Source of the DNA: Tildeniella nuda ZEHNDER 1965/U140
GTDB lineage: Bacteria; Cyanobacteriota; Cyanobacteriia; Leptolyngbyales; Leptolyngbyaceae
Length of the DNA stretch: 64,000 nt
NCBI GenBank assembly: GCA_019358895.1
Contig: JAHHIG010000002.1
Location: forward strand, 186,001 to 250,000
Direction: 5' to 3'
The position numbers were made by a program, and so were the translations under genes. Of this stretch, positions 1 through 64,000 are shown in pieces. Position 1 is the stretch's first letter, and the number at the start of each line of letters is the position of its first letter. The notes below the pieces were generated by a model, which was not told the origin of the DNA, made no database searches, and saw only the letters and a list, made by a program, of their open reading frames with translations.

Positions 1-2334
1 GAGCCATTCATTGTCCTGTTTTTCCTGCTCTAGAAAGGTAGGGCAGGCGGCGATCGCCGCATTTGCCAGCGTCTTCTCTTCGCGCAAATTTCGGGTGGTC
101 TGCAAGCGCTTGCCGTCTACTTCAGCAATCACCGTTTCGCCACCTGTCCCCGGACGATAATAGGGTCCCGCCTGAGCAAAGGGACGTGCCAAGACCGCGA
201 CTTTTAAGCCCGCACTGGCAGGCAGCAGATGGATGTGTGGTTTCGGGTCGGCAGGTACTTCTTCAGTGGTCACGCCGCCACCAATATCGGAATGTACCGT
301 CACAATGCTAGAAACGGCATTGATGGCAGATAAAACGCGCTCTTTTGCGGCAGCAGGCACTTCCAGGCGATTTTTTTGCCCTAGAATGTCGGCAATGCGG
401 CGATGCTCTGGCGTGATGTCAATGACTTTGAGCCGGGTGGGGCTTTCCTTCACGGTCAGCGTTTCTTTGTTGTCTTTAATCTCTGGTGAAAATTGCAGCG
501 TGAGGTGCTCGTCTTTACTTTTTTTCACCAGCAGTTCTGGCTCACCTTTCACTACGTCTATGCGCGTGGTGGGCGCATCTTCCCAAAAAACGTAAGGATG
601 ACCGACCAGCAGCGCGATCGCCTTGTCGGTAAAGGTATAGTCCGTTTTGTTGCCCCAGCCATAGGCATAGGTTTTAATTTGAGCGCACACCTTCAGATCT
701 TGAGGCGTAAGGTAGCCCAGCTCACTGGCATCGTTTTTGAGGCGTTTCAAGGTGATCGGGCGACCTTTGCTCCACTCTCCTCTCGCATTGAGCGATTGCT
801 CTCGTGGTTGCAGTACACAGCCAGTCGTCGGGTAGAACGTGACGAACCAGGCAAGGCGTTGGGTGGTTTCAGTTTTAGTTGCGACTGGAGGTTCGTCTTT
901 CCGCAAATGGCTGAGAGCATTCAGGCACAGTTCCCATGCCTCTTGCGGTTGGATCAAGTCTGCCAGCGATCGCAGGTTGACATCAGGCAGTAAGGTGGGC
1001 ACCTGCTTCACATAAGGGCTGCGCGGCTTCAGTTTAGCGATTAGTTCGCCAACGGTTTTTGCCAACCAGAGATAGCCCGACGTGCCAGCATCGTTGTAAA
1101 ACGGTTCTAAAAGCCTCGGCAGATGTTTTTTCGCTTGCTCAATATCAACCCAGTAAAGACAGAGGGAACAGAACAACGTTTCCAGGCTGTTTCCCGCTTT
1201 GTGGGAGGCGATCGGCATGTTGCTGATCCACGCTTTCTTCGCCAGATCTCCCTGCTGAACTTTGATTACATTCTCCAGTGCTGCATAGGTAACGCTCAAC
1301 CAATGCCTCGACTGACGTGCAATGCTGGCATATTCGGCTGCTTCGGCTAAGCGATCGGCAGACCCATCTTTCAACAATGCCAGGATGAAAAACAAACCAC
1401 TCATGGATTGGAAATAGATTTTCCGCTTGCCAGTGCCTTTCTTGAGTGCCTGTAGCGCCATCGTGTATTGGGCGATCGCTGTGGCATCATCGCCTTGTAA
1501 AACGCTGATCTGTCCCTGCAACGCCGCAATCTGAGGTTGATACTCAGGAGCCTGATCAAGAATGTGCTGAGCCTCTTGCAAGCGTCCCCGCAAAAGCAAA
1601 TGTTCGGCTAAAACGACGCATTGCAGAACAGAACTTTGCTTACCCGCTTTAGCGACATCTTCTTCCAACAGAGATAGGGGCGCACTGGCAGGCGTTAGAT
1701 CCAGCATCGAAAAGTTCAAAATGCTAATGAGCGCACTGTTATAAAGATCGGTGGGCAGTGTGCGAAACCAGGTTGCATCGAAGGGATTATTGCAAATTTG
1801 CTGATAGACATCGTCCAGCGACAGCTTGTCTTTTTGGTAGGTGTACTTGTAGTAATCCTCTAATTGCTTGTTGATGAATTGAATATCTTTGCGATAAAGA
1901 CCAATCCGAATCTCACGGATAAGCTGTCGATCGGTGCCAAACGAAATGGGTCCGTCTTTCCAGCGTCTCGGTACCGGAAACCCTTTTTGCACTGCCTGCA
2001 CCAACCGCTCAAACCGATTTGCCTGCACCGCATCACGGGTCGCAATTTCGGTTAATAATGGATGACATTGTGGTCCTGCACCACTTTGTTGCACTAACAC
2101 ATCCAATGCAAGCAGGCGATCGACATAGGGCTTGATGGTTGGGGCAGTCAACATTTTGCTGCCTCGATCGGGTGCTGTAAGGTGATTCCAACAGCTAAGC
2201 AATAACGATCGGCTGATCGGTTCGTAAATGACTGAAAACAACTGCACCATCACCTGTTCCAGCGGCGGCAACTTGCGATAGATCGTCACCAACTGATGAC
2301 GGCTCTGCTCGAGATCAGGAGGAGGGGAAATCAT
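1..2334 (-). CDS. Large SNF2/DEAD-box family helicase, N-terminal part (runs off left edge)
   Basis: The minus-strand frame is open from an ATG at 2334 to base 1 (778 codons, no stop), so the C-terminal part lies outside the window. A GAAGG sits about 7 bases before the ATG. The visible part is mostly helical, with no obvious motif in the first 600 residues. Near the left edge is a stretch with PFAQAGPYYRPGTGGETVIA followed by EVDGKRLQTTR. From memory, this resembles the segment just before the ATPase core in very large bacterial and cyanobacterial SNF2-like DEAD/DEAH helicases of about 1,300-1,400 residues. The ATPase motifs themselves are not in the window, so the helicase call rests on family resemblance. 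Long forward frames inside this gene are shadows. Confidence 0.72.
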   Translation of the reverse strand, partial: MISPPPDLEQSRHQLVTIYRKLPPLEQVMVQLFSVIYEPISRSLLLSCWNHLTAPDRGSKMLTAPTIKPYVDRLLALDVLVQQSGAGPQCHPLLTEIATRDAVQANRFERLVQAVQKGFPVPRRWKDGPISFGTDRQLIREIRIGLYRKDIQFINKQLEDYYKYTYQKDKLSLDDVYQQICNNPFDATWFRTLPTDLYNSALISILNFSMLDLTPASAPLSLLEEDVAKAGKQSSVLQCVVLAEHLLLRGRLQEAQHILDQAPEYQPQIAALQGQISVLQGDDATAIAQYTMALQALKKGTGKRKIYFQSMSGLFFILALLKDGSADRLAEAAEYASIARQSRHWLSVTYAALENVIKVQQGDLAKKAWISNMPIASHKAGNSLETLFCSLCLYWVDIEQAKKHLPRLLEPFYNDAGTSGYLWLAKTVGELIAKLKPRSPYVKQVPTLLPDVNLRSLADLIQPQEAWELCLNALSHLRKDEPPVATKTETTQRLAWFVTFYPTTGCVLQPREQSLNARGEWSKGRPITLKRLKNDASELGYLTPQDLKVCAQIKTYAYGWGNKTDYTFTDKAIALLVGHPYVFWEDAPTTRIDVVKGEPELLVKKSKDEHLTLQFSPEIKDNKETLTVKESPTRLKVIDITPEHRRIADILGQKNRLEVPAAAKERVLSAINAVSSIVTVHSDIGGGVTTEEVPADPKPHIHLLPASAGLKVAVLARPFAQAGPYYRPGTGGETVIAEVDGKRLQTTRNLREEKTLANAAIAACPTFLEQEKQDNEWL

Positions 2335-2792
2335 AATGCACCTTCAGAACGAGCGATCGCTACCATCAAAGTGAGAATAAATCAATATACGACCAAAGTG
2401 AGGCGTTAGCCAGTGTTCTGATGGTAATAAATTCTCTAATGATTGCGCTACGTTGGCTACGCAGTTTGGTCATGTCGATCGAGACAGCATACTCAAGCTT
2501 GCAATCCATTTCTCCTGACGGGGCGATCGCCTCCTGACAAACCATTTGCCACTACCGTTACCGATAAGACATAGCGGGGAACTTTAGGAGAAGACGTGCC
2601 TGCTTTCTCTCCCCAAAATCACTGCTATGGCAGCCTCTTAACCCAATCTTCTAGAACTTGCTAAACAAGGTGATGTACGCGCGATCGCGTCTAGATGAAT
2701 TAGTAGGTCGCCAACTTGAATGAAGCTCATAGAACCTCTTTTGCTACATTGGATTGGGCGATCATAGCTCTTCAACTCTCAGTGTTAAGCGC
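2335..2792. other. Intergenic gap, 458 bp
   Basis: No convincing gene. It holds the promoter side of the helicase gene (GAAGG before its ATG at 2334) and several HIP1 octamers (GCGATCGC). A short direct repeat GCTACG-TTG-GCTACG lies near 2447. I see no strong hairpin terminator. Confidence 0.4.
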
Positions 2793-3086
2793 TTACACAA
2801 GCACTGCAAGCCCGTTCTCAACATCAATGACTCCCTTAATGGGAGCTTGAACAGGAGTAGAACCATCAGTAACGGTAATTTCCCACTCAACAAGTAGAGA
2901 AGCGGTTTGATCAGTGCTCCCCACCGCTAAGTACCAGTAGTTTTCAGCCAAAAAACTTGAGGACTGCTGCAACTCATAAGCGACCCGTGCAGAAACCTGA
3001 AACTCGCTAACATCATCCAATCCGTTAATCACATCAATGGATGTCTTATAGGCTTTAAGCTGTCCATCCACTTCTTTTAGCTGCAT
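2793..3086 (-). CDS. Hypothetical protein, 97 aa
   Basis: I do not recognise the family. It is a small acidic protein without signal peptide or membrane segment. Its C-terminal half alternates hydrophobic and polar residues (LLVEWEITVTDGS) and looks beta-rich. Two ATGs are possible. The upstream GAGG is only 1 base from the first (3092) but 7 bases from the second (3086), so I chose the second. It lies upstream of nothing obvious and downstream of another small gene on the same strand (3183-3470) with a gap of about 95 bases, so the two could be co-transcribed. Confidence 0.6.
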   Translation of the reverse strand: MQLKEVDGQLKAYKTSIDVINGLDDVSEFQVSARVAYELQQSSSFLAENYWYLAVGSTDQTASLLVEWEITVTDGSTPVQAPIKGVIDVENGLAVLV

Positions 3087-3182
3087 CGTCATACCTCAAG
3101 TCAAGGGTGTATTGCTGATCAACCTAGCAAGGTCACTGCCAGCGCTGATCGCTCCCGTAAAGTCCTATATGGGGAGTCACAG

Positions 3183-3470
3183 TTAAGCTTTATCTTGTTC
3201 TTTCAATTGAGCCGCTTCAGCTAACAGTTGTTCTGCTTCTGCCTCTAGCTGGGCAGCACGATTGGCGTTGCTACCGTCTGGGATGCCCGTAATTTCTACC
3301 GTTTTCGCTAACGCTTCAGGACAGTGATCAGCCTCGTCGATGGAGTCATGCTGATGCTCGCAAAGCGGATGCATCCCACCTTCATCCGATGAATTAGCGA
3401 CCCTTCGATATTTGTCAATACCGTGACCATGTTCATCCGTAATCTCTAGAACCTGCACATTCCAAACCAT
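3183..3470 (-). CDS. Hypothetical protein, 95 aa, His/Cys-containing with coiled-coil tail
   Basis: Not recognised by name. The middle has clustered His and Cys residues (HPLCEHQHD, then DHCPEA) that could bind a metal. The last 30 residues are Ala/Glu/Leu-rich (LEAEAEQLLAEAAQLKEQ) and predict a short coiled coil. GAGAG lies about 7 bases before the ATG. Small cytoplasmic proteins with a similar layout occur in cyanobacteria, but I cannot give a function. It is probably in the same transcript as the 97-aa gene downstream. Confidence 0.6.
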   Translation of the reverse strand: MVWNVQVLEITDEHGHGIDKYRRVANSSDEGGMHPLCEHQHDSIDEADHCPEALAKTVEITGIPDGSNANRAAQLEAEAEQLLAEAAQLKEQDKA

Positions 3471-3836
3471 GTTAAGTCTCTCGCTTTGTATCCTTCACAA
3501 TCATCCCATTTGACCTATCATTCTACGCGATCGCATTCGCTGCCGTAATCACTCAGGGGTTGAATAGCGCCTAGAGCAGCACTTTGGCAACGGGCACGGC
3601 GGCGAGTAGCATGACCTTTATACGATCGCGGCTTGTTAGAAATCAGGAAACCGTTAGCGCCGCATGAAACGCCTAAAAAGCTTTTGGGTAAACAATGGGT
3701 GAGACCAGCCTGGTACGCCAGTTCCGTCAGTGGGTGAGAACGCAGTTATCCTAAGCGTCTGCCGCTCATCTACTCGCACATTCCTTTACAATTATAAATC
3801 TAAAGCGTGTAAAGCAATCTAAGCGAGAAGGACAGA
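3471..3836. other. Intergenic gap, 366 bp, upstream of zds
   Basis: Divergent promoter region between the small minus-strand gene and zds. A GAAGGA ribosome binding site ends about 5 bases before the zds ATG. I see no small gene or clear operator. Confidence 0.4.
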
Positions 3837-5306
3837 ATGCGAGTTGCGATCGTAGGTGCGGGACTGGCGGGTTTGGCAGCAGCCGTTGAGTTAGCCGATG
3901 CCGGACATGAGGTGGAAATCTTTGAGTCCCGTCCGTTTGTGGGTGGCAAAGTAGGCAGTTGGGTTGATGCAGATGGCAACCATCTGGAAATGGGTCTGCA
4001 TGTATTTTTCGGTTGCTACTACAACCTGTTTGACCTGATGAAAAAGGTCGGAGCGTTTGAAAGTCTGTTACTGAAAGAGCATACCCATACCTTCATCAAT
4101 CGCGGCGGGCAAGTGGGAATGCTGGACTTTCGCTTTCTTACAGGCGCACCGTTTAATGGGTTGAAGGCGTTTTTCACTACATCTCAGCTTTCGGTGCAGG
4201 ATAAAGTGCAGAACGCGATCGCCCTTGGCACCAGTCCCATTGTGCGCGGCTTGGTCGATTTTGATGGCGCGATGAAAAGCATTCGCAACCTGGATGGCAT
4301 CAGCTTTGCCGATTGGTTTCGCAAGCAGGGTGGCTCAAACGGTAGCCTGAAGCGCATGTGGAACCCGATCGCCTATGCTCTGGGTTTTATCGACACCGAA
4401 AATATTTCCGCCCGCTGTATGCTTACTATTTTTCAGTTCTTCGCCGCCAGAACGGAAGCGTCAGTGCTACGAATGCTCGAAGGATCGCCTCATGAATATC
4501 TGCACAAGCCGATCGTGGACTACCTGGAAGCACGCGGTACTAAAATCCATACCCGTCGTCGCATCCGTCAAGTGCTGTTTGACAAGAAGGATGACCAAAC
4601 TCATATCACAGGCTTAGTTGTCGCTAAAGACGATACCGAAGAAACCATCACCGCTGATGCCTACCTCGCTGCCTGCGATATTCCTGGTATTCAACGTCTA
4701 CTGCCTGCCGAATGGCGTACTTGGGAAGAATTTGACAAGATCTATAAGCTGGATGCCGTTCCCGTTGCCACTGTACAGTTGCGCTTTGACGGTTGGGTGA
4801 CAGAGCTACAGAACGCAGACGCACGTCAGCAGTTAGATCACGCGACTGGCATCGATAATCTGCTTTACACACCTGATGCGGACTTCTCGTGTTTTGCAGA
4901 TATGGCGCTGACCAGCCCCAGCAACTACTACCGTGAGGGCGAAGGGTCTTTAATGCAACTGGTGCTCACTCCCGGCGATCCGTTTATTAAGCAGAGCAAT
5001 GAGGCGATCGCCCAACATGTCCTCAAGCAAGTCCACGATCTCTTCCCCTCCTCCCGCGACCTCAAGATGACGTGGTACAGTGTCGTCAAACTCGCCCAGT
5101 CCCTCTACCGCGAATCCCCCGGCATGGATCTTTATCGTCCCTCACAGAAAACGCCCATTACCAACTTCTTCCTCGCAGGCAGCTACACCCAGCAAGACTA
5201 TATTGATAGCATGGAAGGAGCCACCATCTCCGGCAGGCAAGCTGCTCAAGCGATTCTAGAGCCGACGGGGTACAAGGTTAAAGGTGTGGGGTTGTTCAAT
5301 TACTAG
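3837..5306 (+). CDS. zds: 9,9'-di-cis-zeta-carotene desaturase
   Basis: A 489-residue FAD-dependent carotenoid desaturase of the plant/cyanobacterial CrtQ type. It desaturates zeta-carotene to lycopene via neurosporene, after phytoene desaturase, at the thylakoid or plasma membrane. The N-terminus has the dinucleotide-binding motif [13 protein letters not shown] (residues 7-19) with an acidic end of the second strand (EIFESRP). The C-terminal FAD motif [16 protein letters not shown] is present. Length matches the family. GAAGGA lies just before the ATG. In other cyanobacteria I recall zds being followed by a SRPBCC gene, as here at 5885, with one small membrane protein between. Intact. Confidence 0.96.
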
Positions 5307-5400
5307 TTGATGCTTGTTAATAAGCTAGTCCACAAATTTCTGAACCAAGTCTAGAGCTAGAGTACTCTTCGTTTGTTTTGTAGTGAGTTAGAACCTAACG

Positions 5401-5781
5401 ATGCAAGAGGCTATGAACGATGCAGACTTTACGCACCTCGTTTGGACGGGTCTAGCTGTACTTGCGTTTTATGGGTTAGGGCTAGGGCTAATTGTTGCAA
5501 TCATCGCGTCTTTTGTCACCATTCACTTTATACGTCACAAAAGCTATGCAAAAAACTACCTGATTTTTTCTCTATCAATGGGTGGTGCAGTCACCGGATT
5601 ACTACTAACGTTGCCGTTTGAGATTGCACTGCTTCATTGCGCCAATATTTCTCATATGTGCGGTTCTTCTTGGGATAGAGTATTGAGACTTTCGTCTCAA
5701 GCAATCATCGTTGCACCGCCTTTAGGAGCGATCGTAGGGGTCGTCGTAGGATACTGGAAAGTATTTACGAAACATCGATAA
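5401..5781 (+). CDS. Small hypothetical membrane protein, 126 aa
   Basis: Three predicted membrane segments: residues about 13-38 (LVWTGLAVLAFYGLGLGLIV), 50-72 (a Gly/Leu-rich stretch) and 98-118 (APPLGAIVGVVVGYW). No domain recognised. An alternative ATG lies 12 bases downstream. It sits between zds and the SRPBCC gene, 95 bases after zds, on the same strand. It has typical codon use for the region and a CGATCG site, so I take it as real. Function unknown. Confidence 0.6.
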   Translation: MQEAMNDADFTHLVWTGLAVLAFYGLGLGLIVAIIASFVTIHFIRHKSYAKNYLIFSLSMGGAVTGLLLTLPFEIALLHCANISHMCGSSWDRVLRLSSQAIIVAPPLGAIVGVVVGYWKVFTKHR

Positions 5782-5837
5782 ACCGCTCAACGCTTCCTTT
5801 AAAGTCAGTATTGCTCCATCTTCTTCCATTTATTTCT

Positions 5838-5884
5838 TACTCCCCACTCCCTACTCCCCACTCCCTACTCCCCCTTCTTCCCCC
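5838..5884. repeat. Pyrimidine-rich short tandem repeat (CCCCACTCCCTACT type)
   Basis: Repeated 7-bp CCCTACT/CCCCACT words lie immediately before the SRPBCC ATG at 5885, leaving no Shine-Dalgarno sequence. Similar tracts occur at about 18936-18982. This matches the short tandemly repeated repetitive (STRR) heptamers known in cyanobacteria. Confidence 0.75.
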
Positions 5885-6334
5885 ATGTCCAACTGGCTCG
5901 AACATAGTGTCCAAGTAGAAGTTGATGCCCCGATCGATCTGGTCTGGAGCCTTTGGTCTGATCTAGAGCAAATGCCCCGCTGGATGAAGTGGATTGATTC
6001 TGTGACGGTTTTGGAAGACAAGCCCGAACTGTCGCGCTGGAAGTTGGCAACTGGGGGTTTTGAGTTTACGTGGCTCTCACGGATTCTCAAGATCGTAGAA
6101 CATCAAATTATTCAATGGGAATCGGTAGATGGGTTGCCCAATCGGGGTGCCATTCGCTTTTACGATCGGGGTGAAAAAGGCAGCATCGTCAAAATGTCGG
6201 TAGGCTATGCGATTCCTGGCTTCCTCGGTCAACTCCTCGACAACCTCTTCATTGGGCGCGTGGTGGAGTCAACCCTACATGCAGATTTAGAGCGCTTTCG
6301 GCAATATGCACTCAAGGCGAAAGCGAACCAATGA
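5885..6334 (+). CDS. SRPBCC family protein (polyketide cyclase/START-like fold)
   Basis: 149 residues. The opening HSVQVEVDAPIDLVWSLWSD and the following PRWMKWIDSVTVLE are the classic start of the SRPBCC/cyclase-dehydrase fold, a helix-grip domain that binds a hydrophobic ligand. No catalytic residue can be assigned. Its position just after zds suggests a role around carotenoids or membrane lipids, but that is inference from neighbourhood. The start codon follows a pyrimidine-rich repeat with no visible ribosome binding site, so it may depend on translation from upstream or on leaderless initiation. Confidence 0.85.
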   Translation: MSNWLEHSVQVEVDAPIDLVWSLWSDLEQMPRWMKWIDSVTVLEDKPELSRWKLATGGFEFTWLSRILKIVEHQIIQWESVDGLPNRGAIRFYDRGEKGSIVKMSVGYAIPGFLGQLLDNLFIGRVVESTLHADLERFRQYALKAKANQ

Positions 6335-6370
6335 ATACATATGTGGTAAGTGTCTAAATAACAGTTATCA

Positions 6371-7267
6371 ATGAAAAGAATCCCATTAATACATCCTATC
6401 TATCTTGACATACCGATGTTGGTATCGTTTGCGGCAGCAATACAAGGTGGTCTTGCCTTAGAAGCAGAAGTAACTGCTGAGAAAAAAGAAGGCGGCTCAA
6501 CATCAGTAAACGCCTCTGGAAAATTTGGACTCAGCAGATTATTTCATACACTTGTCGATACGAGCGCTTCAGTCGAAGCTGCTGGCAGTCGTTCTAGTGA
6601 ATCACACGAGATTCGTAAAGAGTCTAAAGCTTATACAGAAGCATCGATAGCAATCATTCTTTATCATCAACTTCAACAGAATGGTGGTTATATTGTGAAG
6701 CCACAAAGTATCAAAGATCTCCATATGTATTCTCCTGGTATGCTTGTAGAAGTAGCTGGAACAGTTGAGAAAAATGCTGTTGATGCAGTTATTGATTACC
6801 TTGATGCCGTAGATATCCTTAGTAAGGTAGCAACGCCTGAACCGCAGGTTCAATCAAAGGGCAAAGGCGTAAGCCAAGATAAAACTCCCCAATCGGAAAT
6901 TGCAAGGATGCGTGAAGCTCTTGATAAAGACCGAAAGCGAACTCCACTTTCCAACGTTGTAGTCCGATGTTCTGAGCCAGCAAATTTGAATGTTGTAGTC
7001 ACGCTACGCACAGAAAACTTGCGCGATTTAACGCTGAGTGAACTTCACCGAAATAGTGTTCGTATCGTTGGAAAAATTACTCGTGTAATTGGTAAAGATG
7101 AGGCAATGAGTTCATTCGAGAACTATGGCATGTCGTTATTACCTCCGCAGATGCTTAACGAGGTGTTCTTGCAAATTACTAACACTGAAGGTCTTGTGGC
7201 TGAATTTACCGATGTTCAGGTTAAAGGTCCAGCCTTTCAAATCCTTCCATTGATGATCTTTGTGTAG
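6371..7267 (+). CDS. DUF6414-like hypothetical protein, 298 aa
   Basis: The start IPLIHPIYLDIPMLVSFAAAIQGG resembles DUF6414 proteins, which open with a 'YLD...L...A.I.GG' pattern. The assignment is from memory and tentative. The middle is a helical region, followed by a Lys/Gln-rich linker near residues 155-180 and a beta-rich C-terminal part. It shows AT-rich codon choice and, unlike almost every neighbour, no GCGATCGC site in about 900 bases, which suggests recent acquisition. It starts 37 bases after the SRPBCC stop on the same strand. Function unknown. Confidence 0.7.
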   Translation: MKRIPLIHPIYLDIPMLVSFAAAIQGGLALEAEVTAEKKEGGSTSVNASGKFGLSRLFHTLVDTSASVEAAGSRSSESHEIRKESKAYTEASIAIILYHQLQQNGGYIVKPQSIKDLHMYSPGMLVEVAGTVEKNAVDAVIDYLDAVDILSKVATPEPQVQSKGKGVSQDKTPQSEIARMREALDKDRKRTPLSNVVVRCSEPANLNVVVTLRTENLRDLTLSELHRNSVRIVGKITRVIGKDEAMSSFENYGMSLLPPQMLNEVFLQITNTEGLVAEFTDVQVKGPAFQILPLMIFV

Positions 7268-7573
7268 TTAGGATGGTATGTCACAACTTTAGTGCAGCGG
7301 ACAGCCTAGGGATCTTGGTGCGGATGCAAGGGTTGATAGCATCTGCTGACTAGGAACATTATGCTATGAGTACATTCGCCGTCGACGAGGCTCTATGCGA
7401 TCGACCGTGAGAGCTCGTCTTGGCATTGCAGACGGTTCTACTCATGCAATCAGAGCGACGCTGTGGGCACTAATTCTACCAACACCAAACTAAACCTTAA
7501 CAAAACCTTCGTGGCTGATTAATAACTGCTTGGTAGTGTTCTTTTCATTACCTGTATAAATCTCCCTACAGTC
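7268..7573. other. Intergenic gap, 306 bp, upstream of phoD
   Basis: No gene supported. Promoter region for phoD. I could not pick out a convincing Pho box (an array of 8-bp direct repeats). Confidence 0.35.
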
Positions 7574-9160
7574 ATGAATTGGTACAACTCCTCGCATTTG
7601 CTCTCGGCAGGGTTCAAACGACGCGATGTTCTCCGTGGTGCTGGTGTTTTGACGGGTTTGGCGATCGCCAGCCAGTTGCCGCGCCGTGTCATTGCTCAAC
7701 CCGCGTTTTCAGGCTATCCCTTCTCGCTGGGGGTTGCCTCTGGTGATCCACTACCTAACGGTGTCGTACTGTGGACTCGGCTGGCTCCTGATCCGCTGAA
7801 TGGCGGCGGAATGCCGGGATACAACGTGCCCGTGCAATGGCAAATTGCGGCTGATGAAAACATGAAACGAATTGTCAAGTCTGGTACTGAGTTTGCTTTG
7901 CCAGAATTCGCACATTCAGTGCATGTAGACGTGCGTGGACTGCAACCAGGACGGCACTATTGGTATCAGTTTAAGGCAGGTAATGAAGTCAGCCCGATCG
8001 GTCGCACTCGTACCGCACCCGCCCGTAATCAACCACTCGATCGCCTCCGCTTTGCGCTGGTCAACTGTCAGGACTGGCAAAACGGCTATTACACCGCTTA
8101 CAAGCACGTCGCCGAAGAAGATCTCGATCTGGTCGTGCATGTAGGCGACTACATTTATGAATATGGACCGGAGCCTGGTGGTCCTCGTCAGCACAACAGC
8201 TCTGAGATTGTGAGCCTTGAAGATTACCGTAACCGCCACGCGCTGTACAAGACCGATGCCAATCTTCAAGCGGCTCATGCAGCGTTCCCCTGGGTGGTGA
8301 CGTGGGATGACCATGAAACAGAAAATAATTACGCCAGCGGTATTTCAGAAGTTGATGCTGAACCTGATCAAGATCCAACTGTGTTCTTGCTGCGACGTGC
8401 GGCGGCGTATCAGGCATACTACGAACACATGCCGTTGCGCGAATCGTCTTTACCAAAGGGGGCTGATTTAAGGCTCTATCGGCGATTTACGTATGGCGAT
8501 CTGGCTCAGTTCAATGTGTTGGACACGCGCCAGTACCGATCGGATCAACCCTGTGATGACGGTCTCAAGCCTCTTTGCGATGCAGCCGTTGACCCCAGCG
8601 CTACACTGACAGGCAAGGCACAAGAGCGCTGGTTGTTTCAAGGTTTGCAACGATCGCCCGCCCGCTGGAATATCCTTGCCCAACAAGTTATGTTCTCGCA
8701 ATTTGATTTCGATGCGCGTCCAGAGGTGCAGGTCTTCAATGTGGATCAATGGGATGGCTATGTCGCAGCCCGCGATCGTATCCTGACGTTTCTCGAACAG
8801 CAGAAGGTTTCCAACCCGATCGTGCTGGCAGGTGATATTCATTCCAGTTGGGTACACGACATCAAGCGCGATTTCAACAAGCCAGAGTCGCCAACGCTGG
8901 GCACTGAGTTTGTGGCAACCTCCATCACCTCAGACTTTCCCGCACAGTTTATTGCCCCAGTCACCCTGGCACTTTCCAATAACCCGCATACCAAGTTCTT
9001 CAACGGTGCGCTGCGGGGCTATGTGCGCTGTGATCTAAATCGCAAACGCTGGCAAAGTGACTACCGCGTCGTCTCGACCATTACTGAACCCGAAGCGACG
9101 ATTAGCACGCTTGCTTCGTTTGTCGTAGAGGATGGTAAACCGGGCGCTCAACCCGCTTAA
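7574..9160 (+). CDS. phoD: Alkaline phosphatase D (PhoD family), Tat-exported
   Basis: 528 residues. A twin-arginine signal is clear: RRDVLRG at residues 16-22 followed by a hydrophobic stretch and a cleavage site after VIAQPA. Mature-protein features of PhoD follow: the N-terminal domain (SLGVASGDPLPNGVVLWTRL), metal-ligand motifs NCQDW, HVGDYIYEYG, TWDDHETENN and LAGDIHSSW. The enzyme hydrolyses phosphomono- and diesters outside the cytoplasm using Ca/Fe centres and serves phosphate acquisition. Length is typical. It stands alone, with a possible terminator hairpin just after the stop. Intact. Confidence 0.93.
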   Translation: MNWYNSSHLLSAGFKRRDVLRGAGVLTGLAIASQLPRRVIAQPAFSGYPFSLGVASGDPLPNGVVLWTRLAPDPLNGGGMPGYNVPVQWQIAADENMKRIVKSGTEFALPEFAHSVHVDVRGLQPGRHYWYQFKAGNEVSPIGRTRTAPARNQPLDRLRFALVNCQDWQNGYYTAYKHVAEEDLDLVVHVGDYIYEYGPEPGGPRQHNSSEIVSLEDYRNRHALYKTDANLQAAHAAFPWVVTWDDHETENNYASGISEVDAEPDQDPTVFLLRRAAAYQAYYEHMPLRESSLPKGADLRLYRRFTYGDLAQFNVLDTRQYRSDQPCDDGLKPLCDAAVDPSATLTGKAQERWLFQGLQRSPARWNILAQQVMFSQFDFDARPEVQVFNVDQWDGYVAARDRILTFLEQQKVSNPIVLAGDIHSSWVHDIKRDFNKPESPTLGTEFVATSITSDFPAQFIAPVTLALSNNPHTKFFNGALRGYVRCDLNRKRWQSDYRVVSTITEPEATISTLASFVVEDGKPGAQPA

Positions 9161-9177
9161 CACGGCGAGAACGTCAT

Positions 9178-9220
9178 GGAGCAAGGTGAAAGCAGTAACG
9201 TCTAGCCCTCATCTTGCTCC
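9178..9220 (+). terminator. Possible hairpin terminator after phoD
   Basis: GGAGCAAG at 9178-9185 pairs with CTTGCTCC at 9213-9220, and the stem can extend inward by 4 more bases with one mismatch. The following bases are only moderately T-rich, so the terminator call is weak. Confidence 0.35.
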
Positions 9221-9369
9221 CTTGGCTTTGTCAACTTTGGTATCAGTGATTTGAATGCCCGCGATCGCCTTGAGGTTTGTATGAGCAGGTAGAATCCATC
9301 CTTGAAGCAGTCTGAAGTATCGGTTGCCTGCTTAGCCGCAAAGACCATAACCGTCGCTTCGTTCAGTTT

Positions 9370-10761
9370 TCAACCTTCCCGCATTGCCTTGACCAATCGC
9401 GCCAGAGCCGATTTTAACTGTACGCCTGGGTCGATCGCCTGCCAGCCACTTGATGTCTTCTGCCGCAGCTCAAAATGCAGATGGGGACCGGTCGATAAGC
9501 CAGTACTGCCTACTCGTCCAATCACAGTGCCTTTTTCGACCCATTGCCCTGGTTTGACCAACATTGCTGAAAGGTGTGCGTAGAGGGTTTCTCGCGTGTC
9601 GTTTTGGTGAGACAGAATGACTGTGAGTCCATAACCATTCAGTTGATCAGCAAGCGCTACCTTACCATCGGCTGCGGCTAAAACGGGTGTACCCATTGGT
9701 GCGCCAATGTCAGTACCTTTGTGAAAGCGTCGATCGCCCCTGATCGGATGCACTCGCCAGCCAAAGCTGGATGTAATCGGCGCTGGTACGGCTAAGGGAA
9801 AAATGAAGCTCAACCCTTTCCATAATTCGGCGGGATTGAAACCACTGCCCGTTTCATAGGCTGCCGTCCAGTTTTGCCCGTTGAAGTCAGGTGTGCTATC
9901 GTCCACAACCACACCAACGCCACCCAGCGATCGCCCAAACCCTTTGAGTGAGTAGCTAACGTACTGCGGTTCGACGGGCGTTACATAGCTATACGGTGGG
10001 CTAGACTGTGGCGGCGTGAATTGCAGTGTTGATGGGAGCGATCGACCTGGAACTGTTGTCGGCACCCAGGCTTTCACCTTCTCTGCCAGTGGCTTGGATG
10101 CTTTTGGCAATGGTTGTTGACGCGCTAATACAGGTTTTACGGGTCGTTGTTTGGCTTCGATCGCGTCAATTTGAGCCAGTAGCGTTGCCTGACTGTCGGG
10201 AGAAAGCATCGTGTCGTGAGCCATTTGACGCGCTTGGGCGAATTGTCCTTCCTGAGCCGTCGCGATCGCCGTTGCTTCGAGATTTGCCCGTAGTTTTGCC
10301 TCTTTCAGTAACTTATCTTTGGCAACAATATCTGCTAAACGTTGCTTCAATACCAACCGCTGGGCGATCGTGGCTTGCTCAGTTGCCTTAGCCGTAGCGA
10401 CATCAGCAACCTGGTCATTTTTGGGCGGCGGTTGAATACTTTGCACATTAGGAGCAGCCACGGGCACGTCATTTACAATGTCAGTGCTGTTGCTGGTTTC
10501 GGTTGTTGTTTGAGCAGTACTGATGCTGCGTGGTGGTTGAGCAAAAGAGGGGGGAAGCGACTCAGGAGCGCTGGCAATGGGTTTGAGTACGGGAGCTGCT
10601 GTTTGCTGTGGCACGACTAGCGCAGCCTGAGGCGTATTGACATTGGCAGGTACAGCAGGCTTGGTAGCTTGTTCTGCTAATGTCTGGGCGATCGCGTCCA
10701 GCATTTTGAAAGGTTCCTGACTAATGGTCTGCCCATTTCTTTCTGGGCTGTCAACAGGCAA
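9370..10761 (-). CDS. M23 family metallopeptidase (LytM-like)
   Basis: 463 residues as read from a TTG at 10761. An in-frame stop lies directly before it, and an ATG at 10704 with AGGA 9 bases upstream is an alternative start. The C-terminal LytM domain (about residues 310-450) has the zinc/catalytic motifs HKGTD and GPHLHFEL. These enzymes cut peptidoglycan cross-links. The middle is low complexity (Pro/Gln/Ala) with a helical segment. Oddly, neither start gives a signal peptide, although a cell wall hydrolase should be exported; an N-terminal frameshift or a missed start are possible. Upstream and divergent is the phycobilisome-family gene. Confidence 0.85.
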   Translation of the reverse strand: MPVDSPERNGQTISQEPFKMLDAIAQTLAEQATKPAVPANVNTPQAALVVPQQTAAPVLKPIASAPESLPPSFAQPPRSISTAQTTTETSNSTDIVNDVPVAAPNVQSIQPPPKNDQVADVATAKATEQATIAQRLVLKQRLADIVAKDKLLKEAKLRANLEATAIATAQEGQFAQARQMAHDTMLSPDSQATLLAQIDAIEAKQRPVKPVLARQQPLPKASKPLAEKVKAWVPTTVPGRSLPSTLQFTPPQSSPPYSYVTPVEPQYVSYSLKGFGRSLGGVGVVVDDSTPDFNGQNWTAAYETGSGFNPAELWKGLSFIFPLAVPAPITSSFGWRVHPIRGDRRFHKGTDIGAPMGTPVLAAADGKVALADQLNGYGLTVILSHQNDTRETLYAHLSAMLVKPGQWVEKGTVIGRVGSTGLSTGPHLHFELRQKTSSGWQAIDPGVQLKSALARLVKAMREG

Positions 10762-10959
10762 TCAGGACGGTTCAGCGTCCTCCTAGCTTTCTTCAACCGC
10801 AGCGTTAACACAGGGATGGAATTATGTAGTTTTCATGAACCTTTCCTGATCGCAGGGAAGCTGAGGCTTCGCTTGAATGCATCTGCAGGTAGCTTAAGAG
10901 CAATTAAGTATAGGTCTCTGGGTACACTGAGCCAACCTAGACTACAAAGGGTTTTGCAC

Positions 10960-11433
10960 ATGTTGAGCCAGTTAGAAAAATTAAGCCTGGATACCGATGG
11001 TCGCTATGCTACTGATGAAGAACTGGCGTTTGTGAGTACGTATGTTCAGTCATTTGGTACGCGAGTGCAAACGTATCAAACCCTTCAGTTGGTCGAAGCC
11101 GCTATCGTGCAGCAGGTAGAGGCAAAAATGCGAGCGATCGATCCCGATCTTTTCCGCAGCGGCAACGAAGATATGAGTGCTAAGTGGAAACGCGATACCG
11201 TGCGAGTCCTGCGCTATTCTGCCGTCGCCATGCTCATGAATGATCCGGACACCTTACGCGAACGCTTTCTCTTGTGGTTTAAAACCATCATGAAAGCCTT
11301 CAGTGCACAGAAAAGCTGCAACGCGACCTATGTAGTCATGCAAGAAGTGGTCAAACAGCACTTAACGCCCGTTCAAGCCAGTTTGTTTTGCCCGATTCTG
11401 GAAATTAATCGGCAGGTATTGGGACAAGACTGA
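10960..11433 (+). CDS. Phycobilisome-family protein without bilin cysteine
   Basis: 157 residues from ATG 10960 (AAGG about 8-9 bases upstream). The frame is open further upstream, but the phycobilisome homology begins here (LEKLSLDTDGRYATDEELAF). The globin-like helices are recognisable. Where phycobiliprotein subunits carry the chromophore Cys in an A-C-L-R-D context, this protein has K-W-K-R-D (Trp76), so it cannot bind a bilin at that position. Cys120 and Cys144 are in other places. It is therefore a non-pigmented paralogue, annotated elsewhere simply as phycobilisome protein. Function unknown; roles in sensing or assembly are guesses. Confidence 0.8.
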   Translation: MLSQLEKLSLDTDGRYATDEELAFVSTYVQSFGTRVQTYQTLQLVEAAIVQQVEAKMRAIDPDLFRSGNEDMSAKWKRDTVRVLRYSAVAMLMNDPDTLRERFLLWFKTIMKAFSAQKSCNATYVVMQEVVKQHLTPVQASLFCPILEINRQVLGQD

Positions 11434-11487
11434 TAACGTTTTTATACCATTTCACTAAACTGTGGCTACACAGGCAAGCTTCGGCTG

Positions 11488-11580
<93 letters not shown>

Positions 11581-11644
11581 AGCAAAAACGAATCTGTAGG
11601 GCGATTTTGTAGAATTGGTATTAGCCAGCGGTTGCCGACACTGT

Positions 11645-11714
11645 TGCAACATTACAAGCGGCTGCAACATTACAAGCGGCTGCAACACCATAAGCGGCTG
11701 CAACACCATAAGCG
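11645..11714 (+). repeat. 18-bp tandem repeat, about 3.9 copies
   Basis: Unit TGCAACATTACAAGCGGC. The first two copies are identical; the next ones carry ACCATAA in place of ATTACAA. Confidence 0.9.
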
Positions 11715-11752
11715 TTTTGGTCAGCCCTTCGCGCTTGCATGAGACCTAATTC

Positions 11753-12244
11753 CTACTCCTCAAACGACATTAAAAGCTGATGCAGCAGTTGATCGAGCGC
11801 CTGACGTTCCGCCTCCTCTAAACCGCTAAGGAGACGATGCTCATTGGCAACATGAGCTTCAACTGCTTTTTCGATCACGTTGAACCCTTTATCGGTCAAC
11901 TGAATGAGTGTCCCGCGCCGATCGGTGGGATCAGGAGTGCGCTTTACAAGGTCAGCCTGTTCTAAGCGATCAATCCGATGCGTCATCGTGCCAGATGAAA
12001 CCATCATCGTGTTGAATAGCTCAGTCGGCGAAAGCTGATATGGCTGACCAGTACGGCGCAAGGTCGCCAACACATCAAATTCACCAAAGTTCAGGTCAAA
12101 GTTTGCAAAAGTCTCTTGAAGCCCTCGTTCCAGGTGTTTCGCCAGACGCGTCATCCTGCCAATGATACCCATCGGTGACACGTCTAAATCAGGACGCTCT
12201 TTCTGCCATTGCGCCAAAATCGCATCGACTGGATCGGCTTTCAT
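11753..12244 (-). CDS. MarR family transcriptional regulator
   Basis: 163 residues. The central winged helix-turn-helix is clear (NFDLNFGEFDVLATLRRTG, SPTELFNTMMVSSGTMTHRI, then the wing RTPDPTDRRGTLIQLTDKG). MarR proteins are dimeric repressors released by small phenolic or other ligands. It is divergent from an EamA transporter gene at 12343, and the 98-bp gap carries repeated palindromes of MarR type, so it very likely represses itself and the transporter. The inducer is unknown. Confidence 0.93.
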   Translation of the reverse strand: MKADPVDAILAQWQKERPDLDVSPMGIIGRMTRLAKHLERGLQETFANFDLNFGEFDVLATLRRTGQPYQLSPTELFNTMMVSSGTMTHRIDRLEQADLVKRTPDPTDRRGTLIQLTDKGFNVIEKAVEAHVANEHRLLSGLEEAERQALDQLLHQLLMSFEE

Positions 12245-12278
12245 AGAATGCTACTCACTTAGAAATCTCAATGTCGAT

Positions 12279-12337
12279 TATCTTAACATCGAGATAAATG
12301 CTAGTATCTTGATGTTAAGTATCTCGATATTAAGATA
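12279..12337. promoter_or_regulatory. MarR operator cluster between marR and the EamA gene
   Basis: Three related semi-palindromes: TATCTTAACATCGAGATA (12279-12296), TATCTTGATGTTAAGTA (12305-12321) and TATCTCGATATTAAGATA (12320-12337). The first and third are inverted copies of each other with one mismatch. The last ends 5 bases before the EamA ATG. The ATCTnGATnTnnAGAT pattern is typical of MarR-family operators. Confidence 0.75.
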
Positions 12338-12342
12338 AAGTT

Positions 12343-13200
12343 ATGAAACCGCCTACTGTTCGCCTGTCCGATATTCTGCTCACGGCTCTAGCGCCGATGA
12401 TCTGGGGCACGACTTATGTTGTCGCAACGGAACTCCTGCCGCCGAACCATCCGCTCCTGGTGGCTTCTTTGCGATCGCTGCCTATTGGTCTGCTGCTCAC
12501 CGCATGGCTGGGACAACTGCCAAAAGGAATTTGGTGGTGGCGGATTTTGCTCTTAGGTAGCCTCAATATCGGACTCTTTCAAGCACTCTTATTTGTGGCA
12601 GCTTATCGCCTTCCGGGTGGTGTTGCGGCAACCGCAGGCGCAATCCAGCCATTATTAGTCGTCTGGTTTTCCTGGGTCATCTTGCATGAAAAACTGTCTA
12701 AGCTGACGATCGTAGCGGCGATCGCTGGCTTTGTGGGTGTTGGATTACTGGTGCTTGGACCGACGGCGCGCCTTGATGGTGTTGGCATTGCAGCCGCGAT
12801 CGCTGGGGCTGTCACAATGGGTCTGGGCACGGTGCTAGGCAAACGGTGGAAACGTCCAGCTTCGCTACTGGTCTTTACCGCATGGCAGTTAGCCGTGGGT
12901 GGACTGGTGCTGCTGCCCATTGCCCTGGTATTTGAGGCACCCATCACTCAGCTTTCCACAACCAACCTGTTGGGCTTTGTCTACCTGGGCTTAATCGGTA
13001 CTGGACTGGCGTATGCGCTTTGGTTTCGAGGCATTGATAAGCTCAAAGCATCGGCTGCTTCCTCTCTGGGGTTGATGAGTCCTGTAGTCGCCACTCTGAT
13101 TGGCTTCGTCTTACTCCATCAAACCTTGACACCCATTCAACTCGTTGGCATGGCTATTGTTTTGATCAGTGTTCTGATTGGACAACAAAGCAATCATTAG
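12343..13200 (+). CDS. EamA/DMT family transporter (RhaT/YdcZ-like exporter)
   Basis: 285 residues with about ten predicted membrane helices in two EamA repeats. The first repeat begins LTALAPMIWGTTYVVATELLPP, the typical 'WG..' opening of the drug/metabolite transporter superfamily. These inner-membrane proteins usually export metabolites or toxic compounds. It is controlled by the divergent MarR protein, judging by operators up to 5 bases before its start, which suggests inducible efflux. Substrate unknown. Confidence 0.9.
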   Translation: MKPPTVRLSDILLTALAPMIWGTTYVVATELLPPNHPLLVASLRSLPIGLLLTAWLGQLPKGIWWWRILLLGSLNIGLFQALLFVAAYRLPGGVAATAGAIQPLLVVWFSWVILHEKLSKLTIVAAIAGFVGVGLLVLGPTARLDGVGIAAAIAGAVTMGLGTVLGKRWKRPASLLVFTAWQLAVGGLVLLPIALVFEAPITQLSTTNLLGFVYLGLIGTGLAYALWFRGIDKLKASAASSLGLMSPVVATLIGFVLLHQTLTPIQLVGMAIVLISVLIGQQSNH

Positions 13201-13263
13201 CCGATCGGCTCTAATCAGCGGATGCAGATGATCGTGTTCCGGTACAGCAGCCTGTTGTGTGCC

Positions 13264-13674
13264 TTAACCAGGCTCACCTGGCGCAAATTTGGCAAATACT
13301 TCTGCTTCTGTCAAATTCAAGGTTTGATTGGCAAATTCATAGTAACCAGGTTTCCGATCGATAAAAATTTGCTCCTTGAACTCAAACTCAATGCCATTCT
13401 GAAAAAGACCTGCTGAGAGAAAGTATTCATTGGTCTGCAATAACCTGTAGAAAATATGCGTACCACATTCAGCACAGAAGGCTCTTTCAGCCCATTCTGA
13501 GGACTGATACACTTTGAGTGTGTCAATGCCGTCTATCTCCACATCTGAGCCGCAAGATACACCTAATGCTGGACTACCTCCCCATCGCCGACACATACCA
13601 CAATGACAGGCATCGATGCTCTTTTTGTCTGGCGTTCTGACCGTGATTGCACTGCAAAGGCACTTACCATCCAT
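13264..13674 (-). CDS. GFA family protein (glutathione-dependent formaldehyde-activating fold)
   Basis: Zinc-binding cysteines of the GFA/CENP-V fold are all visible: GKCLCSAI near the N-terminus, ACHCGMCRRWGG, and FCAECGTHIFYR. About 136 residues from the ATG at 13674, which has GGAGG 8 bases upstream; an ATG 15 bases earlier has no proper spacing. The family binds zinc; a few members act on glutathione adducts, but most have no proven substrate. Convergent with the EamA gene. Confidence 0.88.
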   Translation of the reverse strand: MDGKCLCSAITVRTPDKKSIDACHCGMCRRWGGSPALGVSCGSDVEIDGIDTLKVYQSSEWAERAFCAECGTHIFYRLLQTNEYFLSAGLFQNGIEFEFKEQIFIDRKPGYYEFANQTLNLTEAEVFAKFAPGEPG

Positions 13675-13819
13675 TTTGGTTTCCTCCATCTCCAGTGATT
13701 ACTGTCTGATTTTGGCACACACAGCAGTTTGCAGCTAAATGAAGTACACATCTGAGTCTGAGAGCCTTAGCTACCGCTTTTTTTCCTTCTGCCTTTCGCG
13801 GAAGTGAGGTGTAAGGTGT

Positions 13820-13868
13820 GAGGTGTATTAGCTCCTGCCTTCTGCCCTCTGCCCTCTGCCTTCTGCTG
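13820..13868. repeat. Short tandem repeat CTGCC(C/T)T
   Basis: CTGCCTT/CTGCCCT heptamers directly at the 3' end of the ABC transporter gene (stop at 13872). STRR-like. Confidence 0.7.
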
Positions 13869-13871
13869 TAA

Positions 13872-15710
13872 CTACCGATACCCGGCGGCTTGCAGTGCAA
13901 AGAGCTGGGCGTAGCGTCCGCCCGATCGCACCAGTTCTTCATGTGTACCCTGTTCAACTACTTTGCCAGCCTGTAGCACCATAATCTGGTCTGCCATCCG
14001 CACAGTCGAGAAACGGTGGGAAATGAGAATTGCCATCTGCTGCTGCGTCATGGCGCGAAAGTGGTCAAAAATGCGGACTTCGGCTTCGGCATCCATGGCT
14101 GAGGTAGGCTCATCCAGCACCAGAATATCGGCTTGCGATCGCATGAAGGCGCGAGAAAGCGCAATCTTTTGCCACTGCCCACCCGATAGCTCTCGACCGC
14201 TCTTAAACCATCGTCCAAGTTGAGTGTGATAGCCGTCGGGGAGTGCCTCAATGAATGGCTGCGCGGTGCCTTTTGCGGCGGCATCGTGCCAACGGGCTTC
14301 ATCTTCAAGGAAGGCAACATCGCCTGCGCCAATATTTTCGCCAACGGTAAATTGATAGCGCACAAAGTTTTGAAAAATTACGCCAATCCGCTGCTGAAGT
14401 GCGTCCCGATCCCATTCCCGTAGGTCTAAGCCATCCAGCAGAACGCGTCCACTGTCTGGCGTATACAGGCGGGTCAGCAGTTTGATCAGGGTCGTTTTGC
14501 CAGAGCCGTTTTCACCGACGATCGCCAGCTTTTTGCCTGGTTTTAAATGCAGCGAAACGTCTTTCAGCGCTGGCTCAAGGCTGCCTGGATAGCAAAAGCT
14601 GACATGCTCAAAACGTAGCCCATCACCTGGTAAGAGTCCTCGTGTTGCTTGTCCGATCGCTTTGGCAATGGGTTGTTCCAGATACTCATAGAGATTTGAT
14701 AAGTACAAGCTGTCTTCGTACATGCCGCCGATCGCGCTCAGCACGGAAGCAAAGGTTGCCTGTCCTTGCCGAAAGACCACGAGATACATTGTCAAGTCGC
14801 CAAGGGAAATGCTGCCTGCGATCGCCTCCCACACAATCCACACATAGGCGGCATAAAAAGCAATGGTGCTCAGCAGTCCCAGAAAATAACTCCACAACCC
14901 ACGTCGGATGGTCAGATCCCGATCTTCGCTGTAGAGGTGACGAAAAATATCACGATAGCGGCGCAACAGCATGGGACCGAGCTGATACAGCTTGACTTCC
15001 ATTGCGGCAGTGTCGTTAGAGAGTAGCCATTCCAGGTAGTTTTGTTGCCGGGTCTCTGGGGCACGCCAGCGAAACAAGCGGAAGGCTTCGCCAGCAAAGC
15101 GCGTCTCAGCAATAAACGCGGGAACAGCAGCCAGCATCAACACCAGCACAGCCCAGGGAGAAAAACGCAGCAGCAAACCGCCATATGTCATCAGCGAGAG
15201 AGTGTCTTGTACCAGTCCGAAGGTGCGCCCGACCAAACTCAGTGGACGGCTGGATGCTTCTCGCCGCGCCCGTGCCATCTTGTCGTAGAATTCCGAGTCC
15301 TCAAAGTGGGAAATATCAAGCGTCAGTGCTTTCTCTAAAATCAGCACGTTAACCTTATGCCCTAACAACGCTCGTAGCAGTGACTGACAAAGCGCTAAAC
15401 CTTGTTTGCAGCCTGCTTGCAGTGCGATTAATCCGGCTTCTACGCCTAAGTAAGTCAGCGTCTGCCAGCGATCGTTCACTGAACCCGATCGCGCCGCCAG
15501 CACAACCCCATCCACAATCAGCTTACCGACGTAGGCGATCGCGCCAGGAAGCAAGCCAGCAATCAAGGTCAGCACCATCAAAGCAATGGTTAGCGGACGA
15601 TTAGTTGCCCACACTAACGCGATCGCCCGTCCGCAGTATTGATACATGGACAACGACTGCCGCAAACCCTGCCAGCGCTGCCTCAGTCGATTTTGTCGAA
15701 AATTCCTCAT
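13872..15710 (-). CDS. ABC transporter, fused permease and ATPase (exporter type)
   Basis: 612 residues. The membrane domain with six helices occupies about residues 30-335, the nucleotide-binding domain about 355-600. Walker A is GENGSGKTT, the signature motif LSGGQWQKIALSRAF, Walker B ILVLDEPTSAMD, and the switch His is in LISHRFSTV. It is a half-transporter of the MsbA/LmrA class that would work as a homodimer, exporting lipids, peptides or drugs. Nothing in the neighbourhood points to a substrate. Intact. Confidence 0.92.
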   Translation of the reverse strand: MRNFRQNRLRQRWQGLRQSLSMYQYCGRAIALVWATNRPLTIALMVLTLIAGLLPGAIAYVGKLIVDGVVLAARSGSVNDRWQTLTYLGVEAGLIALQAGCKQGLALCQSLLRALLGHKVNVLILEKALTLDISHFEDSEFYDKMARARREASSRPLSLVGRTFGLVQDTLSLMTYGGLLLRFSPWAVLVLMLAAVPAFIAETRFAGEAFRLFRWRAPETRQQNYLEWLLSNDTAAMEVKLYQLGPMLLRRYRDIFRHLYSEDRDLTIRRGLWSYFLGLLSTIAFYAAYVWIVWEAIAGSISLGDLTMYLVVFRQGQATFASVLSAIGGMYEDSLYLSNLYEYLEQPIAKAIGQATRGLLPGDGLRFEHVSFCYPGSLEPALKDVSLHLKPGKKLAIVGENGSGKTTLIKLLTRLYTPDSGRVLLDGLDLREWDRDALQQRIGVIFQNFVRYQFTVGENIGAGDVAFLEDEARWHDAAAKGTAQPFIEALPDGYHTQLGRWFKSGRELSGGQWQKIALSRAFMRSQADILVLDEPTSAMDAEAEVRIFDHFRAMTQQQMAILISHRFSTVRMADQIMVLQAGKVVEQGTHEELVRSGGRYAQLFALQAAGYR

Positions 15711-15810
15711 CCTTCTACGATAGCTTTCGGCGATCGGAGTTGTGCGGTGCAGGAAGCTGTTGGTAGTGAGAGGTCAGACGTTACTTTGGTGACTCAAATC
15801 CACCCCAGAG

Positions 15811-16209
15811 CCTACATGACTCATCTCTAAACCTGCATGACTCATTTCTAAGCCTGCATGACCCACCTCTGCATATGAATGACCCATCTCTAAACCTGCA
15901 CGACCCATCTCTAAACCTGCACGACTCATCTCTAAACCTGCACGACTCATCTCTAAACCTGCACGACTCATCTCCGAACCTGCACGACTCATCTCTAAAC
16001 CTGCACGACTCATCTCCGAACCTGCACGACTCATCTCTACATACGGATAACCCACCTCTAAACTTGCACGACTCATCTCCGAGCCTGCACGACTCATCTC
16101 CGAACCTGCACGACTCATCTCTGCATATGAATGACTCACCTCTAAGCCTGCACGACTCATCTCTGAGCTTGAACCGTGAACCTCTGAAGATGCACGACTA
16201 ACCTTTCAG
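15811..16209. repeat. 21-bp tandem repeat, 19 units in perfect register
   Basis: Consensus CCTGCACGACTCATCTCTAAA. 399 bases hold exactly 19 units with substitutions but no insertion or deletion. Because 21 is a multiple of 3, frames stay open on both strands: a seven-residue repeat NLHDSSL on plus and MSRAGLE on minus, each about 110-130 codons. There is no good start context on either strand and no globular flank, so I read it as a minisatellite rather than a gene, though a repeat protein is not excluded. Confidence 0.9.
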
Positions 16210-16325
16210 TAGAAAACGTGACGTTTTAACCCTAGCCACTAACCCTAATAAACTCGAAGCACTCCACTCAAAGCATCCCACGCCAAACTCTTTAACACAC
16301 AGGGCGCGCTCCTTACGTCCCCTTC

Positions 16326-17201
16326 TCAAAGTCGTGTTTGCACAATCTGAGCGAAGGTCTCACGGTTGTCCTTCAAACTGCGGGGAATGCCTTGCGGATA
16401 TGTCTGAGTGATCAGTGTTTGCAGTCGTTTGACGCGATTGTCTGGGCTGGGGTGAGTGCTGAAGAAGGCTAGCGGTTGCCCACTCTGACGAGAGGCGTTG
16501 AGTCGTTGCATCAGTTGGATAATGCCCTGTGGATCGTAGCCAGCTTCGGTCATGAAGCGCAAACCCAGCCGATCGCTCTCTAATTCATCGTCACGTCCAT
16601 AGCGCAGACCAATGAGTTGCTTGACTGCCTGTGTCAGCACATTTGCCGGATCAGCACTGAAACCACTATTAGAAGTGGTGCTAACAGCAGTCAGTAATTG
16701 CTGACTGAATGGCTGTTTGGTTAAATGTTCGGCACCATGACGTGCTACCACATGCCCCACTTCATGACTTAAAACTGCGGCTAATTGCGCTTCTGAGGTG
16801 AGACGTTTTAGTAAAGCGATCGTCACAAAAACTTGCCCACCTGGGAGGGCGAAGGCATTCACTGTCCGATCATCCCGCAGCAGGTAAAATTCAAAGGGAT
16901 AGGGGGATTTAGACGCGATCGATCGCGCCACTACTTGCTTCCCAACGCGGTCAATGTACTGCTGCAACAGCTTGTCTGGGTAAAAGCCACCATACTGGGT
17001 CACCATCTGCTGCCGTGCCTGTAGCCCTAAACTAATCTCCTGTTGCGGTGAAAGCTGCACTTGCTGTTGTTCACCCGTAACAGGGTTTTCTACTGTATTG
17101 CCACAGTAGGTTACCAACCCCAACAGGATGACGAGAAGGGCAATACTCAGCCGAATGAGTGACCTCACAGTCGTAGCCTCTAGTGACGCAAACGGAACCA
17201 T
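16326..17201 (-). CDS. M48 family zinc metallopeptidase, membrane-anchored
   Basis: 291 residues. An N-terminal hydrophobic segment (about residues 15-31) anchors or exports the protein; the Cys33 after it is not in a strict lipobox. The metallopeptidase motif HEVGH is at residues 146-150, with the third ligand region in DDELESDRLG. This is the BepA/LoiP-like class of M48 enzymes that act in envelope quality control. Upstream, on the other strand, is the sulfurtransferase gene. Intact. Confidence 0.9.
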   Translation of the reverse strand: MVPFASLEATTVRSLIRLSIALLVILLGLVTYCGNTVENPVTGEQQQVQLSPQQEISLGLQARQQMVTQYGGFYPDKLLQQYIDRVGKQVVARSIASKSPYPFEFYLLRDDRTVNAFALPGGQVFVTIALLKRLTSEAQLAAVLSHEVGHVVARHGAEHLTKQPFSQQLLTAVSTTSNSGFSADPANVLTQAVKQLIGLRYGRDDELESDRLGLRFMTEAGYDPQGIIQLMQRLNASRQSGQPLAFFSTHPSPDNRVKRLQTLITQTYPQGIPRSLKDNRETFAQIVQTRL

Positions 17202-17302
17202 CTGTCTAAAGAATAGCGGAGCCTGATGGTTGCATGAGCACTAGACTTGAATCGCCTCACCTCCAGGGTTTAGAGTTTAGGTCTAAACTTCAAACGATAC
17301 TC

Positions 17303-18133
17303 ATGCTTCCTCCAGTAGTGTCAGCAGCATGGCTTCATGATCATCTTGACGATCCACAGGTGGCGATCGCCGACTGCCGTTTCTCACTGATGCAACCAAC
17401 ATTAGGGCGTGAGCAATATCAGGCAGGTCACATTCCAGGAGCCTTTTATCTGGACTTGAACCAGGATCTTTCTAGCCCTGTTGGTGAGCATGGCGGGCGG
17501 CATCCGCTACCAGATATGGCTCAACTGTCGAGCCGCCTCACAGCGATGGGAGTTGATTCAACGCTGGATGAGCCAACGCTAGTCGTTGCCTATGATGACT
17601 CGCGTCTAGCGTTTGCATCGCGGCTTTGGTGGCTTCTGCGCTATCTGGGGCACGATCGCGTTGCCGTGTTAGATGGCGGCTTTGCAGGTTGGAACGCGGC
17701 TGGTTATGCCGTGACACAAACGGTTCCTGTACCCAAAACTGGAGCCTTTGTGCCGCGATCGCGTCCTGATCAGGTTGTGACTATGGAACAGGTGAAAGCA
17801 CAAAAAGATCTGCCTGGAGTCGTTTTAGTCGATTCACGTGAAGCAGAACGCTACCGAGGCGAACGTGAACCCATTGACCCGATCGCAGGACACATTCCCG
17901 GAGCGGTCAATTACCCCTGGCAAACAGTCACAGGTGCAGACGGCTACGTTCGTTCAATTGAGGCGCAAGGCGAACGATGGGAAACGCTGCGATCGGCTCA
18001 AGAGATTTTTGTGTACTGCGGTTCGGGTGTCACTGCTTGCGTCAATTTGCTGTCGTTAGAACTGGCTGGCATTCAAACAGGCAAGCTTTACGCTGGCAGT
18101 TGGAGCGATTGGTGCTCGTATGAGAAAGAATGA
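17303..18133 (+). CDS. Two-domain sulfurtransferase (3-mercaptopyruvate/thiosulfate type)
   Basis: Two rhodanese domains in tandem. The first (about residues 10-125) lacks a catalytic Cys; the second ends in the active loop YCGSGVTAC, the CGSGVTA form characteristic of 3-mercaptopyruvate sulfurtransferases. About 276 residues from ATG 17303. The frame is open further upstream, but the homologous part starts with PPVVSAAWLHDHLDD. It transfers sulfane sulfur to cyanide or thiols in the cytoplasm. Intact. Confidence 0.9.
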   Translation: MLPPVVSAAWLHDHLDDPQVAIADCRFSLMQPTLGREQYQAGHIPGAFYLDLNQDLSSPVGEHGGRHPLPDMAQLSSRLTAMGVDSTLDEPTLVVAYDDSRLAFASRLWWLLRYLGHDRVAVLDGGFAGWNAAGYAVTQTVPVPKTGAFVPRSRPDQVVTMEQVKAQKDLPGVVLVDSREAERYRGEREPIDPIAGHIPGAVNYPWQTVTGADGYVRSIEAQGERWETLRSAQEIFVYCGSGVTACVNLLSLELAGIQTGKLYAGSWSDWCSYEKE

Positions 18134-18167
18134 AAGACTCGTTAAAGAGTAAATTTACGCGTTGGGT

Positions 18168-18262
18168 TAGCGGTCAGCAGTCAGCGCTCAGCGGTCAGCA
18201 TATGTCGAAGAGCTGATAGCTGATAGCTGATAGCTGATAGCTGATAGCTGATAGCTGATAGC
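18168..18262. repeat. Heptamer repeats: CAGCGGT words and (AGCTGAT)x7
   Basis: Seven perfect AGCTGAT units at 18211-18259, preceded by degenerate GGTCAGC words of the kind seen at 11490. They lie between the sulfurtransferase and the convergent coiled-coil gene. Confidence 0.85.
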
Positions 18263-18272
18263 CAGTTTGTCT

Positions 18273-18713
18273 TTAGCCTTTCTCCTTCGAGAGCATATCG
18301 ATCGCATCTCCCAGAGCTGTCGTTAAGCCTTTACGCGTTTGGGCATGGTTCGTTTGCTCCGCTTTGAGTGCCTGAGCAAGACGATCGCGCTCAGCGAATG
18401 CTGCAATGAGCGTTTCTTGCAGTTCGGCGATCGTTTGGAGCTTTTCGACTTCGGCTCGAATGATTGCCACATCGATAGGTGCGTTCCCTTCAGTCGGTAC
18501 AGACCCTTTAAGCTGCTGGATGTCTTGCTTCAGCTCAGCGATCGTCTGACGCGTCAAGGCTGCTTCACTCCGTCGTTGTTGTGCTTCTGTTTCGTAAAGC
18601 CGCTGCCAATTAGCAGCACTAGCATACGCCTGCTCCCGTTCCTGCTGGGCATCGGCTAACTGCTGCCGCAACGTTTTAATCTCAGTCAACCACTGGCTTA
18701 CGTCGTGGGTCAT
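18273..18713 (-). CDS. Hypothetical coiled-coil protein, 146 aa
   Basis: From ATG 18713 (AAGGAG 9 bases upstream). The protein is almost wholly helical with heptad patterns: residues about 5-70 (IKTLRQQLADAQQEREQAY) and 85-140 (EVEKLQTIAELQETLIAAF). A short Pro/Gly break separates the two coils. No domain recognised. Cyanobacteria have several such small coiled-coil proteins without assigned roles. Confidence 0.75.
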   Translation of the reverse strand: MTHDVSQWLTEIKTLRQQLADAQQEREQAYASAANWQRLYETEAQQRRSEAALTRQTIAELKQDIQQLKGSVPTEGNAPIDVAIIRAEVEKLQTIAELQETLIAAFAERDRLAQALKAEQTNHAQTRKGLTTALGDAIDMLSKEKG

Positions 18714-18783
18714 CAGCAACGACTCCTTATGCGATGGTAGTGAGTTTAACGGACTGGAGGGAGAATTTCTAGAGAGGTGGTGA

Positions 18784-18895
18784 GGAAGCAGGGGGAGCAG
18801 GGGGAGCAAGGGGAAGCAGGGGAAGCAGGGGGAGCAGGGGAAGCAAGGGGAAGCAGGGGAAGCAGGGGGAGCAGGGGAAGCAAGGGGAGCAGAAG
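18784..18895. repeat. Purine-rich 9-bp-like tandem repeat (AGCAGGGGA)
   Basis: About a dozen imperfect AGCAGGGG(A/G)-type units, all G/A on the plus strand apart from the C. A pyrimidine-rich heptamer tract (CCCTACT) follows at 18936-18982, overlapping the 3' end of the MBL gene. Confidence 0.85.
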
Positions 18896-18964
18896 ACGTT
18901 TTGAAGTTGAAGCTTTAAGTGCTGAGTTAAGTTCTCCCCCCTGCCACTCCCTACTCCCTACTCC

Positions 18965-19687
18965 CTACTCCCCACTCCCCAGATCGATCGCCTTCAGCTT
19001 CTCATACGCATTGTCAACGAGCGATCGACCGCGCAGAAAACCAATGTTGGCACCGGGACAGACGACTTGCAGGGTGTCTGGCTGGAACTCTGATACAAGC
19101 TTCTGCACGCTGTTGAGTTGTCTACGCCAATGGAAGGTTTTGGATGTTTTGAGGGGCAGCAGATTGCCTTGAGGACTGGGCAGCAGATGGCGACCAGAAA
19201 ATAATACGCCACCATAGTTGCTGTGATAGAGGCAGGCGGAACCGGGAGAGTGACCGGGTGTCCACAGGATGCGGCTTTGGGGCGTTAATGTAAATGCCTG
19301 TCCAAAGGGGGTGACAGGTAGCCCTGGCAACAGATAGGCTTCCTGCTCTTGCAGCAAAAGCTGACAGCCAAAGGCTTGTTGAAGCTGGCGGGCTTGACCA
19401 ATACCGCCGCGATGCGTAAGAAAGAGCGTGTGGACACCTCCCTGCGCGTGCAAAAAGTCTCGCGTGACATCATTCCACGCAGGACAGTCCACTAGAATAT
19501 TGACCGCTTCTACAATAAGATAGGCAGTTCCACCCAATGTTTCTCGATTGGGTGGGAAGGCAAAAATGGTTGATCGATCGCCCGGTTGGTGTAACAGCAA
19601 CCGGGGCTGTTTAGGGGCAGAAACGGTTTGGTTGGTAGACGGCTGAGGCAGGTTGGGTGCAGCGGTGTAGGGTGAATCTGAAGACAC
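18965..19687 (-). CDS. MBL-fold protein with degenerate metal site
   Basis: 240 residues from a GTG at 19687. The fold is recognisable: NILVDCPAWND, a strand ending in LFLTH, the WTPGHSPGSACLYH motif, and FSGRHLL. However, the metal-binding THxHxDH motif has become THRGGIG and the later FxGD has become FSGR, so most zinc/iron ligands are missing. It is probably not a hydrolase and may have a binding role. The C-terminus runs into a short repeat. Confidence 0.75.
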   Translation of the reverse strand: MSSDSPYTAAPNLPQPSTNQTVSAPKQPRLLLHQPGDRSTIFAFPPNRETLGGTAYLIVEAVNILVDCPAWNDVTRDFLHAQGGVHTLFLTHRGGIGQARQLQQAFGCQLLLQEQEAYLLPGLPVTPFGQAFTLTPQSRILWTPGHSPGSACLYHSNYGGVLFSGRHLLPSPQGNLLPLKTSKTFHWRRQLNSVQKLVSEFQPDTLQVVCPGANIGFLRGRSLVDNAYEKLKAIDLGSGE

Positions 19688-19965
19688 TGGTTAAGAGAGG
19701 ACTAAAGGAAACCGTTGTAGAAATCGCGATCGAACGAGTCATTTAAGCAAGAAACTGGGTATAAAACTTGTCACACTTGAAAGCAGCAGCATTTGTTTTT
19801 TGGCTACCGATCGTCGGCTATGTCTGACAGTTGACGCTTCTTTATACACATAACTCCTTTAGGATTGCTATAGGTATGATCGCATTCTTGTCTATTGGCT
19901 TTTAACCTCAGACCGTTAGCATTGTTTCAGGCAGTACGTTCTTCCAGCCCGACGAGACTAGGCGC
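19688..19965. other. Divergent promoter gap, 278 bp
   Basis: Upstream of both the MBL gene (minus) and the site-2 protease gene (plus). No clear operator or hairpin; no gene seen. Confidence 0.3.
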
Positions 19966-21471
19966 ATGAATCCGTTAATTTTGCTGTTCCTGCTGGGACT
20001 AATCACTTACTTTATCGTGCAACGGGCGGCTAGTGTCACGCGATCGCCCGTCTGGCTGCTATGGCTTGTGGCGATGGCTCCAGCGATTGTGTCGAGCGGT
20101 TGGGTATTGGCAAAGGGGAAACCGATGCCAACGGAGACCATCCTCATTTTGTCGGCTGTTTGCTTGCTGCTGTATTGGTTCTTAATTCAGCGGAATCGTA
20201 TCTCGCCGCCGCCTGTCAATTCAGCCGCAGCAGAGGGGCAAGAGCAGCCAGCCACGATGACAAAAGAGGCGGTCACGATTCCCAGCAGCCCTCGACCGAT
20301 CGATAAAGCAGAAGAAACGAGCCTGCAAAATTGTTTTCCCTGGGCAATCTACTACTTGCAAAACGTGGAGTATCGTCCGCAAGCCGTGATTTGTCGTGGG
20401 CAACTGCGGAGCAAACCAGAAGTCGCCTACCACACGATTCAAGAGAATGTGGCGGAAGTCTTCGGCGATCGCTTCTACGTCGTGTTTCAGGAAGGTGTAA
20501 ACCAAAAGCCGTTCTTTGTGCTGGTGCCAAACCCACGATCGCAGAATATTGCGGCTGATGCCTCATTGCCTGCTGGTAAAAAACGCAAGGAAACGCTCAC
20601 ACGTCCCTTTCTAGCGATCGGCTTGTTCGTCGCTACTTTTTTCACAACTACGCTGGCATGGCTAGATTTGGGCAAAAAAGCGGTACAGCTTTCGCCAGCA
20701 ACACTGGTGACGGGTTTGCCCTATGCGCTGACGTTAATGACGATTTTAGGCATTCATGAACTGGGGCATTACCTGACCGCTCGTCGCTACAAAATCCAGG
20801 CAACGTTGCCGTATTTCATCCCGGTGATCCCGATTCCGCTGTTTCCGTTCGGTACGTTTGGTGCCTTTATCCAGCTTCGATCGCCCATTCCCAATCGTCG
20901 TGCTTTATTCGATGTGGGTATTGCGGGACCGATCGCGGGTTTTGTAGTGGCACTGCCGCTGCTTTTGTGGGGCTTGGCGCATTCAGAAGTGGTACGTCTG
21001 CCAGAGAAACTGGAAGCATTCAACTTTCAGGCACTTGACCCCAGTTTCTCAATGCTGTTAGCGCTATTGAGCAAATTAGCCCTGGGTAATGCGCTGACCG
21101 CTGGTCAAGGCATCAATCTTCATCCGGTTGCATTAGCGAGTTGCCTGGGCATTGTGGTGACCGCCTTTAATCTGATGCCTGTGGGTCAACTGGATGGCGG
21201 TCATATTGTTCATGCCATGTTTGGGCAACGGGCAGGCACCGCGATCGGACAGATTTCTCGCTTGCTGCTGCTGGCACTCTCGCTTGTGCAACCACATTTG
21301 CTAGTCTGGGCAATTCTCCTGTTTCTGATGCCTGCTACCGACGAACCCGCGCTGAATGATGTGACAGAGTTAGACAATCGTCGTGACCTGTGGGGCATTC
21401 TGGCGCTAGGGTTGCTGATCATCATCATCCTGCCCATGCCAACCGCGTTAGAAAAATTGCTCAATCTCTAG
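19966..21471 (+). CDS. Site-2 protease family (M50) membrane metalloprotease
   Basis: 501 residues. The zinc motif HELGH is at residues 264-268 inside a membrane helix and the third ligand in QLDGGH (Asp410). FGAFIQLRSPIPNRRALFDVGIAGPIAG is the conserved family block. It has an N-terminal pair of helices and a soluble segment (about residues 110-195). This is the plant EGY/cyanobacterial branch of S2P, intramembrane proteases that clip membrane-bound regulators or act in thylakoid maintenance. No PDZ domain. Intact. Confidence 0.92.
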   Translation: MNPLILLFLLGLITYFIVQRAASVTRSPVWLLWLVAMAPAIVSSGWVLAKGKPMPTETILILSAVCLLLYWFLIQRNRISPPPVNSAAAEGQEQPATMTKEAVTIPSSPRPIDKAEETSLQNCFPWAIYYLQNVEYRPQAVICRGQLRSKPEVAYHTIQENVAEVFGDRFYVVFQEGVNQKPFFVLVPNPRSQNIAADASLPAGKKRKETLTRPFLAIGLFVATFFTTTLAWLDLGKKAVQLSPATLVTGLPYALTLMTILGIHELGHYLTARRYKIQATLPYFIPVIPIPLFPFGTFGAFIQLRSPIPNRRALFDVGIAGPIAGFVVALPLLLWGLAHSEVVRLPEKLEAFNFQALDPSFSMLLALLSKLALGNALTAGQGINLHPVALASCLGIVVTAFNLMPVGQLDGGHIVHAMFGQRAGTAIGQISRLLLLALSLVQPHLLVWAILLFLMPATDEPALNDVTELDNRRDLWGILALGLLIIIILPMPTALEKLLNL

Positions 21472-21772
21472 GGGCTGTCATCAATGACAACTACACATGA
21501 CTTGCAGCAAGGGTTCTAGCCCCTAGCCTGGTGTGTTGGGGCGGGCGCGATCAGGCTGATACCGCAAGGTTTTGGAGCTAATTGATGACGCGCCCTAGTA
21601 ACGTTAGAAGCCTTAAATGCCTGGTTGCATCACCGCTAACGCAGCGCGGCTCAGATGCGGCATAATAGGAAGGTTTTTAATGCTTACGCCACGATCGCGG
21701 TAGCGAATTCATCGCCAGTGTCAATCGTTAGACTAAACCTATATTCCTCACGTCAGCAGACTTCTACCCGCC
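21472..21772. other. Intergenic gap, 301 bp, upstream of aspS
   Basis: No gene or clear regulatory structure seen. It should contain the aspS promoter. Confidence 0.3.
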
Positions 21773-23572
21773 ATGCGAACCCATTACTGTGGTCAACTCC
21801 GAGCCGAACACATTGGAGAGACAGTTACATTATGTGGATGGGTCGATCGCCGTCGTGATCATGGCGGCGTGATTTTCATCGATCTGCGCGATCGCAGTGG
21901 CATCATCCAAATCGTTAGCGATCCAGAGCGCACTCCTGGCTCCTATCAACAGGCAGGCGATTTGCGAAACGAATATGTGGTGCAGGTCTCCGGTCGTGTA
22001 ACGAAGCGTCCCGATGACTCGCTGAATCCACGTTTGGGCACAGGTGAGGTCGAAATCTACGCCGATCGCATCGACATTCTCAATGCCGTTCGCAAGCAAC
22101 TCCCCTTTCAGGTATCGACCGCTGAAACCGAAACGGTGCGCGAAGAATTGCGCCTCAAATACCGCTATCTCGACCTGCGACGCGAACGCATGAGCCAAAA
22201 CTTACAGCTCAGACATGCGCTGAACAAAACCATTCGTCGCTATCTCGAAGATACGGAAAGCTTCATCGAAGTTGAAACGCCGATTCTGACACGATCGACC
22301 CCCGAAGGCGCACGTGATTACCTCGTCCCGTCACGAGTGAATGCAGGCGAATGGTACGCGCTGCCCCAATCACCGCAGTTGTTCAAGCAATTGCTCATGG
22401 TGGCGGGATGCGATCGCTATTATCAAATTGCCCGTTGCTTTCGGGATGAAGATCTGAGAGCCGAGCGTCAGCCCGAATTTACGCAGCTAGACATGGAAAT
22501 GAGCTTCATGTCGCAAGAAGAGATTCTCAACCTGAACGAAGGTTTAGTTTGTCATCTGTTCAAAACGCTGAAGGGCATCGAGATTCCCCGACCATTCCCG
22601 CGACTCACCTATGCCGAGGCGATGGATCGCTACGGTTGTGACAAACCCGATACTCGCTACGAATTGGAACTGGTTAACGTCTCAGACATTGTGCAAGACT
22701 CCGGCTTTAAAGTCTTTGCGGACACGGTAGCCAAAGGTGGCACCGTCAAAATCCTTTCCATTCCCGGTGGCAACGATCTGATCTCCAATGTACGCATTAA
22801 GCCCGGTGGCGATTTGTTCAAAGAAGCCGCTGAAGCAGGTGCGCGAGGCTTGGCATATATTCGCGTGCGCGACGATGGCGAAATCGACACGATCGGTGCC
22901 ATCAAAGACAACCTCACCGATGCCCAAAAGCAAGAGCTACTCAGCCGCACGGGTGCCAAAGCCGGACATCTGCTGCTGTTTGGCGCGGGAGACACCGCAA
23001 CGGTGAATAAAACGCTCGATCGCCTGCGTCAAGTCCTTGCACGTGAACTGAATCTGATCGATCCCGATCAAATTAACCTGCTGTGGGTCACAGACTTTCC
23101 CATGTTTGAGTGGAACGCTGACGAAAAGCGACTCGAAGCGCTCCATCATCCGTTCACTGCGCCCCATCTCGACGATTTGCACGACCTCAAAACCGCTCGC
23201 GCTCAGGCATACGATCTCGTCTACAACGGCTTTGAAGTCGGTGGCGGCAGCGTGCGGATTCATCAACCTGACATTCAGGCACAGGTGTTTGAACTCATCG
23301 GCTTGTCTGAAGAAGACGCGAAAAACAAATTCGGCTTCTTGCTCGAAGCATTCGAGTACGGCGCACCCCCTCACGGCGGCATCGCGTATGGACTCGATCG
23401 CTGGACAATGCTGCTCACAGGCGAAGAATCTATCCGCGACGCGATCGCCTTCCCTAAGACGCAGCAGGCTCGTTGTTTGCTCACGGGCGCACCGTCTGGT
23501 GTGGATGGCAAACAACTAAAGGAACTCCACGTTGCTTCCACACACACACCGAAGCCAGCGCCACAAAATTAA
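21773..23572 (+). CDS. aspS: Aspartate--tRNA ligase
   Basis: 599 residues, the length of bacterial-type AspRS. N-terminal OB-fold anticodon-binding domain ([20 protein letters not shown], residues about 15-36), class II catalytic core with motif 2 ([21 protein letters not shown]), the bacterial GAD insertion (about residues 290-420), and motif 3 at the end ([13 protein letters not shown]). It charges tRNA-Asp, possibly also tRNA-Asn in organisms using the amidotransferase route. Stands alone. Long open frames on the opposite strand are shadows. Confidence 0.97.
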
Positions 23573-24154
23573 TCCTCTACTGTTACAAGTTTGTTTTACT
23601 TTTGCGACGACAGCACTGAGAAATTGCTTAAAGTCAGGTCATTTCAACATCACTGTCGAAATGCGGGTAAGCCGCTGTCACTGATGCAGTCATTTGATAC
23701 CAATTTAAAAAATAAGGGTTGCAGATGGGGGTGTGGGGGCTTCGCCCCCAGCCAGGGGTTAGAACCCCTGCACCCCGTTTCCATCTGCCATGTTCGCTCT
23801 TTAAATGGTATGAGAAGCGTCAGCAAGCTCGTTTTCAGATTTTGAAGATGCAGTTGCCGCTGCTGAAAGCGTGATCACCATGACCTTCACAGCGATCATA
23901 TGAACTTTCTGCAAACTTCCGTAGAAACACTAGCGCCAATGAGTGGCTGACAACCACAATGTACTCGATGAGTCAAGCGTGAGTCGGTCATGTTAAAACT
24001 AACTGCGAAATCGGGACTAAAACGTTAAGGCACCTCAGCAGACAGTCACAATTACCTGTGGGATGGCGGAGAAAGTCTTGCCCTTAGATGGGGACTGTCA
24101 CTCCTTCTAACCCGAAGTAAGCTTTAGTTTAATTACACTTAGCGACTTGGTTGT
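23573..24154. other. Intergenic gap, 582 bp
   Basis: No real gene; a short forward frame at 23591-23845 runs through a palindromic element and has no protein-like character. The gap holds that repeat element and the promoter of the downstream glycosyltransferase. Confidence 0.5.
23697..23821. repeat. MITE-like palindromic element, 125 bp
   Basis: Imperfect inverted ends ATACCAATTTAAA / TTTAAATGGTAT, an inner inverted pair GCAGATGG / CCATCTGC, and two hairpins: GGGGGCTTCGCCCCC (23735-23749) and AGGGGTTAGAACCCCT (23754-23769). The core is a reverse-oriented relative of the element near 40773. Confidence 0.75.
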
Positions 24155-25417
24155 ATGGTCACGATAAGAAACGGTTCACTCCTTCCTGTTCCCTCTAAGC
24201 CCCTTCAGATCTCCCGACTTCCGTTGGATGTTCAACCTGTAGATGGCAGTGATAGCGGTGTTCCTTCATCTACGTCTATTCATCTTTCGTTGATAGTTCC
24301 TACTTACAACGAGAGTGGAAACATCGAAAAGATCGTTCGCATTCTATCTAACCTTTTGGATCAGGCACTACCTCATCACTATGAACTTATTGTTGTCGAT
24401 GACGATAGCCCCGATCGAACCTGGGAACTCGCTCAAGCACTCATGCAGGAATACCCGCACCTGCACGTTATGCGCCGTCAAACAGAACGGGGACTTTCAA
24501 CAGCAGTGATTCGAGGTTGGCAGGCTGCTAGAGGAGAGTTTTTAGGAGTCATTGATGGGGATCTTCAGCATCCTCCAGAAGTATTATTGAAACTGCTATC
24601 AGAACTTGATCAAGGAGCAGATTTAGCTGTCGCTAGCCGTCACGTTGAAGAAGGTGGAGTCAGTGATTGGAGTATTATTAGGCGCTTTCTCTCCCGTGGT
24701 GCACAGATGCTGGGCTTGGTGATTCTACCAAGAGCCATCAGTCGAGTTTCAGATCCCATGAGCGGCTACTTCATGCTACGGCGACGCGCGATCGCTGGAA
24801 AACTTTTGAATCCTCTAGGTTACAAAATTCTCATTGAAGTGCTGGGTCGTGGAGCGATCGAGCAAATTGCTGAAGTTGGTTACGTCTTTCAGGAGCGTGA
24901 AGAGGGCGAAAGTAAAGTCACCTGGAAGCAATACAAGGAATATATTCACCATCTGTTGCGACTGCGCTTTTCCACAGGGCGGCTTGGTCGAGTAAGGCAA
25001 AAGATTGACTTTCCAATCGGTCGCTTTAGCCGCTTCATCTTAGTTGGCTTCAGTGGACTCATTGTTGATATGGGTTCCTTATATCTACTCTACGATATCT
25101 TAGGCTTAGGGTTGACTCGCAGTGCTATTCTTGCGGCGGAACTTGCAATTATCAACAACTTCTTCTGGAACGATCGTTGGACATTTGGAGATCTTTCAAA
25201 GAAACAACCGCAATGGCGTAAGGTGATCAAACGCTTGGCGAAGTTCAACATTGTTTGTTTGATGGGGCTGATTCTAAAGATTTTGCTCTTAAATGCTCTT
25301 TTTAATGGATTGCATCTGAATGCCTACATAGCAAATTTCCTTGCCATTGCCGCTGTGACAATCTGGAACTTTTGGATTAATCTCAAACTGAGCTGGCGTG
25401 TAACCGAAACCAAGTAA
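24155..25417 (+). CDS. Polyprenol-phosphate glycosyltransferase (GT2) fused to GtrA domain
   Basis: 420 residues. Residues about 45-265 form a dolichol-phosphate mannosyltransferase-like GT2 domain (SLIVPTYNESGNIEKIV, ELIVVDDDSPDRTW, GVIDGDLQHPPE). Residues about 285-415 form a GtrA-like membrane domain with four helices (FSRFILVGFSGLIVDMG, IINNFFWNDRWTF). Together they would make a polyprenyl-phosphate sugar and help flip it across the membrane. The next gene, a GT39-type transferase, would use such a donor on the outer face. The fusion is known in bacteria and archaea. Confidence 0.9.
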   Translation: MVTIRNGSLLPVPSKPLQISRLPLDVQPVDGSDSGVPSSTSIHLSLIVPTYNESGNIEKIVRILSNLLDQALPHHYELIVVDDDSPDRTWELAQALMQEYPHLHVMRRQTERGLSTAVIRGWQAARGEFLGVIDGDLQHPPEVLLKLLSELDQGADLAVASRHVEEGGVSDWSIIRRFLSRGAQMLGLVILPRAISRVSDPMSGYFMLRRRAIAGKLLNPLGYKILIEVLGRGAIEQIAEVGYVFQEREEGESKVTWKQYKEYIHHLLRLRFSTGRLGRVRQKIDFPIGRFSRFILVGFSGLIVDMGSLYLLYDILGLGLTRSAILAAELAIINNFFWNDRWTFGDLSKKQPQWRKVIKRLAKFNIVCLMGLILKILLLNALFNGLHLNAYIANFLAIAAVTIWNFWINLKLSWRVTETK

Positions 25418-25536
25418 AAGTTAAATAGAGACTAGTTCTCTGACAGTGGTTTGCTTAGCTACTTATAACGATTAGCGGTTGTTGTTCTAACAGCACTCCA
25501 GGATTTTTGAAAATTTAGTTAATCACAAAATAGTTT

Positions 25537-27285
25537 ATGAAACAAGCCACACTTTCTTGGAAGAGAAGTAGTCAGTTCGCTAAAACTGATAGTGCTAATG
25601 TCTTGCTTATTATTTTGGTGTGGATTGTTATGTCAATCCTTGTTAACCCTTTAGGTGACTTTCCTATTAACGACGATTGGGTCTATGGGCGAGCCGTAAA
25701 ATCGATTATTGAAGAAGGTAATTTTACCCTTTCGGGCGGAAACACATCTGCAAACTTAGTGGCGCAAGCTTTCTGGGGAGCATTGTTTTGCTTACCTTTT
25801 GGCTTCTCGTTTTCTGCCTTGCGGATCTCCACTTTAGTCTTGGGCTTAATAGGAGTAATAGCGACTTATGGACTTTTAAGAGAAGTAAGGGCAAGTCGCC
25901 TAATTTCGCTTTTTGGCGCTCTTTTAGTCGCGCTAAACCCAATCTATTTTGGACTCTCTAATACTTTCATGACTGATGTTCCTTTTTTCGCAGTAGCTGC
26001 TATGTCCCTCTATTTTTTCATCAGAGGGCTGAGAAGCGATCGAAAAGTTGACATTACTCTTGGTACTTTACTAGCCTGCTTAAGTCTTTTAATTCGTCAA
26101 AATGGAATAATAATCCCTATAGCTTTTGGATGTGCATATCTATTTAAGAAAAAGTTGAGCAGAACAAATGTTATCGTAGCGTCCATTCCAACGCTATCTA
26201 GCATTTTGCTACAGTTCATTTATCAAAATTGGCTGGAGTTGACCGATCGAACATCGCCTAACTTTAACTTACAGTCTAGAGGCTTTGTTAATATTATCTC
26301 ATCTGCAAATATAGGAACTATAGTTTATTTGCTCGATAGCACCTTGATTGCCCTGGTTTATGTAGGGTTGTTTATATCGCCTTTAATTATTCCTATATTT
26401 TTGACAAAATTTAGAGCATCATCCTCGACAGAAAAGAGATTAATCTTTCTTTCTATTCCAAGTATTTTAATTGTGATGCTTGCTAGACTTGCGAAAAATC
26501 GCCCAATGATCATGCCGTTCAAGGGAAATACCTTAATGGATTTTGGTCTTGGACCATTAACGCTTCACGATGGCGACGCTGTAATTAGTAGCCGTGCATT
26601 CACTCCAGCGATTTTGACTTATGTTTGGGGAGCCTTGACAGTTGTAGCCGTTATTAGTGCAGCGTTTCTGATTTACTATTTACTGACCGCTACAAGACAT
26701 ATCTTCAAGCAACCTAAAAAAGACGAATCAGTTAGTCCACAGTGGTTGAAAGTTTTAGTTGTCTTAACAATACTGTTCTATTATTTGCCTTTTGGAATTA
26801 GTACTTACTTCGATCGCTATCTTTTGATGCTAATACCGCTGCTGTTAATGCTTGTTGTCGGCTCTAAACCAATGATTGACCAACCACACTTCATTCACAA
26901 AAAAATATTTCCTGTAGCTTTACTAATAATACTAATTTGCGGAGGCTTTACTGTCGGAGCGACCCATGATTACTTGTCATTAAATCGAGTGCGCTGGCAG
27001 GCATTAAATGCGTTAATGCGTGATTCCAAAGTATCACCAAACTACATAGACGGTGGCTACGAGTTTAACGGCTGGTATCTGTATGATCCGAAGAATACTT
27101 ACGCAATCAACTTTATGAAAGACCCTAAAAGACCTGATAAAAGCTGGTGGTACGTTGACAGAGATGATTATATGATTGCTTTTGGTAACTTAGCTGGCTA
27201 CGAGGAATTGAAGCGTTATCAAACTGGAAGATGGCTTCCTTTTGGACCGGAAACTATTTCTGTTTTACGCAAAGAATCAGCATAA
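25537..27285 (+). CDS. Glycosyltransferase family 39-like membrane protein
   Basis: 582 residues with about ten to twelve membrane helices and the GT39/ArnT-type N-terminus: FPINDDWVYGRAVKSI, with the acidic pair in the first periplasmic loop, and a second loop LSNTFMTDVPFFAVAA. A soluble C-terminal tail (about residues 490-582) is periplasmic. Such enzymes move a sugar from a polyprenyl phosphate to a protein or glycan. Codon use is clearly AT-rich compared with neighbours and HIP1 is absent, pointing to transfer. Acceptor unknown. Confidence 0.85.
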   Translation: MKQATLSWKRSSQFAKTDSANVLLIILVWIVMSILVNPLGDFPINDDWVYGRAVKSIIEEGNFTLSGGNTSANLVAQAFWGALFCLPFGFSFSALRISTLVLGLIGVIATYGLLREVRASRLISLFGALLVALNPIYFGLSNTFMTDVPFFAVAAMSLYFFIRGLRSDRKVDITLGTLLACLSLLIRQNGIIIPIAFGCAYLFKKKLSRTNVIVASIPTLSSILLQFIYQNWLELTDRTSPNFNLQSRGFVNIISSANIGTIVYLLDSTLIALVYVGLFISPLIIPIFLTKFRASSSTEKRLIFLSIPSILIVMLARLAKNRPMIMPFKGNTLMDFGLGPLTLHDGDAVISSRAFTPAILTYVWGALTVVAVISAAFLIYYLLTATRHIFKQPKKDESVSPQWLKVLVVLTILFYYLPFGISTYFDRYLLMLIPLLLMLVVGSKPMIDQPHFIHKKIFPVALLIILICGGFTVGATHDYLSLNRVRWQALNALMRDSKVSPNYIDGGYEFNGWYLYDPKNTYAINFMKDPKRPDKSWWYVDRDDYMIAFGNLAGYEELKRYQTGRWLPFGPETISVLRKESA

Positions 27286-27669
27286 TACCCTCTGAACATA
27301 GTGAAAGCACTTGTTGTTTTTAGAAAAGAGAAGCGAGCAATAAAACGATCTTAGCCACCAGACATCAGCAATAAACAGTGGAAGCGATTATCCAACTTTC
27401 TATCTGCGATTCATAGGGATCGTTTGCGGCAACACCGTTAAGCTACATGTAAGCGATATTGTCACTGCGATGTGTCACTGATAAAGCAAGGGTAGGGAGC
27501 CTAAGAACGAGCGATGAGAGCGACGATCGCGCCTAGTTGCAGTCATAGATCGATAAAGGCAAAGACAAAAAGACAGCGATCGATGCAGTAAAATATTCGA
27601 TCGCTGCCTCTTTTGTACATCAATCAGGAATTGTGTTTGAAACGTCAATCGCGCGATCGCCTTTACCGC
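27286..27669. other. Intergenic gap, 384 bp
   Basis: No gene. Contains a bidirectional terminator hairpin between the convergent GT39 gene and the Met-rich protein gene. Confidence 0.5.
27574..27606. terminator. Bidirectional hairpin terminator
   Basis: Perfect 10-bp inverted repeat CAGCGATCGA (27574-27583) / TCGATCGCTG (27597-27606), followed by CCTCTTTTG on plus and TCTTTTTG on minus. It lies between convergent genes. The stem is built around a CGATCG core. Confidence 0.65.
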
Positions 27670-28119
27670 TTAGGAGCGTCCACCCCGACCGCGATACAAT
27701 TCCATCATGGTTTTCATTTCAGCCATCATGGTTTTCATCTCAGCCATCATTGCCACTTGCTGTTGATACACCTCTTGTGTGGTCGCTGCATTCTTTCTCG
27801 GCAGGAGAGTCTCTAGCTTCGTCGGGTTTGTCAACGTCTCCATCCGCGCGATCAAAACCTGTTGCTGCTTGTACAAATCAGCGATCGTTGGAGTCTGTCC
27901 ATCTGGCGCAGACGTGAGCACTTTCATCTCAGCCATCATCCGTTTCATTTGCGCCATCATTGTCTTCATTTCGTCAGCAAAGACTCGCTGCTCCCGATAC
28001 ATTCGCTCAAGGTTCGAGTTGGATTGGGCAACCGTAACAGTCGGCGTTCCAGCGATGACGGGTATTGTAGTCGTTAGAATAATGAAGCCAGACAAAACAC
28101 CGTAAGCAAGTTTTCTCAT
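27670..28119 (-). CDS. Secreted methionine-rich helical protein, 149 aa
   Basis: A clean signal peptide (residues 1 to about 23, GVLSGFIILTTTIPVIAG) precedes a helical mature part. About 18 methionines, many in MMAEMK/MMAQMK repeats, occur in two blocks (residues about 50-70 and 120-140), and the protein ends in a basic RGRGG tail. Met-rich periplasmic helices often bind Cu(I) or Ag(I), or they may act as oxidant scavengers; this is inference, as I recognise no named family. No copper genes lie nearby. Single gene with its own terminator. Confidence 0.75.
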   Translation of the reverse strand: MRKLAYGVLSGFIILTTTIPVIAGTPTVTVAQSNSNLERMYREQRVFADEMKTMMAQMKRMMAEMKVLTSAPDGQTPTIADLYKQQQVLIARMETLTNPTKLETLLPRKNAATTQEVYQQQVAMMAEMKTMMAEMKTMMELYRGRGGRS

Positions 28120-28290
28120 CGGAATCTCCTTAAGCTATTCAATGAATAGGTTTTCTTCGTTGGTTTAGTTTGCTAATCACCTCTACTAAAATCAATGCTA
28201 CGGCGCTCTTAAACAGCCTGCATGAGAAGAGGATTAGAAATAAACTAGCCCTGTATGAAAACGCGTACCGAATTGAACGCCTAATGCTCA

Positions 28291-29883
28291 TCAGCGGTTG
28301 TCGTCAGATTTGGCAGCGGGATCGAACCATTGCGCGATCGCCTGCACCAAGCCTTCCAGGGTATATTCTTGTGCCTCGGCATCAACGCGACCCAGCAAGC
28401 TCGTACACGCCTTTGTGGTTTGCGGTCCGATCGACGCAATGCACAGCCCATCAAGCCACTCCTGCCAGGTGTTATCGTTCTGTGACTGCTCCAAAAGTTG
28501 ACAAAAGTGTTTGACGGTTTTGGCACTGGCAAAGGTGATTACGTCCACCGTGCGGGTTTGCAAAGCGGTTAGAGCGTCGGGCGCGATCGTCTCTGGGCAA
28601 AGCGATTGATACGCAGCCACTTCCGTTACCACAGCACCTCGGCTGACAAAATCTTTCACCAATACATCCCGCCCACCACTCTCGACTCTTGGAAAGAGAA
28701 TGCTGGCTCCACTCAACGACCCTGGAAAATGCGCCGCTAGCGAATCAGCGATAAATTCTGGTGGTACAAAGTCGGGTTTCAAGCCACGTTGCTCTAGCTT
28801 CTGTGCTGTTTTGTCGCCAACGACAGCAATTTTGACTGCTGCCAGCGCACGCACGTCACGAATCTGAGTTGCCAGGCGCTCAAAGAAGTAGTCAACACTG
28901 TTACCAGAGGTCAGCAGCAACCAGTCAAAATCTGCCAGCCGAGCCAGTGCGTCATCTAGCGCTTGCCAGCTCGAAGGGGGCACAATTTCAAGCGCGGGCA
29001 TTTCGACCACCGTTGCTCCATCACGCTGAAGCCGTGCTGTAAATTGACCAGACTGGTTTGCCGATCGCGTGACCAGCACCGTCTTGCCAGTAAAGGGTAG
29101 GGTTGTATCGGCAGTTGAATCGGATGTAGTAAGCACAGTCGAAGAAAGTAAAGAGGAACGGGGTTGAAGGTAAGAACGTAGCCCTACCACTTCGCCGATG
29201 ACAATCACACAGGGGGAAAGCGCTTCGGTTGCAACCTGTTGCAGGATGGTAGACAGCGTCCCTGCCCAAACTTGCTGGTGCGGACGACTTGCCCAGCGGA
29301 TGATCGCGATCGGCGTTTGGGGCGATCGCCCGTGCGCTTGTAGCTGCCGCAACAGTTCAGGCAGGTGTTGCCCACCCATGAGGACAACCAGAGTATCGAT
29401 TTGCGCCAGTACCTGCCAGTCAAGCCCGTCAGGATCGTGACTACTGAGAACAGTAAAACATCGACTCAAGACGGGATCGGTTAAGGGAATACCTGCCAAC
29501 AGGGGCGCTGCCAGCGCCGAAGAAAGCCCAGGCACGACCTCAAATGGACAGTTTGCTGCTGTCAATGCCTCTATTTCAGCCTGACAACGACCAAAGATAA
29601 AGGGGTCACCGCTCTTTAGCCGCACAACCTGTTGCCTTTGCAAACAGTGATGCACCAGCAGCGCATTGATGTCTGCTTGTAGCATACTGGGTTTGCCGCC
29701 ACGTTTGCCAACATTGAGCAATAAGCATGCCTTCGGCACGAGCTGGAGCAAGGCGCTGTCCACAAGCGCGTCATACACCAAGACCTCTGCCTCCATCAGC
29801 AGTTGTTGTGCCTGCACGGTAAGATACGCCAGATCACCCGGTCCAGATCCAACGAGATAGACTATCCCTGTTTGACTAGGCAT
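28291..29883 (-). CDS. cobA-hemD: Fused uroporphyrinogen-III C-methyltransferase / uroporphyrinogen-III synthase
   Basis: 530 residues. Residues 1 to about 240 form the SUMT domain (YLVGSGPGDLAYLTVQAQQL, GDPFIFGR, and the ALAAPLLAGIPLTDP motif), which makes precorrin-2 for sirohaem and cobalamin. Residues about 265-520 form the HemD domain (TVLVTRSANQSGQFTARL, DWLLLTSGNSVDYFFERL, IASIGPQTTKAC), which closes hydroxymethylbilane to uroporphyrinogen III. The fusion occurs in many Gram-positives and some cyanobacteria and couples the branch point of tetrapyrrole synthesis. Intact; cytoplasmic. Confidence 0.93.
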   Translation of the reverse strand: MPSQTGIVYLVGSGPGDLAYLTVQAQQLLMEAEVLVYDALVDSALLQLVPKACLLLNVGKRGGKPSMLQADINALLVHHCLQRQQVVRLKSGDPFIFGRCQAEIEALTAANCPFEVVPGLSSALAAPLLAGIPLTDPVLSRCFTVLSSHDPDGLDWQVLAQIDTLVVLMGGQHLPELLRQLQAHGRSPQTPIAIIRWASRPHQQVWAGTLSTILQQVATEALSPCVIVIGEVVGLRSYLQPRSSLLSSTVLTTSDSTADTTLPFTGKTVLVTRSANQSGQFTARLQRDGATVVEMPALEIVPPSSWQALDDALARLADFDWLLLTSGNSVDYFFERLATQIRDVRALAAVKIAVVGDKTAQKLEQRGLKPDFVPPEFIADSLAAHFPGSLSGASILFPRVESGGRDVLVKDFVSRGAVVTEVAAYQSLCPETIAPDALTALQTRTVDVITFASAKTVKHFCQLLEQSQNDNTWQEWLDGLCIASIGPQTTKACTSLLGRVDAEAQEYTLEGLVQAIAQWFDPAAKSDDNR

Positions 29884-30002
29884 GGCGTATCCTCAAAAAA
29901 ATTGGCTAAAAAAAATGGAAAACTACCGAACCCATTTTGTAGATGGTCAGTTAGCCTGGATGCAATCTTCACGATCGGGCGCATCTTCACAGGATTTACA
30001 GG

Positions 30003-30704
30003 ATGACTACAGTTCACAAGCCTGCCCTGCAAATTGGGCTGGGCGCAGCAATTTTTATCACTGCCGCAAGTATGACTGCTGCGACATTGCACTTCAAGCC
30101 ATCGCTGGTAGAAGGGTTACAGGCATTACGCACCGCAAAAGCTCCTCATACAATCTGCAATACGATCGCGACTGATCCCTCACCGCCGCTAAATGTACGC
30201 TCCAGCCCGGTCGTAGCACCTGATAATGTCGTGGGTACAGTGCGTAATGGTACTCGCCTGGTAGTCGTTGATCGCAACGAAGGTTGGCTGAGAATCAATC
30301 AGCCTCTAGACGGCTGGGTGTATCAAGATTTAACGGTGACAAGCTGTGTTCCGGCAACGGCACAAGCAAACGCTAATCTACCGCATAGTAACGATAGCGG
30401 GATGCAGGTACTGGCACAGGCAACCGAACGCTATCAGTCAGGTGATCTTAAGGCTGCGATCGCCCTGACACAAACGATCCCCGCTAGCAGTGCGGCATAT
30501 CAGCCTGCCAAAGGTGCCGTCAACCAATGGCAGCGCGACTGGAAAACCGCAGAAACAACCTTTGCGGAAATGCAGCAAGCAATCACGCAAAGCCGCTGGC
30601 AAGATGTCCTGCTCAAAGTGCAAACCGTTCCAGATAATCGGTTTTGGCGTGCGAAGTTAGCCCCGATCGTTAAAATAGCGATTCAGCGGCAAAATGGTCG
30701 TTAA
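30003..30704 (+). CDS. SH3b-domain protein with N-terminal membrane anchor
   Basis: 233 residues. A hydrophobic segment at about residues 11-28 (IGLGAAIFITAASMTAA) is an anchor or signal peptide. Residues about 62-112 form a bacterial SH3 domain (PPLNVRSSPVVAPDNVVGTV, GWLRINQPLDGWVYQDL). The C-terminal half is helical and TPR-like. SH3b domains usually bind peptidoglycan or act as protein-binding modules. The start has a CAGG just upstream and lies 119 bases from the divergent cobA-hemD start. Confidence 0.8.
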   Translation: MTTVHKPALQIGLGAAIFITAASMTAATLHFKPSLVEGLQALRTAKAPHTICNTIATDPSPPLNVRSSPVVAPDNVVGTVRNGTRLVVVDRNEGWLRINQPLDGWVYQDLTVTSCVPATAQANANLPHSNDSGMQVLAQATERYQSGDLKAAIALTQTIPASSAAYQPAKGAVNQWQRDWKTAETTFAEMQQAITQSRWQDVLLKVQTVPDNRFWRAKLAPIVKIAIQRQNGR

Positions 30705-30716
30705 GGAGGCAGAAGG

Positions 30717-30770
30717 CAGAAGGCAGGAGTAAGCTCTACGCTGATAGCTGATAGCTCTACGCTGATAGCC
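30717..30770. repeat. Short tandem repeat (CAGAAGG and CTGATAG words)
   Basis: AGGCAGAAGGCAGAAGGCAG followed by GCTGATAGCTGATAGC words; related to the repeats at 18211 and 44080. Sits between two convergent genes. Confidence 0.7.
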
Positions 30771-30776
30771 AAACTT

Positions 30777-31361
30777 CTAACCGGATGCTGAAGTTTCTAC
30801 CGATCGAAGCACACGACAGGGATTGCCCACTGCCACCACATTCGCGGGAATATCTTTTGTAACCACGCTTCCGGCTCCAATAGTAGTGTTATCACCGATC
30901 GTCACACCGGGACAGATAATCGCACCACCCCCAATCCAAACATTATTGCCAATGCGAATCGGTGCTGCCAGTTCGCGCCCCGTTAGTCGCACGGTGGGAT
31001 CAGTGGGATGATACGCGGCGTAAATCTGTACATAGGGCGCACACAGGACATCATTGCCAATGTGTACCTTATTGCAGTCGAGAATTACGCCGCCATAGTT
31101 CATGTAAAAGCGATCGCCCACCGTAATGTGGCTACCATAGTCGCAGTGAAAGGGCGGCACGATTTGCGGCTTCTCGCCCACGGCATCAAACAGCGCTTCT
31201 AATAGTTGTGTACGCTTGTCTTGTTCCGTTTCCGTTGTCTGGTTGTAGAGCCGCAAGAGACGCAATGCTCGTTTACTCTCCGCATCTAACTCAGCATCTT
31301 TGGCAAGGTAAAGTTCCCCTGCCAACATCTTTTGCTTTTCGGTTCTAAGTGTGTCGTTCAT
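30777..31361 (-). CDS. Maltose O-acetyltransferase / NodL family hexapeptide acetyltransferase
   Basis: 194 residues. N-terminal MAT domain (EKQKMLAGELYLAKDAELDA) and a left-handed beta-helix of hexapeptide repeats (IRIGNNVWIGGGAIICPGVT, IGDNTTIGAGSVVTKDIP). Catalytic His is expected in QIYAAYHPTDP. It acetylates a sugar or other small molecule with acetyl-CoA. Substrate cannot be told from sequence. Intact. Confidence 0.9.
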   Translation of the reverse strand: MNDTLRTEKQKMLAGELYLAKDAELDAESKRALRLLRLYNQTTETEQDKRTQLLEALFDAVGEKPQIVPPFHCDYGSHITVGDRFYMNYGGVILDCNKVHIGNDVLCAPYVQIYAAYHPTDPTVRLTGRELAAPIRIGNNVWIGGGAIICPGVTIGDNTTIGAGSVVTKDIPANVVAVGNPCRVLRSVETSASG

Positions 31362-31488
31362 AATAAGACCTTGCTATACCGCTGGGTGCTCAATGGAGGC
31401 AGTGACTTGAAAATTACTTGTGAGGTAAGAACAAAACAATCTACCAAGATCCCGGACATTTGGTAGGCTCAATCAGTTTTGATTTGAA

Positions 31489-32154
31489 TTAAACTGCTTC
31501 TTCTAGTTGGTTGTTCAGGGCTTCACGATTAAGCTCGTAATTTTGGAACACGTCACTCAAAACAGTCTTATCTGTTTCAGACAGCCGCACTAAACCCCAC
31601 AAGAGATGTTCAGTCCCGATCGACTTCTTACCCTGAAGTCGAACGATTTGCAAAGCAAGCTCTAGAACGAACTTACCTTGCGGACTGAATTCGAGATTTT
31701 CGCGGGATTCAAACGAATGTTCATTGGTTTCAATGTCTTGCGACACACCGTTAGCTCGAAGTAAACGAGCCGCGGTTGTGGTTGGATCAGCCAACAAGCC
31801 AGCCAGCAGATGCTCTGGTTCAACTTGGAAGTTCTGTAAGCGTGCTGCCTCATTTCGAGCAAAATTGACTGCATTGATTGCTTTCTCATTGAACCGCTCA
31901 AACCCGAACTCAAAGCCAAAGAAATTTTTGACTCGCTCAACTAATGTCTGCATCGATTGCTTTGCCTCATAAATGAAAACGTCTTCGATTGCGACGTTAA
32001 ACAGACTGGCAAGTTTAAAAGCCATGTCTAGGCTGGGGTCAAACTTACCAGATTCAAACCCATTGACCGCCTGACGACTCACTCCTAATGCTCTGGCGAG
32101 GTCAGATTGTGACCATTGATGCCGTTGTCGAAGTTCTTTCAGTCGGTTTTTCAT
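31489..32154 (-). CDS. XRE regulator fused to a Clp N-terminal (ClpC/ClpA-N type) domain
   Basis: 221 residues. Residues 3-60 form an XRE helix-turn-helix (LKELRQRHQWSQSDLARALG, VSRQAVNGFESGKFDPSL). Residues 87-137 and 156-205 are the two Clp N repeats (NFARNEAARLQNFQVEPEHL; FSPQGKFVLELALQIVRLQG, then IGTEHLLWGLVR). Clp N domains bind adaptors and substrates for the ClpC/ClpA unfoldases, but no AAA+ module is present here. I infer a repressor whose activity or stability is sensed through Clp ligands. Two 17-bp operator-like palindromes lie just upstream, fitting self-control. I know of few such fusions. Confidence 0.85.
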   Translation of the reverse strand: MKNRLKELRQRHQWSQSDLARALGVSRQAVNGFESGKFDPSLDMAFKLASLFNVAIEDVFIYEAKQSMQTLVERVKNFFGFEFGFERFNEKAINAVNFARNEAARLQNFQVEPEHLLAGLLADPTTTAARLLRANGVSQDIETNEHSFESRENLEFSPQGKFVLELALQIVRLQGKKSIGTEHLLWGLVRLSETDKTVLSDVFQNYELNREALNNQLEEAV

Positions 32155-32171
32155 AGGATCGCCCGCTCACC

Positions 32172-32223
32172 GTCAAGTATTACTTTACATCACTGCAAAA
32201 TAAAACGTCAAGCATAGCTTGAC
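32172..32223. promoter_or_regulatory. Twin 17-bp operator in the XRE-ClpN promoter
   Basis: GTCAAGCATAGCTTGAC (32207-32223) is a perfect palindrome of 7-bp arms. GTCAAGTATTACTTTAC (32172-32188) is a diverged copy with 13 of 17 matches. Their starts are 35 bases apart. On the minus strand the first overlaps a TTGACG that could be a -35 box (with TAAAGT 18 bases on), so binding would block transcription of the regulator gene. Confidence 0.65.
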
Positions 32224-32316
32224 AAAAATGTCTGTGGGATCGCTTGGAGTAGTTGAAGCTCTCATCTCAAACGCGGCATAATAAGCTACTGGAGCGGATG
32301 TTGAAGATCGCTAGGC

Positions 32317-32610
32317 TTAACCAGACATTTCCTGAATCAACACATACGGTTGCACGATAAGCGCATTGAAGCGTGTAGATTGGTTCAGGTTCCAGTCTGA
32401 TAGTTGAGTTGGAAAGGGCTTATGGATCAGGTTTTCCTCGATCCAGGGTTGGACTCGCGCTGTATCGTCGTTGGCGATCGCTACAGCCACATCCACCACA
32501 TCCAGCCCCAACTCCACCACAATGAGCGTATCTCGACGGGCATGAGGGGCAAGCCAGTCCCATTCTGCCTCTGCCAGCGCTTCCGCCAGTTCTGCTCTTA
32601 AATCGCTCAT
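32317..32610 (-). CDS. DUF2288 family protein
   Basis: 97 residues. The sequence matches DUF2288 as I remember it (LAEALAEAEWDWLAPHARRD, VDVAVAIANDD, RFNALIVQPYVLIQE). These are small, soluble, conserved proteins of Cyanobacteria and Proteobacteria with no known role. No signal or membrane segment. Confidence 0.85.
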   Translation of the reverse strand: MSDLRAELAEALAEAEWDWLAPHARRDTLIVVELGLDVVDVAVAIANDDTARVQPWIEENLIHKPFPTQLSDWNLNQSTRFNALIVQPYVLIQEMSG

Positions 32611-32640
32611 AGATCAGTCCAATTTGCTTTGTAAACGTTG

Positions 32641-32710
32641 TTTAGCTTTTAGCTTTCAGCTTTCAGCTTTCAGCTTTAAATTTCACGCTGAAGGCTGATG
32701 GCTGACGGCT
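32641..32710. repeat. Short tandem repeat (AGCTTTC / GCTGATG words)
   Basis: AGCTTTCAGCTTTCAGCTTT and related GCTGA words lie between DUF2288 and plsC. Same dispersed family as at 18211 and 53937. Confidence 0.7.
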
Positions 32711-32720
32711 CCCCAGCGCA

Positions 32721-33359
32721 TCACCGCCCTAAATCGTGCAGCGCATTGATAGCATCCGCGCATTGTTGGGTCACGGTTTCTAGTGCGCCACGATCGCCCG
32801 CTTTTGGTGGCGCAATGACTTCACCAATCCGAATTGTCAAAGGCACGGAACGGGGAGCCGCAGAACCTTTGCGGAAAATAGCATGAGTACCCCATAAGCT
32901 TACGGGTAATAACGGAGCCTGGGTTTTAGCCGCGAGCCATGCCGCACCCAGTTTGGGATCAGCCACCTTACCATCGGGTGTGCGTGTGCCCGTGAGAAAT
33001 ACGCCTGCTGCCCAGTTTTGCTCCAAAAAGCCCATTGCGGCTCGGAGGGCACTGCGATCGGCAGAACCCCGCTTGACGGGATAGGCACCATAGAGCGCGA
33101 TCGCCTGCTTCAACACAGGCACCCGAAACAGTTCTTCCTTTGCCATGTATGCCACTGGACGACCTACACAGCAAGACAACAGCGGCGGATCAAAATCGCT
33201 GGCATGATTGCTTACCACAACAAGTGGTCCCATTTTGGGCACATTTTCTGCGCCATAAATCCGTCCCCGAAAGTAAAGATGTAAACCAGGACTCACGATC
33301 GACCACTTAAACAAGTGATAGAGCAAAAGGCTGGCAAACGGTTCACGAGTTCTCGGCAT
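32721..33359 (-). CDS. plsC: 1-acyl-sn-glycerol-3-phosphate acyltransferase
   Basis: 212 residues from ATG 33359 (open frame extends 16 codons further, but the family begins around here). Acyltransferase motif I NHASDFDPP, motif II region near VKRGSADRSA, motif III GVFLTGTRTPDG (the usual F-P-E-G-T is altered to F-L-T-G-T), and motif IV LPVSLWG. It makes phosphatidic acid from lysophosphatidate, the second acylation in membrane lipid synthesis. It is last in the plsX-fabH-fabD-plsC cluster, which supports the call. Confidence 0.9.
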   Translation of the reverse strand: MPRTREPFASLLLYHLFKWSIVSPGLHLYFRGRIYGAENVPKMGPLVVVSNHASDFDPPLLSCCVGRPVAYMAKEELFRVPVLKQAIALYGAYPVKRGSADRSALRAAMGFLEQNWAAGVFLTGTRTPDGKVADPKLGAAWLAAKTQAPLLPVSLWGTHAIFRKGSAAPRSVPLTIRIGEVIAPPKAGDRGALETVTQQCADAINALHDLGR

Positions 33360-33430
33360 AGTAATTGGTTGTGAACGATTAGCTGTCAATTGCTTGTTTC
33401 TATCCACTAATAACTAACAACCAACAACTT

Positions 33431-34312
33431 TTATAGCTGCGGTAATTCTGCCACACTGCTGATGTTCTCCAACACCAGACTTGGGCATGTGCGCTTGATT
33501 AGACCCGTCAGCACTTTACCGGGACCAATTTCAACGACACGGCTCACGCTCTCTTCTGGGAGGCGCAACGAAATTTCTCGCCAGCGGACGCTGCCTGTCA
33601 TTTGCTGGCTGAGACGTGTTTTGAGTACTGCCGCATCTGTACTGGGAACCGGATCAAAGTTCGAGAGCACAGGGATTTGAGCAGTGTTGAAGGTTATCTC
33701 GTTCAATGCCGTTTGAAATTCTGTCGCTGCGGGTGCCATCAACGGTGAGTGGAAGGCTCCGCTGACGTTCAGCTTCATTGCCCGTTTTGCTTTGACCTGA
33801 CTCAGTACAGTTTCAACCGCAGTCGGCGTACCGGAGATCACCACTTGCCCCGCATTATTATCGTTTGCAAGGACAACATCAGGCGTTTGCTGCAACTGTT
33901 GCTCTAGCTGTGCCTGATCAAAGCCAAGTAGTGCTGCCATCATGCCATCCGAGGCTTGATCCATCAGCTCGGCGCGTTGTTTAACCAACCTCAGCCCTGT
34001 TTCAAAGTCGAAAACACCAGCCACGTACAGCGCCACATATTCGCCTAAACTATGACCCGCCACAAAATCGGGTTGGTGCCCCCGCGATCGCACCAGGTCT
34101 GCCAGAATGCTTTCGACGACATACAAACACGGCTGCGTATAGACCGTGCGAGAAATTTTATCCTCTGGATGCTGGCAAATGTCGGCGATCGACCAGCCCA
34201 GAATGTGCTCTGCCTGCTCAAATTTCGCCTTCGCGTCTGGTAGAGCAAAGAGGTCTGTACCCATCCCGATCGCTTGTGAGCCTTGTCCAGGAAACACCCA
34301 TGCAGTCTTCAT
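33431..34312 (-). CDS. fabD: Malonyl CoA-acyl carrier protein transacylase
   Basis: 293 residues. Start motif FPGQGSQAIGMG, catalytic serine in GHSLGEY (Ser88), catalytic His in GAFHSPLM. It loads malonyl groups on ACP for fatty acid elongation. It is in the lipid operon 103 bases after fabH. Length typical; intact. Confidence 0.96.
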   Translation of the reverse strand: MKTAWVFPGQGSQAIGMGTDLFALPDAKAKFEQAEHILGWSIADICQHPEDKISRTVYTQPCLYVVESILADLVRSRGHQPDFVAGHSLGEYVALYVAGVFDFETGLRLVKQRAELMDQASDGMMAALLGFDQAQLEQQLQQTPDVVLANDNNAGQVVISGTPTAVETVLSQVKAKRAMKLNVSGAFHSPLMAPAATEFQTALNEITFNTAQIPVLSNFDPVPSTDAAVLKTRLSQQMTGSVRWREISLRLPEESVSRVVEIGPGKVLTGLIKRTCPSLVLENISSVAELPQL

Positions 34313-34415
34313 TAGAGTTGTTCGTTGTTGGTTGTTAGTTGTTGGAGAGGGATCAGGAGTGAGGAGTCAGAAGTCAGAATTAACTCAGAACTCAAGACTT
34401 AAAACGCTTAACTCC

Positions 34416-35420
34416 CTACCGTCCCCATTGAAAAATGGCTGCGCCCCAGGTAAGTCCGGCTCCGAAGCCACAGGTGACGATCGTGTCTCCAGCTTTGATC
34501 GTTCCCTGGCGGATTTCTTCGTCCAGCGCTAAGGGAATCGAGGCAGCAGAGGTATTACCGTATTTAGCAAGATTGCTGATGATTTTAGCGGGTGGAATGT
34601 TGAGTCGATCGCCCACAGCATCCAGAATGCGCTGATTTGCTTGATGGAGCAGCAGCCAGTCGATAGCTTCCACACTCAGGTTGGCACGAAAGAGCGCCTT
34701 TTTAATGACTTCTGGTACGCGGCGAATGGCGAAACGATAGACTTCTTGCCCATTCATCGTGATGGGCTGGAAACTGCCTTGCCCGATCGTTACGCCATCG
34801 ACCAACTCTTTAGGCTGAGGCTGATACGCCAGGTTCAAGCATTGATTCTGGGTGCCGTCGCTGCGAAGCTCAAAGCCGAGGAGTCGATCGTGCTCATTTG
34901 CTTGAATGACAACTGCTCCCGCACCATCACCAAAGAGAATGCACGTTCGGCGATCGCTCCAGTCCACCCACCGCGACAACACATCTGCTCCAATCAGCAG
35001 AATGTTTTGATAAGCGCCTGTACGAATAAATTGAGCTGCTGTCACTAAGCCAAACACAAAACCAGAGCAAGCTGCTGTTAAGTCAAACGCCACTGCTTTT
35101 TGTGCGCCTAACTCCGCTTGAATCTGGCTGGCGCTACCAAACAGATCATCAGCCGTTGAGGTTGCCAGAATGATCAGGTCTAAATCCATTGGCGACAGCC
35201 CTGCCATCGCGATCGCGCCTTGTGCCGCTTGAGTGGCGATCGTGGCAACCGATTCGGCTGGGGTTGCCAGTCTGCGTTGCCGAATCCCTGTCCGAGCAGC
35301 AATCCACTCGTCCGAGGTTTCAACAAGCTGGCTTAACCCTTCATTGTTCAGGGCTGTCATGGGTGCTGCCGAACCGCTCCCCGTAATTGCAACGCCTATT
35401 CCTGATTGTTGTAAGTTCAT
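34416..35420 (-). CDS. fabH: Beta-ketoacyl-ACP synthase III
   Basis: 334 residues. Catalytic triad visible: Cys118 in TAACSGFVFGL, His in LLHQANQRI and Asn in GNTSAAS. It condenses acetyl-CoA with malonyl-ACP to start fatty acid synthesis. It lies 50 bases after plsX on the same strand. Length typical; intact. Confidence 0.96.
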   Translation of the reverse strand: MNLQQSGIGVAITGSGSAAPMTALNNEGLSQLVETSDEWIAARTGIRQRRLATPAESVATIATQAAQGAIAMAGLSPMDLDLIILATSTADDLFGSASQIQAELGAQKAVAFDLTAACSGFVFGLVTAAQFIRTGAYQNILLIGADVLSRWVDWSDRRTCILFGDGAGAVVIQANEHDRLLGFELRSDGTQNQCLNLAYQPQPKELVDGVTIGQGSFQPITMNGQEVYRFAIRRVPEVIKKALFRANLSVEAIDWLLLHQANQRILDAVGDRLNIPPAKIISNLAKYGNTSAASIPLALDEEIRQGTIKAGDTIVTCGFGAGLTWGAAIFQWGR

Positions 35421-35470
35421 GCTCTATCCATCGCTTTCAGGCTTCACCCGTGTGCCAACCGCTTAGCACA

Positions 35471-36517
35471 CTAACCGTCTTGCTGACCGCTCACTGCTGG
35501 TGTTTGATTGTTCTCTTGATAGCGAGACTGAATCCGATCGAGCACTCGGTTGTCGATCGCTTCCCTGGCAAGGCGCACTGCGTTAAAAATAGTGGGAGCC
35601 TGCGAGCTACCGTGACTGATGATACAAACGCCATCCACACCTAACAGCAGACCGCCTCCATGCTCCGCGTGATCCATCCGCTGCTTAATGCGTCTTAGAT
35701 TTGGCTTTAGCACTGAGGTGCCAATCTTACCGCGAATGCCCTGAGGCAGCTCTTCTCGTAAAATTTGCAGCGCGACCTCACCGACCGCTTCCGCAAACTT
35801 GAGCAGCACATTACCCACAAAGCCATCACACACGATGACATCAAAGTTGCCTGAAAGCACGTCCCGTCCTTCAGCGTTCCCCACGAAGGGGATTTGTGGG
35901 TTTTTCTCAAGCAGTTGATGGGTTCGCAGCGCTAGCTCGTTACCCTTACTGGATTCTTCGCCAATATTGAGCAGCCCCACTTTTGGATTTGTAATGCCTA
36001 AAACGTACTGAGAGTAGACAGTGCCCATAAAGGCGAACTGTTCTAAAAATTTTGGGCGGCAGTCAACATTTGCGCCAACATCCAGGATGATGACAGGCTT
36101 GCCTGCAATCAAGGTAGGCAAAACAGCGCCGATCGCAGGGCGATCAATCCCCCGCAGGCGACCCAAACGCAATAATGCCGCTGCCATGACTGCACCAGAG
36201 TGTCCTGCCGAAACAACCGCATCCGCCTGCTTTTGTTTCACTAAATCCATTGCTACATTGATGGATGCTTTGGGCTTACGGCGCAATGCGCTCAGAGGCT
36301 CTTCGCCCATTTCGATCGCGCCCTCAGCCGGAATAATTTCGAGCGGTGAAGCGTTAGTATGTTGCCTGATTGCAGCGCTAACCGCCTCTGGCTCACCGAC
36401 TAACAAAACCTTGACACCCAACTCTTCTTGTGCTCGAAGTGCTCCAGCAACAATCTCAGCCGGAGCATGATCCCCACCCATTGCATCAATCGCAATCCGC
36501 GCCTGCGTCGATCCCAT
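35471..36517 (-). CDS. plsX: Phosphate acyltransferase PlsX
   Basis: 348 residues. Start RIAIDAMGGDHAPAEIVAGA and the block ISHGSSQAPTIFNAVRLA identify PlsX, which turns acyl-ACP into acyl phosphate for the PlsY step of phospholipid synthesis. First gene of the plsX-fabH-fabD-plsC cluster, the usual bacterial plsX-fab arrangement. Intact. Confidence 0.95.
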   Translation of the reverse strand: MGSTQARIAIDAMGGDHAPAEIVAGALRAQEELGVKVLLVGEPEAVSAAIRQHTNASPLEIIPAEGAIEMGEEPLSALRRKPKASINVAMDLVKQKQADAVVSAGHSGAVMAAALLRLGRLRGIDRPAIGAVLPTLIAGKPVIILDVGANVDCRPKFLEQFAFMGTVYSQYVLGITNPKVGLLNIGEESSKGNELALRTHQLLEKNPQIPFVGNAEGRDVLSGNFDVIVCDGFVGNVLLKFAEAVGEVALQILREELPQGIRGKIGTSVLKPNLRRIKQRMDHAEHGGGLLLGVDGVCIISHGSSQAPTIFNAVRLAREAIDNRVLDRIQSRYQENNQTPAVSGQQDG

Positions 36518-37162
36518 TGGTCAAAATTAGTATAAACCTTAGCAATTCTACCAGATGGTTATGCTTCTTCAAGAATCCAAATCAACCCAATGTCGCCTGC
36601 TGTGGACGGTAACACGTCAGGCAATGACGTTCGATCGTGTCTTGATGATCGGCTTAGCGATGATTAGAAAGCGACACCGTATCGGCTAAAAGACCAAAGC
36701 TACTCGACGCGGCTGGAGTCTGAGCCAATGCAAGTAAAATCAACGTGAGAGCGAAAGCACCAGCCTCAAGCGTTTTGACGAGTTCTGAGCGTCCTAGTTG
36801 CATATGTGCGAGTGGGTTATTGAGTATACAAAGCGAAGATTATGATAAGTCAAATCTAGAAAGTTTGGGTATGGATCAAATCCCCCCACAGTGAGAACTC
36901 TACGTTCAGTGGACGCTACACCTTAAGGCGATAGGCAGCAGTCGCAGCACCTGTCTCACTATTAAAGACGAGTGTTACTGCGTTCTGGTTCAACGGCGTG
37001 GCGATCGATACGCTAACGAATTATATGTATCCCTGTTAGAGTATTTATCCTGTATGCGCTTTGGCTGGGAAGTTGAGGAAGATTTGTGTTTCCAGGCTGA
37101 TGAATGGGCACTCTTTTATCCAAGAAAAGTATTTTTAACCAAGTTCGCTCTATCGCGCTCTT
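36518..37162. other. Intergenic gap, 645 bp, between plsX and the PLD gene
   Basis: Divergent promoters for plsX (minus) and the PLD gene (plus). One plausible 49-aa gene lies inside on the minus strand. No clear operator. Confidence 0.35.
36654..36803 (-). CDS. Possible small membrane or secreted peptide, 49 aa
   Basis: ATG at 36803 to TAA at 36654. A charged N-terminus (QLGRSELVKTLEAGA) is followed by a hydrophobic stretch (FALTLILLALAQTPAA) and a polar tail (SSSFGLLADTVSLSNHR). This looks like a one-helix membrane or signal-peptide protein. No ribosome binding site is obvious and I know no homologue, so it is tentative. Confidence 0.4.
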   Translation of the reverse strand: MQLGRSELVKTLEAGAFALTLILLALAQTPAASSSFGLLADTVSLSNHR

Positions 37163-38869
37163 ATGTGTTCAGCAGTGCATTCTCATCGCCATCTTCACTC
37201 CTCTCTGGTTATCCTACTGGCTCTAAGTTTATCTGCCTGTCAACGGGGATACTCTCAGCCGCTTCGTCCTGCTCCGCTACCACAGGATGATTTGATCCGG
37301 GTCTACACCAACCACGAACCCGCTTCGCGCTATGCCGAGCCTTACCGCAAACAGATGCGAGACGGCGATGATTTAGAACAAAAAATTGTTGATGCGATCG
37401 CTGCTGCCCACACAACCGTCGATGTTGCCGTACAGGAACTCCGTCTACCCAAAATTGCGGCAGCGCTGGTCGAACGACAGACAGCAGGCGTAAAAGTGCG
37501 GGTCGTTTTAGAAAACACCTACTCACGACCATTTAGCACGTTTACACCGGAAGAGATTGCCAAACAGCCAGAGCGCGATCGCGGTCGGTACAACGAATTT
37601 CGCCAACTGGTCGATCGCAACGGTGATGGGCAACTGAGCCAGGAGGAGATCGAGCAAGGGGATGCATTAGTGGTGCTCGATCGTGCGAAAATTCCCCGCC
37701 TAGACGATACGGCAGATGGTTCCGCTGGCAGTGCTCTCATGCATCACAAATTTGTGGTCGTCGATGGGCGCACTCTCATTGTCACCTCGGCGAACTTCAC
37801 CACAAGCGACGTTCACGGCGATTTTAAATCGCCCGCCAGTCGTGGCAATGCCAACAACATGCTGGAAATCAGCAGTCCAGAACTGGCAACGCTCTTTACG
37901 CAGCAGTTTAATGTGATGTGGGGCGACGGACCGGGTGGAAAGCGAAACAGCAAGTTTGGTGTTAAAAAACCGTTTCAGCCAGCACGATCGGTCACGATTG
38001 GCTCGACCACCGTTGAAGTGCAGTTTTCGCCAACTCGCCTTTCTATACCCTGGGAACGTAGCAGCAACGGCTTAATTGGCAAAACGCTGAGTAGTGCCAA
38101 AAAATCGGTTGACATGGCACTGTTTGTTTTCTCTGAGCAAAAACTGGTGAATTTGTTAGAGACCGTTCATCAAAACGGTGTTGAAGTACGGGCGTTAATC
38201 GAACCTGGCTTCGCGTATCGTTCCTATAGTGAAGCGCTTGATATGCTGGGCATTGCCCTTGCCGATGGCTGCAAGCAGGAAGTCGCTAATCGCCCCTGGC
38301 AAAACCCAATCACGACCGTTGGTGTGCCCCGTCTTCCCCCTGGTGACTTGCTGCACAACAAATTCGGCATTGTCGATCAAGAAACGGTCATCACTGGGTC
38401 GCACAATTGGACGGATGCTGCCAACACAGGCAACGACGAGACGGTTCTGGTTGTGCATAGCTCGATCGTCGCTGCCCATTACCAACGAGAGTTTGAACGA
38501 CTCTACACAAACGCGATTTTGGGCATTCCCCCCGCTGTGCAAAAAAAGGTGAATGCGCAGCGGCAGCAATGCCAATCACAGCAACCGAACGCACCCGCAC
38601 CCGCTAATCGTAAGAGTGTGGTGCACGATCGCCCACTTGCCAAGCCAGCTACGTCTTCTGCCCATCGCAAACCAGGCAAGCCGCAAGTCAACCTCAATAC
38701 AGCAACTCAAGCCGAACTGGATGCCTTGCCTGGTGTCAGCGCAGCGCTTGCAAAGCGCATTATTGCTGCCCGTCAGCAACAACCCATTGCGTCTCTAGAC
38801 GATCTTGATCGGATTTCTGGCGTGGGTCCTAAACTTCTCAAGCGACTAGAAACGAAAGTGACCTGGTGA
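37163..38869 (+). CDS. Secreted phospholipase D-like lipoprotein with EF-hand and HhH domains
   Basis: 568 residues. Signal peptide with lipobox LSAC (Cys26). Two HKD half-sites: H194/K196/D201 and H398/K400/D405, each followed by the (S/T)(A/G)xxN(F/W)T block of PLD enzymes. Between them, inserted near the first site, is a canonical EF-hand loop DRNGDGQLSQEE (residues 151-162). After a Pro/Gln linker the C-terminus (509-568) is a ComEA-like helix-hairpin-helix pair (LNTATQAELDALPGVSAALA, GVGPKLLKRL), which binds DNA. I infer a calcium-influenced, surface-bound nuclease of the Nuc/PLD class; a phospholipase is also possible. Intact. Confidence 0.88.
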   Translation: MCSAVHSHRHLHSSLVILLALSLSACQRGYSQPLRPAPLPQDDLIRVYTNHEPASRYAEPYRKQMRDGDDLEQKIVDAIAAAHTTVDVAVQELRLPKIAAALVERQTAGVKVRVVLENTYSRPFSTFTPEEIAKQPERDRGRYNEFRQLVDRNGDGQLSQEEIEQGDALVVLDRAKIPRLDDTADGSAGSALMHHKFVVVDGRTLIVTSANFTTSDVHGDFKSPASRGNANNMLEISSPELATLFTQQFNVMWGDGPGGKRNSKFGVKKPFQPARSVTIGSTTVEVQFSPTRLSIPWERSSNGLIGKTLSSAKKSVDMALFVFSEQKLVNLLETVHQNGVEVRALIEPGFAYRSYSEALDMLGIALADGCKQEVANRPWQNPITTVGVPRLPPGDLLHNKFGIVDQETVITGSHNWTDAANTGNDETVLVVHSSIVAAHYQREFERLYTNAILGIPPAVQKKVNAQRQQCQSQQPNAPAPANRKSVVHDRPLAKPATSSAHRKPGKPQVNLNTATQAELDALPGVSAALAKRIIAARQQQPIASLDDLDRISGVGPKLLKRLETKVTW

Positions 38870-38921
38870 TGACTATTCAGGGACATTGAGGAACGGTAAA
38901 GCGTGCTGGCGCAAAAATGAC

Positions 38922-39158
38922 TTAGCCGTAGAGTACTTTAAGCTTCAGAGCGATCGGTAAGTGGGTTCTAGAAGCAAACGCCATAGCGCTCAATTTGCCT
39001 CGCATGGAGGGTGGCTGTTTGATTCGCGGTGCCGTCCAGCGTGTGCCGCCGCCCACGCGACGACCTGGAACGCCCTCTCTGCCCGCTTCCGCAGGACTGG
39101 CAAAGGATAGAATTAGCGCTAGTAAGGAAAAGCCGATCGTGAGTTGACGTACAAACAT
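38922..39158 (-). CDS. Short secreted protein, possible fragment of a DUF928 protein
   Basis: 78 residues from ATG 39158 (the frame is open 11 codons upstream). The start is a good signal peptide (FVRQLTIGFSLLALILSFAS-PAEA). The next stretch REGVPGRRVGGGTRW resembles the first conserved block of DUF928 proteins, which are about 200 or more residues long. The rest of that domain is missing; the frame ends soon after, 52 bases from the convergent PLD gene. It could be a truncated remnant or a short secreted protein in its own right. Confidence 0.45.
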   Translation of the reverse strand: MFVRQLTIGFSLLALILSFASPAEAGREGVPGRRVGGGTRWTAPRIKQPPSMRGKLSAMAFASRTHLPIALKLKVLYG

Positions 39159-39401
39159 ATAGCTAATGATAGACGCACAATACATCCACAATCGCAGAGC
39201 AACCTCTATTTCACCAGCGTTGAACCACGGAAGTCATAACTTCTTAAAGTAGTGGATGTGCTTCACAATTGCACGTATGCGCGTGGATTTACAGTTTTAC
39301 CTCAGCCAATGAATCGTGCTCTTATTAAACGTCGTGCCTGCGTCAAGCGCGAAGAGAATGCAATTGTTATCCTAAAGGGGAACAGCCAGTAGCAACCCAC
39401 C

Positions 39402-40619
39402 GTGCCATCAGACGCTATGACTCAACAGCCTGCTCGTATTTGCATTCTTGGTGGAGGCTTTGGTGGTCTCTACACGGCTCTGCGCCTCAGCCAGTTGCCT
39501 TGGGCAAAGCACGAGAAGCCAGAAATTATCCTGGTCGATCGCAGCGATCGCTTTCTCTTCTCGCCATTGCTGTATGAACTGATGACGGGTGAGCTGCAAA
39601 CCTGGGAGATTGCACCACCGTTTGAAGAATTGCTGGCAGGCACAGGCGTACGCTTTCATCAAGGCACTGTGACGGGTATTGATTTGCCAGCCAAGCACGT
39701 GCAGCTTCAGGATGGGGTCACGTTAGCGTTCGATCGCCTCGTGCTGAGCCTTGGTGGCGAAACGCCCCTTGACCTTGTACCAGGAACAGCCGACCACGCG
39801 CTACCATTCCGCTCCATTGCCGATGCCTATCGCTTGGAAGAACGTCTGCGGCGGTTAGAAGAGTCCGACGCAGACAAGATTCGAGTGGCGATCGTCGGTG
39901 CTGGCTATGCAGGCGTAGAACTAGCGTGTAAGCTTGCCGATCGGCTGCAAAACCGGGGACGCATTCGCCTGGTTGAACAAGCCGATGAAATCCTCAGAAC
40001 GTCTGCTGACTTTAACCGTGCAGCAGCAACAAAAGCCTTAGATGCGCGCGGCGTATGGATCGACTTAGAAACTGGAGTCGACGCGATCGCCTCTGACACG
40101 ATCGCTCTGACGTATAAAGGTAACGTGGACACGATCCCAGTCGATCTGGTGCTGTGGACAGTGGGTACTCGCGTTGCCAGGGTCGTCAATGACCTGCCGC
40201 TTAAGACAAACGCACGAGGACAGGTGGTGGTGACATCAACCCTGCAAGCAATTGAATACCCAGATGTCTTCTCGCTAGGCGACCTGGTTGATTGCAAAGA
40301 CGCAGACGGGCAGCAGGTACCCGCTACTGCCCAAGCAGCCTTTCAACAGTCTGAATATGTGGGTTGGAATCTTTGGGCTTCGCTGACCGATCGCCCCCTC
40401 TTGCCCTTTCGCTACCAGCACCTCGGTGAAATGATGGCGCTAGGCACTGACAACGCCACGTTGACGGGCTTCGGACTCAAGCTAGACGGCCCCTTTGCTT
40501 ATGTCGCACGGCGACTTGCTTACCTTTACCGGATGCCAACCCTGGAGCATCAGGTGCGCGTTGGGCTGAACTGGATTGCCCAACCGTTGCGTGACGCGAT
40601 CGGGGCGGTCAACTCATAG
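39402..40619 (+). CDS. ndbB: NdbB-type NAD(P)H dehydrogenase (demethylphylloquinone reductase)
   Basis: 405 residues. Two dinucleotide-binding sites: FAD at CILGGGFGGLYTALRL (residues about 12-27) and NAD(P)H at [19 protein letters not shown] (about 160-178). FLFSPLLYELMTGELQTWEIA and the C-terminal YRMPTLEHQVRVGLNW follow cyanobacterial NdbB (Synechocystis slr1743, as I recall), which reduces demethylphylloquinone so it can be methylated to phylloquinone for photosystem I. The length of about 405, shorter than respiratory type II dehydrogenases, fits NdbB. Intact. Confidence 0.88.
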   Translation: MPSDAMTQQPARICILGGGFGGLYTALRLSQLPWAKHEKPEIILVDRSDRFLFSPLLYELMTGELQTWEIAPPFEELLAGTGVRFHQGTVTGIDLPAKHVQLQDGVTLAFDRLVLSLGGETPLDLVPGTADHALPFRSIADAYRLEERLRRLEESDADKIRVAIVGAGYAGVELACKLADRLQNRGRIRLVEQADEILRTSADFNRAAATKALDARGVWIDLETGVDAIASDTIALTYKGNVDTIPVDLVLWTVGTRVARVVNDLPLKTNARGQVVVTSTLQAIEYPDVFSLGDLVDCKDADGQQVPATAQAAFQQSEYVGWNLWASLTDRPLLPFRYQHLGEMMALGTDNATLTGFGLKLDGPFAYVARRLAYLYRMPTLEHQVRVGLNWIAQPLRDAIGAVNS

Positions 40620-41108
40620 CTGAATTGGCGCTTCACAATTAAGGCTGACTTAGAGAGTTGATTCTCTATTGCGGGCATACTGACTGAAGCAATCTCTCCT
40701 CTATCCATCTGTTTAGGCAAACATACGCTCGTCATTTAAGTGGCTGGGCGCAATTAAACTAAAGATGATTTTGGGAGTGGAGGGGGTGAAACCCCCTGCC
40801 TGGGGGCAACGCTCCCAAACCCCTCCCTCACAATTAACTGTGGTTACCTACTTAAGCTTGCCGGACTGTTGCCAGAGGTGGGGATAGTCATGCCAGTCAT
40901 AAAATGTTTGGAGTCGCTTAAATAGATGTTCTTCATCAATGTCTTAAACCATCTAACGGCAATGTTTACACCAGTACTGTCGTGACGATCGCCACCACTG
41001 CAACGCCAGTTCAGTGACGGGCGAGATAAGCATTGGGCAGGTTTTAGACAGCACACGTATTGATTCCATAGAGCCAGGGGCACATACCAGAGTATCGAGG
41101 GTAGCTAG
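40620..41108. other. Intergenic gap, 489 bp
   Basis: No gene supported; short minus-strand frames here have no protein character. Contains a palindromic repeat element at 40773-40827. Confidence 0.5.
40773..40827. repeat. Palindromic repeat element, relative of the one at 23697
   Basis: Hairpin AGGGGGTGAAACCCCCT (40781-40797) and outer pair GGGAG / CTCCC. The core aligns to the reverse complement of 23727-23777. The word CAATTAA occurs on both sides (40751 and 40831) in direct orientation, possibly a target duplication. Confidence 0.65.
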
Positions 41109-41960
41109 ATGCGTGCGAGTGAACTCCTGAAGCGTTATGCCGCAGGAGAAAGAGATTTTAGCCAGGTTAGCCTTTGGGGAGTCAACCTCAGTAAAGCCAG
41201 TTTGAGGGGCATCGACCTGAGCCAAGCTGACCTAAGAGGGGCAAACTTGCGTGGGATTGTGCTGCGCGAAGCCTGCATGGATGGGACGAATCTAGCTGAG
41301 GCAGATCTGACCGGAGCCAACCTTTGGGGTGTCGATTTGCGCGGTGCCGATTTGCAGGGTGCGAATTTAACCGAAGCTAACCTGACTGGGGCAGATCTGC
41401 GAAGGGCATGTTTGATACAGGCAATTCTAAACAAAGCAAACCTGAATTCAGTCAATCTGAGCGAAGCAGACTTGAACAGTGCCCACCTTTGGGGTGCAAA
41501 TCTCTGTGCGGCAAAATTAGTCGATATTGATCTGCGAGCGGCAAACTTGCGCGGTGCCTATCTTTGTCAGGCAATCTTGAGCGGTGATTTGCGTGAGGCG
41601 AATTTGAGTGGTGCCAATTTAAGCTGGACGATTCTAGTGGGGGCAAACCTGCAAGATGCTATTTTGAGTGAGGCAGAATTGAGCAGTGCGAACCTTACCG
41701 GAGCTAACTTCACCAATGCCAAGCTACGCGGTGCCGATCTGCGCGGTGCTGACTTGACCGATGCTGACCTCAGTGGGGTAAACCTGAATGAAGCTAACCT
41801 CTCGATGGCAAAACTAACGGGTACGATTCTGAATGGTGCAACACTGAGTGGTACTGATTTGCGTGGTACAAATTTGACCGAAACCAACCTGACCGAAACC
41901 AGTTTGCTGGGAGCCAATCTACGCGGTGTCGTCATGCCAGATCACTTAACCACTGGTTAA
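41109..41960 (+). CDS. Pentapeptide repeat protein
   Basis: 283 residues. After a short helical start (RASELLKRYAAGERDFSQVS) nearly the whole protein consists of about 50 A(D/N)LxX repeats, for example LRGANLRGIVLREACMDGTN. These fold into a right-handed square beta-helix (Rfr fold). Cyanobacteria have many such proteins with mostly unknown roles. No membrane segment or signal peptide. Minus-strand frames here are repeat shadows. Intact. Confidence 0.93.
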   Translation: MRASELLKRYAAGERDFSQVSLWGVNLSKASLRGIDLSQADLRGANLRGIVLREACMDGTNLAEADLTGANLWGVDLRGADLQGANLTEANLTGADLRRACLIQAILNKANLNSVNLSEADLNSAHLWGANLCAAKLVDIDLRAANLRGAYLCQAILSGDLREANLSGANLSWTILVGANLQDAILSEAELSSANLTGANFTNAKLRGADLRGADLTDADLSGVNLNEANLSMAKLTGTILNGATLSGTDLRGTNLTETNLTETSLLGANLRGVVMPDHLTTG

Positions 41961-41979
41961 AGAGCAACTATAGCGAATC

Positions 41980-42050
41980 AGCTCTTAGCAGTCAGCGATC
42001 AGCGGTCAGCGGTTCGAGAAAAGCTGGTGGCTGACCGCTCAATGATTCGG
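41980..42050. repeat. CAGCGGT / GCTGACC heptamer words in both orientations
   Basis: GCAGTCAGCGATCAGCGGTCAGCGGTTC followed after about 20 bases by GGCTGACCGCTC, forming a hairpin downstream of the pentapeptide gene; possibly works as a terminator or REP-like site. Confidence 0.6.
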
Positions 42051-42127
42051 TGCCGCTCCCAACTGATTTGGGATTGCTATAGTATCGTTTGAGTGAGCTT
42101 TGAGCCTTATCTATAAAGTGTAAGCGT

Positions 42128-42784
42128 GTGCGTGAACCCACAAAACGTCCTCAAGTCATTTTTCTTGATGCGGTCGGTACACTGTTTGGTGTGAAGGGTA
42201 GTGTGGGCGAAGTTTACGCTGAAGTGGCGCAGCGTTTTGGGGTTGAGGTTTCAGCAACCGCACTGAATCGATCGTTTTTTCAAAGTTTTCGATCGGCAGG
42301 AATGCCTGCCTTTGGGACTGTCGATCGCGCAGAGATTCCGGCGCGGGAGTTTGCATGGTGGCTGGCGATCGCCACTGACACGTTCAAGCAAGTCGGCGTT
42401 TGGGAGCAATTTCCAGACTTTGCCGCGTTTTTTGCTGAACTGTATGCCCACTTTGCGACAGCGGCACCGTGGGTTGTGTATCCCGACGTGCGACCTGCAT
42501 TAGAGCGCTGGCAACAGATGGGTGAGACTTTAGGGATTCTATCGAACTTTGATTCGCGGCTTTACTCAGTGCTACAGGCTCTTGACTTAGCCACATTTTT
42601 CACGTCTGTCACTATTTCAACTGAGGTCGGTGCAGCCAAGCCTGATCCTCAAATTTTTGCGATCGCCCTTCAAAAACACGCTTGCTTGCCCACTGCGGCA
42701 TGGCACATTGGCGACAGCTTTGAGGAAGATTACCAGGCAGCAAAAGCGGTCGGAATGCGTGGGATCTGGCTGCGGCGAAAGTAG
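42128..42784 (+). CDS. HAD-IA family hydrolase (REG-2/HDHD3-like)
   Basis: 218 residues from a GTG. Motif I is FLDAVGTLF, with the second Asp of the usual DxDxT replaced by Val, as in the REG-2/HDHD3 subgroup. Motif II LSNFD, motif III Lys in GAAKPDPQIF, motif IV HIGDSFEEDYQAAKAVG. A cytosolic phosphatase-like enzyme; substrate unknown. Intact. Confidence 0.88.
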   Translation: MREPTKRPQVIFLDAVGTLFGVKGSVGEVYAEVAQRFGVEVSATALNRSFFQSFRSAGMPAFGTVDRAEIPAREFAWWLAIATDTFKQVGVWEQFPDFAAFFAELYAHFATAAPWVVYPDVRPALERWQQMGETLGILSNFDSRLYSVLQALDLATFFTSVTISTEVGAAKPDPQIFAIALQKHACLPTAAWHIGDSFEEDYQAAKAVGMRGIWLRRK

Positions 42785-42854
42785 ATTTTGGGTGTAGGGT
42801 AGTAAAGATTGATTGGAACGTCCGTACTGATCACTATTCTGTTCTCCCGCTGCT

Positions 42855-44051
42855 ATGACTCTAAAACCATCTCAAATTCTTAGCCTGTTAAGAGAGAAGC
42901 GGGCTGATTTTGCTACGTTTGATCAAACGACGTTACAAGCATTAGAGAAGTACCGCAGAGCACTGGCAACCGCATCCCAGGAAACTGAGGCTGTTTTGCT
43001 AGAACAGTTAGCAGAGTACTTAGCGAACGATCGCGGCGCGGAGCCTCTTGAACCGTTGGGCAACCATCTAAATTGGCTGATGCCTTCTGGTCTGGTATGG
43101 CAAAGTCGAGAGGAGAGTCATGAGTGGGTGCGCGATCGACTGACAGGTGTTGCGACCTTCGCAGTCGATGGTTCTCAAATTTATCCCAGCAAAGATTTTT
43201 CGATTCCCGTAGCGCTGGTGCAGATCGGTTGGTTTGAAAACCTGCATCAGCCCGGTGGACAGTACGACAAGGATATTGCCGTCGATGTGATGACTCCAGC
43301 AGATCTGAGGGCAAATACCAGCGGCGACCCAGTCGATCGACGCGTGAATATGCGCCGCTTTGAGATGGAGACAGCACGACTCGTGCAATACATGGAAGAC
43401 CGAGCAGGCTGCGATCGGTGTCTGGCGTTCCTCGATGGTTCGCTAGTGGTCACGTTTGCCGAAGCGTTTGATGAAGCGACGCAGCAACACTATGTCGATT
43501 GCATCGTGCGGCTCCTGCAAGCAAGCGAAACGTACCGTGTCCCGCTGGTCGGCTATATTGACACCTCCTACGCTCGTGATCTGACGCTGATGCTGCAACG
43601 ATTAACGCCAGGATTGCCCGATGCACCTGCCATTCACGATGCGTCGTTAGTACGAGGAATGCAGTGGGGCGATCGCACACCCCTATTCCGCTGCCGCCGA
43701 CCGGGAATCTTAAGGCACTATCCAGGCGCGAATCTCCAAGGGAGAGGCTACGCCAACGCGAGCCGAATTGGCTTCACCTACCTGAAAGCACACGACGGCT
43801 TTCCCGTGCGGTTAGAGCTACCTGCCTGGATTTACGACGATGGTTTGTTGGAGAACGTACTCGACTGGGTGCGAGGCGAAGTCATCATCGGCAGCGGTTA
43901 CCCCTACGTCATTGAAACCGCTGACCAGACTGCTGTGTTAAAGACGGACGATCGCCAAACGTTCTATCGCCTCCTACAGGAGTGGGCAGAGGAAGAAAAA
44001 TTGCACCTGCGGCTTTCACGCAAGATGGTGAGTAAGGCGAGGAGACGGTAG
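42855..44051 (+). CDS. NurA-domain protein (5'-3' nuclease fold)
   Basis: 398 residues. NurA core motifs: FAVDGSQIYPSKDFSIPVAL with the catalytic Asp, CLAFLDGSLVVTFAEAF, PLVGYIDTSYARDL, and a late VIGSGYPYVIETADQTAVL. In archaea NurA works with HerA in end resection; in cyanobacteria the protein is found without proven partner. No herA in this window. Intact. Confidence 0.88.
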   Translation: MTLKPSQILSLLREKRADFATFDQTTLQALEKYRRALATASQETEAVLLEQLAEYLANDRGAEPLEPLGNHLNWLMPSGLVWQSREESHEWVRDRLTGVATFAVDGSQIYPSKDFSIPVALVQIGWFENLHQPGGQYDKDIAVDVMTPADLRANTSGDPVDRRVNMRRFEMETARLVQYMEDRAGCDRCLAFLDGSLVVTFAEAFDEATQQHYVDCIVRLLQASETYRVPLVGYIDTSYARDLTLMLQRLTPGLPDAPAIHDASLVRGMQWGDRTPLFRCRRPGILRHYPGANLQGRGYANASRIGFTYLKAHDGFPVRLELPAWIYDDGLLENVLDWVRGEVIIGSGYPYVIETADQTAVLKTDDRQTFYRLLQEWAEEEKLHLRLSRKMVSKARRR

Positions 44052-44054
44052 AGC

Positions 44055-44112
44055 ATTCAGCTATTAGCTCTGCGCTGAACGCTGATAGCTGAACGCTGAC
44101 AGCTAATAGCCG
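44055..44112. repeat. Short repeats of GCTGA words
   Basis: GCTGAACGCTGATAGCTGAACGCTGACAGC words between NurA and Uma2. Same dispersed family. Confidence 0.65.
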
Positions 44113-44148
44113 CTCCAATCGACAAGCTCTTAAAATTGAGAGGTGTCT

Positions 44149-44790
44149 GTGACAAGGGCAACTTTGATGAAACGGATAGAGACGGCAGCAACGCCCAAAC
44201 GCTTCACGATCGCGGAGTATCACCGCTTGACTGAGATTGGCTTCTTCGCTGAGGACGATCGCGTTGAACTGATCCGTGGAGAGATTAACAAGATGGCAGC
44301 GAAAGGAACAGCACATACAACTTGCTGTCGAAATCTATTGCGAGAATTGGCAGAACTGGTCGTGGGCTATGCTGAACTTCAGTGTCAAGATCCCATCTCG
44401 TTACCGTCTGGCAGTGAACCAGAACCCGATTTTGTGATCGTCCGACCACGATCGGACAACTACCTGTCAGGACATCCAACGCCAGAAAATATTCTGCTAG
44501 TGATCGAGATTGCGGAATCTTCGTTGGAGTATGACCGCGAGGTGAAGCGATCGCTCTACGCTGAAGCAGGTATTACCCACTACTGGATCTTCAACCTGAT
44601 CGAACAGTGCCTGGAAGTGTATAGCGAGCCCTACCAAAATGGGGACGTGTTTAACTATGCCGTGAGACGAATCGTCTTGCCGAAGGGCACGATCGCGCTA
44701 CCTGAGTTCTCAGGCTTGGAGTCGAATGGTCTCAGCGATCGTTCACGCTTAGAGCTTTTGTTAGTCAAGATCTTCCCTGGCGCGGTCTGA
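44149..44790 (+). CDS. Uma2 family endonuclease-like protein (DUF820)
   Basis: About 213 residues. I chose the GTG at 44149, with GAGAGG 5 bases upstream; an in-frame GTG at 44143 and ATG at 44167 are alternatives. Family blocks: PKRFTIAEYHRLTEIGFFAE, PEPDFVIVRP, and IEIAESSLEYDREVKRSLYA, carrying the PD-(D/E)xK-type catalytic residues. Cyanobacteria carry many Uma2 copies, often mobile, with no clear function. Intact. Confidence 0.9.
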   Translation: MTRATLMKRIETAATPKRFTIAEYHRLTEIGFFAEDDRVELIRGEINKMAAKGTAHTTCCRNLLRELAELVVGYAELQCQDPISLPSGSEPEPDFVIVRPRSDNYLSGHPTPENILLVIEIAESSLEYDREVKRSLYAEAGITHYWIFNLIEQCLEVYSEPYQNGDVFNYAVRRIVLPKGTIALPEFSGLESNGLSDRSRLELLLVKIFPGAV

Positions 44791-44809
44791 GTGGAAAGTA
44801 ATGCGATCG

Positions 44810-45484
44810 CTACGAGTAGCCATGTTCTGCCAAAAAAGCAGGGGTTAGGCTTTGCGGAGCCGTTTCCTCAGTATGGTGCGGACTCATGCCGTGCCGCAAA
44901 AACTTCTCGACGTACTTACCGAGAATATCGCCCTCTAGATTTACGACGCTGCCCGATCGCAAAGAACTAAGGTTGGTCTCAGCGTAAGTATGAGGAATCA
45001 CCGCTACAGTAAACCAGGTTCCAGCAGGATCACAGTCAGCGATCGTCAGGCTGATGCCATTCACCGCGATGCTGCCTTTAGGGATGATGTAACGGGCAAC
45101 CTGAGCCTGATTTGTAATAAACGTCATTTCCCAGGATGTGGCGGTTTGGACAGAGTCTTGCAATTGTCCAATGCCATCCACGTGCCCGGTGACGAAGTGT
45201 CCGCCCAGCTTACTGCCCACTCGCAAGGAGGCTTCCAGGTTGACCAGCGTGCCGTCTTCTTGCCCCAAACTGGAGCGATCGCGGGTTTCGGGCGAGGCAT
45301 CTGCCATAAAGCCCTGTGGCAACAGTTCGACGACCGTCAGGCACACACCATCGACGGACACACTGTCACCGATCGCCAGATCTTGCAGGATCACTCCGGA
45401 CGTAGCAGGCAGGCACGTGATGCTTAATTTATCGACTCCGAGAGACTGTAGCGTCCCCAAACCTTGAATAAGACCAGTAAACAC
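44810..45484 (-). CDS. ribE: Riboflavin synthase, alpha subunit
   Basis: 224 residues. Two lumazine-binding repeats: the first starts MFTGLIQGLG and has DSVSVDGVCLTV; the second has GHFVTGHVDG and GSIAVNGISLTIAD. It forms riboflavin from two molecules of dimethylribityllumazine. No FMN riboswitch seen upstream. Convergent with Uma2. Intact. Confidence 0.95.
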   Translation of the reverse strand: MFTGLIQGLGTLQSLGVDKLSITCLPATSGVILQDLAIGDSVSVDGVCLTVVELLPQGFMADASPETRDRSSLGQEDGTLVNLEASLRVGSKLGGHFVTGHVDGIGQLQDSVQTATSWEMTFITNQAQVARYIIPKGSIAVNGISLTIADCDPAGTWFTVAVIPHTYAETNLSSLRSGSVVNLEGDILGKYVEKFLRHGMSPHHTEETAPQSLTPAFLAEHGYS

Positions 45485-45864
45485 GGTTTTTGCTCAGAAT
45501 TTGCTAATTTTCGACCAAATTTGCTCTATTCGCATCAAAAGATAGCCCCAAGCAACGATTGAGAAACTTTTTCAGATTGTCAAATTTGCTAAATGATCCA
45601 CTAGGATCAGGGCATAAATCAGGGCATACTTAAGGTCAGACACCTTTCACCACGATACAGACGGCTTATCTCGATCTTAGCTTCCCCTTCTAGTTCTAGC
45701 GTTTTCTCTTGCCTTAGAGGGTTCAGTAATGAGGCGACACCAGTTCCCATTAGCTAAGAGACGGCTCCCTGGAACAAAGAATAATCGTCTAAGCCTATGT
45801 CCCATCCAGTCCAGGTTCGTTACGTTGACTCCTTTTTTCTTCAGGTATTCTAGAGGCTAAGACG
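45485..45864. other. Intergenic gap, 380 bp
   Basis: Divergent promoters for ribE and the bifunctional nuclease gene. A possible promoter for the latter is TTGACT (45828) with TATTCT 15 bases later, and AGAGG about 8 bases before its ATG. A 44-codon frame ends just before the ATG but looks non-coding. Confidence 0.4.
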
Positions 45865-46371
45865 ATGATTGAAATGAAAGTCGCTGGAATTGCATTAGAT
45901 GCCGCTACACGCAGCCCCATTGTGCTTTTGAGAGATTCCACCGAGCGACGACAGTTACCAATCTACATCGGTCAAGATCAGGCAAAAGCCATTATCAACG
46001 CCTTGGAGAGCCAAACCCCACCTCGTCCGCTGACCCACGACCTATTCGTCAACCTCCTCGAAGAATGGGACATGAGCCTGGAACGAATCGTTATCCACTC
46101 TTTACAAGACAACACGTTTTACGCGATGCTCACGGTGTCTCACGGCGAGACGAAAAAAGAGATTGACGCTCGCCCCAGTGATGCGATCGCGATCGCCCTT
46201 CGCACCAACAGCCCCATCTGGGTACTCGAAGAAGTAGTCGCTGATGCCTCCATTCCGGTCGATCGTGATGCTGACGAAGCCGAGCGCAAGGCATTCCGCG
46301 ATTTTCTCTCCAATTTGCGACCGGAAGACTTTTTGCAGCGCGGCAACCTCAGCAGTGAAGAAGCGCAGTAG
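45865..46371 (+). CDS. Bifunctional nuclease family protein (DUF151/BFN)
   Basis: 168 residues. Typical start MIEMKVAGIALDAATRSPIV, then LPIYIGQDQAKAI and the conserved DARPSDAIAIALR block. The plant homologue has RNase and DNase activity; bacterial members are conserved but poorly studied. C-terminal tail acidic. Intact. Confidence 0.92.
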   Translation: MIEMKVAGIALDAATRSPIVLLRDSTERRQLPIYIGQDQAKAIINALESQTPPRPLTHDLFVNLLEEWDMSLERIVIHSLQDNTFYAMLTVSHGETKKEIDARPSDAIAIALRTNSPIWVLEEVVADASIPVDRDADEAERKAFRDFLSNLRPEDFLQRGNLSSEEAQ

Positions 46372-46446
46372 GGAAAGGCTAAAGGATTTACAGCTTAACG
46401 TGGCAGTGGCACGATATTGCTGCCTAGCCTAAATGCACTGGATGCA

Positions 46447-46875
46447 CTACCCGATTTCGACTAGCTTAATGTCAAACGTCAACGCTTCGCCCGCCAAGGG
46501 ATGGTTGGCATCCAACGTGACAGCGGCATTAGAGACATCGGTGATTACAACTGGCAGCACCTGTCCATCTTGCTGTTGCAGTTGAAGCTGCTGACCAATT
46601 TGAGGTTCGATTTCAACGGGCATTTGCTGGCGATCGACCACAACAACCATTTCTTCCAGATGCGGACCATAGGCATCGTCTATAGGGATGATCTCTGTCT
46701 TTGACTCACCCATACTCATCCCTAGAACGGCTCGCTCAAAACCAGGAATAATGCTTCCAGAACCGAGCGTAAACTCTAGTGGCTCACGATCAGCCGACGA
46801 GTCAAACACCGTACCATCATCAAGTTTGCCTGTGTAGTGAACTTTGACCGTATCACCAGTTTTTGCTTGTGCCAT
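46447..46875 (-). CDS. FKBP-type peptidyl-prolyl cis-trans isomerase, SlyD-like
   Basis: 142 residues. FKBP motifs VKVHYTGKLDDGTVFDSS, LEFTLGSGSIIPGFERAVLG and an inserted-in-flap domain (about residues 70-125), as in SlyD. There is no His-rich tail. It helps protein folding in the cytoplasm. Good ribosome site (AAGGAG) upstream. Intact. Confidence 0.92.
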   Translation of the reverse strand: MAQAKTGDTVKVHYTGKLDDGTVFDSSADREPLEFTLGSGSIIPGFERAVLGMSMGESKTEIIPIDDAYGPHLEEMVVVVDRQQMPVEIEPQIGQQLQLQQQDGQVLPVVITDVSNAAVTLDANHPLAGEALTFDIKLVEIG

Positions 46876-47084
46876 GCCTTTCTCCTTACGTTAGCAGCCA
46901 TATCAGTATGGTGCGATCGCTTCTCGCTCCGACGTTCTTTAAGCTTATTTTCCAGATCGAGCCTGGTTGCGACCACAGCACAAAATTGCTCGATATAACC
47001 TTACTCCAGCTACTTTCGTTAGCAAATCACCAAAAAGTCTGAGTCAGTAATCTCACTTTTTGTTGCCACTAAATCATTGAGTCG

Positions 47085-47123
47085 AAAAAAAAGCAGCCTA
47101 CCTACCCGGTGACAGACTGCTTT
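47085..47123 (-). terminator. Intrinsic terminator (minus strand), long T run
   Basis: AAAGCAG / CTGCTTT stem (47090-47096 and 47117-47123) followed on the minus strand by a run of eight T (complement of 47085-47092). It is more than 200 bases upstream of the FKBP start, so it does not end that gene; it must end a transcript coming from higher coordinates. Confidence 0.65.
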
Positions 47124-47276
47124 AACAAAATGATGAGCTTCTCAATGACTTGATAGTGCCTCAAACAACCGGGTCTTCCTTCTACCTTTCGGCATATCCC
47201 TAGACCCGATCGAGAACGTGATGAGAACGTGGCTTTGAAGGGAATAATGGCTGTGTTATCTAACCCCGCAATTGTC
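47085..47276 (-). ncRNA. Candidate small RNA between two terminators
   Basis: About 190 bases on the minus strand after the first terminator and ending at the T8 terminator. It contains a 7-bp stem CGGGTCT / AGACCCG (47170-47176 and 47202-47208) and a possible long-range pairing of ACCCGG with CCGGGT near the 3' end. No open reading frame. I do not recognise a known family (not tmRNA, SRP RNA or RNase P). It could instead be a long 3' UTR with a second terminator. Confidence 0.3.
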
Positions 47277-47280
47277 AAAA

Positions 47281-47304
47281 AGCCCCAGCTCTCTAGCCGG
47301 GGCT
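47281..47304. terminator. Hairpin terminator after the 98-aa gene
   Basis: AGCCCC-A-GCT / AGC-C-GGGGCT stem with a CTCT loop. On the minus strand it is followed by TTTTTG, so it likely terminates the EamA and 98-aa gene transcript that ends at 47422. Confidence 0.75.
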
Positions 47305-47421
47305 TCTTACTACAGTGATTGGGCTGTTAGAGTTGTGCTGCATCGAAGCCTGTCGAAACATCTGAGCGGCTCTACACAGCGATCGCTTCTATCCTTTTAG
47401 CGCTTCCACCACTGAACCTGA

Positions 47422-47718
47422 TCAATCCATGAGTGCTAGATTGTGACGCTGCTCCAGCCAGATGCGTATTTCAGCCTCAGACGCATTGTAGAGCGATCGA
47501 CCCGTTACAGAATCGTGAGCGTGCCACCACAGCTTACCTTCAGCATCGCAAGTGTGCCACACCCTCGGCTCAGCGTCTGTTATCAAGCGCTGCATGAAAG
47601 ACTGCGATGCGTTCTCTAACCAGGACAACAGCGTTTTTTTAGCATTAGTCACTGTGTTTTGGTTCAGTACTGTTGCATCCCATTCTGGATGTCCTAACCA
47701 ACGTAATGCTAGTTTCAT
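47422..47718 (-). CDS. Hypothetical protein, 98 aa, coupled to the EamA gene
   Basis: Its ATG overlaps the stop of the upstream EamA gene as ATGA, so translation is probably coupled. Residues are polar with several Trp (WLGHPEWDA, VWHTCDAEGKLWWHAHD) and it ends in a helix (AEIRIWLEQRHNLALMD). No family recognised; soluble. A terminator follows. Confidence 0.65.
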   Translation of the reverse strand: MKLALRWLGHPEWDATVLNQNTVTNAKKTLLSWLENASQSFMQRLITDAEPRVWHTCDAEGKLWWHAHDSVTGRSLYNASEAEIRIWLEQRHNLALMD

Positions 47719-48638
47719 CTCGATACCTCACTTGATTGTAATAACGATGTTTTGCTAGGGAGCTTTGTTGCTCCTAGCCGTTGGGCAATGAATGCTTGAC
47801 TCTGACTGAGCACCATTGCCGTTAGAATGAGTCCGGCTCCAATGAAGCCACGTTCACCAAACTGCTCTCCCAGCAACCAGAACGAAAAAATAGCTGCAAA
47901 CACTGGCTCAAGGGTATAAAGCAGAGCTGTTTCATGCGCTGAGACCCACTGTTGAGCCACTGCCTGTGTAATCGTTGTTGCTGCTGTAACCACAAGACCC
48001 AGGTAAAGGAGTTGTCCCCAATGGGCAGCGATCGCAGGTAACTGCGTCATCATTTCGGGGGCTGCCCAGATCACAGTCACACCAGCTACAAAGACCAGCT
48101 GAACGGCAGATAGGGTTAGCGGTGGGTGACGTTTGAGCGCTGACTCCAGCAGTAGGATGTAAATGGCATAGCTTAAGGCACCACCGAATACCCAAAGGTC
48201 GCCAATGCTCAAGCCACCGCCATCCCAGGACATGATGCCAATGCCCACGATCGCCAGCACAGCAGCGACCAGCCCCATGATCTGTAGCCGACGACCCAGG
48301 AAAAGCCCCAGTAACGGCACCAGGATTACGCTCAAGCTCAGCATGAACGCTGCCCGACCAGCCGCGATCGTTTCAACGCCAACGGTGAGGGCAATGTAGG
48401 ATGCCAGGTAGGCTAAGCCTAACAGGACACCATCACGCAACAGCCGAGCGTTGAAGGGACGCAGCCAGGGAACAAAGACCAGCGCTGCCAGAGCAAAGCG
48501 GATGGCAATAAGTGACAAGGGCGTAATGCTAACTACCGTTGCCTTGACAACTGGAAATGTCGTTCCCCAGATTAAAGTAGTAGCAATCAGCAGTAGGATG
48601 CCTCTGGTATGAAGAACGTTAGATTTTGTAGCAGACAT
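47715..48638 (-). CDS. EamA/DMT family transporter
   Basis: About 307 residues from ATG 48638 (a TTG 12 bases earlier is less likely). Ten predicted helices in two EamA repeats; start LLLIATTLIWGTTFPVVKA. Divergent from the LysR gene at 48737, suggesting the pair is a regulated efflux unit. Substrate unknown. Intact. Confidence 0.9.
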   Translation of the reverse strand: MSATKSNVLHTRGILLLIATTLIWGTTFPVVKATVVSITPLSLIAIRFALAALVFVPWLRPFNARLLRDGVLLGLAYLASYIALTVGVETIAAGRAAFMLSLSVILVPLLGLFLGRRLQIMGLVAAVLAIVGIGIMSWDGGGLSIGDLWVFGGALSYAIYILLLESALKRHPPLTLSAVQLVFVAGVTVIWAAPEMMTQLPAIAAHWGQLLYLGLVVTAATTITQAVAQQWVSAHETALLYTLEPVFAAIFSFWLLGEQFGERGFIGAGLILTAMVLSQSQAFIAQRLGATKLPSKTSLLQSSEVSR

Positions 48639-48736
48639 AACAGAAGACAAGCTTGAACTGTGTTCAGTCTAGTCAACTACCTTCACACAAATCAAAAGAC
48701 AGCGTTTATCACGTCCATGAACAAAATCGATAGAAG

Positions 48737-49669
48737 ATGATGCCATCGACCATGAATGTCAATCGTCAAGGTCAGATTAAACTGTCACAGTTGCGTGCCC
48801 TCATTGCAGTGGCAGAGCGAGGCAACTTTGGGGAGGCTGCGTTGCAGTTAGGTCTCTCGCAGTCAGCAGTTAGCCATGCGATCGCAACCCTGGAAGAGAT
48901 GCTGGGCATTGTCTTGATCTCGCGGGGTCGTCATGGTGCTTATATGACTCCAGTGGGCGATCGCGTGCTCATTTATGCCCGTCAGATCATGCAGTCGTTA
49001 GACGGGATGACGAAGGAAGCAAATCTAGCGAAAGGGCTACGGGGTGGACAAGTGCGCATTGCCTCGTTTCGCAGTGTGGCAACTCACATTTTGCCAGAGG
49101 CGATCGCGCAGTTTCGGCAGCGCTTTCCTGATATTGCCGTGCTTCTGACTGATCATGAAGATTTGCCGGAGGTTGAACAAACGCTCCGAGAAGGACGAGC
49201 AGACATCGGTTTCACCTATTTGCCAACTAGCGAAGATTTTGAGGTTTGGGAATTACTTCAAGATGAATTTGTGGCATTATTTCCGCCCACATTCAAGCTC
49301 AAAAATAAGCACCTCACCTGGGGCGAACTCGCTCATCATCCGATGATTATGCCACCAGAAACAGATCCCACGATGCTACAGTTTTACGCGCACTGCCTCA
49401 AATTTAACTGCACGTTAAACGTTGCCTATCGTGTGAACACCGATTCGACGATCGTCAGCATGGTGGCTCGTGGATTAGGCGCAGCGGTTCTGCCCCGCTT
49501 ATCAGCCGAGCCAATTCCTGTGGGTGTTCAGGTCTTTAGTTTACCCGTACCGATTTATCGCGTGATTGGCATTGCCGTGTTAGCAGATGCGCTACAGGTA
49601 CCAGCCGTCTTCGCCTTTTTAGATATTCTGAAATGCAAGGATTTGTTGACATTAAAACCGATCGTGTAA
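48737..49669 (+). CDS. LysR family transcriptional regulator
   Basis: 310 residues. N-terminal winged helix (IKLSQLRALIAVAERGNFGE, AALQLGLSQSAVSHAIATLE) and a periplasmic-binding-like effector domain (about residues 100-300). LysR proteins usually control the divergent gene, here the EamA transporter. The 98-bp gap should hold the binding site, but I could not fix a clear T-N11-A site. Confidence 0.93.
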   Translation: MMPSTMNVNRQGQIKLSQLRALIAVAERGNFGEAALQLGLSQSAVSHAIATLEEMLGIVLISRGRHGAYMTPVGDRVLIYARQIMQSLDGMTKEANLAKGLRGGQVRIASFRSVATHILPEAIAQFRQRFPDIAVLLTDHEDLPEVEQTLREGRADIGFTYLPTSEDFEVWELLQDEFVALFPPTFKLKNKHLTWGELAHHPMIMPPETDPTMLQFYAHCLKFNCTLNVAYRVNTDSTIVSMVARGLGAAVLPRLSAEPIPVGVQVFSLPVPIYRVIGIAVLADALQVPAVFAFLDILKCKDLLTLKPIV

Positions 49670-49684
49670 GCCCAGTGGTAAACA

Positions 49685-49860
49685 TTAAACAGGGGAGCAT
49701 GTCACTTTCGCAACTTGCTGCCTTTGCCCTCATCCCCAGCCCTTCTCCCCAAGGAGAAGGGAGCCAGCTTCAAAGTCCCTCTCCTTGGGGAGAGGGCTTA
49801 AAGCCTTGCGGCATACAAGAAAAGGGTGAGGGCGCAAAGGTGACATGCTCCCTTAAACAG
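49685..49860. mobile_element. Complete MITE, 160 bp, with 8-bp target duplication
   Basis: Terminal inverted repeats GGGAGCATGTCAC (49693-49705) and GTGACATGCTCCC (49840-49852), 13 of 13 matching. They are flanked by identical direct repeats TTAAACAG (49685-49692 and 49853-49860). The inside has nested palindromes such as CCTTCTCCCCAAGGAGAAGG. No coding capacity; it must have been moved in trans by a transposase making 8-bp duplications. Confidence 0.88.
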
Positions 49861-49887
49861 CTTGTTGTCTCTTTCTTATACGTCCAT

Positions 49888-50244
49888 TTAATTAATACCA
49901 AGTTGCTTGAGCGCTGTTGCACGTGCGCGTTCAGAAAGCCGATCCAACAAAATATGCTCGGAATCGTCAATTAATTCTTCTTTTTGCATGAGTTCAATCA
50001 TCGTTTGATGAAGCAATGCTTCTGCTTGCCCTGCGCGATCTGCTAACCAAAGATGGGTTTCGGTGTCTTGAGGGAACTGTTCGATGCAGGTGATGGTGTA
50101 GTTGCGGAAAGTTCTGACTTGACGCAGAATGCGCGCCAGATAGCCGGGGCATTCACACGCGATGACTTCTGCGGCTCGGCAAATTTCGATCAACGCTTCA
50201 TCAGAAAGATCGGAGATTTTAAGTGTTCGCTTTGCGTCAGTCAT
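49888..50244 (-). CDS. Hypothetical protein, 118 aa
   Basis: All-helical soluble protein. A conserved-looking segment AAEVIACECPGYLARILRQV has two Cys one residue apart. I recall similar uncharacterised cyanobacterial proteins but no function. Its 3' end lies 28 bases from the MITE's flanking repeat. AT content slightly high. Confidence 0.7.
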   Translation of the reverse strand: MTDAKRTLKISDLSDEALIEICRAAEVIACECPGYLARILRQVRTFRNYTITCIEQFPQDTETHLWLADRAGQAEALLHQTMIELMQKEELIDDSEHILLDRLSERARATALKQLGIN

Positions 50245-50378
50245 CGTTGCGTTTCATAATGGCTATGATCTATTCAACCCGTATGTGAGCTGAAGTCATC
50301 ACTCTCGTACGGAGTATTTTTTTCTTCCGTGTTCAGTGTAAGAACACGCATAACAACGTGTGAAACGAGAGGCAACCT

Positions 50379-51380
50379 GTGAAAGCTGTTTTGATGACCG
50401 CTCCCGGAACGCCAGATGTTTTGCAAATGGGCGATGTGCCGGAGCCAACGCTTCAGCAAGAGACTGAATTATTAGTACGTCTGAAAGCGGCTGGGATCAA
50501 CCCGATCGACACAAAGCTGCGTCAACGAGGCACCTTTTTCCCCGATCGTCTGCCTGCGATTTTGGGCTGTGATGGTGCTGGCATTGTCGAAGCTGTCGGT
50601 GCAGCAGTGCGGCAGTTTCAACCAGGAGACGAGGTTTACTTTTGCAATGGTGGTCTGGGTGGGCACCCCGGCAACTATGCGGAGTGGGCGATCGTCGATG
50701 CTCGCTTTGCGGCTCACAAACCAACCACGATGAGTTTTGCAGAAGCGGCGGCGGCTCCTCTAGTCCTGATTACAGCATGGGAAGCGCTGTACGATCGCGC
50801 ACGGCTCCAGACGGGGCAGCGGGTTTTCATTCATGCAGGGGCGGGTGGTGTCGGGCATGTGGCTATTCAGTTAGCCACATGGAGCGGTGCCGAAGTTTGC
50901 ACGACGGTGAGCACGGAAGCAAAAGCAGCGTTTGTCAGGGATTTAGGTGCCAGTCAAGTCCTATTTTACAAAGATACGAATGTGGTGCAGGCGGTAATGG
51001 CTTGGACACATGACCAGGGCGTGGATGTTACCTTCGATACGGTGGGCGGTGCGATGCTCGGTCAATCTTTCGCTGCCACAAAGTTTTATGGCGACATCGT
51101 GACGATTCTGGAAGCCGACCCCGCGACCGCTTGGAAAACTGCCCGTACTCGCAATCAGCGCGTGAGCTTTGAACTGATGTTGCTGCCGATGTTGAAAGGC
51201 TTAGTAGCAGAACAGCAGGCGCAAGCAACGATTTTGCAACAGTGTGCAGCGTTAATTGATGCAGGGCACCTCAAGCTTCACGTGAGCCAGACGTTTGCTC
51301 TAGCTGAGGCGGCAGCAGCGCATCGATCGCTTGAAACTGGTTCGACAACAGGCAAGCTGGTTTTGCTCATGGATACGTAG
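50379..51380 (+). CDS. Zinc-type alcohol dehydrogenase-like / quinone oxidoreductase (MDR family)
   Basis: 333 residues from a GTG with GAGAGG 6 bases upstream. GroES-like N-terminal domain (INPIDTKLRQRG, LGCDGAGIVEAVG) and Rossmann domain with the NADPH motif HAGAGGVGHVAIQLA. No catalytic zinc ligands, as in quinone oxidoreductases of the zeta-crystallin group. Reduces quinones or enones with NADPH. Intact. Confidence 0.92.
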   Translation: MKAVLMTAPGTPDVLQMGDVPEPTLQQETELLVRLKAAGINPIDTKLRQRGTFFPDRLPAILGCDGAGIVEAVGAAVRQFQPGDEVYFCNGGLGGHPGNYAEWAIVDARFAAHKPTTMSFAEAAAAPLVLITAWEALYDRARLQTGQRVFIHAGAGGVGHVAIQLATWSGAEVCTTVSTEAKAAFVRDLGASQVLFYKDTNVVQAVMAWTHDQGVDVTFDTVGGAMLGQSFAATKFYGDIVTILEADPATAWKTARTRNQRVSFELMLLPMLKGLVAEQQAQATILQQCAALIDAGHLKLHVSQTFALAEAAAAHRSLETGSTTGKLVLLMDT

Positions 51381-51709
51381 GAGTGAACCAACGGAGATCT
51401 GGCGCTTATCTTTTTTCTGCCTGCTGACTGCTAGTTAGCATCTGAATTGTCAGGATGATTTGGCATTCTGTCCTGACGGTCAGGTGAAGTACCGTATTGG
51501 GTAGTAGTTCCCGTAAACGGTCGATCGCCCAAGCATGAACGCGACCTTGACACCCTTTAATCGTCTGTGAATGTAGCTGTCAGTCTTACGTTGACGAAGA
51601 TGGGGTGGTTTTAGGGATAGTTCTGAAGGGTTTTCGATCGCTCAAAAAATCTTGACAGATTGTTCGTCGCGCTGCCAGACATTCAAGCTCAATTATTGAC
51701 TTAAGCTTT
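51381..51709. other. Intergenic gap, 329 bp
   Basis: No gene. An inverted repeat GTCAGGA / TCCTGAC (51450-51456 and 51472-51478) after the reductase could be a terminator or protein site; no T run follows. Confidence 0.35.
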
Positions 51710-52840
51710 ATGCGTATCCCCATTGCAACAACGGTTGTTTGTAGCACGTTGGCTACGTTTGCCTTGTATCACAGCTTTGCTGCTCTTTTTCCTCATCTTT
51801 TCGATCCCGATGATGAAGCTGCGTCCAACGCTAAGCCGGATGGCACGAACGTAGAACAGGCAAAGACACCGACTAAAGGTGCGATCGCTGCGCCTGAAAC
51901 CATGACAGCAAATACTACAAAGCCTCGCCTTAACGTACCTGCTAAGGCAACGCTAGCCGCCAACCGTAGTGTTGCTTCTAGAGGTAGCTTACCAGTAGTG
52001 AACGTGCCACCCACGCTGCGATCGCTGCCAACCCGGTTAGCTACAACTCCCAGCCTTGATACTGCACCCATGCAAAATGCTGGTAACACAGCACTAGACG
52101 CAGGTAGTCAGAGTCAACCAGACTTAATTGACCAGAGTAAATCGAACGTTGGCGCGACCCAGTCTTTACCCTTCACCTCTGTCAACACGCCGCTATCAGA
52201 TGTTAAAGGGCACTGGGCAGAAAGCTATATTGAGTCATTAGCGGCAAAGGGGGTTGTGCGAGGCTTTGATGATGGTAGTTTTCGTCCTGACGAACTGGTC
52301 ACATCGCGTCAGTTTACCTTGATGGCGCAGAAAGCATTCACAGCGTCGCCTGTTTCTTATGATGGGTTGCAGCAGCTTCACCCCGATCGCACTCCCACAC
52401 GTGCTGACGCGGCGGCTTTCATTTATCAAACACTCGCCAAGTCCGAATCAGCCCCACCCACAATGGCTGTACAGGTGAGTGGTGCCGTACCGCGTCCTGG
52501 TATTTATGCCGTTGCTAACGGTAGCAGAATCGATGCGCCCCCCAATGCTGGCATGCCCACTGTGTCGCGTGCAATTCAACAAGCAGGCGGCGCGTTAGAC
52601 GGTGCTGATTTGCAGCAAGTACAAATCCATCGCATTAGCGACACCTCCGCGAGACAGGTCATCAATGTCGATGTTCGGCAGCCACTTCAAGCGAGCGATC
52701 GTACCCGCGACATTGTACTGCAACAAGGTGACAAACTATTTATCCCTACGGCTGCCACGACCGCTACTATAGCCCCTGTAACCGGAGCGCTACCCACTCC
52801 AGAGCGCCCCATTAGCCTAGTGGAAAGAACAAAAGAATGA
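51710..52840 (+). CDS. Exported SLH-SLBB domain protein
   Basis: 376 residues. A hydrophobic start (IATTVVCSTLATFALYHSF) is a signal or anchor. Residues about 60-155 are a low-complexity Thr/Ala/Pro linker. One S-layer homology domain follows (VKGHWAESYIESLAAKGVVR, GFDDGSFRPDELVTSRQFTL; about residues 163-215). A C-terminal SLBB/beta-grasp domain (about 248-350: VQVSGAVPRPGIYAVANGS, ... VLQQGDKLFIP) ends the protein. In cyanobacteria SLH binds the cell wall and SLBB is found in polysaccharide export proteins. The combination suggests a wall-bound factor in glycan export; this is inference. Confidence 0.85.
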   Translation: MRIPIATTVVCSTLATFALYHSFAALFPHLFDPDDEAASNAKPDGTNVEQAKTPTKGAIAAPETMTANTTKPRLNVPAKATLAANRSVASRGSLPVVNVPPTLRSLPTRLATTPSLDTAPMQNAGNTALDAGSQSQPDLIDQSKSNVGATQSLPFTSVNTPLSDVKGHWAESYIESLAAKGVVRGFDDGSFRPDELVTSRQFTLMAQKAFTASPVSYDGLQQLHPDRTPTRADAAAFIYQTLAKSESAPPTMAVQVSGAVPRPGIYAVANGSRIDAPPNAGMPTVSRAIQQAGGALDGADLQQVQIHRISDTSARQVINVDVRQPLQASDRTRDIVLQQGDKLFIPTAATTATIAPVTGALPTPERPISLVERTKE

Positions 52841-52884
52841 ATAGAGCGATCAGCTGATGTTGCGCGAAGAAGCTTGTATCTTGA

Positions 52885-52975
<91 letters not shown>

Positions 52976-52978
52976 GTT

Positions 52979-53878
52979 TTATTCGGTCTGATTTGTAAGT
53001 AAAGCCTCACCATTCTGATTAGCAGGCAAAAACGGCAAGACTCGATCGCAGCAAAAAAGTGTCCCTGCTGCCACGCAAATCGGCACGGCTAACAGGCTAA
53101 CGAAGGGAATGCTGACTAAGACCAGGCAAGCCCAGCTAAAGGTCGCACTGGCAGGGAGCGATCGCGCAAACACGCCTAATTTACGACGAAAACTAAAGCG
53201 ACGGCGTTCTAATGGCGCATCAAGGAAATCTAAACCGACTAGCAGCGCTGCCAGTGCTGCGCCTCCGATGCTGGCGATCGTTGTGCCAAGGGGCGGCAAA
53301 AAGTTGAGTACCAAAAACGGCAGCCCAAACACGATCAGCAACAGCAGTTTTTTGAACTGAAAGGTAATGGCTCGCCAGATGTCTTGTAAAGCGCGGCTAA
53401 AGCCTGGTGAGCCAACGGGCACCTGCCCTCGACGCAGCCGTTCCGTTTGTTCTGCCAGGTTGCCATACCAGGGTGCGCCGAAAATCGCACCAAACTGCAC
53501 TAGCAGCAAACCAGTGAGAACGAAAAGCGCGATCGCCATCAAAAACCGCAGCACATCGTCCAAAAACGTTGCTCCTGTCGGTATCCAGGTTAGTAAACGA
53601 GATGCCCACGGCGGCAAACTGGTAACCCATTCCGCTAACCAAGTTGGTACGCCCGAAGCCCATTGATCAATGCCTCGCCATCCTGGCAACAGCAGTCCGG
53701 CGTACAATGCTGTCCCAATGACCAGGTTGACCAGAATCGGCATCACGACACAACCCCATAACTGAGAATGCTGGCGAATGAACAGTAATGCCTGGAGCGG
53801 GTAGGTTGCCCCTGCAACAACGCCAACAGGCAAATCACCAACGCGCTGAATGATTTCAGAATCTAACTCTTCTGTCAT
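52979..53878 (-). CDS. EI24 domain-containing (CysZ-like) membrane protein
   Basis: 299 residues with about five to six membrane segments. Family start GVVAGATYPLQALLFIRQHS is seen in cyanobacterial EI24 proteins; the inner block GAPWYGNLAEQTERLRRG is also conserved. CysZ proteins mediate sulfate uptake in E. coli, but that role is not shown for the cyanobacterial group and no cys genes lie here. The tandem repeat abuts its 3' end. Confidence 0.82.
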   Translation of the reverse strand: MTEELDSEIIQRVGDLPVGVVAGATYPLQALLFIRQHSQLWGCVVMPILVNLVIGTALYAGLLLPGWRGIDQWASGVPTWLAEWVTSLPPWASRLLTWIPTGATFLDDVLRFLMAIALFVLTGLLLVQFGAIFGAPWYGNLAEQTERLRRGQVPVGSPGFSRALQDIWRAITFQFKKLLLLIVFGLPFLVLNFLPPLGTTIASIGGAALAALLVGLDFLDAPLERRRFSFRRKLGVFARSLPASATFSWACLVLVSIPFVSLLAVPICVAAGTLFCCDRVLPFLPANQNGEALLTNQTE

Positions 53879-54186
53879 GGTGTTTCTTGCAAACGTTCAA
53901 TAGAAAGGCTAACTGGAAGCTAACAGTAACGCTATCAGCTATCAGCTTTTTGCTGACTGCTGACCACTAGATAATTAAGTCTTACTCACAAACGATTTAG
54001 GACTGCTACATGTCAACAGTCCCTGGTGTGATTTGAAAACCGTACTGGCTGCTTTGTTCTCTACCTACAGAAGCATGGCAAGAAAAAGTAGTCTTTCTTA
54101 GGATAATGGAAGCAGCTACGCAAAGATGCCATCTTGTCAATAGTTCGTAATTTTTGTTTATGCTCTTCCCCTCGTTAGGCTAATTC
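53879..54186. other. Intergenic gap, 308 bp
   Basis: No gene. Contains short AGCTATC and CTGACTG repeats at 53929-53967; the rest shows nothing clear. Confidence 0.4.
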
Positions 54187-54426
54187 ATGAGCGATCAGCA
54201 GGCTAAGCAATTCGATCCCTTCCTAGAAAATTTGAGGCAGGGCATTTGGCTGATAGGTATTTCTTCTTGGGTGTTTGGGATCACCGATCGCAGTATTGCG
54301 ACATTCTCGGATGGCTCTCTCTCGGCGCTCGACATTGCTCAGTTGTTCACAGCCTCTTTTTTCTTTGTAAGCTGGCTCTTTCTGAAACCAACTCGTCAGC
54401 TCAAGGCTAGCGAAAGTAGCGATTAG
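54187..54426 (+). CDS. Small hypothetical membrane protein, 79 aa
   Basis: Two predicted helices: residues about 18-35 (GIWLIGISSWVFGITD) and 48-66 (IAQLFTASFFFVSWLFL). Short charged ends. No family known to me. Forward single gene convergent with the permease gene at 54530. Confidence 0.6.
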   Translation: MSDQQAKQFDPFLENLRQGIWLIGISSWVFGITDRSIATFSDGSLSALDIAQLFTASFFFVSWLFLKPTRQLKASESSD

Positions 54427-54529
54427 CCGACGGTATGCAACGTTTGATCGGCTTTTGTAATTGCCTCCCGATCGAGGTGATTCTGAAAAAACAGGGAGTG
54501 CCGCTTTACAGCAGTTAACTTTAAGCCTT

Positions 54530-55522
54530 CTAGTCTTGTTCAAAAACACGACCGAGCGCGGCAGGTGGCGTACTGTGAATCGTTTGGGCAGCCGCACGCC
54601 CTAGCGTGGGAGGCAGTAATTTTAAGAGTCGCTCTAACCATTCGCTGGAAGTCAGCACTAAAAACAGAATCATCAGAACGAACGGCGCAACGGTAAAAAC
54701 CTGCGTAGGAATGTCTGGGATGGCGCTCTGAGCCACGTTTGCCAGCGATTGTAGAATGCCGAAAAGGTAACAACTCAGAGCAACTCTAAGGGGATTCCAG
54801 CCACCAAAGATGACGATCGCCAGCGCAATCCATCCATACCCGCCTGTGTGACGATGGCTCCACCCAGCTTTAAAGTCCAGCGCAAACGCTGCCCCCGCGA
54901 TCCCCATCAGGGCACCGCCAAACATGGTGTAAAAGTAGCGCATCAAAATGACGTTAGTGCCTCTGGCAAAGGCAGCGGCAGGCTGTTCGCCGATCGCTCG
55001 TAGCATCAGACCAGCACGAGTACGATAGAAGTACACCCAGGCAAACACAATCAGCCCAAAGCTGGCATACACCAGCAAATCGCTCTGAAACAGCAGCCTG
55101 CCGACGAATGGAATATCTTGCAAAAATGGCACATTCAAGCTGGGAACCGTTGGTCCTGGAATACGGACGAAGGGATTGCCCAAAAACGACGACAGATCGG
55201 CACATAGCAACGCCAGCACAAAGCCGATCGCCACCTGAGACTGTTTCAAGCTCAGGGCACCAAAGGCAACGATGAGCGCGATCGCCGCTCCCACCAACGC
55301 GGCGCTACCAAAGCCCAACAGCAAACTCGGCGTATTGCCCAAGCCCTCCGTTGTCTTCGCTACCGCAAACCCTGTCATCGCCGCCAGCATAATCGTGCCT
55401 TCGGCGGATAAGTTAATAACTCCAGCCCGTTCTGTAATCGTCTCGCCAATGCAGGCAAAGACAAGCGGTGTTGCAGTGGCGATCGCGGTAGCGAGAATAG
55501 CGATAATTTGATCAGTTTCCAT
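54530..55522 (-). CDS. ABC transporter permease, BmpA-type importer (second permease)
   Basis: 330 residues, about eight to nine helices. Block GETITERAGVINLSAEGTIML is the conserved loop of nucleoside/BMP-type permeases (RnsD/YufQ class). It pairs with the permease at 55705 to form the heteromeric channel. Last gene of the minus-strand importer operon. Intact. Confidence 0.9.
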   Translation of the reverse strand: METDQIIAILATAIATATPLVFACIGETITERAGVINLSAEGTIMLAAMTGFAVAKTTEGLGNTPSLLLGFGSAALVGAAIALIVAFGALSLKQSQVAIGFVLALLCADLSSFLGNPFVRIPGPTVPSLNVPFLQDIPFVGRLLFQSDLLVYASFGLIVFAWVYFYRTRAGLMLRAIGEQPAAAFARGTNVILMRYFYTMFGGALMGIAGAAFALDFKAGWSHRHTGGYGWIALAIVIFGGWNPLRVALSCYLFGILQSLANVAQSAIPDIPTQVFTVAPFVLMILFLVLTSSEWLERLLKLLPPTLGRAAAQTIHSTPPAALGRVFEQD

Positions 55523-55704
55523 AGGGGAAAAGGCTAAAGAATAAGGGAAAGGCTAAAGGATAAAGTATGAAGGCTAAATTTTGAGTTTTGAGTTGACCTT
55601 GACTGTTATCTGTTGAAGACACTTTTTAGCTTTTAGCCTTTAGCCTTCTGCCTTTCTTTAGCCTTTAGCTTTCTAACAACTAACCACCAACAACTAAAAA
55701 CTGT

Positions 55705-56784
55705 CTAGCTCTTCACGCCCAGTTGCTCAGTTGGCGATAGCACTTGGGGTTGAGGTGTACCAGAGCTGGCATCAGCGGGTTTGCGATCGCTCAGTCCACG
55801 ACCAAGCAGCACAAACAGCACCAACATTCCCTGGATTACACCTGCCAGAGACGATTCCAGGTTGAGCGACAACGGTAATTGAAGGCTACCAATATTGAGC
55901 GCGCTGAAGAAGAAGGCAACAGGCAGAATCAACCAGGCGTTGAAGCCAACCAGCATGGCGATCAACAATGCCAGAAAGCCGAGATTGCTGGAAATGCTGG
56001 GGATCAGTCGATGGAAGACGGCAAGTACTTGTAAGGCTCCAGCAATGCCTGCAAACGCACCGCAGATGGCAAACGCGCTAAGCAACTGACGTACAGATGG
56101 GATGCCTAAAACGTAAGCGGCTCTCAGATTTTGACCCACTGCCCGAAGCTGTAAACCAAAGTAGGTGCCGCGCATGACGACGATCGTTAGCGCGAGAACC
56201 GCGATCGCCACCAGCAGCGAAACGGGGCTGGCTTCGGTATTGCCGATCGTGGGCAACCACAGAGATTCACCAAACTGCTCGGTGCCGCTCATCGAAGCGA
56301 CTCCTTCTCGCTTCCAGGGACCAAAAATGAGATAGAGTGCGAGTCCCTGAGCGGCAAAGTTGAGTCCCAGTCCAGCAAAGATTTCGTTGATGCGACCGTA
56401 GACGTTGAGTATGCCTGCCAGCAGCCCCCACAGCGCGCCGCCAAATGCGCCAACGGCGATTGCCAGCAGCATGACCAGCGGAGCCGGAAGCACGTCTTGT
56501 AATAGACGAATGGCAAAGGTCGTTGCGATCGCGCCTGCTACAATCTGCCCTTCGATCCCCAGGTTGTATAGCCCTGCTGTAAAGGTGAACAGCAAGCCAC
56601 TGGTACATAACACCAGCGGAGCCAACGTCGCAATCACTCGCGCAACTTGGTCTGGTGTGCCGAACGCGCCCGACCACATACTGCTGATCACTTGCACGGG
56701 CGAAGCGCCAACCAGGGCAATAATGATGGCGATGAAGATGAGGGAAAGGACGATCGAGCCAAGCTGGTAATACGCTTTAGACAT
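55705..56784 (-). CDS. ABC transporter permease, BmpA-type importer (first permease)
   Basis: 359 residues with eight to ten helices. The conserved block TFTAGLYNLGIEGQIVAGAI marks the RnsC/YufP class. A repeat-rich gap of about 180 bases separates it from the next permease gene. Probably co-transcribed with the ATPase and binding protein upstream. Intact. Confidence 0.9.
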   Translation of the reverse strand: MSKAYYQLGSIVLSLIFIAIIIALVGASPVQVISSMWSGAFGTPDQVARVIATLAPLVLCTSGLLFTFTAGLYNLGIEGQIVAGAIATTFAIRLLQDVLPAPLVMLLAIAVGAFGGALWGLLAGILNVYGRINEIFAGLGLNFAAQGLALYLIFGPWKREGVASMSGTEQFGESLWLPTIGNTEASPVSLLVAIAVLALTIVVMRGTYFGLQLRAVGQNLRAAYVLGIPSVRQLLSAFAICGAFAGIAGALQVLAVFHRLIPSISSNLGFLALLIAMLVGFNAWLILPVAFFFSALNIGSLQLPLSLNLESSLAGVIQGMLVLFVLLGRGLSDRKPADASSGTPQPQVLSPTEQLGVKS

Positions 56785-56862
56785 TAGTGATTAGTGGGGA
56801 TAAAGCAACGGTTGCTGAAGCAGAGGCGACTAACCGATGAAATTGCACCAGTGTTTATCGTA

Positions 56863-57096
56863 TTAACTTGCCAGCTTTAAATGAGCAATGATTGGCAACT
56901 CTAAAACGTTTGCACTGAGCAGTCGCTTTGAGAAGAATAGAATCTCTAGATTTTCCACCTCACTGGAAGTCGGATTCAACCGTGCAACTACGTCATCACC
57001 CAAATCTTCAGATTCTTGCTCTGCGTAAGGACGACACTTGTCGATGTAGAGAATATCGCCCGTGCGATCGTATCGGAAGGTTAACTTTTCTGCCAT
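56863..57096 (-). CDS. DUF2283-like small protein inside the importer operon
   Basis: About 77 residues from ATG 57096 (an ATG at 57108 is an alternative). The pattern KLTFRYDRTGDILYID and the later VVARLNPTSSEVENLEILFF match the short beta-rich DUF2283 fold. It sits 4-16 bases after the ATPase gene's stop and before the first permease, so it is in the operon. Such proteins are usually free-standing and sometimes antitoxin-like; a link to transport is unproven. Confidence 0.7.
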   Translation of the reverse strand: MAEKLTFRYDRTGDILYIDKCRPYAEQESEDLGDDVVARLNPTSSEVENLEILFFSKRLLSANVLELPIIAHLKLAS

Positions 57097-57112
57097 GGCA
57101 ATACCCATAGAA

Positions 57113-58606
57113 TTAGCTGCTGACGGATAGTGCCTGGTGCCGATCGCTCATTCTTCCGCCAATCATTTGCCCCAGCCGATCGACCGTCAATTCTGCTGCA
57201 TCAATGGGTTCTGACACTGCATCGCCGCTGAAGACAATGACGCGATCGCTGTACTGCATAATTTCATCCAGGTCAGACGAAGTGAAGATGATAGCGGTGC
57301 CACCTTCACACCGGGCAATCAACTGTTGCCAGACCCACAACACTGACTCAATATCTAACCCCCGCGTGGGATGTTCCATCAGCAGGAGGTTGAGTGGTAC
57401 AGGCAGGAGGGCGAGTTGGGTGCGCTGTTGATTGCCACCAGAGAGCCGCTCGACGTGGGTTTGGGGTTTGCCGCGAATGTTGAAGAGGGCGATCGCGTGC
57501 AGCGCTTTTTCTAGCGTCCCTTTCCAATCAACAAACCAACCATTAGGAGGCGTACGGAGAGCGACATGCTCATGAATGGATAAGCCTCGAATGAGTCCAT
57601 CGCGCAGGCGATCGGCGGGTGAATAGCCAATGCCAGCAGTCAGATAATCAGGATAGAGCTTTGCAGTCATATCGACATCGTTAACAGTGAGAATGCCCGA
57701 TGACGCTTTTAATAAGCCCGCGCATAGCAGCAGCATGAGTTGTTGACCGCTGCCTTCCAGTCCTGCCAGCCCAATGACCTCACCTTGATGCACGGTGAGA
57801 TCAGGAATTTTAACGTTGAGGCGATCGGTTGCAAGACTGATCGTTTCGAGTTTGACGGCGATCGCCTCTTTCTGCGTGTTGGGTTTGATCGGCGGTGCAA
57901 GTTCACGCCCAAACATCAATGCCACAAGCGTTTCGTCAGGGCAGGGAATTTCCAAATTGCCAACGACTTGACCCTGACGCATGATAGTGATGCGATCGCA
58001 CAACTCATTGACATCTTCCAGCTTGTGCGACACAAAAATGACGGATTTGCCCTGCGCGGCAAGTTTTTTGGCAGCGGCGAATAGCTCATCCTTCTGGGAT
58101 GCCGAAATGCCTGTAGTGGGTTCATCCAGAATGAGCGTCTTTACACCCAATGACAGCAGACGCAAAATTTCAAGCTGCTGCCGTTCGCCGACGGTGAGAT
58201 TGCTGACCTTTTCATTCGCGTTGAGGGCAAAGTTAAACTGCGCTGCCAGTTGCCGAAATTCCCTGAATGCCTGCCGCCGATTGGTAAACAGGCTGCCCGA
58301 CTTGCCGACCAAAAAGTTATCCAGTACAGACAGCGGCGGGAAATCGAGTGGATCTTGGTGGAGCATCCCAATGCCAACCGCGATCGCATCGGCGGGTGTT
58401 TTCACCTCTACACGTTTTCCATCAAGCAGAAGGGTGCCGCGATCGCGGGTAATGAACCCACTCAGCACCTTCACCAGCGTACTTTTACCCGCTCCATTCT
58501 CGCCCAGCAGTCCATGTACGCTGCCTGCTTCCACCGTCAGCGACACATCCTCGTTTGCTCGAACCGCGCCAAACCGCTTAGAGATATTTTGTAGTTCAAC
58601 TTTCAT
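57113..58606 (-). CDS. ABC transporter ATPase with two nucleotide-binding domains, BmpA-type
   Basis: 497 residues. N-terminal domain with Walker A GENGAGKST, signature NLTVGERQQ and Walker B LILDEPTTGI. The C-terminal domain is a degenerate copy: its A loop is GLEGSGQQ and its signature is LSGGNQQR, as in RnsB/YufO and RbsA-type ATPases. It powers the importer formed with the two permeases. Intact. Confidence 0.92.
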   Translation of the reverse strand: MKVELQNISKRFGAVRANEDVSLTVEAGSVHGLLGENGAGKSTLVKVLSGFITRDRGTLLLDGKRVEVKTPADAIAVGIGMLHQDPLDFPPLSVLDNFLVGKSGSLFTNRRQAFREFRQLAAQFNFALNANEKVSNLTVGERQQLEILRLLSLGVKTLILDEPTTGISASQKDELFAAAKKLAAQGKSVIFVSHKLEDVNELCDRITIMRQGQVVGNLEIPCPDETLVALMFGRELAPPIKPNTQKEAIAVKLETISLATDRLNVKIPDLTVHQGEVIGLAGLEGSGQQLMLLLCAGLLKASSGILTVNDVDMTAKLYPDYLTAGIGYSPADRLRDGLIRGLSIHEHVALRTPPNGWFVDWKGTLEKALHAIALFNIRGKPQTHVERLSGGNQQRTQLALLPVPLNLLLMEHPTRGLDIESVLWVWQQLIARCEGGTAIIFTSSDLDEIMQYSDRVIVFSGDAVSEPIDAAELTVDRLGQMIGGRMSDRHQALSVSS

Positions 58607-58759
58607 GGCAAGAAAGGCGATAGGAACGGGAAAAAGGAAAGGCTAAAGGATAAAAGCTAAAGGCTCAAGAGTCCTTAACCTACTACTTCTGGGAAGCTAG
58701 GTATCTGTTCTAGCTTTCATACTTTAGCCTTCATACTTTATGCCTCAGCTTTATCCTTT

Positions 58760-60070
58760 CTACTTGCTCGACCCTTCCATGCCTGCCAGCAGTTGTGGCA
58801 TGTACCAGATTTGTTGCTCGGTCGCCGTTTCCCCCGCTTTGACAAACTCGGTTTTCCCGTCCTGAAACTTGATCGGTCCTTTATAGAGGTTAATGCTGCT
58901 GTCGCCAAGCCCTTTGATAAAGGTGTCGATGTACTGCTTGTTGTCACCCAGAGCATTTCCTGGCAAGAAGCCAACCATCGAGGTTTTGGGGTCGTTGATG
59001 TCTTTCCAATCCGGACCCAGCCAAACAAACTCGCTGCCGAGCTTGCCATCGATCGCCTTTTTCACCGCATCACCGTAGGGCAGGCTCCAGTTGTAGTACG
59101 GCACACCCAGGCAAACGTCGGGAGCGAGTTCACAGCCCGACTTTAAGTCGTAGTGAACAAAGTTGACTTTTTTGCCTGCCGCAGCCGCTTTTTTGGTCTC
59201 AGTTGCCGCTTCAGGCGTGTCAATGCCTGACATCACCACATCGTAACCGCCGTTAAAGTAGTCGTTGACCACCTTGGTGGGGTCGAGCGTCACACCAGGA
59301 ATGTTAAACCAGAAGCCGATCCAGGTTACTTTAAACTTCAGATCGGCTGGTTTCTTTTTGAGATAGGTTTCCCAGCAGTACTTTGCGCCCAGGTAGGCTG
59401 CTGACACATAGCGCCGGGTTTCATCGTTAATCAAAGGACCCAGATAGCCAATTTTGCCCGTCTTCGTGCCCAGTGCAGCCGCACAGCCAGCCATCATCTT
59501 GCCGTACTCCATGCGAGCCATGATATTGCTCAGGTTCGGCTGATTTTTGAAATTTTTGCCCTCTTTCCAGGCATAGTCACCAGAGGCATGAACAACCTTG
59601 ACATCGGGGTGTTTTTTAGCCGTTGCTAGAGCGTCGTCTTTGAAGTCGTCGGAGTTGAAGACGATGAATTTGGCACCTTTGCCAATCAAATCATCGGCAA
59701 CTTGTGTGCCTTTAACGTTGGGTCGATCGGCTGGGTTAACTTTATCCACATAGTCAAACTTGACTCCGGGCACGTTTTTGACAACAGTTTGCATCCCTTC
59801 GTACTGCGCCTGGTTCCAGCCACCGTCATCTTTAGGTCCAACGATGACCATACCGACCGTGAGTTCCTTACCGCTTGCTTGGGCAGTCGGCGCAGAGGCA
59901 GAGGGAGAAGCGGTTGGACTTGGGCTGCTACACGCACCGACGAGTACGCTGAGAGCAGCGATGTGCCAGAAACGGTGCATTAAAGCGAAGGAGCGATCGA
60001 CAAGCGGCATACGATTACGTTCAACAGGTTGATTCATAGACTTAACGGACTCTAACGGATCAAGGGGCAT
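58760..60070 (-). CDS. BMP family substrate-binding lipoprotein
   Basis: 436 residues as read from ATG 60070. The real start is uncertain; ATG 59980 gives a compact signal peptide (HRFWHIAALSVLVGAC) with the lipobox LVGAC. The mature protein follows the BMP/PnrA fold: LTVGMVIVGPKDDGGWNQAQ, then ARMEYGKMMAGCAAAL. These proteins bind purine nucleosides or related compounds and deliver them to the permeases. First gene of the operon, 154 bases before the ATPase. Confidence 0.9.
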   Translation of the reverse strand: MPLDPLESVKSMNQPVERNRMPLVDRSFALMHRFWHIAALSVLVGACSSPSPTASPSASAPTAQASGKELTVGMVIVGPKDDGGWNQAQYEGMQTVVKNVPGVKFDYVDKVNPADRPNVKGTQVADDLIGKGAKFIVFNSDDFKDDALATAKKHPDVKVVHASGDYAWKEGKNFKNQPNLSNIMARMEYGKMMAGCAAALGTKTGKIGYLGPLINDETRRYVSAAYLGAKYCWETYLKKKPADLKFKVTWIGFWFNIPGVTLDPTKVVNDYFNGGYDVVMSGIDTPEAATETKKAAAAGKKVNFVHYDLKSGCELAPDVCLGVPYYNWSLPYGDAVKKAIDGKLGSEFVWLGPDWKDINDPKTSMVGFLPGNALGDNKQYIDTFIKGLGDSSINLYKGPIKFQDGKTEFVKAGETATEQQIWYMPQLLAGMEGSSK

Positions 60071-60337
60071 GGTTTAGCGCTCTTTGCTCATGGTTTTCGA
60101 CCTCTAGCTGGCTCCACACGCTTCCCAAAAGCCGAATACCAGGTAAGGAAAACCAGGGAGGCGTTGGCGTTGGCGAAAGATGAGCAGACTAACAAGATGA
60201 CGGACTGCCTACCAGTAGTGCAGCGATCGCAGCTTTGCTTTCCAATTAAGGCGATCACTCATTCCAGAAATGTATCATCGATCACATTTGCTGATCCTGT
60301 CTTGAAACATCTTCTCGTTTTGCCGTTAATTTTGTCG
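60071..60337. other. Intergenic gap, 267 bp
   Basis: Promoter region of the BMP operon on the minus strand and 3' end of tsaE. A forward frame crossing it has no protein character. No clear regulatory site. Confidence 0.35.
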
Positions 60338-60814
60338 TCAAATCAACTCGATCGCTTCGAGCACAACGCTGCACGAGCCGATCGCGCTAAGCCTCGCCTG
60401 ACGACCCACCGCCGCATCATATGTGAGCTGCACTTCTAGATAAGTGGACGGCTTGTAACGTAAGCGTTCTGACCACTCGATCGCGACGATGCCTGGTTTG
60501 ACTTCTGTGCCCTCCCAGTACATTTCTGGGTAGAGTGCTGCCGCGGCTATCGTGTCCAACCGATACAAGTCAAAATGATACAGCGGCACGCGTCCATCCA
60601 AATATTCGTTAATTAGTGTGAATGTAGGACTGTCGATCGTCTCCCGAATCCCTAATCCTTCGCCAATGCCCTGTACCAGCGTCGTCTTCCCGCTACCCAA
60701 CTCACCCTCTAGTAGGAGAGTACTTCCTGCTGACAACGTTTGACCGAGGCTAAAGCCCAGCGATCGCGTCGCCTCAGCATCCGGCAAAAAAATAATTTTC
60801 GATGGCTCCTGCAT
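60338..60814 (-). CDS. tsaE: tRNA threonylcarbamoyladenosine biosynthesis ATPase TsaE
   Basis: 158 residues. Walker A LEGELGSGKTTLVQGIGEGL, then SPTFTLINEYLDG and YHFDLYRL, the standard TsaE pattern. It drives turnover of the TsaBDE complex that makes t6A37 in ANN-reading tRNAs. Intact; its C-terminus differs slightly from the family and is followed by the BMP promoter gap. Confidence 0.94.
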   Translation of the reverse strand: MQEPSKIIFLPDAEATRSLGFSLGQTLSAGSTLLLEGELGSGKTTLVQGIGEGLGIRETIDSPTFTLINEYLDGRVPLYHFDLYRLDTIAAAALYPEMYWEGTEVKPGIVAIEWSERLRYKPSTYLEVQLTYDAAVGRQARLSAIGSCSVVLEAIELI

Positions 60815-60890
60815 GGACTGACCTTGAGATGGCGGCTGGCAGAAGAGTTGTTAGTTGTTGGTTGTTAGTTTTTAGAAGAAGTCAGAATTA

Positions 60891-61015
60891 GCTGCCTCCC
60901 CTGCCTCCCCTGCTTCCCCATCTCCCCACCCCTGCCTCCCCTGCTTCCCCATCTCCCCATCTCCTCACCCCTGCTTCCCCATCTCCCCATCTCCCCATCT
61001 CCTCACCCCTCCTCA
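60891..61015. repeat. Pyrimidine-rich tandem repeat (CTGCCTCCC / CATCTCCC words)
   Basis: Imperfect CTGC(C/T)TCCC and CATCTCCC units fill the gap between tsaE and yvcK, reaching the yvcK stop codon. Confidence 0.85.
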
Positions 61016-62380
61016 CAGCCCCTCCACGCGACTGTACCAGCGCAGCAGCACCCGCGCGAGTTGTTCAGGGTTATGGCGTATCAGCCCGGTTTGTTCGTCT
61101 TCGTCCATGACACTTGCCAGTACAATCCGGCGACCTAAACGAGCGACCACATCTCGATCGAGCGGTACCGGGTTGGAGTTCTCTTGTGCATAGCGAATAT
61201 GCGCTTTCGCAGACGGGGTTTTCTTTTGCACCAGGACGGCTCCAAAAAGGGGCTGACCACACGCCTGGTCGATCGCCCGAATGTGATCGCCAACGCTGTA
61301 GCCCTGAGTTTCACCCTCCTGCGTCATGATATTACAGACATAAATGCGAGGTACGTCACGCTGCGCGATCGCGGCTGTAATCTCTGGCACCAGAAGGTTT
61401 GGAATAATGCTGGTGTAGAGGCTACCGGGACCAATAATAATGTAGTCGGCTTCGGCGATCGCTTTCAGCGCTTTCGGTAGGGCGGGTGGATTTGCAGGCG
61501 TACAGCCAATTTGCACAATCGCACCATTGGCTTCAGTGATGCTAGATTCGCCCTCAATGTAGCGACCGTCGGCTAACTTCGCCCACAAGCGAACATCGCT
61601 CAGAGTTGCGGGTAACACTTGCCCTCGCACGGCTAATACACGAGAACTGGCTGCGATCGCCTGCTCTAGGTCACCCGTCACTTCACTCATGGCAGTCAGA
61701 AACAAGTTGCCAAAGCTGTGTCCAGTCAGCCCATCGCCTGCTTTGAAGCGATATTGAAAGAGTTCAGTCAGCAGCTTTTCTTCGTCTGCCAGGGCTGCCA
61801 AACAGTTGCGGATATCACCGGGTGGCAACACGCCGATTTCGCGCCGTAGTCGTCCAGACGAGCCACCGTCATCTGCCACTGTGACGATCGCTGTAATATT
61901 GGCGCTGTAGCGTTTTAGCCCTCGCAGCAGGTTAGATAGCCCGGTGCCACCGCCAACAACAACGATGCGAGGTCCACGATGCAAGCGTCGATGGGTCAAC
62001 AGCAGATCAATCAGCTCTTCATCACCATCGGGCATCAACACTTCGGTAATCGACCCTAATGTGCGTGTTTGTCCCCACCACACCAGCAAAAAGCCCAGTA
62101 GCATCGCTAGTGGACCACTGATGTAGCTGGGAATAATATCTGTGACACGATCGAGAATCTGCCTGAGAAATTGAGTCGTGTAAAAAACGGGTGTCAACTT
62201 CAGCCAAACAGCAAACCCTAACGTCGTTAGCAGCACACCGCTCGCACTCAGCAGCAACCAACGCTTGACCAGCAAGCCAGGAGCCAGCCACTTAAACCAT
62301 TGGTTAACTCGACTAGGAGTACGGTGACGCGACTCCCGCCGCAGCACGTGGAGCGCTTGTTTCAGTAAACCAATGGTCAT
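61013..62380 (-). CDS. yvcK: YvcK/CofD-like protein (gluconeogenesis factor family), membrane-anchored form
   Basis: 455 residues. Two N-terminal membrane segments (about residues 38-60 and 85-105) then the YvcK domain from about residue 133: [62 protein letters not shown]. The fold resembles CofD but YvcK proteins bind UDP-sugars and affect cell shape and carbon use. The membrane extension is usual in cyanobacterial copies, as far as I remember. Intact. Confidence 0.9.
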
Positions 62381-62859
62381 GGCTGGATACGCACAGAGAG
62401 GAAGACAGCAAGTGAACGAAGCAATGAAGACGAATGAGGCAAACTCGGCATCTGCATAGCAGCAGAATAACTTAAGTTCTCAACTTCTATAGACTGTTCA
62501 TTGAGTGTGCCAGTTCAGTATGCCGTTGGGATACGATCGCCCTGCCCTACCATTTACCTGATGAACCACCGCTGCTTGCCCTACGAGAACGCGAAACGAT
62601 CGTGTTTAAATGCGCTAGCATGTCACCTAAAATGCCGTTGACTCCAATCTGACAAGGCAGTCCTAAACTCGTAGATGCTTGAAAAGCCATCTTTGTGCTA
62701 TCCGAATCATCTGAACCACGCTAAGGTTTGTGAGTCTAGAATTTTTAGATCTGGGCTGACGGCTCGTTCACAAAGGTTGATATATCGTTCACAAAGGCAG
62801 ATGAGGCACCAGCAAGTTGGGGTCTTAGATTGCTACAAGTGTGTCTGGTTCATATCCTA
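62381..62859. other. Intergenic gap, 479 bp
   Basis: Divergent promoters for yvcK (minus) and the Mla-like ATPase (plus). One possible 47-aa frame on the minus strand lies inside. No clear operator. Confidence 0.35.
62547..62690 (-). CDS. Possible small protein, 47 aa
   Basis: ATG 62690 to TAG 62547. Sequence opens AFQASTSLGLPCQIGVNGIL and ends in a basic, Ser/Gly-rich tail (RSRRASSGGSSGKW). No ribosome binding site and no family known to me. It may be chance. Confidence 0.3.
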   Translation of the reverse strand: MAFQASTSLGLPCQIGVNGILGDMLAHLNTIVSRSRRASSGGSSGKW

Positions 62860-63642
62860 ATGGCTGAAGCGCTGATTGAACTAAAAGGGGTTTCAAAGGC
62901 GTTTGGTAAAAATGTCGTGCTGGATGCGGTTGATCTAACAATCTACCGTGGCGAAGCCCTTGCAATTATCGGTCCTTCTGGGACGGGCAAATCCACCATC
63001 TTACGCATTATTGCTGGACTTGCCGCTCCTGACTCTGGAGAGATTTATGTGCAGGGACAGCTTCGGCAGGGGCTGATTGAAGATGCCCAAGATCCGATCG
63101 GGATCGGTATGGTCTTCCAGCAAGCCGCGCTTTTCGATTCGCTCACGGTGGATCAAAATGTTGGTTTTTTGCTCTACGAGCATTCTCGTTTACCGCGACG
63201 GCGCATTCGAGAACTGGTGGTGAAACGCTTGGAGATGGTAGGTTTGGCAAATGTGGGCGATCGCTATCCCTCTGAACTCTCCGGCGGCATGAGGAAACGA
63301 GTCAGCTTTGCGCGGGCAATTATGGCAAATCCAGACAATCCCAGAGATACACCAGAAGTGCTGCTCTATGATGAACCCACCGCAGGGCTTGATCCGGTCG
63401 CTTCCACTGTGATTGAAGATTTAGTGCGGCAGCTACAGTGCGCTGAAGGTGGCTGTAGCACTTATGTGATGGTGACTCACCAGCAAAGCACCATTCATCG
63501 CACGGCTGACCGGGTAGTCTTCCTCTATCAGGGTAAAGTGCAGTGGGAAGGCAGCGTACAGGCAATCAATACGACCGATGATCCGTTGATTCGACAATTT
63601 TTTAGTGGCAACATCAACGGACCGATGCAAGTCATTGGCTAG
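62860..63642 (+). CDS. ABC transporter ATPase, MlaF-like (lipid transport)
   Basis: 260 residues from ATG 62860 (the frame is open ten codons earlier). Walker A GPSGTGKST, signature ELSGGMRKRVSFARAI, Walker B LLYDEPTAGLDP and switch His in MVTHQQS. The signature form SGGMRKR is typical of MlaF/TGD3 ATPases, which drive phospholipid transfer between membranes. The next gene encodes the matching MlaD-type protein. Intact. Confidence 0.92.
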   Translation: MAEALIELKGVSKAFGKNVVLDAVDLTIYRGEALAIIGPSGTGKSTILRIIAGLAAPDSGEIYVQGQLRQGLIEDAQDPIGIGMVFQQAALFDSLTVDQNVGFLLYEHSRLPRRRIRELVVKRLEMVGLANVGDRYPSELSGGMRKRVSFARAIMANPDNPRDTPEVLLYDEPTAGLDPVASTVIEDLVRQLQCAEGGCSTYVMVTHQQSTIHRTADRVVFLYQGKVQWEGSVQAINTTDDPLIRQFFSGNINGPMQVIG

Positions 63643-63830
63643 GCAACGTACTTATAGCCTGCGGGTGCCTCTAGCCAAAGCACGAGCGCCAAAAAACGAG
63701 CGTGAGAGAAAAGGCTCCACTCTGCCGTTTCTTTCCTCTGCCGTCTCTTTCCTATCTTCTTCAGTCCTATATTCTCCAGTCTAGATCTGTTATTTTGCCA
63801 AAGTCTCCCTACTATCAGTGAGGACTCATC
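63643..63830. other. Gap between mla-like genes, 188 bp
   Basis: CTCTGCCGTTTCTTTCC-type short repeats at about 63720-63750. GAGG lies 8 bases before the next ATG. Confidence 0.45.
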
Positions 63831-64000
63831 ATGCGATCGCGAACCGTTCGGGAAGGCTCCGTTGGCTTATTAATTTTATTAGGGTTGGGTCTATTCGCTG
63901 GACTCATCCTCTGGCTGCGGGGCATCAGTGTGGGCAATCGTGGTTATAAAGTCGTCATCGATTTTGCCAACGTTGCAGGTATGGAAGTGGGCACCCCCGT
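63831..64000 (+). CDS. MlaD family protein, N-terminal part (runs off right edge)
   Basis: 56 codons are visible. Start RSRTVREGSVGLLILLGLGL with one membrane helix (residues about 11-29), then the beginning of the MCE domain (YKVVIDFANVAGMEVGTPV). MlaD/MCE proteins form the periplasmic lipid channel of the complex powered by the upstream ATPase. GAGG 8 bases before the ATG. Truncated by the window edge. Confidence 0.9.
   Translation, partial: MRSRTVREGSVGLLILLGLGLFAGLILWLRGISVGNRGYKVVIDFANVAGMEVGTP

Follow-up and report, generated by a model that had tools for sequence, protein, structure and literature searches.

A cyanobacterial XRE-Clp_N protein with twin operators in its own promoter: a candidate sensor and decoy in an integron-type gene cassette

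What can a Clp N domain do when it is joined to a DNA-binding domain and the motor is missing? The question is raised by positions 31489-32223 of the stretch of 64,000 nucleotides analysed here (the window), which comprise an open reading frame (32154-31489) and its promoter (Table 1). The initial annotation had described the product as an XRE helix-turn-helix (HTH) followed by two Clp N repeats and no AAA+ module, a description with which both Pfam and the comparison of an AlphaFold2 model with the PDB agree. Pfam places HTH_3 at residues 5-58 of the 221-residue protein (E 4.4e-16) and Clp_N in two stretches (E 2.1e-14); no AAA+ family is present among the 17 Pfam families listed for the frame, which sets the protein apart from the ClpC/ClpA unfoldases. 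In a phmmer search of solved structures, the HTH matched a PbsX-type protein of 65 residues (9k3w), and the remainder matched ClpC N domains.

The AlphaFold2 model, computed from 26 input sequences, has a mean pLDDT of 81.1 and a pTM of 0.61, with residues 61-82 below 50. Residues 1-62 of the model superpose on 9k3w with a Z of 13.3 and an rmsd of 0.8 over 62 residues. The C-terminal part (alignment rows spanning residues 81-221) resembles the ClpC N domains of the PDB with Z up to 16.6, so that the Clp N fold looked for by structure prediction does appear. Purifying selection acts on the gene, the Clp repeats included, as judged from 33 distinct intact coding sequences: median pairwise dN/dS is 0.112 for the whole gene (387 of 528 pairs usable), and, with 312 to 431 usable pairs for the parts, 0.055 for the HTH (residues 1-65), 0.128 and 0.135 for the two Clp repeats and 0.30 for the loop between them.

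Table 1. Coordinates in the window of the XRE-Clp_N gene and its surrounding features
Feature	Position	Strand	Basis or remark
Inserted stretch	31364..32296	.	Absent at the same place in G435, G479, G569 and G537
Possible terminator: hairpin CTACCAA...TTGGTAG, then T-rich run	31429..31466	-	Stem search in the window
XRE-Clp_N open reading frame	31489..32154	-	ATG at 32154, 221 aa
ClpC-type N domain, residues 85-221	31492..31902	-	Pfam, phmmer, structure comparison (rows span 81-221)
Linker, residues 63-84	31903..31968	-	pLDDT <50 at residues 61-82
HTH domain, residues 1-62, PbsX-type XRE fold	31969..32154	-	Pfam, 9k3w alignment
Operator 2, GTAAAG-n5-CTTGAC on the gene strand	32172..32188	.	Left arm overlaps the -10 box
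Likely promoter, TTGACG, 18 bp, TAAAGT	32182..32211	-	Lies across both operators
Operator 1, GTCAAG-n5-CTTGAC	32207..32223	.	Right arm (gene strand) contains the -35 box
Decayed attC-like site, outer parts kept, inner arms lost	32273..32319	+	On the gene's 5' side, at the place of the relatives' strong sites

The fold of the HTH, together with an operator palindrome in the promoter of its own gene, identifies the protein at sequence level as an XRE repressor. The two palindromic sites recognised in the promoter by the initial annotation were found again at the same places, and the alignment of relatives that it had proposed shows palindromes in both positions in 34 of 36 distinct upstream regions; L059 keeps one operator and L048 lacks both, even though the expected place falls within its 130 available bases. 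These 36 regions remained from 52 of at least 100 bases after 16 had been dropped as duplicates over the last 100 bases, and they take in L060 (a form with pentapeptide repeats), L059 and L151; a further 12 had been left out beforehand as lying outside the XRE-Clp_N family, broken or without sequence. The spacing of the two operators is 35 in 28 regions, 34 in five and 33 in one, and in L043 the pair is shifted by 53 bases away from the start codon. For the 28 rows spaced at 35, the information content is 1.94 and 1.96 bits per base in the operator arms and 0.78 and 1.45 in the spacers within the operators, as against 0.56 for the 18 bases between the operators and 0.46 for the upstream flank. 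When two mismatches are allowed, the window holds six operator matches on both strands, four of them being the twin sites (shuffle mean 0.49).

The likely promoter is one of three promoter-like matches in 31300-32400, where shuffled sequences give 1.1 on average, and both of its hexamers fall in conserved upstream columns. At the third operator base, 33 of 34 regions have C in operator 1 and 33 of 34 have A in operator 2, a difference that would be explained by the presence of the -35 and -10 boxes in the operator arms. Since the operators extend across these boxes, binding of the HTH there should block the promoter.

A natural domain swap suggests that it is the HTH that reads the twin operators. 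L060, the same gene as L152, encodes the same HTH followed by pentapeptide repeats (recognised by eye) and no Clp N domain, and its operators are located at -69 and -34 with one base changed in each left arm. The retention of the HTH and both operators in this Clp N-less gene makes the HTH the likelier reader of the DNA. Small PbsX-type XRE proteins (9k3w and the HTH-only proteins among L061-L112) share the HTH fold, mostly at 44-68 percent identity; they differ in being 62-78 aa long, in having no Clp N domain and, for the most part, in having no half-site pair. A half-site pair lies within 150 bases upstream in eight of 58 further HTH relatives and is missing from the other 50, the expectation from 500 simple shuffles being a mean of 0.03 and a maximum of 2; the pattern was defined after such sites had been seen, and several of the eight bearers are closely related. 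Seven of the eight are HTH-only and one is of the type with an additional C-terminal part described below. The HTH-only bearers (L063, L071, L105, L107, L109, L110 and L112) are non-cyanobacterial and keep pairs such as GTAAGG-TTAA-CTTGAC. Their occurrence outside the cyanobacteria implies that operators of this type may predate the Clp N fusion.

The search for further targets indicates that the gene seems to control only itself, as far as pattern searches reach, which degenerate targets could escape. The strict operator pattern occurs at five sites in the window's 6.08-Mb genome (reversed control, two); two of these are the gene's own and the other three all lie inside open reading frames, so no other operator in this genome is convincing. 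The loose pattern, with two mismatches, gives 76 and 79 matches on the two strands against 71 and 76 in the reversed control. In ten further genomes, 12 forward and 10 reverse strict sites were counted, own-promoter sites included, against 10 and 9 in the control, and in the carriers G005, G060, G289 and G070 the non-self strict sites are inside open reading frames. Among frames within about 2.5-3.5 kb of the gene in 36 loci, some of them with short flanks, no neighbour has relatives in more than four other loci, and a partner gene or operon was rejected on this account; the largest syntenic group consists of four Scytonema and Tolypothrix loci (L039, L040, L043 and L046). With its own promoter as the only target seen, the benefit of the gene should lie in the Clp N protein itself.

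A precedent for such an arrangement is mycobacterial ClpC2, which represses itself through two pseudopalindromes, CGTCAAC-n5-GTTGACG, over its -35 and -10 elements; binding of cyclomarin to its Clp N domain relieves the repression, and the drug is sequestered by the additional ClpC2 (PMC10030653, in excerpt). Two other peptides are reported in a later paper to bind ClpC2 without inducing it (excerpts of PMC12913811), and the ClpC2 authors raise peptide antibiotics of neighbours and phage proteins as ideas (excerpts of PMC10030653). The likeness is twofold. Both proteins consist of a separate N-terminal domain followed by a bare ClpC-type N domain, with no AAA+ modules, and the model matches the ClpC2 C-terminal domains 8ad9 and 8b9o with Z of 14.4 and 14.2. 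Both genes also have two pseudopalindromes of the form GTCAA(C/G)-n5-(G/C)TTGAC over their own -35 and -10 boxes, here by sequence only. The differences are equally evident. ClpC2 begins with a four-helix dimer, the cyanobacterial protein with an XRE HTH. In the ClpC2 family the arginines R185 and R189 are conserved for DNA contact, and the Clp N domain has been proposed as the DNA contact (PMC10030653, in excerpt). The ClpC2 operators lie 1-2 bases before the reading frame and the transcript is thought to be leaderless, whereas operator 2 of the cyanobacterial gene spans -34 to -18; residence in a cassette is not described for ClpC2 in the accessible excerpts. On paper, the XRE-Clp_N protein would work like ClpC2; it is not a ClpC2, because its N-terminal domain differs.

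If the Clp N domain is the useful part, its binding surface should be informative. Residues F85, R87, F88, N89 and E114 of the window's protein correspond to F3, R5, F6, T7 and E32 of Bacillus subtilis ClpC, and F156, S157, E182 and H183 to Y80, T81, E106 and H107. In B. subtilis numbering, the kept residues among 29 family sequences are F3 in 27, R5 in 28, F6 in 29, T7 in 24 (the window's protein has N), E32 in 26 (K or Q in the other three), E106 and H107 in 29 each and K85 in 23. Position 80, which is Y in B. subtilis ClpC and F in the ClpC of the window's genome, is F in 22 and L in seven; the T81 position is S in 27, R83 is changed in all 29 and K86 in 28. R5, T81 and H107 are among the ligand-face residues of the ClpC N domain. 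T7, E32 and E106 form part of its phosphoarginine sites, K85 is contacted by cyclic peptides bound in the groove, and the N-domain sites for MecA and phosphoarginine also hold the resting state of ClpC (PMC12583610, in excerpt); PDB titles name F2 and F80 of ClpC1 as cyclomarin mutants. The N domain of cyanobacterial ClpC shares about 40-44 percent identity with that of the XRE-Clp_N protein and mostly the same ligand-face positions; the latter differs in having no AAA+ modules and a shorter loop between the repeats. On this alignment the ligand-binding face is mostly kept and the motor is gone; sensing by the N domain is plausible.

The distribution of the family is patchy. In the species-level genome collection, 26 of the best 80 of 117 loci are full length, with 60-92 percent identity; 25 of them bear cyanobacterial record titles and one is a metagenome bin labelled Tatlockia (L042). 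When the HTH part was searched against 388 genomes of the class, 28 gave a match at E 1e-15 or better, of which 22 form a high-scoring group (E 2.6e-29 or better) with one match each. Four members of this group deviate: in L152 pentapeptide repeats replace Clp N, a stop interrupts L147, L151 ends at a contig end and L154 is interrupted by unknown bases. L005, L041 and L147 are one and the same copy, broken after 129 residues. Across the phylum (386 genomes), most matches listed are ClpC-like frames of 800 residues or more, and at least seven places besides the window's match from residue 1 or 2 through most of the length, two of them being longer fusions and one a doubtful frame with stops. 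Among the open-access papers listed, none deals with an XRE-Clp_N protein.

Three loci (L008, L009 and L161) encode an XRE-Clp_N protein with an extra C-terminal part (389-417 aa in total) and are without the twin operator pair; the extra part looks, by our reading, like Uma2. In a tree of Clp N domains these three lie near ClpC and ungrouped, and the XRE-Clp_N family falls into one group with a node support of 0.33. A single origin for all the fusions was therefore rejected; they likely arose separately, a conclusion for which the support is weak. No matching plasmid or phage record covers 80 percent of the protein, so that carriage by plasmids or phages was rejected as well, and in viral contigs none of 11 loci covers more than residues 1-116.

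An explanation for the scattered occurrence, unexpected and absent from the initial annotation, comes from the DNA around the gene. By the evidence of its relatives, read from sequence, the XRE-Clp_N gene is an integron-type cassette. Among seven genomes of the window's genus, the maltose acetyltransferase and DUF2288 genes that flank it adjoin each other without it in G435, G479 and G569, and the empty site leaves 37 bp (G435) or 47 bp (G537) between the flanking similarities. In G537 this site is empty and the genome's own copy of the gene is found on another contig; in G591 the two flanks are on different contigs, and in G573 only one flank was found. Eight loci with largely different neighbours (the window, L033, L034, L035, L036, L037, L047 and L058) share DNA similarity over about 144-148 bases or more before the ATG and, in the nearest pairs, over 95-134 bases past the stop. 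The cassette end sequence recurs in ten genomes with 38 forward and 41 reverse matches (12 and 9 in the reversed control), in places clustered at a spacing of about 1-6 kb, and, read in the other direction, it proved to be half of a longer site.

An integron attC site has the plan R''-L''-L'-R', with paired inner arms and an unpaired G. Of 34 printed sites, 19, none of them beside an XRE-Clp_N gene, were aligned; six beside a family gene were left out on purpose and nine for want of a clear second half or as partial rows, although the first L239 row among these nine may be a true attC. In the alignment of 19 sites, both partners vary in 10 of 13 predicted pairs, and one arm carries an invariant unpaired G. 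A covariance model built on it replaced a strict text pattern which had missed the sites beside the gene. With this model, an attC on the gene's 5' side and on the opposite strand was found at E <1e-3 in six of 33 XRE-Clp_N loci: L034 (95.1 bits), L033 (91.5), L036 (77.8), L035 (62.3), L037 (48.0) and L045 (35.3). The count of 33 leaves out eight of 41 sources, namely L041, L048, L059, L060, L151, L008, L009 and L161; L006 and L052 have the same coding sequence. Marginal sites occupy the same place in L058 (18.6 bits) and L047 (17.4 bits). L037 has a second attC at 5786-5882 (33.9 bits), which puts the gene between two attC sites; L058 has a further one at 5909-6002 (36.3 bits), and L041 has three in one locus of 5.7 kb. 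The pentapeptide form L060 also has its attC (78.0 bits, E <1e-3), and the combination in L060 and L152 of HTH, operators and attC with pentapeptide repeats suggests that cassettes of this type can exchange their C-terminal part. The other 27 of the 33 loci, the window included, have no significant attC, and a cassette origin there is at most inferred.

In the window itself, the site at 32273-32319 scores 10.6 bits (E 0.024) in a search of 1.2 kb with filters off, and is not reported when the whole window is searched with default filters and E up to 1; the window's copy is accordingly read, from its sequence, as a cassette relic. The window's genome encodes an integron integrase (G000:C36) of 462.7 bits, against a cut-off of 265. 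Integrases over this cut-off were found in five of ten genomes searched and in none of 14 control genomes, and the carriers G537, G571, G488 and G468 have none over it. The genome's own integron occupies positions 9461-12075 of locus L266 (G000:C36:184000-196191), with the integrase, an oppositely oriented frame of 350 aa and, close to the contig end, an attC scoring 61.2 bits. Elsewhere in the window, a DUF6414 frame (6371-7267) is immediately followed on the plus strand by an attC at 7275-7367 (48.6 bits, E 3.1e-8), the two (6371-7367) probably being a second integron-type cassette. Compared with integron cassettes in general, the XRE-Clp_N units share the covarying attC arms with their unpaired G, the single gene, the different places of residence, the empty sites and the genomic integrase; they differ in that the gene, with a promoter and operators of its own, runs opposite to the attC direction, and in that the window's attC is decayed.

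From these observations a self-contained sensor and decoy within an integron-type gene cassette can be proposed, a reading to which an even chance of being right is given. A dimer of the HTH would sit on the two operators across the gene's own promoter and keep expression low. The ClpC-type N domain would retain most of the ClpC surface for clients, adaptors and peptide antibiotics, and a ligand on it, for which a cyclic peptide, a ClpC-attacking phage or foreign protein, or an overflow of unfolded clients are candidates, would cause the protein to leave the promoter and to be made in quantity. Abundant XRE-Clp_N protein could then compete with ClpC for the ligand, and so guard or tune ClpC. 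The sensor and decoy is favoured because the gene's own promoter is the only target seen, and cassette residence with patchy presence fits a protective trait against something met only sometimes, for instance peptide antibiotics from neighbours or phage proteins. Integron cassettes are described as serving largely detoxification and phage resistance (PMC8618304, in excerpt), which agrees with this. Against it stand the ligand face, which could equally serve the binding of adaptors, with E32 replaced in three of 29 sequences and T7 by N in the window's protein, the single operator of L059 and the lack of operators in L048, the 50 of 58 HTH relatives without the half-site pair, the small number of genomes in which targets were sought by pattern, the 27 of 33 loci without a significant attC and the five of ten genomes without an integrase over the cut-off. 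Of the one-component sensor or Clp competitor imagined by the initial annotation, the autoregulatory plan, the Clp N fold, the kept ligand face and the ClpC2 precedent (PMC10030653, in excerpt) favour the sensing and competing part, at sequence level; the wider regulon found no support in the pattern searches.

The main rival is a decoy for ClpS or NblA: the N domain would compete for ClpS1, ClpS2 or NblA, or dock on ClpC, so limiting ClpCP, and the HTH would only set the dose. ClpS1, ClpS2 and NblA are the cyanobacterial ClpC adaptors named in the excerpts of PMC7966870, and the MecA and phosphoarginine sites that also hold the ClpC resting state (PMC12583610, in excerpt) are mostly kept; presence in 22 of 388 class genomes (the high-scoring group) and mobility as a cassette are more in keeping with an optional protective trait than with a regulator of core machinery, and adaptor modulation is considered unlikely, if the strongest of the alternatives. 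Less likely again is a regulator in which Clp N reads the Clp load or its adaptors and the HTH adjusts other genes, much as the initial annotation had linked proteolytic load to the control of other genes. XRE regulators can have further targets, DdrO being an example (PMC12565409, in excerpt), and both the Clp N fold and the ligand-face residues are kept; the genome scan gave no clear excess of operators, however, with the extra strict sites of the window's genome and of four other carriers inside reading frames, the loose pattern no commoner than in the control and no widely shared neighbour.

The two remaining explanations are given very little weight. Toxin-antitoxin genes are among the commonest cassette functions (PMC8618304, in excerpt), and an antitoxin-like or addiction element could be imagined, in which a self-repressing XRE protein stabilises the cassette array without any use to the host. 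The self-repression plan, the own promoter and the cassette residence agree with it, but no partner gene is common across the loci and the C-terminal domain is a conserved Clp N, which leaves it highly improbable. Even less credible is a role like that of plant ClpT, another bare Clp N-type fold, as an accessory of the ClpP/ClpR core: the model does match ClpT2 (Z 15.0) and ClpT1 (Z 14.7), but identity is 27-37 percent with ClpC N domains (top rows) against 21 with ClpT, and an operator-bound HTH has no obvious place in such a role.

An extension of the sensor and decoy reading is held only tentatively, and with clearly less confidence than the reading itself. Cyanobacterial integrons would, on this extension, spread a one-gene sensor of compounds or phage proteins directed at the ClpC N domain, which on sensing them would release its own promoter and fill the cell with N-domain decoys. 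Cassette anatomy gives the scattered presence a natural reason and suggests selection by agents encountered from time to time. If the proposal is true, the protein would be the convergent equivalent of ClpC2, built on another DNA-binding domain, and cassettes of this sort, with sensing, repression and shielding combined in a single protein, would make up a new protective class. The open-access literature yielded one case, ClpC2, of a bare Clp N domain that senses a ClpC-binding antibiotic and represses its own gene; a second, separately built cyanobacterial case with a near-identical operator plan would suggest that the shielding of ClpC is a recurring need. The system would also be simple to test, with one gene, one promoter and two operators, and with L060 as a natural control in which Clp N is replaced.

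Some smaller features of the insertion and its surroundings may be added. The 9-mer CATAATAAG occurs at only two places in the window (both strands), 31359 and 32277, near the insertion edges, and may be a target duplication. A transposon with terminal inverted repeats was rejected, the inverted ends being better explained as attC halves. No second copy of the stretch 31364-31488 exists in the window's genome. The region of the possible terminator aligns in eight loci, and the stem search gave the stem with its T-rich tail only in the window; the hairpin is not among the results of a second scan, which used loops of 3-8, and no known RNA family reaches its gathering score in 31000-32800. Between the DUF2288 and acyltransferase genes, at about 32643-32677 of the window, the motif AGCTTTC forms short head-to-tail repeats.
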